The notes below the pieces were generated by a model, which did no database searches, was not told the origin of the DNA, and saw only the letters and a program-made list of their open reading frames with translations. A DNA stretch of 15,046 nt from Dehalococcoidales bacterium (lineage in GTDB: Bacteria > Chloroflexota > Dehalococcoidia > Dehalococcoidales > Fen-1064): assembly GCA_028712845.1 (NCBI GenBank), contig JAQTPO010000032.1, forward strand, positions 1-15,046, written 5' to 3'. Position 1 is the first letter of the stretch. Every line of letters starts with the position of its first letter. Made by a program: the position numbers and the translations under genes. This document shows positions 1-15,046 of the stretch, piece after piece.

Positions 1-1089
1 CACCATTCCCAGGATGACAATCCCCCATCTCGATATTAAAAGCAATTTGTTTTCAGTTAGCGATGGTTTGAATTTTTGAATGACATCCACTGTCAATATG
101 GTGCTGACGCTGAGCAAACAGGTAACTGCCGAAGACATTACTGCGCTGAGCAAGGCAGCGAGAACCAGACCATCCAGCACCGGGGGCATAATTTCTTTTA
201 TGACGGTTGGAAAAGCCTGTTCTGCGGCAATATTGGGGAATAGCACCGCCGCTGTCATCCCTATTAACGTAATGCCCAGTGCCAGAGGCACCAGCAGTCC
301 TGCCGTCCAGAATACGGACTTCCTGGCTACATTTCCATCTTTAGCGGAGAAGATGCGGGAGTACATATCGGGACCGACCACGTAGGTCAGACCGACCAGA
401 AACAGCATTTTGATTAGCTGGTAGGCATCGAATTCAGGACTGGTGGGGAAGGAGAAAAATCCTGATGGCAGGCTGTTCTTTAATTCCTCCAGACCGCCGA
501 CCTTCCATAAGACAAAGCCTAATCCCCCCAATATGCCCAGAAAGATAATAATCGTCTGCCACAGGTCGGTTTTCAGGACAGCCCGTTGACCGCCGAGGAC
601 AGTATAGAAAATAAAAACGGCGGTGGAAATGAATATCCACAGGGTGGGGTTGCCAATCCCCAGCACGCCCATAATCTTGCCGGCGGCGATAATCTGACCG
701 GCGATGACGCCCATCCATGCGATGACAATCAGTAGCGAGCCAGCCATTGCGGGCACCCGGCCGTACTGTTTTTCTACCAGACCGGGTAGTGTGTAAAACC
801 CGAACTCTCTGACCTTGTGGGCAAAAAGAAAACCTAAAACAACCAATCCCACACTGCCAACCAGTATCCACCACGCCCCTGTTAATCCACGCGTAAAGCC
901 CAGCCCTGCCATACCGATAGTAGCCGAGGCGCCGATGATTGTTGCCAGTAAAGAGCCGGTAATAAATAGAGTTGAGCCGCTTCTGCCGGCGACAAAGAAA
1001 CTACCGGCATTTTTTGCCTGTTTGCGGGTCGATAGCCCCAGCCAAATCATTACTACGAAGTAAATGATAATGATGATTAGCGCTAACAA
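1..1089 (-). CDS. Sodium:solute symporter family protein (partial, C-terminus cut by window edge)
   Basis: An integral membrane carrier of the SSS family (Na+-coupled uptake of a sugar, amino acid, proline or carboxylate; substrate not determinable). The open frame runs to the window edge, giving 363 N-terminal residues; family members are usually about 450-550. It begins with a hydrophobic helix (LLALIIIIIYFVVMIWLG), followed by the family-typical segments AGRSGS, GASATIGMAGLGF, LPGLVEKQYG, YTVLGGQRAVLKTDLWQ and GPDMYSRIFSAKD, then LSAVMSSAVTCLLSVST. The start is TTG at 1089: an in-frame TAA lies directly upstream and an SD-like AAGGAA sits about 6 nt away. No ATG in this frame could serve as a full-length start. 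A terminator separates it from the upstream small gene, so it is probably transcribed separately. Family assignment is secure; substrate is not. Confidence 0.9.
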   Translation of the reverse strand, partial: MLALIIIIIYFVVMIWLGLSTRKQAKNAGSFFVAGRSGSTLFITGSLLATIIGASATIGMAGLGFTRGLTGAWWILVGSVGLVVLGFLFAHKVREFGFYTLPGLVEKQYGRVPAMAGSLLIVIAWMGVIAGQIIAAGKIMGVLGIGNPTLWIFISTAVFIFYTVLGGQRAVLKTDLWQTIIIFLGILGGLGFVLWKVGGLEELKNSLPSGFFSFPTSPEFDAYQLIKMLFLVGLTYVVGPDMYSRIFSAKDGNVARKSVFWTAGLLVPLALGITLIGMTAAVLFPNIAAEQAFPTVIKEIMPPVLDGLVLAALLSAVMSSAVTCLLSVSTILTVDVIQKFKPSLTENKLLLISRWGIVILGMV

Positions 1090-1164
1090 TTAATTTTCCT
1101 TGACATAATGAATACAAGGGACTGATTAAATGAAATTGAAGATAATAAATGCCTTGTGGATAAT

Positions 1165-1207
1165 CATAAAAGAAATTGCTCATAACACTGTGAATTTTAA
1201 TGAGCAA
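1165..1207 (-). terminator. Rho-independent terminator of the small CxxC protein gene
   Basis: On the minus strand an 8-bp perfect stem TTGCTCAT/ATGAGCAA (1200-1207 with 1176-1183) is followed by the T-rich tail TTTCTTTT. It lies 15 nt after the stop of the 1222-1467 gene and before the symporter start, so it should end transcription of the small gene. Confidence 0.7.
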
Positions 1208-1221
1208 CTATACAGTTTAGG

Positions 1222-1467
1222 TTATCGGCTTGGTTTCTGAGTGCCGATGAGAGCAATCTCCACACTTTTGCCGCAGTGAGGGCAGGTCACATTGATGACC
1301 ATCGGGCGGCTCATCACACGTTCGGCAACGGCGGTGACCATCGAATCGATATTGTCCAATCTACGGTCAAATGCGTCCAATCGCGCTTCAATCTGCTGGA
1401 CATCGGCATCTTTGCCTGCGCCCTTTTCATCATCCGATGGTTTTTCCGGTCTTCTTCTTAAAACCAA
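1222..1467 (-). CDS. Small coiled-coil protein with a C-terminal CxxC (zinc-ribbon-like) motif
   Basis: An unrecognised protein of about 81 aa. A basic N-terminus (LRRRPEKP) is followed by a charged heptad-like helix (QQIEARLDAFDRRLDNIDSMV, predicted coiled coil). The tail carries CPHCGKSVEIAL, a single CxxC that resembles half of a zinc ribbon; metal binding might therefore need dimerisation through the coiled coil (inference). Two in-frame TTG codons are possible starts: 1473 is almost on top of the SD (AAGGGGG), whereas 1467 has a normal gap of about 7 nt and is preferred. It has its own near-consensus promoter and terminator, so it is a monocistronic unit. Existence is fairly sure; function is unknown. 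Confidence 0.7.
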   Translation of the reverse strand: MVLRRRPEKPSDDEKGAGKDADVQQIEARLDAFDRRLDNIDSMVTAVAERVMSRPMVINVTCPHCGKSVEIALIGTQKPSR

Positions 1468-1500
1468 GAGCAATCCCCCTTAGAATTAATTATTGTCCCA

Positions 1501-1530
1501 ATTATAGTGGAGTACAGACACCTCTGTCAA
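1501..1530 (-). promoter_or_regulatory. Sigma-A-type promoter of the small CxxC protein gene
   Basis: Read on the minus strand: TTGACA (1530-1525), 18-bp spacer, TATAAT (1506-1501). Both hexamers are perfect consensus. The -10 lies about 34 nt upstream of the TTG start at 1467. Confidence 0.8.
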
Positions 1531-1605
1531 AATCTATCAAGAATACATAAGGTTACAAACGAATGGATTTGGTCGCAAAATAATCTTAATTCATATTCCT
1601 TTCAT

Positions 1606-1658
1606 TACACAATGGCACATCCCTTTGTCACATCCGGATTATTATTTGCCATTGTGTA
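1606..1658. repeat. 12-bp perfect inverted repeat in the divergent control region
   Basis: The region 1468-1804 holds no convincing gene. Within it TACACAATGGCA (1606-1617) and TGCCATTGTGTA (1647-1658) are perfect inverted copies 29 nt apart. The intervening sequence contains the palindrome ATCCGGAT (1632-1639). No T-run follows on either strand, so a terminator is unlikely. The repeat lies between the two outward-facing promoters at 1501-1530 and 1698-1727. It could be an operator pair or an RNA structure; which is not decidable here. Confidence 0.6.
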
Positions 1659-1697
1659 TAACAACCAAAACCGAGTAGAGCCAGCAAATTGGCAGGA

Positions 1698-1727
1698 TTG
1701 AAACTTAGGCGCTACTCTTAGTATAAT
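1698..1727 (+). promoter_or_regulatory. Promoter of the Fe-S protein gene
   Basis: TTGAAA (1698-1703), 18-bp spacer, TATAAT (1722-1727). It lies about 78 nt upstream of the ATG at 1805 and is the only strong promoter-like pair seen before that gene. Confidence 0.7.
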
Positions 1728-1804
1728 AGGGTAACACAAATGGGAAATACCGGTTCATCTGCCAACCCGAGACCGAGCATTTGAATAAGATTAGGAGTGG
1801 TGTT

Positions 1805-2968
1805 ATGAGAGACGCTAAAAAGAAAGCACTGGAAATGATAAAGAAGAAGATTGACCCCATTTATAAAGAGCTGGCAGAAAAGGTACAGCCAGGGCTCGGT
1901 AGTTCCAAGTATTGTCCCTGGATACTGGAAAGACTGATGACAGTCCAGCAGGCGAAAATAGCTCTGGCGCTGCCGGATGTAGAACGTGAAGCTACATTGG
2001 ATAGGTTGGAAGTCTCTGACGGATTCGCAAAAAAGTTGAATCTTGATAAGAAGGTGATAAACAGAGACATACATAATTTGTATGAAAAGGGTTTTATTTT
2101 CCCCACCAAAAAGGGACCTCAATCACCACGTAACTTCGACCAGTGGCTCGATACGCAGAACAATGCCAAGTTCGATAAGGAATTAGGCGAAGAATATTAC
2201 GCGTTGCTTGCAATCATCTGTGATGAAGAGATTTCAAAAGTTCGAGAGGAAGAGAGGGTAGCCAAAAGACTTAAAACCGGTCAGCTATTGTCATCGAGAA
2301 TCATACCCCGTTGGAAGGCAATCAAGGACATACCCGGTGTTTTACCTCAAGAGGACGTCAGAGCGATGCTTAACCATAACGAAGTTTTTGCGATTGCTCA
2401 TTGTGCTTGTCGAAAACGGTATAAAGAAGGGGACTGTGGAGTCCCCGAGGACTTGTGCCTGCTTCTCGGCAGAAATGCAGAGTATAATATCGGCAGAGGC
2501 TCAGCGAGACAGATAACCCGCGAGGAGGCATTTGACCTTATCGATAATGAGACAGTCAAGTACCCGGTAGCCCATGTGGGGTCTCGTACCGATACTCCTC
2601 TGAGTCCCATTTCGCTTATCTGTAATTGTCATGCCTGTTGTTGCGAGGTATTGAGAAAGCCAATGGTGCTCGGCAGTAAATACCCGGTGTGGGAGTTTTA
2701 TGCGAAGAGTCGTTTCAGGACAAGCGTTGACCCGGCAAAGTGTACAGGTTGCCGGCTCTGTGCGGATAAAAGATGCCAGTTTGGGGCGGTCCAGATGAAG
2801 TTCTACCCCGAATACGGCGGAGAGCGAGCTTATGTCGATGAAGCAATATGCATGGGGTGCGGTGCTTGTGTGGAAACCTGCCCTGCGGGTGCTCGAAGTA
2901 TGAGGATAGTGGAGCCGCCTGACCCTGATACAGCCGCTACCCAAGCAGGTCCGTATTTCAGGACTTAA
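1805..2968 (+). CDS. Winged-helix-like / polycysteine / 4Fe-4S dicluster protein
   Basis: A cytoplasmic Fe-S protein of 387 aa whose family I recognise from anaerobes but for which I know no established function. Residues about 40-105 resemble a winged helix (TVQQAKIALALP ... NLDKKVINRDIHNLYEKGF). A central part carries C200, C202 (HCACR), C211 and C218 (DCGVPEDLC), then a dense CNCHACCC at 273-280. The C-terminus holds two ferredoxin motifs. The second, C349-C352-C355-C359-P, is canonical; the first, C313-C316-C319-C324, has four residues rather than three before the last Cys and no Pro. It could be an electron-transfer protein or an Fe-S-sensing regulator (inference). ATG 1805 follows AGGAG by 8 nt; a TTG at 1781 is in frame but has no SD. 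It stands alone with its own promoter. Confidence 0.85.
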   Translation: MRDAKKKALEMIKKKIDPIYKELAEKVQPGLGSSKYCPWILERLMTVQQAKIALALPDVEREATLDRLEVSDGFAKKLNLDKKVINRDIHNLYEKGFIFPTKKGPQSPRNFDQWLDTQNNAKFDKELGEEYYALLAIICDEEISKVREEERVAKRLKTGQLLSSRIIPRWKAIKDIPGVLPQEDVRAMLNHNEVFAIAHCACRKRYKEGDCGVPEDLCLLLGRNAEYNIGRGSARQITREEAFDLIDNETVKYPVAHVGSRTDTPLSPISLICNCHACCCEVLRKPMVLGSKYPVWEFYAKSRFRTSVDPAKCTGCRLCADKRCQFGAVQMKFYPEYGGERAYVDEAICMGCGACVETCPAGARSMRIVEPPDPDTAATQAGPYFRT

Positions 2969-2976
2969 CTTGCATT

Positions 2977-3005
2977 TTGCAAATTAATTTTGTCGGGTGT
3001 ATAAT
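2977..3005 (+). promoter_or_regulatory. Promoter of the zinc-ribbon protein gene
   Basis: TTGCAA (2977-2982), 17-bp spacer, TATAAT (3000-3005). It begins 8 nt after the Fe-S protein stop codon and leaves a leader of roughly 100 nt before ATG 3116. No terminator hairpin is visible between the two genes. Confidence 0.75.
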
Positions 3006-3115
3006 ACTCTTGATTAGTTAAGCGAAGGTTCATTGCATACCTTAAATTCTTACATCCCCCCGAGTATTGGATGATCCGAACTCTAACTAAAATATTAAGA
3101 GAAGGAGGTCATCCA

Positions 3116-3409
3116 ATGAGTTTTCAGGACAAACAGCTCACTTGTGCCGATTGCGGCGCAAACTTCACCTTTAGTGCTGACGAGCAGGAATTTTTCCAGA
3201 CTAAAGGCTATACCAATGAGCCGAAGCGTTGTCCCACATGCCGCCAAGCAAGGAAATCCGACCGTAACGCCAGAACTGGTGGTCGTCGTCAGATGTTCCC
3301 AGTAAAATGTGCCCAGTGCGGCAAGGACACCGAAGTACCTTTTGAACCTCGTAGTGATAGACCGGTGTATTGTAGCGATTGCTACAATAAGGTCAGAGCA
3401 TCGAGATAA
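3116..3409 (+). CDS. Double zinc-ribbon protein (zf_Tbcl-like plus CxxC-x17-CxxC)
   Basis: A small cytoplasmic metal-binding protein of 97 aa with two zinc-ribbon modules. The first, residues about 3-45, matches the 'probable zinc-ribbon' (zf_Tbcl) pattern: LTCADCG, FTFSADEQEFFQTKGY, RCPTCR, with C10, C13, C39 and C42 as ligands. The second has C65-x2-C68 and C86-x2-C89 with exactly 17 residues between the pairs, the hallmark of the CxxC-x17-CxxC family. A basic linker (about 46-59) could contact nucleic acid (inference). ATG 3116 follows a perfect AAGGAGGTC by 5 nt; the longer frame from 3071 has no SD. The next gene on the strand encodes an RNA-binding protein, but a strong terminator separates them. 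Specific function is unknown. Confidence 0.88.
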   Translation: MSFQDKQLTCADCGANFTFSADEQEFFQTKGYTNEPKRCPTCRQARKSDRNARTGGRRQMFPVKCAQCGKDTEVPFEPRSDRPVYCSDCYNKVRASR

Positions 3410-3424
3410 GATTGGGTTGACGGT

Positions 3425-3470
3425 AAGGGCATACACAGACTGATTTTTTAGCCTGTGTATGCCCTTTAAG
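3425..3470 (+). terminator. Hairpin terminator after the zinc-ribbon gene
   Basis: A 14-bp perfect stem: AAGGGCATACACAG (3425-3438) pairs with CTGTGTATGCCCTT (3453-3466) across a 14-nt loop. The T-run after it is short. The stem starts 16 nt after the stop at 3409. Confidence 0.75.
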
Positions 3471-3514
3471 TTTTATAAACCACAAGAAAGAATAATTAAT
3501 AGAGGGATGTTGGA

Positions 3515-3907
3515 ATGAGAATCTATGTGGGTAATCTGTCCTACGATATGACTGATGATGAACTGAAGAAAGAGTTTTCAGCTTTCGGTGAAGTGACTTC
3601 AGCCAGTGTCGTTACCGACAGGTATAGTGGCCGCTCTAAAGGTTTTGGCTTTGTAGAAATGAATACCAAGGCAGAAGCTGATGCGGCAATCGCAGGGCTT
3701 AATGGAAAAACAATGAAAGACCGCACACTGGTTGTTAACGAGGCTCGCCCCCGCACTGAGGGCGGCAGCAGAAGCGGTGGCGGCTATGGTGATAGACGGG
3801 GTGGTAGTGGTGGATATGGCGGCGGTGGCGGTGGATATGGTGGTGGCGGCGGTGGATATGGTGACAAGCGAGGCGGTAGTGGCAGAGGCGGACGGTCAAG
3901 GCGGTAG
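3515..3907 (+). CDS. RNA-binding protein, RRM domain with glycine-rich tail
   Basis: A 130-aa single-stranded-RNA-binding protein of the bacterial/cyanobacterial glycine-rich RRM type, in which family members have been linked to cold or stress RNA handling. The RRM fills residues 1-78, with RNP2 IYVGNL (3-8) and RNP1 KGFGFVEM (42-49) both intact, including the aromatic residues that stack on RNA. Residues about 83-130 form a low-complexity Gly/Tyr/Arg tail built of GGYGGGGGG-type and RGG-like units ending in RGGRSRR, encoded by imperfect direct repeats of a GGTGGC-rich unit. The SD is AGAGGG, 8 nt before the ATG. No clear -35/-10 was found in the 45 nt after the upstream terminator, so its promoter is unresolved. 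Confidence 0.93.
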   Translation: MRIYVGNLSYDMTDDELKKEFSAFGEVTSASVVTDRYSGRSKGFGFVEMNTKAEADAAIAGLNGKTMKDRTLVVNEARPRTEGGSRSGGGYGDRRGGSGGYGGGGGGYGGGGGGYGDKRGGSGRGGRSRR

Positions 3908-3939
3908 CAGACGGTAAAAGCCTGTCTAAAAGAATATTT

Positions 3940-3989
3940 GGTTGTCAGGACAGTTATGTGCTTGTTTTATCGGTCCTGACAACCTTTTA
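3940..3989. terminator. Shared, probably bidirectional terminator
   Basis: GGTTGTCAGGAC (3940-3951) and GTCCTGACAACC (3973-3984) form a perfect 12-bp stem. On the plus strand it is followed by TTTTATTG. On the minus strand the sequence after it is AAATATTCTTTT, a weaker tail. It lies between the convergent RRM gene and the chagasin-like lipoprotein gene. Confidence 0.75.
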
Positions 3990-4031
3990 TTGATTTGCTT
4001 TAATCAATTTGCCATTCGGATTGTTTAACAC

Positions 4032-4430
4032 TTATTTTACTATAACTGTCAAAGAGAAACTCTTAGCACCTTTTTGTCCGCCTGCCCACGGCTGGCTGTA
4101 TTCCATTGTTAAAGTAGATTTGCCCTCTTTAAGCGCCTTAAAATTCCAGATTTCCTTGCCTCCGGCTCCAATTAGTCCGGTATTAGGGGCTTCGTATTTG
4201 TTGTCAGTCTTCTGCAATATGTCGGTATCACCGATTTCTTTCAGTTCCCAGCTATAACCTGTGGTTTGATTTGATTCCAGTGTGACCGTTAACGTACCGC
4301 CAGCAGCAATTTCTATCTGTTTGCCTGAGGAAGATTCATCCGTCAAGACCTGATTTGGCAGCGATGAGCAGGCAGTCATTGCTAGCAGTGCGGTTGTAAC
4401 AAGTCCGATGAATAGCCATTTTGGTTTCAT
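4032..4430 (-). CDS. Chagasin-like (inhibitor I42 family) lipoprotein
   Basis: A probable exported lipoprotein of 132 aa with a cysteine-protease-inhibitor fold. Residues 1-21 are a lipoprotein signal peptide (MKPKWLFIGL..., lipobox AMTAC with C21 as the lipidated Cys). The I42 landmarks follow: NQTTGYSWE (54-62, the inhibitor's TTGYSW loop), a GAGGKEIWNF strand (about 88-97) and MEYSQPW (109-115, corresponding to the RPW loop). Chagasin-family proteins block papain-type proteases; the target here is unknown. The preferred ATG at 4430 has AAGGAG about 7 nt upstream. A longer in-frame start at 4529 would put about 33 polar residues before the signal peptide, so it is rejected. The gene is divergent from the membrane-protein gene at 4594. 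Confidence 0.88.
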   Translation of the reverse strand: MKPKWLFIGLVTTALLAMTACSSLPNQVLTDESSSGKQIEIAAGGTLTVTLESNQTTGYSWELKEIGDTDILQKTDNKYEAPNTGLIGAGGKEIWNFKALKEGKSTLTMEYSQPWAGGQKGAKSFSLTVIVK

Positions 4431-4522
4431 TTTCCGCTCCTTGAATTGATTCATATTATATAACGTCCAGTCAAGAATAAAGTAACCTCTTGAAATGTTT
4501 GCGGAATTAATGTAATATATAC

Positions 4523-4551
4523 TTGACAAAAAGAATTGTATGATTTACAAT
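4523..4551 (+). promoter_or_regulatory. Promoter of the membrane protein / XRE operon
   Basis: TTGACA (4523-4528, perfect), 17-bp spacer, TACAAT (4546-4551). It lies about 43 nt upstream of the ATG at 4594. Confidence 0.75.
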
Positions 4552-4593
4552 AAGTAACATCTGGAATACATAGTGTAAGGAGGGATAAGCATC

Positions 4594-5031
4594 ATGGCAC
4601 CATTACAGAAGAGAGCATTATACGGTGTGGCATTCGGGGTTCTCTGGGCTATCGCTATCATCGTCGTGTTTATCCTGAAAGGAGGAGCCGGGAATTTCGA
4701 TACGGACGTGCAGTTTCGTAGTATCATTGATGGATTGTGGATCGGGGGGCTTATTGCCTATTTAATACTATTTGAGACACTCATCCGTAAACCGGGTAAG
4801 GTTGACGAAAGAGATAAACTGATTATGGCATGGGCGCCTGCAATTCAGTGGCGGGCAGTCATATTTACATTGGTAGCATGGGTGATAGCGCTATCTGAAG
4901 TTTATCATGAGCAAGGGCAGGTACCGGTCATCTTTCTATTCATCATATTCATGTCAATCCTGATTGTGAGTATGATAGCCCAGTGTGTTGGTATCCTGAT
5001 TGGTTACTGGAGAATGAATCGAAATGGCTAA
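4594..5031 (+). CDS. Four-helix integral membrane protein, partner of XRE regulator
   Basis: A 145-aa membrane protein with about four hydrophobic segments (roughly residues 7-29, 46-66, 86-104 and 108-137). A polar loop between helices 2 and 3 contains RKPGKVDERDKLI. The length, the DERD-type loop and the XRE-regulator partner resemble the DUF2178-like membrane proteins often encoded beside small XRE regulators; this assignment is from memory and tentative. The SD AAGGAGGG lies about 10 nt before the ATG. The stop overlaps the next gene's start by 8 nt, which implies translational coupling and joint function, for example a membrane protein whose level or signal is linked to the regulator (inference). 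Confidence 0.8.
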   Translation: MAPLQKRALYGVAFGVLWAIAIIVVFILKGGAGNFDTDVQFRSIIDGLWIGGLIAYLILFETLIRKPGKVDERDKLIMAWAPAIQWRAVIFTLVAWVIALSEVYHEQGQVPVIFLFIIFMSILIVSMIAQCVGILIGYWRMNRNG

Positions 5032-5227
5032 TGTAAGGAATAACATCAGGAGATTGCGTTTTGACCGAGATGAAATGACGCAGCAGGAGCTTGCTGAAAG
5101 AGCGGGCTGTACCCGCCAGACGATCATTGCCATCGAGCAGGGTAAATATGTGCCATCTCTGGAGCTTGCCTTCAAAATAGCCTGGGCTTTTGGGGTTAAA
5201 TTGGAAGAAGTGTTTCAATACGGGTAG
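5024..5227 (+). CDS. Small XRE-family helix-turn-helix regulator
   Basis: A 67-aa DNA-binding protein consisting almost only of a Cro/CI-type HTH. Helices 2-3 are TQQELAERAGCTRQTIIAIE (residues 19-38), followed by the typical GKYVPSLELAFKIAWAFGVKLEEVF. It has no effector or dimerisation domain. ATG 5024 lies inside the end of the upstream membrane-protein gene, with GGAGAA about 8 nt upstream. Small XRE proteins of this size are commonly co-transcribed with membrane proteins and often autoregulate; autoregulation of the promoter at 4523-4551 is an inference. Only 13 nt separate its stop from the convergent mntP-like gene. Confidence 0.92.
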   Translation: MANVRNNIRRLRFDRDEMTQQELAERAGCTRQTIIAIEQGKYVPSLELAFKIAWAFGVKLEEVFQYG

Positions 5228-5240
5228 GCATTTGAGACAA

Positions 5241-5813
5241 TTACAGGAGATGCGTCAGTAATATTCTCAAACCGATACCAATCAGGATTAAACCGCCTAT
5301 AAGCTCCGCTCTTTCACCGATGAGTTTGCCGACTTTTCTGCCTAAAAGCAATGCGATTATAGTAATCACGAAGGCGGTAAGCCCGATAGTTAAGCTTGCC
5401 AGGGCAATATTGACTTCCAGAAAAGCGAAGCTAAGTCCCACAGCTAAAGCATCGATGCTAGTGGCAATGGATAAGGTCAGGAGCAGTAACCCCTTAGTGA
5501 AGTCAGGCTTTTTCTCTTTTTCTTCGTCTTCTTTGCGTAATGATTCCCAGACCATTTTACCGCCGATAAAAGCCAGCAAGGCAAATGCCAGCCAATGGTC
5601 GAAGTTGCCGATAAAGTCTACCAGAACCTGTCCGGCGAGCCACCCCAGTACAACCATGATTGCCTGAAATAGCCCGAATGACAGTGAGGCGCGGAGCATC
5701 TGGAACCGTGTAATGGTTTTCATGGCAATACTGCCACTTAATGCCACGGCAAAGCAGTCTGCGGACAACCCGAGAGAAATTAAAAGCAGTGAAAGAAAAT
5801 CTACGTTATCCAC
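5241..5813 (-). CDS. mntP: Manganese efflux pump MntP family
   Basis: An inner-membrane Mn2+ exporter of 190 aa, the usual family length, with six predicted helices in two homologous halves. Each half carries the conserved acidic motif: GLSADCFAVAL (15-25) and SIATSIDALAVGLSF (115-129). A charged cytoplasmic loop (about 92-106, RKEDEEKEKKPDF) separates the halves. The start is GTG at 5813: an in-frame TAA three codons upstream excludes a longer product, and no strong SD is visible. In other bacteria mntP is controlled by MntR or a yybP-ykoY riboswitch; I see no such riboswitch in the roughly 130 nt upstream. The gene is convergent with the XRE gene and divergent from the SdpI-like gene. Confidence 0.92.
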   Translation of the reverse strand: MDNVDFLSLLLISLGLSADCFAVALSGSIAMKTITRFQMLRASLSFGLFQAIMVVLGWLAGQVLVDFIGNFDHWLAFALLAFIGGKMVWESLRKEDEEKEKKPDFTKGLLLLTLSIATSIDALAVGLSFAFLEVNIALASLTIGLTAFVITIIALLLGRKVGKLIGERAELIGGLILIGIGLRILLTHLL

Positions 5814-5930
5814 TCGTAATTAAGTATGCCATAAATAGAGGTGTTAGCTCAAAAATGCATTAGAATCCAGCGTTCTCAAGATGAATACATAAAGGTGAGT
5901 ATGTTCTTTCGGAGATGTGCAGAGTGGGTA

Positions 5931-5939
5931 TGGTATAAT
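5931..5939 (+). promoter_or_regulatory. Extended -10 promoter of the DUF1648/SdpI gene
   Basis: TGGTATAAT is an extended -10 (TGn plus perfect TATAAT at 5934-5939) with only a poor -35 (around TTCGGA, 5908-5913). It lies about 36 nt before the ATG at 5975. Confidence 0.6.
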
Positions 5940-5974
5940 TTTTAGTGGGCAAATACAACCCCGGAGGTCTGATT

Positions 5975-6619
5975 ATGAAGCTAAACCGCTACGATTTAAT
6001 TATTCTTGTTATTGCAGTGTTTTCTTTCATTATCGGCGCAATACTTTATCCCCAGATGCCTGAACAAATGGCTTCTCACTGGAATGCCCAGGGTTTGGCG
6101 GACGATTATACATCGAGATTCTGGGGTACTTTTCTGATGCCGGTCATCTCGCTGGCGCTGGCGGGGCTTCTTCTATTAGTGCCAAGAATTGACCCGCGGA
6201 AAGCTAATATCGAGAAGTTTAAGGGATACTATTATTCATTTGTCATCGTGATAATGTTTTTCTTTACTTATATTTACGTACTCACTCTGATTTGGAACAA
6301 GGGTGGCAGATTCGATATGACACAGTTGTTGACGCCTGCCATCGGCGTCATTTTCTATATTGCCGGGATTATGACCGGCAGGGCAAAAAGGAATTACTTT
6401 ATCGGTATCCGGACGCCATGGACGCTGAATAATGAAGAAGTGTGGAATAAAACACACCGCCTGGGCGGCTTGCTTTTTAAGATTTCCGGTGTTATTGCCG
6501 TCATTGGCGTTTTCTTCCCTGAGTACACCATGATTTTTATACTTGCGCCTGTGTTGGCTACGGCAGTTGTCAGCATTGTTTATTCTTACGTCGTTTATCA
6601 GAAAATTGTCAAGGTTTAA
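5975..6619 (+). CDS. DUF1648 / SdpI-family membrane protein
   Basis: A 214-aa integral membrane protein with about six hydrophobic segments. The N-terminus carries the DUF1648 signature (PEQMASHWNAQGLADDYTSR, 29-48). The C-terminal half carries the SdpI signature (NYFIGIRTPWTLNNEEVWN..THR). SdpI of Bacillus subtilis gives immunity to the SdpC toxin, but most homologues have no toxin nearby, and none is seen here; the role is therefore unknown. ATG 5975 has GGAGGTC 5 nt upstream, so the in-frame GTG at 5945 is rejected. Its last 11 nt overlap the 3' end of the convergent serine hydrolase gene. Confidence 0.88.
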   Translation: MKLNRYDLIILVIAVFSFIIGAILYPQMPEQMASHWNAQGLADDYTSRFWGTFLMPVISLALAGLLLLVPRIDPRKANIEKFKGYYYSFVIVIMFFFTYIYVLTLIWNKGGRFDMTQLLTPAIGVIFYIAGIMTGRAKRNYFIGIRTPWTLNNEEVWNKTHRLGGLLFKISGVIAVIGVFFPEYTMIFILAPVLATAVVSIVYSYVVYQKIVKV

Positions 6620-8210
6620 CTTCTGCCCTGGCTCTGACGGAAGCCCTGAGAAACCCGGTAATAGTAAGAGCCAACATCCAGAGGAGTATAGAAACCAAAA
6701 TGGTAATGGCTGCAATCAAAACCCCGGGTGGCGCAAATGTTCCGAATCTAATTAGCGTATAAAACAGGTTAAAACCGAAAAGACTCTGTGCCACAATATA
6801 AGCCAATGTGGAGATAATTGCCAGAAAGACCCATGGGGTAACAGGAACCACAAAAAGCCATAATTTCATTGTTTTTCCGACACGAGGCGGTGCCATTTCC
6901 CGTCTTTGGTAACGGTTAATTATGTGCCATTGCCACCACAAATAGGGGATAAGACCCAGTACCAGAATCAAGGCTAATATGACCGCAATAAGCGCAATTT
7001 GGTCAATTGCCGCCCACGATGCCCACCATGGTGATGAGGGTAGTTTAAGTTCGGAACCCATCAACATCCCGGCAATCCCCAGAGCAATGCTGTGAGCATT
7101 TTTGCTGGTTTGGCTATTTACCAGCATGACGATTCCCTGTTTTCTGTCAGGCAGGATAATCATCTCCGATAGGAAGTTAGAAGTATCGCCGCCATGCCAT
7201 ATCACTGCCTCCCCCTTCTCTGTCTGCCCGACAAACCAACCCATAGCATAGCTTGCTTTATCACCATCTTTAATCAGGTCCACACCCGGCGTGTGCATCA
7301 TCTCAATGACTCCAGCAGGAATAACCTGTTGATTATTCAGGCATCCGTTGTTCATATTCACGATTAACCATTTGCCCATATCTTCCGCTGAGGACATTAC
7401 CCAGCCTGCCGGCTGGGCACTTTGGTATATCGGTGTGTTTCTGGTAATTACTTTGCCTAACATCATCTGGTGACCATCAGCGCGGTCAAGGCTGGCGGCT
7501 ACTTCCGGTTTCAAGGTGGAATTATTCATACCTAGTGGTGTGAAGATTCGTTCCTCCACAAAATCATCGAAAGATTTGCCGCTGACCCTCTCCGCGAGCG
7601 CTCCCAGCAGAGCGTAATTCAGGTTTGAATATTCAAAAGAGGAGGCAGTGTCCCGGTCCGTGTGAATGCGCGTCATCGATGCCACTAAATCTTTCATGGC
7701 ATTTGGTCCCTGATGGTATGCCAGTGGGTCTGTAACATTTCCTGGAATGCCGCTGGTCTGGTTAAGTAACTCCCGTACTGTTATTGCATCCGATGCTTGC
7801 TCATCCGCCAATTTGAACTCAGGGATGTAGTATTTTAAAGTCTGGTCGAGGTCGATCTTGCCATCATTCCATAGTAAAAGTACCGCCATTGCGGTGAATG
7901 ATTTACTGCAAGAAGCCAGGTCAAAGATAGTTTGTGGAGTAACCTGAGTTTGTTTTTCGATACTGGCGGACCCAAAACCTTTAAGATAGGTAATTTCTTT
8001 ATCATTCACAATAGCCACAGACATGCCAACGATGTTTTTTTGTGTCATTTGCTCACGGATGTACTGGTCGATTTCGGTGGATAATGGCTCAGTGTTTTGT
8101 CCGGAAACGGTTTGAGCGCCGGCAATAACCGGGGCAAGGAAAATTGCTAATGCCAGTAATGAACCGGTGATAACCTGTAATTTTGCAGTGACAATCTTCT
8201 GTTTGCGCAT
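6609..8210 (-). CDS. Beta-lactamase-fold serine hydrolase with C-terminal membrane domain
   Basis: A 533-aa exported, membrane-anchored class C beta-lactamase/penicillin-binding-like hydrolase (PF00144 type; peptidase or esterase, substrate unknown). A signal peptide spans about 1-32 (ending VIAGA|QT). The catalytic triad motifs are complete: S100-C-S-K103 (nucleophile and base), Y194-S-N196 and H339-G-G341 in place of KTG. The C-terminus adds three predicted helices (about 403-425, 449-478 and 495-520), so the catalytic domain should face outside while tethered. ATG 8210 is preferred because it gives a clean signal peptide. A TTG at 8264 is in frame but coincides with the -35 of a good promoter. 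No strong SD precedes either. The presence of SxxK, YxN and HGG argues for an active enzyme, not a carboxypeptidase relic. Confidence 0.92.
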   Translation of the reverse strand: MRKQKIVTAKLQVITGSLLALAIFLAPVIAGAQTVSGQNTEPLSTEIDQYIREQMTQKNIVGMSVAIVNDKEITYLKGFGSASIEKQTQVTPQTIFDLASCSKSFTAMAVLLLWNDGKIDLDQTLKYYIPEFKLADEQASDAITVRELLNQTSGIPGNVTDPLAYHQGPNAMKDLVASMTRIHTDRDTASSFEYSNLNYALLGALAERVSGKSFDDFVEERIFTPLGMNNSTLKPEVAASLDRADGHQMMLGKVITRNTPIYQSAQPAGWVMSSAEDMGKWLIVNMNNGCLNNQQVIPAGVIEMMHTPGVDLIKDGDKASYAMGWFVGQTEKGEAVIWHGGDTSNFLSEMIILPDRKQGIVMLVNSQTSKNAHSIALGIAGMLMGSELKLPSSPWWASWAAIDQIALIAVILALILVLGLIPYLWWQWHIINRYQRREMAPPRVGKTMKLWLFVVPVTPWVFLAIISTLAYIVAQSLFGFNLFYTLIRFGTFAPPGVLIAAITILVSILLWMLALTITGFLRASVRARAEVKP

Positions 8211-8234
8211 TTTTAATTTGTACGTGACTAGTCT

Positions 8235-8264
8235 AATGTAATACTTTTTAGTAAGTCGTGTCAA
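8235..8264 (-). promoter_or_regulatory. Promoter of the serine hydrolase gene
   Basis: On the minus strand TTGACA (8264-8259, perfect), 18-bp spacer, TACATT (8240-8235). Transcription would begin about 15-20 nt before ATG 8210. This is why the TTG at 8264 is not taken as the start. Confidence 0.6.
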
Positions 8265-8327
8265 AATGCTTTATGAGTTAGTTGCTGTCAAGGGAATGTC
8301 GGTAAGCAAAGAAAAGAGAGACTATGT

Positions 8328-8705
8328 TCATAAAGTTGGCGTCTCCGTTATCATTCTAAGTAGGTTAACCCAAGGATGCGAGGCATGCGGGCCGCAGAGC
8401 GACGGTAGTCCAGCCTGCAGCCAAGTATCCGGTTCCTGCGTTGAAAGCCGGGTCACGATTCTGTGCACTTTCTTTTTTGGAAGGTTTAATGGTGGAATAG
8501 CTGACATTTTATCAAACAGCCAGTTAGTGAGCTTTCCTTCAAGGACAAGGAAACGTATGCAGAGCAGTCGGCGGATACCCTTTAAAGACCAACTCATACC
8601 TTGATTCTTCATTCTTCTGGCGACCAATTTGTCTACATTACCTTCCATAGCACCTGTACGTCTCAGCCCCTTACCTTCTTCGCCAAGTTTCATTCGATAA
8701 TCCGC
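8328..8705 (-). pseudogene. 3' remnant of an ISLre2/UPF0236-type transposase gene
   Basis: The minus-strand frame encodes about 125 residues resembling the C-terminal end of UPF0236 (ISLre2-family) transposases: DYRMKLGEEGKGLRRTGAME, then GNVDKLVARRMKNQGMSWS, then a tail with WLQAGLPSLCGP and PWVNLLR before the natural TGA stop. Full-length family members are roughly 400-500 aa; the N-terminal and catalytic parts are absent. The frame continues in phase upstream only to about 8711, where it meets the coding sequence of the neighbouring small protein. An ATG exists at 8693 but has no SD, so expression is unlikely. The assignment is from memory of conserved blocks. No clear terminal inverted repeat was identified. 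Confidence 0.7.
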
Positions 8706-8932
8706 TATCCCGTCACGGTCTCCGCCGCCTTTTGTGCCTCCGATAGGGTATCGACGACCTGTCCCTTGGCGACATCTTCGGCAGAAATCCCCAGGGTGAC
8801 CTTTTCGGCGCGTAACGATGTGGCTATCTGGTTGTTTTTTGCGTAGCCCATACCGACGAAAGCTCCACCAACTCCCAACCCTGCAATTCCAAGAAGCAAG
8901 ACTATAACTGACATGGTTCTAATAGCGTTCAT
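8705..8932 (-). CDS. Small N-terminally membrane-anchored protein, probably truncated by the transposase remnant
   Basis: A 75-aa product with one N-terminal hydrophobic helix (TMSVIVLLLGIAGLGVGGAFV, residues 6-26) followed by a soluble stretch (ISAEDVAKGQVVDTLSEAQK). I do not recognise a named family, though similar N-termini continue further in related bacterial proteins as I recall them. The frame ends at TAG 8705-8707, which lies inside sequence readable as transposase in another frame. Only the last two codons before the stop (ACG GGA) seem junction-derived. The 5' end is intact, with an excellent SD (AGGAGGGGG) 4 nt before the ATG and a -10 upstream. I infer that the C-terminal part was lost when the mobile element inserted or decayed. 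It may still be expressed. Confidence 0.65.
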   Translation of the reverse strand: MNAIRTMSVIVLLLGIAGLGVGGAFVGMGYAKNNQIATSLRAEKVTLGISAEDVAKGQVVDTLSEAQKAAETVTG

Positions 8933-8972
8933 TTTGCCCCCTCCTAATTATCACTGATTTAGTAATGATTAG

Positions 8973-8978
8973 ATTATA
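8973..8978 (-). promoter_or_regulatory. -10 element of the truncated small membrane protein gene
   Basis: A perfect TATAAT on the minus strand, about 41 nt before ATG 8932. The matching -35 is weak (TTCGAA-like at 16 bp), so this is a tentative call. Confidence 0.4.
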
Positions 8979-9117
8979 AGCAATGTCTTTACCTTCGAAT
9001 ATGATATTAATCACATACCCTGTTCTTTTCATTGTTTATGATGTATTTGCAACATCTGGCTAAATGTAGTAGCCTAAGTCAGATTAACCTGTCTCTGTGG
9101 CCCAAAAGAGGTACGCA

Positions 9118-11598
9118 ATGGCTGAGAAACTAGACTCGGAGAAAGCTACCAAAACACGTATCCCCATTACAGGGATGACCTGCACCAACTGCGCCGCCAC
9201 AATCGAGAAAGGTCTGGCGGAGACCCCCGGCGTGGGTAAAGCCAGTGTCAATTTTGCCTCAGAAAAAGCGGCTATTGAATACGACCCTGACAAAATCAGC
9301 CTTTCCAAAATCAAAGACACCATCTCGGAGTTGGGCTATAACGTGGCGACAAAAAAGTCCATCTATCCGGTAGGCGGGATGACCTGTGCTACGTGTGTCA
9401 CTCATGTCGAGGAGGCGCTGAACGGTGTTCCCGGTGTAGTGTCCGTCAATGTCAATCTGGCTTCTGAAAAAGCTACGGTGGAATACCTGGAAGGCACGGA
9501 ATCCGCCGACCTCAAGAAAGCGGTCGATGATGCCGGCTATACATTGGGCAAAGAAATGGAAACTCTGGAGGATGTTAGCGATACATCGCAGAGGGAAGTC
9601 CGTAAGGTTAGAAACAGGTTTATCGTTGCGGCTATTCTGACTATACCAATTGTTGTGATGATGTTTACTCCCATGTTCAAGGGGATGGAATACCTGCTCT
9701 GGGCATTGGCGACGCCGGTGCAATTCTGGGCAGGCTGGCGCTTTTATAAAGGCGCCTGGGGTGCTCTCAAACACCGCACTACGGATATGAATACGCTCAT
9801 TGCGGTTGGTTCATCCGCTGCTTACATTTATAGTGTTGTCGCGGTCCTGTTTCCCGGTGTTTTTACGGTAGGTGGTTTGACTCCCCATGTATATTTTGAT
9901 ACCTCTTCGGCAATAATTACACTTATCTTACTGGGGCGATATCTGGAAGCCAGGGCAAAAGGGCAAACTTCGGAAGCTATTAAAAAGCTGATTGGTCTGC
10001 AACCGAAGACGGCGATCGTTATTCGTGATGGACAGGAGAAACAAATCTCGATAGAAGATGTGCTGGTGGGAGACATTGTTCTGGTCAGGCCCGGCGAGCG
10101 CGTGCCAGCGGATGGCATTCTTCGGGAAGGCTATTCCAGTCTTGACGAATCGATGATTACCGGCGAAAGCCTCCCTGTGGAAAAGAAGGTCGGCGATGAG
10201 GTCATTGGCGCTACCATCAATAAAACCGGTAGTTTCCAGTTCGAAGCGACTAAAATCGGCAGGGATACCACCCTCGCCCGTATTGTCCGCCTGGTGGAAG
10301 AGGCGCAGGGGAGCAAAGCTCCGGTGCAGAGACTGGCAGACGTCATTGCCAGCTATTTCGTCCCGATTGTAATCAGCATTGCCATTGTTACCTTTCTCAT
10401 CTGGTTTTTTATCGGACCCACACCGTCTCTAACTTATGCCTTCCTCAACTTCGTGGCGGTACTGGTCATTGCCTGTCCCTGCGCTCTGGGTCTGGCTACG
10501 CCGACGGCTATTATCGTTGGGACCGGCAAAGGCGCCGAACAAGGCATTCTCATCCGCAGCGCCGGTGCGCTGGAACGCGCGCACAAAATAAATGCCGTTC
10601 TCCTCGATAAAACAGGCACATTGACACAGGGAAAACCGGCAGTAACGGATATCGTTGCCGCCGCAGGTTATTCAAAAGAAGAAGTCCTCCGTCTGGCGGC
10701 TTCTGCTGAAAAGAACTCGGAGCACTCTCTGGCAGAAGCAATCGTCAAAACTGCAACCGAAAAGAGTATGGAATTAACACAGGCAACCGACTTCAATGCT
10801 ATCCCGGGGTTTGGAATTGAGGCGGTAGTAGATAACAAAAGACTTCTGCTTGGCAACTTGAAGCTGGTTCAACAACGCAACTTGCCTTTGAACGGACTTG
10901 ACGCACAGGCAAACGGCTTGTGGGCACAGGGTAAGACAGTGATGTTCCTGAGTATCGAGGGACAGACGGCAGGCTTAATTGCTCTGGCGGATACCATTAA
11001 ACCGGATGCCGGAAATGTTGTGAGGCAACTGCATAAAATGGGTATCGAGGTGGCGATGGTCACCGGAGATAATCAGAGGACGGCGGAAGCAATTGCCAAA
11101 CAGGCGGGTATTGACCGTGTCTTTGCCGAGGTCCTTCCGGAGCACAAAGCAGATGAGGTCAAGAAACTCCAGGGCGAAGGTAAAATAGTCGCTATGGTCG
11201 GCGATGGCATTAACGATGCCCCTGCACTGGCGCAGGCGGATGTGGGGATTGCCATCGGCACGGGCACGGATGTGGCAATGGAGACAGGTGATATCACGCT
11301 CATCCGTGGCGAACTGAAAGGTATTGTTACCGCTATTGCGCTGAGCAAGCGGACGATGCGGACCATCCGGCAAAACCTCTTCTGGGCTTTTGCCTACAAT
11401 ACGATTCTTATTCCGGTTGCGGCGGGTGTTTTGTATTTAGCTTTCGGACATGGTGGCGTGCCGTCGGGTCTGCATTTTATCCTTGGCGAGCATGGTTTCT
11501 TAAACCCGATTCTGGCGGCGGCGGCAATGGCATTAAGCTCCATTACCGTGGTGATGAACTCCTTGCGGTTGAGAACATTCAAACCCGCGAGGTTTTAA
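9118..11598 (+). CDS. copA: Cu+-exporting P1B-type ATPase (CopA)
   Basis: An inner-membrane pump of 826 aa that exports Cu+ using ATP. Two N-terminal heavy-metal-associated domains carry GMTCTNC (19-25) and GMTCATC (87-93). Eight transmembrane helices are expected. The core motifs are all present: TGES actuator loop (348-351), the CPC ion site (453-455) typical of Cu+/Ag+ pumps, the phosphorylated Asp in DKTGTLT (D497), SEHSLAEAI (the HP nucleotide-binding element, Ser replacing the usual preceding residues), and [10 protein letters not shown] (about 695). The YN motif of helix 7 (YNTILIP) and the MxxSS motif of helix 8 ([16 protein letters not shown]) also fit P1B-1 Cu+ selectivity. ATG 9118 is preferred (AGAGGT 5-6 nt upstream); GTG 9097 is in frame but has no SD. 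Two small metal-binding-type genes follow on the same strand. No CsoR or CopY gene is present. Confidence 0.97.
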
Positions 11599-11599
11599 C

Positions 11600-11735
11600 A
11601 CGGTGGGCAAAAGGTAGCACAGGCGTCTCGCCTGTGCAGATGGGGGAGACATATCACCGACAGGCGGGGACGACTGTCGCACCATAGGCGAGGAGATTGG
11701 TTTTGCAGGGTCGGGTTTCGAACCCGACCACCGTT
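11600..11735. repeat. Nested-palindrome element between copA and the YHS gene
   Basis: Three hairpins stand in tandem. GCACAGGCG-tct-CGCCTGTGC (11617-11637) has a perfect 9-bp stem. CGACAGGCG-ggga-CGACTGTCG (11658-11679) has 9 bp with one mismatch. GGTCGGGTT-tcg-AACCCGACC (11709-11729) has a perfect 9-bp stem. The block is bounded by the short inverted ends CGGTGG (11601-11606) and CCACCG (11727-11732). This structure resembles REP/MITE-like intergenic repeats. It may also attenuate readthrough from copA, since T-rich sequence follows the last stem. No other copy occurs in this window. Confidence 0.65.
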
Positions 11736-11792
11736 GAACTTATTTTTATAGGTTTATCTTGAGTTATAAGTAAATTATTGGAGGGCATGAAA

Positions 11793-11942
11793 ATGGCGAT
11801 TGACCCGGTTTGCAAAATGACAGTCGATGAGAAAAAGGCGGCGGCAACTTCTGACTACAAGGGGAAGAGATATTACTTCTGTGCGAAGGGTTGTAAGATA
11901 GCTTTTGATAAAGCCCCGGAGAAGTATCTGGCGAAGAGCTGA
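11793..11942 (+). CDS. YHS-domain small metal-binding protein
   Basis: A 49-aa protein that is entirely a YHS domain: DPVCKMTV (4-11), Y-K-G-K-R-YYFC (22-30), AKGCKIAF and a final P-EKYL. Conserved cysteines C7, C30 and C34 are the likely metal ligands. YHS domains occur alone or fused to CopA-type ATPases and in other heavy-metal proteins. Its position about 195 nt downstream of copA on the same strand suggests a copper-binding or chaperone-like role (inference). ATG 11793 lies 7 nt after GGAGGG; an in-frame ATG two codons earlier (11787) is only 1 nt from that SD and so less likely. The gene is shorter than common ORF cut-offs and easily missed. Confidence 0.9.
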   Translation: MAIDPVCKMTVDEKKAAATSDYKGKRYYFCAKGCKIAFDKAPEKYLAKS

Positions 11943-12008
11943 TAGATAGTCTCACCTGACCGGAAAGGTCGGGCTGTTGAGCCTTAACTTACTCTCTGGA
12001 GATTGCCG

Positions 12009-12152
12009 ATGGTAAGAATAAAAGACTATTTTACTAATATGTCCGTGCCGATGCCTTTGCACCGGAAGCTGTATCTTGTCTTCCGTAATGGCATGATTAG
12101 AATACGGAAAGGGCAGGGTTGCTGCGGGCATCACGGTGAGCCGGGCTGCTGA
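12009..12152 (+). CDS. Small basic protein with a C-terminal CCGHHGEPGC motif
   Basis: A 47-aa protein: a basic, amphipathic N-terminal part (MVRIKDYFTNMSVPMPLHRK ... RIRKGQG) and a C-terminal CCGHHGEPGC, with three Cys and two His as an obvious metal or Fe-S ligand set. I recall similar short proteins ending in CCG(H/N)xGEPGC in anaerobic bacteria; no function is established to my knowledge. GGAG lies 7 nt before ATG 12009. It follows the YHS gene by 66 nt on the same strand, with a small hairpin (11955-11973, 7 bp including one G-T pair) between them, so it probably belongs to the copA module. The frame stays open for 24 codons beyond the TGA stop, discussed as a weak readthrough possibility. 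Confidence 0.72.
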   Translation: MVRIKDYFTNMSVPMPLHRKLYLVFRNGMIRIRKGQGCCGHHGEPGC

Positions 12153-12166
12153 CAGGTAGAGTCAAA

Positions 12167-12184
12167 TGCTCCGGTCGAGGAGCA
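12167..12184 (+). other. Small hairpin after the CCGHHGEPGC gene
   Basis: TGCTCC-ggtcga-GGAGCA is a perfect 6-bp stem with a 6-nt loop starting GG. No T-run follows, so it is a poor terminator. The loop lies 20 nt after the TGA at 12150-12152. Confidence 0.4.
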
Positions 12185-12240
12185 CAAACACTGTAATAGG
12201 CGAAAAAACTGTGACTTCCGAGCCTGATAAACGCTTTAGT

Positions 12241-12468
12241 TTAGGAGACAACTGCCGGCTCCATCTCAAGTGTTATTAAAAGAGATGGATTCGATGCCAG
12301 GTCAAAATCAGTAAGGTCTTCGCCCTCGATATGTAAAGCGACCGCTTCCTGAAGGTTAGCAATGGTCTCGTCGAGTGTCTTACCCTGCGTCACCACGGCG
12401 AGTTCCAGACATTCAGCGATATAGTATTTTTCACCACGATGAACGAACGCTTTAATTGTATGACGCAT
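12241..12468 (-). CDS. HicB-like (UPF0150) family protein, orphan antitoxin-type
   Basis: A 75-aa protein with the HicB/UPF0150 partial RNase-H-like fold: an N-terminal strand (IKAFVHRGEKYYIAECLELAVVTQG in full, residues about 5-29) with the family's Y-I-A-E-C-x-E motif, then DETIANLQEAVALHIEG. In HicAB toxin-antitoxin systems HicB neutralises the mRNA-cleaving HicA. No HicA reading frame is visible on either side, and no C-terminal DNA-binding domain follows. It is therefore an orphan, perhaps not a toxin partner at all. ATG 12468 is preferred because the SD GGGAG is 9 nt upstream; ATG 12477 sits directly against it. A good promoter lies upstream. Confidence 0.85.
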   Translation of the reverse strand: MRHTIKAFVHRGEKYYIAECLELAVVTQGKTLDETIANLQEAVALHIEGEDLTDFDLASNPSLLITLEMEPAVVS

Positions 12469-12512
12469 ATCTCCCATCTCCCGACAAATCTGAATCCATT
12501 ATTAGCATCATG

Positions 12513-12541
12513 ACTCTAGCATACAGCCACTTTTACGTCAA
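12513..12541 (-). promoter_or_regulatory. Promoter of the HicB-like gene
   Basis: On the minus strand TTGACG (12541-12536), 17-bp spacer, TAGAGT (12518-12513) preceded by TGC, an extended -10. It lies about 45 nt before ATG 12468. Confidence 0.6.
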
Positions 12542-12605
12542 CTTCTGTCATCATAGCTCAAATTATTATAGGGTGCAGCCGAGATGAAACCTGCTCTATA
12601 TCTTT

Positions 12606-13520
12606 CTACTTCGGCAGTCTCTGCAAATAGCGGTGTGCCTGAAGAGAAGCTTTAGCGCCCTCGCCGGCGGCAATGACAATCTGCTTCTCCGGTATAGTGG
12701 TAACATCGCCGGCGGCAAAGAGCCCGGATATTTCTGTTTCGCAGGAGCAGTTGACAGGCACTTCGCCTTGCTGGTTCAGTTTGATTAAATCCCCGACCAT
12801 ATCGGAATTAGGTACCAAGCCAATCTCGATAAACACGCCGGTAACATCCAGTTGTTGGATTTTGTCTGTCTTGATGTCTTTGATGACGATGCCTTCCACC
12901 AGGTCTTTGCCCAGAATCTTTTCTGTCTGATGCTCCAGATAAATCGTCAGGTTTTTAGCATCGGATAGTTTTTCAACGAGGATGGGGTCGCCGGTAAGAG
13001 GCGTGACCGATACCAGTTCCACGTGCTCGGCGATTTTTACCATATCCAGCGCCGCTTCGAGTGCTGAGTTACCGCCGCCGATAACTGCCACTTTTTGACC
13101 GGCGAAAATGGGACCATCACAAATAGCGCAATAGGTCACCCCTCTGCCTGTCAATTCCATTTCTCCCTGCACATTTAGTCGTCTGGGACGCTTGCCGGAT
13201 GCTAAAATCACGGCTTTGCTTTGGAATCTATCCCCGGATTCTGAAATGACATCAAACCCGCCGCTAATTTTCTTTACCTGCGAGACTTTTTGCCCCAGTT
13301 TCTTATCGATAGGGAACTGACTGACCTGTTGCTCGAACTTGGAAATCAACTCGTGCCCCTCGATGAACTGATAGCCAAGATAGTTTTCCACGCCGGTCGT
13401 CCAGTTTACCTGCCCGCCGATATCACTGGTGATGAGAAGCGTGTTCAACCGTTTACGTGCGGCATAAACAGCCGCCGCCAGCCCGGCGGGACCACCGCCG
13501 ACTATTATTAGTTCATACAT
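12606..13520 (-). CDS. trxB: Thioredoxin-reductase-like flavoprotein (NADH/AhpF-type)
   Basis: A 304-aa cytoplasmic FAD disulfide reductase of low-Mr thioredoxin reductase type. Visible are the FAD site GGGPAG (8-13), the redox-active C131-A-I-C134 followed by DG, the dinucleotide site GGGNSALEAA (148-157) and the FAD-closing motif FAAGDVTTIPEKQIVIAAGE (268-287). The HRRxxxR motif that selects NADPH in thioredoxin reductases is absent after the nucleotide site; instead it reads EHVELVSVTP, as in NADH-dependent AhpF and the Clostridium pasteurianum Cp34-type enzymes. NADH use is inferred. ATG 13520 is chosen because GGGA lies about 8 nt upstream; ATG 13532 is crowded against its SD. It lies about 200 nt downstream of the glutaredoxin-like selenoprotein gene on the same strand, which suggests the two are a reductase-carrier pair. 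Confidence 0.93.
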   Translation of the reverse strand: MYELIIVGGGPAGLAAAVYAARKRLNTLLITSDIGGQVNWTTGVENYLGYQFIEGHELISKFEQQVSQFPIDKKLGQKVSQVKKISGGFDVISESGDRFQSKAVILASGKRPRRLNVQGEMELTGRGVTYCAICDGPIFAGQKVAVIGGGNSALEAALDMVKIAEHVELVSVTPLTGDPILVEKLSDAKNLTIYLEHQTEKILGKDLVEGIVIKDIKTDKIQQLDVTGVFIEIGLVPNSDMVGDLIKLNQQGEVPVNCSCETEISGLFAAGDVTTIPEKQIVIAAGEGAKASLQAHRYLQRLPK

Positions 13521-13591
13521 AATAATTCCCATCCCGCCAGGTCAAGAAATCAGCCCATAAGGTATCACTTGCTTAGGGCTTTTATGATTAC

Positions 13592-13674
13592 CATTGCGAG
13601 CAGAGCGAAGCAATCTCCGGCTAAATAGCAGAGTATGAGATTGCCACGTCCCGACTTCATCGGGACTCGCAATG
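13592..13674. repeat. 83-bp palindromic REP/MITE-like element
   Basis: It has perfect 9-bp terminal inverted repeats, CATTGCGAG (13592-13600) and CTCGCAATG (13666-13674). Inside are the inverted pair GCAATCTC (13610-13617) and GAGATTGC (13637-13644), and a third hairpin GTCCCGA-cttca-TCGGGAC (13648-13666). CATTGCGAG...GAAGCAATCTC elements are known to me as dispersed intergenic repeats in several anaerobe genomes. It sits between the selenoprotein and flavoprotein genes and would form a large RNA fold in a joint transcript. Confidence 0.75.
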
Positions 13675-13721
13675 TTTTCCTTCTTTTCTTTGCCATCAAA
13701 GGCAAACATAACCATCCGAAT

Positions 13722-13967
13722 TTATTTTGCCAGCAATTCGTCGATTTTTGCCTGATTAAACCCTACGATGACTTCTTCTCCAATCACGATGACAGGGACA
13801 GCCATCTGTCCTGATTTTTGAATCATCTCTTTGGCTTTTTCCCGGTCCTTGCCGACATCGTAATCCGCGTAAGAAAAACCCTTGCTCGAAAGATACTCTT
13901 TCGCTCTAAAGCACCATGGTCAGGTTGTGGTTGAATAAACAGTGATGTTCTTCTTCTGTTCAGACAT
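13722..13967 (-). CDS. Glutaredoxin-like selenoprotein (in-frame UGA = selenocysteine, UPWC active site)
   Basis: A glutaredoxin-fold thiol/selenol oxidoreductase of 81 residues if UGA is read through. Residues 8-15 are ITVYSTTT, then TGA (codon 16, 13920-13922), then PWCFRAKEYLSSKG. Family members have CPxC here, so TGA replaces exactly the nucleophilic first Cys. The rest of the YruB-like glutaredoxin pattern is intact: DYDVGKDREKAKEMIQKSGQ (35-54), the cis-Pro segment MAVPVIVI (55-62), and VGFNQAKIDELLAK at the end, with no other stop or frameshift. A hairpin fitting bacterial SECIS rules follows the TGA. ATG 13967 has GGAGG 6 nt upstream and a near-consensus promoter. Normal callers would see two fragments too short to report. 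The alternative is a nonsense-mutated pseudogene, which the precise position and hairpin argue against. Redox partner: the flavoprotein downstream. Confidence 0.87.
13887..13903 (-). promoter_or_regulatory. Candidate bacterial SECIS hairpin
   Basis: On the minus strand CGAAAGA-GTA-TCTTTCG is a perfect 7-bp stem, or 6 bp with a five-base AGTAT loop. Taking the five-base loop, it starts 22 nt after the UGA and has G at its second position. Bacterial SECIS elements generally place a small apical loop, with a G in its first two bases, 16-37 nt after the UGA. Outer bases (CTT at 13910-13912 with AAG at 13882-13884) could extend a lower stem. The hairpin is within the coding sequence, as expected for SelB-directed decoding. 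Confidence 0.75.
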
Positions 13968-14008
13968 TTTCATCCTCCGGTTTTGATTTTGTAACTCCCG
14001 ATAGCGCC

Positions 14009-14037
14009 ATATTACGTTACAGCTAAATATATGTCAA
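14009..14037 (-). promoter_or_regulatory. Promoter of the selenoprotein (and flavoprotein) transcript
   Basis: On the minus strand TTGACA (14037-14032, perfect), 17-bp spacer, TAATAT (14014-14009). It lies about 42 nt before ATG 13967. An intact strong promoter and SD are evidence that the gene is live. Confidence 0.75.
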
Positions 14038-14095
14038 GGGAATTTAATATGCTGTGATTATTATCACCTTCGAACTGCCAGCAGTCAGCTTTCAG

Positions 14096-15046
14096 CTAAT
14101 TCAGACTGATGGTCGAGCCGTCGGCAGTTTTCACCACGTCAATGCGCGCCGGGAAAGCATCCCGCAGTTCCTCGACGTGAGTAATCACCAGGATTTTTTC
14201 AAAATCATCCTGAATGGAGTTGATGGCTTCCTTCAGTTTTTCGATACCGGCGGCGTCCTGTGTGCCGAAGCCCTCGTCGATGATAAGGGTCGGGAGCGGC
14301 GCCCCGGCTCTTTTCGCCAGCAGACGGGATAGCGCAATACGGATGGCAAAATTAATGCGGAAAGCCTCTCCGCCACTGAACATCTCGTAGTTTCTGGTGC
14401 CCAGTTCATCCGATATTTTGATTTCCAGAGTTTCGGCGACATCGCCCTTTTGCGTTTCTCGCTGGGTTTCAATTTTAACGTGCATCCGGTTGTCCGTCAT
14501 CTTCGCCAGCAGACGGTTAGCTTCGCTCTCTATTTCAGGGAGAGCGGTTTCGATAAGCAAAGCCTGTATGCCTTTTTTGCCGAAAGCCTCTGCCAGGTCA
14601 CGGTAGATTGCCGCTTCCTTTGCCATCAGGTTCAACTGTTTTTCTTTTTCGGACTTTTCCGCTTCCCGCCGGGTAAAATACTCCAATTTCCCCTTAATTC
14701 CGCCGATTTCTTCCTGAGCCTGTTTTTGCCTGGCAACCAGTTGTTTGAATTCAGATTCTGTCTGTATCAGTTCATTCGAGACCTGCGGCAATACAATTAT
14801 TTCTCCGGACAGCTCCTGTTTTTTCTGGTTATCTGTTTTTAATCCCTCATGCAATTCGGCAGACGCTTTTTCCGAACGGCTGATGTCTGCTCTTTCCTGA
14901 TTAATCAGTCTATCGGCTTCCTCTAATCTACGTTTGGGGACTTCATATTTTTGCAGACTCTCGAGTTCCTGACGTGCCTGCTCGTGAGTTTGCGGGTTAT
15001 AATCGAGGTCGGCTAACTCGGCTGAAAGCTGTTTCAGGGTTTCCTG
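14096..15046 (-). CDS. sbcC: SbcC/Rad50-type ATPase, C-terminal part (N-terminus beyond window edge)
   Basis: The C-terminal 316 residues of an SMC-like ATPase that, with SbcD/Mre11, processes DNA ends and hairpins. The frame is open to the window edge. The first 130 or so residues are a highly charged coiled-coil arm (LKQLSAELADLDY..., SEKEKQLNLMAKEAAIYRDL). Then come the ABC signature FSGGEAFRINFAIRIALSRL, Walker B with D-loop LIIDEGFGTQD and the H-loop VITH. Walker A and the zinc hook must lie outside the window. The internal TTG at 14854 is not a start, since the arm continues upstream in frame. SbcC is favoured over RecN or SMC by the FSGGE/DEGFGTQD block. It is followed on its strand by the selenoprotein promoter. 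Confidence 0.88.
   Translation of the reverse strand, partial: QETLKQLSAELADLDYNPQTHEQARQELESLQKYEVPKRRLEEADRLINQERADISRSEKASAELHEGLKTDNQKKQELSGEIIVLPQVSNELIQTESEFKQLVARQKQAQEEIGGIKGKLEYFTRREAEKSEKEKQLNLMAKEAAIYRDLAEAFGKKGIQALLIETALPEIESEANRLLAKMTDNRMHVKIETQRETQKGDVAETLEIKISDELGTRNYEMFSGGEAFRINFAIRIALSRLLAKRAGAPLPTLIIDEGFGTQDAAGIEKLKEAINSIQDDFEKILVITHVEELRDAFPARIDVVKTADGSTISLN

Follow-up and report, generated by a model that had tools for sequence, protein, structure and literature searches.

A glutaredoxin-like gene in a Dehalococcoidia-type bacterium very probably reads an in-frame UGA as selenocysteine

Introduction

Glutaredoxins that carry selenocysteine (Sec) are an established, partly characterised kind of protein, to which the gene described here adds a member, and an experimental study by Kim from 2011 is reportedly what stands behind them. 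The solved structure whose sequence best matches that of our protein, cGrx1 (PDB 7c10; 2.7e-17 over residues 6-80), presumably has a Sec-containing natural form, from Clostridium (Alkaliphilus) oremlandii. A structure model predicted from one sequence (mean pLDDT 78.9), which served only for naming fold neighbours, also had cGrx1 as one of its best matches; over the aligned fold cGrx1 is 45-46% identical to our protein.

In the portions consulted of three published accounts, Sec-containing glutaredoxin is listed among the bacterial selenoprotein families with the motif UxxC (PMC1794560, PMC9312934, PMC13188914), and in those of two of them the bacteria that carry it include Geobacter, Alkaliphilus and Moorella (PMC1794560, PMC13188914). 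For Chloroflexi, the part consulted of PMC1794560 counts three selenoproteins, and that of PMC4959059 describes, for Chloroflexi and Dehalococcoidales, both dehydrogenases of the Sec type and the translation factors for Sec. No account of a Sec glutaredoxin in Chloroflexi or Dehalococcoidales was found in the literature searched, and one may exist elsewhere. What may be new here is the breadth of the Sec glutaredoxin across Dehalococcoidia-type genomes, in which it seems common and for which we found no earlier report.

The window (the whole stretch of DNA analysed, 15,046 nucleotides) contains a gene that resembles the known bacterial Sec glutaredoxins in family, in having a predicted Sec for the first Cys of CxxC, in the single Sec and in a hairpin past the UGA. 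Unlike them, it represents a YruB-type branch in Dehalococcoidia-type bacteria and has a thioredoxin-reductase-like gene as its neighbour. Its protein scores over the cut-off of GlrX_YruB (TIGR02196), a family from which it differs in that TGA replaces the first Cys codon. The UXX-star (seleno)proteins (NF041212, NF041114) are related glutaredoxin-like selenoproteins; against NF041212 (Uxx-star) the window protein reached 65.8 bits, below the cut-off of 66, and against NF041114 47.1 bits, below the cut-off of 72. The motif of UXX-star family 1, as given in the part consulted of PMC13188914, is UxxT, whereas that of the window protein is UxxC.

Results and Discussion

A glutaredoxin frame with a single in-frame TGA

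The frame lies on the minus strand (13967..13722), opens with ATG (13967-13965), closes with a TAA whose last base is 13722 and encodes 81 residues with the motif UPWC. The preliminary description had the positions right, though it left the minus strand unsaid, and its view of a glutaredoxin-like frame broken only by a TGA at the first Cys of a CPxC motif is borne out from ATG to TAA: the TGA of codon 16 (13922-13920, minus strand), the predicted Sec codon, is the sole interruption and falls on the first position of UPWC. With codon 16 read as Cys, the product matches the Glutaredoxin family PF00462 at 6.6e-19 (68.3 bits against a cut-off of 22.9), and against TIGR02196 of NCBIfam it scores 98 bits, above the curated cut-off of 88.55. 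The codon of the putative resolving residue, Cys19, is TGC (13911..13913, minus strand). Upstream of the start, the Shine-Dalgarno sequence reported earlier is found as GGAGG (13978-13974, minus strand). The near-consensus promoter that had been proposed further upstream, TTGACA-N17-TAATAT (14037-14009, minus strand), is present but within chance expectation, with two promoter-like sites in the stretch against a mean of 1.2 (sd 0.9) in shuffles, and on these figures it was set aside as a meaningful promoter.

A thioredoxin-reductase-like flavoprotein is encoded on the same strand (12606..13532, minus), 189 nt downstream of the glutaredoxin frame. The flavoprotein gene directly follows that of the glutaredoxin in all seven of the loci L001-L007, with sbcC upstream in L001-L003 and copA following in L001-L004 and L007; across 13 loci of the family it was found beside the glutaredoxin in nine. 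Because a thioredoxin-reductase-like gene follows, the protein probably works as a reductase-fed redoxin, and the pairing of the two genes points to the flavoprotein, and not glutathione, as its likely source of electrons.

Elsewhere in the window, a Cys-containing frame of 50 residues lies after copA on the plus strand (11790-11942), and we take its product to resemble a YHS-type metal-binding protein. Within the spacer between glutaredoxin and reductase is a sequence whose ends are inverted, ATTGC...GCAAT (13592-13617); allowing for up to three mismatches, the window has a single copy of it, and a shorter exact pattern drawn from it was found in none of 149 loci. Rfam gave no match on the window at gathering scores and none on 13600-14050 up to E 1.

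Exchange of TGA and Cys codons among relatives

Relatives were found by tblastn with the TGA read as Cys and, with the window included, amount to 114 distinct places (45 loci from named genomes and others), L046 and L048 having been left out as duplicates of L001 and L004. Codon 16 is TGA at 56 of these places, TGC or TGT at 58 and nothing else at any, a ratio that gives no estimate of frequency because the places were partly hand-picked (40 of the 114 by position, 31 as TGA rows and nine as Cys rows). At the partner Cys, all 114 places have TGC or TGT and none has TGA. The preliminary description had considered that relatives might show the gene decaying with further stops; the 50 codons after codon 16 contain no stop in any of the 114 frames. 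Twelve of the 45 named loci carry TGA, and they belong to Dehalococcoidia- and Chloroflexi-named genomes, six Rokubacteria, Tissierella creatinophila and one Peptostreptococcaceae genome. No relative was confirmed on viral contigs, and the plasmid matches (21 records) were all less than 60% identical.

On a tree of 112 rows, which rests on few columns and leaves out two of the 114 places that fell below the length limit, the TGA/Cys label changes 17 times (14-20 in bootstraps), and the well-supported branches force at least four such changes. The nearest genome relative of the window by tree path, L001, has TGT at codon 16.

A downstream hairpin retained in TGA copies

Past the TGA lies a SECIS-like hairpin of 7 bp, CGAAAGA-GTA-TCTTTCG (13903-13887, minus strand), composed of a 5' arm at 13903-13897, a loop at 13896-13894 and a 3' arm at 13893-13887. 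Its 3-nt loop, GUA, begins 23 nt past the TGA; with the last A-U pair opened, the loop becomes the 5-nt AGUAU, 22 nt from the TGA and with G at position 2, and it is this form that agrees with the perfect 7-bp hairpin claimed at the outset, with its loop 22 nt after the TGA and a G at loop position 2. The scan for such elements was made with our own script, not bSECISearch, and applied the bSECIS limits given in the part consulted of PMC13188914 (loop of 3-9 nt, stem of 4-16 bp, G in the first two loop positions, spacing of 16-37 nt and energy at most -7.5); by this script the window hairpin lies within all of them, at -11.0 kcal/mol with 7 bp and the loop GUA at 23 nt. As a fold of a single sequence the hairpin is not significant: when the 60-nt stretch was shuffled, an equally good fold arose in 34 of 200 cases (z -0.78). 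Among synonymous codings of its six residues it is unusual, as seven Watson-Crick pairs form in two of 1152 (weighted p 0.0019), and the same test with G-T pairs allowed and the relatives' pooled codon use gives p 0.022. The hairpin by itself is weak evidence; it is the comparison with relatives that decides.

The preliminary description had proposed comparing homologues to see whether codon 16 alternates between Cys and UGA and whether only the UGA versions have the hairpin. The alternation is there, and most UGA versions keep the hairpin while most Cys versions lack it: the scan was passed by 47 of the 56 TGA copies and 9 of the 58 Cys copies. TGA copies with Lys-Glu at the hairpin (n=29) form on average 6.93 of the seven pairs, where synonymous codons alone would predict 4.45, whereas Cys copies with Lys-Glu there (n=12) form 3.83 against an expected 3.80. 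Within the 29 TGA copies, pair 7 is C-G in 18, T-A in ten and T-G in one, and pair 8, just outside those seven, is G-C in 21, A-T in four, G-T in two and unpaired in two, the window being one of the latter; from the swaps between C-G and T-A at pair 7 and between G-C and A-T at pair 8, the two arms change together, in a compensatory manner. The hairpin in the window's register is retained in TGA copies and not in Cys copies.

Nine of the 56 TGA copies fail the scan (L003, L009, L029, L058, L081, L100, L095, L098 and L102); L003 does so at -5.6 kcal/mol though all seven pairs form, L009 is the copy of Tissierella creatinophila, and L095, L098 and L102 have no hairpin candidate in the scan. The Cys copies that pass include two near relatives of the window, L001 and L047, both by way of other loops. 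In the window's own hairpin, L001 has six of the seven pairs left, and L047 has all seven (with G-T allowed), but with A in place of the loop G. The hairpins of these nearest Cys relatives look like remnants.

Selenocysteine genes in related genomes

The family of nearest relatives comprises 14 genomes, nine with the TGA gene, four with the Cys gene and one, G412, with no glutaredoxin match at 1e-20. SelB exceeded its cut-off in eight of the nine TGA-gene genomes against none of the four Cys-gene genomes (p 0.007), a value that, like the other Fisher and Mann-Whitney values of this study, overstates independence because the sequences are related. G408 has the TGA gene and no SelB match, and G412 has no SelB, but tRNA-Sec is present in it. 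Of the first 19 genomes, 12 have the TGA gene, and SelB passed its cut-off in 11 of these; seven have the Cys gene, and SelB passed in two. The twelfth TGA genome, G006, has SelB in two contig-end pieces, and G007 and G011 have a Cys gene yet possess SelB.

SelA was over its cut-off in G003, G004, G006 and G007, and neither SelA nor SelB was in G001, G002, G005 and G404. SelD exceeded its cut-off in G003, G004 and G006 and not in the other five of the eight genomes searched, and each of these three SelD genes (on C38, C11 and C53, respectively) holds one internal TGA, as expected for a Sec-containing SelD. In G007 the Cys-type glutaredoxin (L007) occurs with SelA, SelB and tRNA-Sec, and with no SelD over the cut-off, so a genome with Sec genes need not have the TGA form.

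At its cut-off the tRNA-Sec model did not separate the groups (9/12 TGA and 5/7 Cys among the first 19 genomes), and 5 of 14 control genomes passed as well. Four of the five Cys-genome matches (G005, G011, G015 and G016) reached only 49.7-52.1 bits, and these weak scores, together with the controls that pass, suggest that most tRNA-Sec matches in Cys genomes are other tRNAs; at 59 bits or more, the counts for the first 19 genomes are 9/12 TGA vs 1/7 Cys. An intact tRNA-Sec was found in G006, G007 and five genomes of the nearest-relative family, and not in G003 and G004, the two nearest TGA relatives, in which there were only broken pieces. In G003 (C139; L116, about 12714-12662, minus strand) the ends of a tRNA-Sec flank an NN assembly gap about 1 kb from selB, and this split is why both ARAGORN and Rfam missed it. 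The piece in G004 (C130; L132, 1-230, at a contig end) is a 28-base tRNA-Sec match with one mismatch (25.4 bits) that overlaps a T-box match, and a portion of the flanking sequence recurs unchanged on another contig of G004, which points to misassembly. This piece precedes a T-box-like leader, and the gene after the leader presumably corresponds to trpE.

In a class sample of 393 genomes, SelB was matched in 260 (E 1e-60) and tRNA-Sec in 257 (1e-10); 33 genomes had SelB without a tRNA-Sec match and 30 the reverse, a mismatch that looks like incompleteness. The tables for this sample cover 150 listed rows of a longer set, by which 118 of 219 matched genomes were classified, G133 (two TGA) being excluded and one G095 row (TAA) ignored. 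Among the matches listed, SelB or tRNA-Sec occurs in 55 of 58 TGA-row genomes vs 34 of 60 Cys-only genomes; the codon itself was checked in 40 of the 58, and the other 18 rest on one internal TGA reported by the search. G065, G311 and G369 have a TGA row and no SelB or tRNA-Sec match. Over the best 39 rows the association of the TGA form with SelB is weak (13/14 vs 16/25 for Cys, p 0.05), and for tRNA-Sec the counts are 9/14 vs 17/25 (p 0.72).

Preferred reading and alternatives

We are highly confident that the frame encodes a functional selenoprotein in a Dehalococcoidia-type bacterium, in which Sec is read at UGA codon 16 and the catalytic Cys is very probably replaced by Sec through the in-frame stop. 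That this is a live selenoprotein had been suggested in the preliminary description, and the suggestion is now supported by the exchange at codon 16, by the retention of the hairpin and by the occurrence of SelB with the UGA gene (8/9 vs 0/4); judging from its relatives, the window's own organism probably decodes Sec. Alternatively, the gene could be an ordinary Cys glutaredoxin in which the TGA arose by nonsense mutation or by an error of sequencing, and the TGT of L001 fits such an event, but TGA occupies the codon at 56 of the 114 places compared, no later stop follows it over 50 codons, the hairpin is kept, and neither mutation nor error would strike one codon across phyla; we regard this origin as very improbable.

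It is still harder to believe that TGA is read genome-wide as another amino acid, such as Trp, with no involvement of selenium. Among 120 protein homologues listed of 577, 39 have Trp and 81 have Cys at the position of codon 16, as gene calling under a code with TGA as Trp would give, and the Trp is probably TGA translated by a code-4 gene caller; but the exchange partner is Cys, at the catalytic position, and 14 other window frames of our selection use TGG 50 times and contain no internal TGA, one of them ending in TGA, and it was on the codon use of these frames that a TGA-as-Trp code was set aside. The Sec function might also have been lost recently, so that the TGA and hairpin would be leftovers in a genome where Sec decoding has ceased, and the near relatives G001, G002, G404 and G410, which are without SelB, would accord with this, as would the damaged hairpin that L001 keeps in G001 and the TGA gene of G408, a genome with no SelB match. 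The four SelB-less relatives named first all carry a Cys codon, however, whereas in the window TGA is present, the stem is intact and the loop G is kept, and we consider such a loss very unlikely.

Predicted function and implications

For a working selenoprotein gene, the reading that we prefer, ribosomes would decode UGA codon 16 as Sec by means of SelB, tRNA-Sec and the downstream hairpin, and the product would be a YruB-type glutaredoxin with the active site UPWC. In the catalysis predicted for it, disulfides or other oxidised substrates would be attacked by Sec16 and the resulting selenenylsulfide resolved by Cys19, after which the adjoining thioredoxin-reductase-like flavoprotein would probably re-reduce the glutaredoxin. 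On a broader scale, we lean with moderate confidence towards a thioredoxin-reductase-linked selenoglutaredoxin that is widespread in Dehalococcoidia and has gone largely unseen as gene callers cut it at the UGA, with orthologues that repeatedly swap Sec for Cys along with the loss of Sec genes and with hairpin remnants that may reveal the order of loss.

Standard annotation loses such a gene, of which this locus is a sound example. For a selenoprotein described from a limited number of species, our comparison suggests that it is common in one large, mostly uncultured bacterial group. Because Sec as well as Cys versions occur in the syntenic block, it would offer a good natural series on the gain and loss of Sec, in which it may be asked whether the protein or the Sec genes are the first to go.
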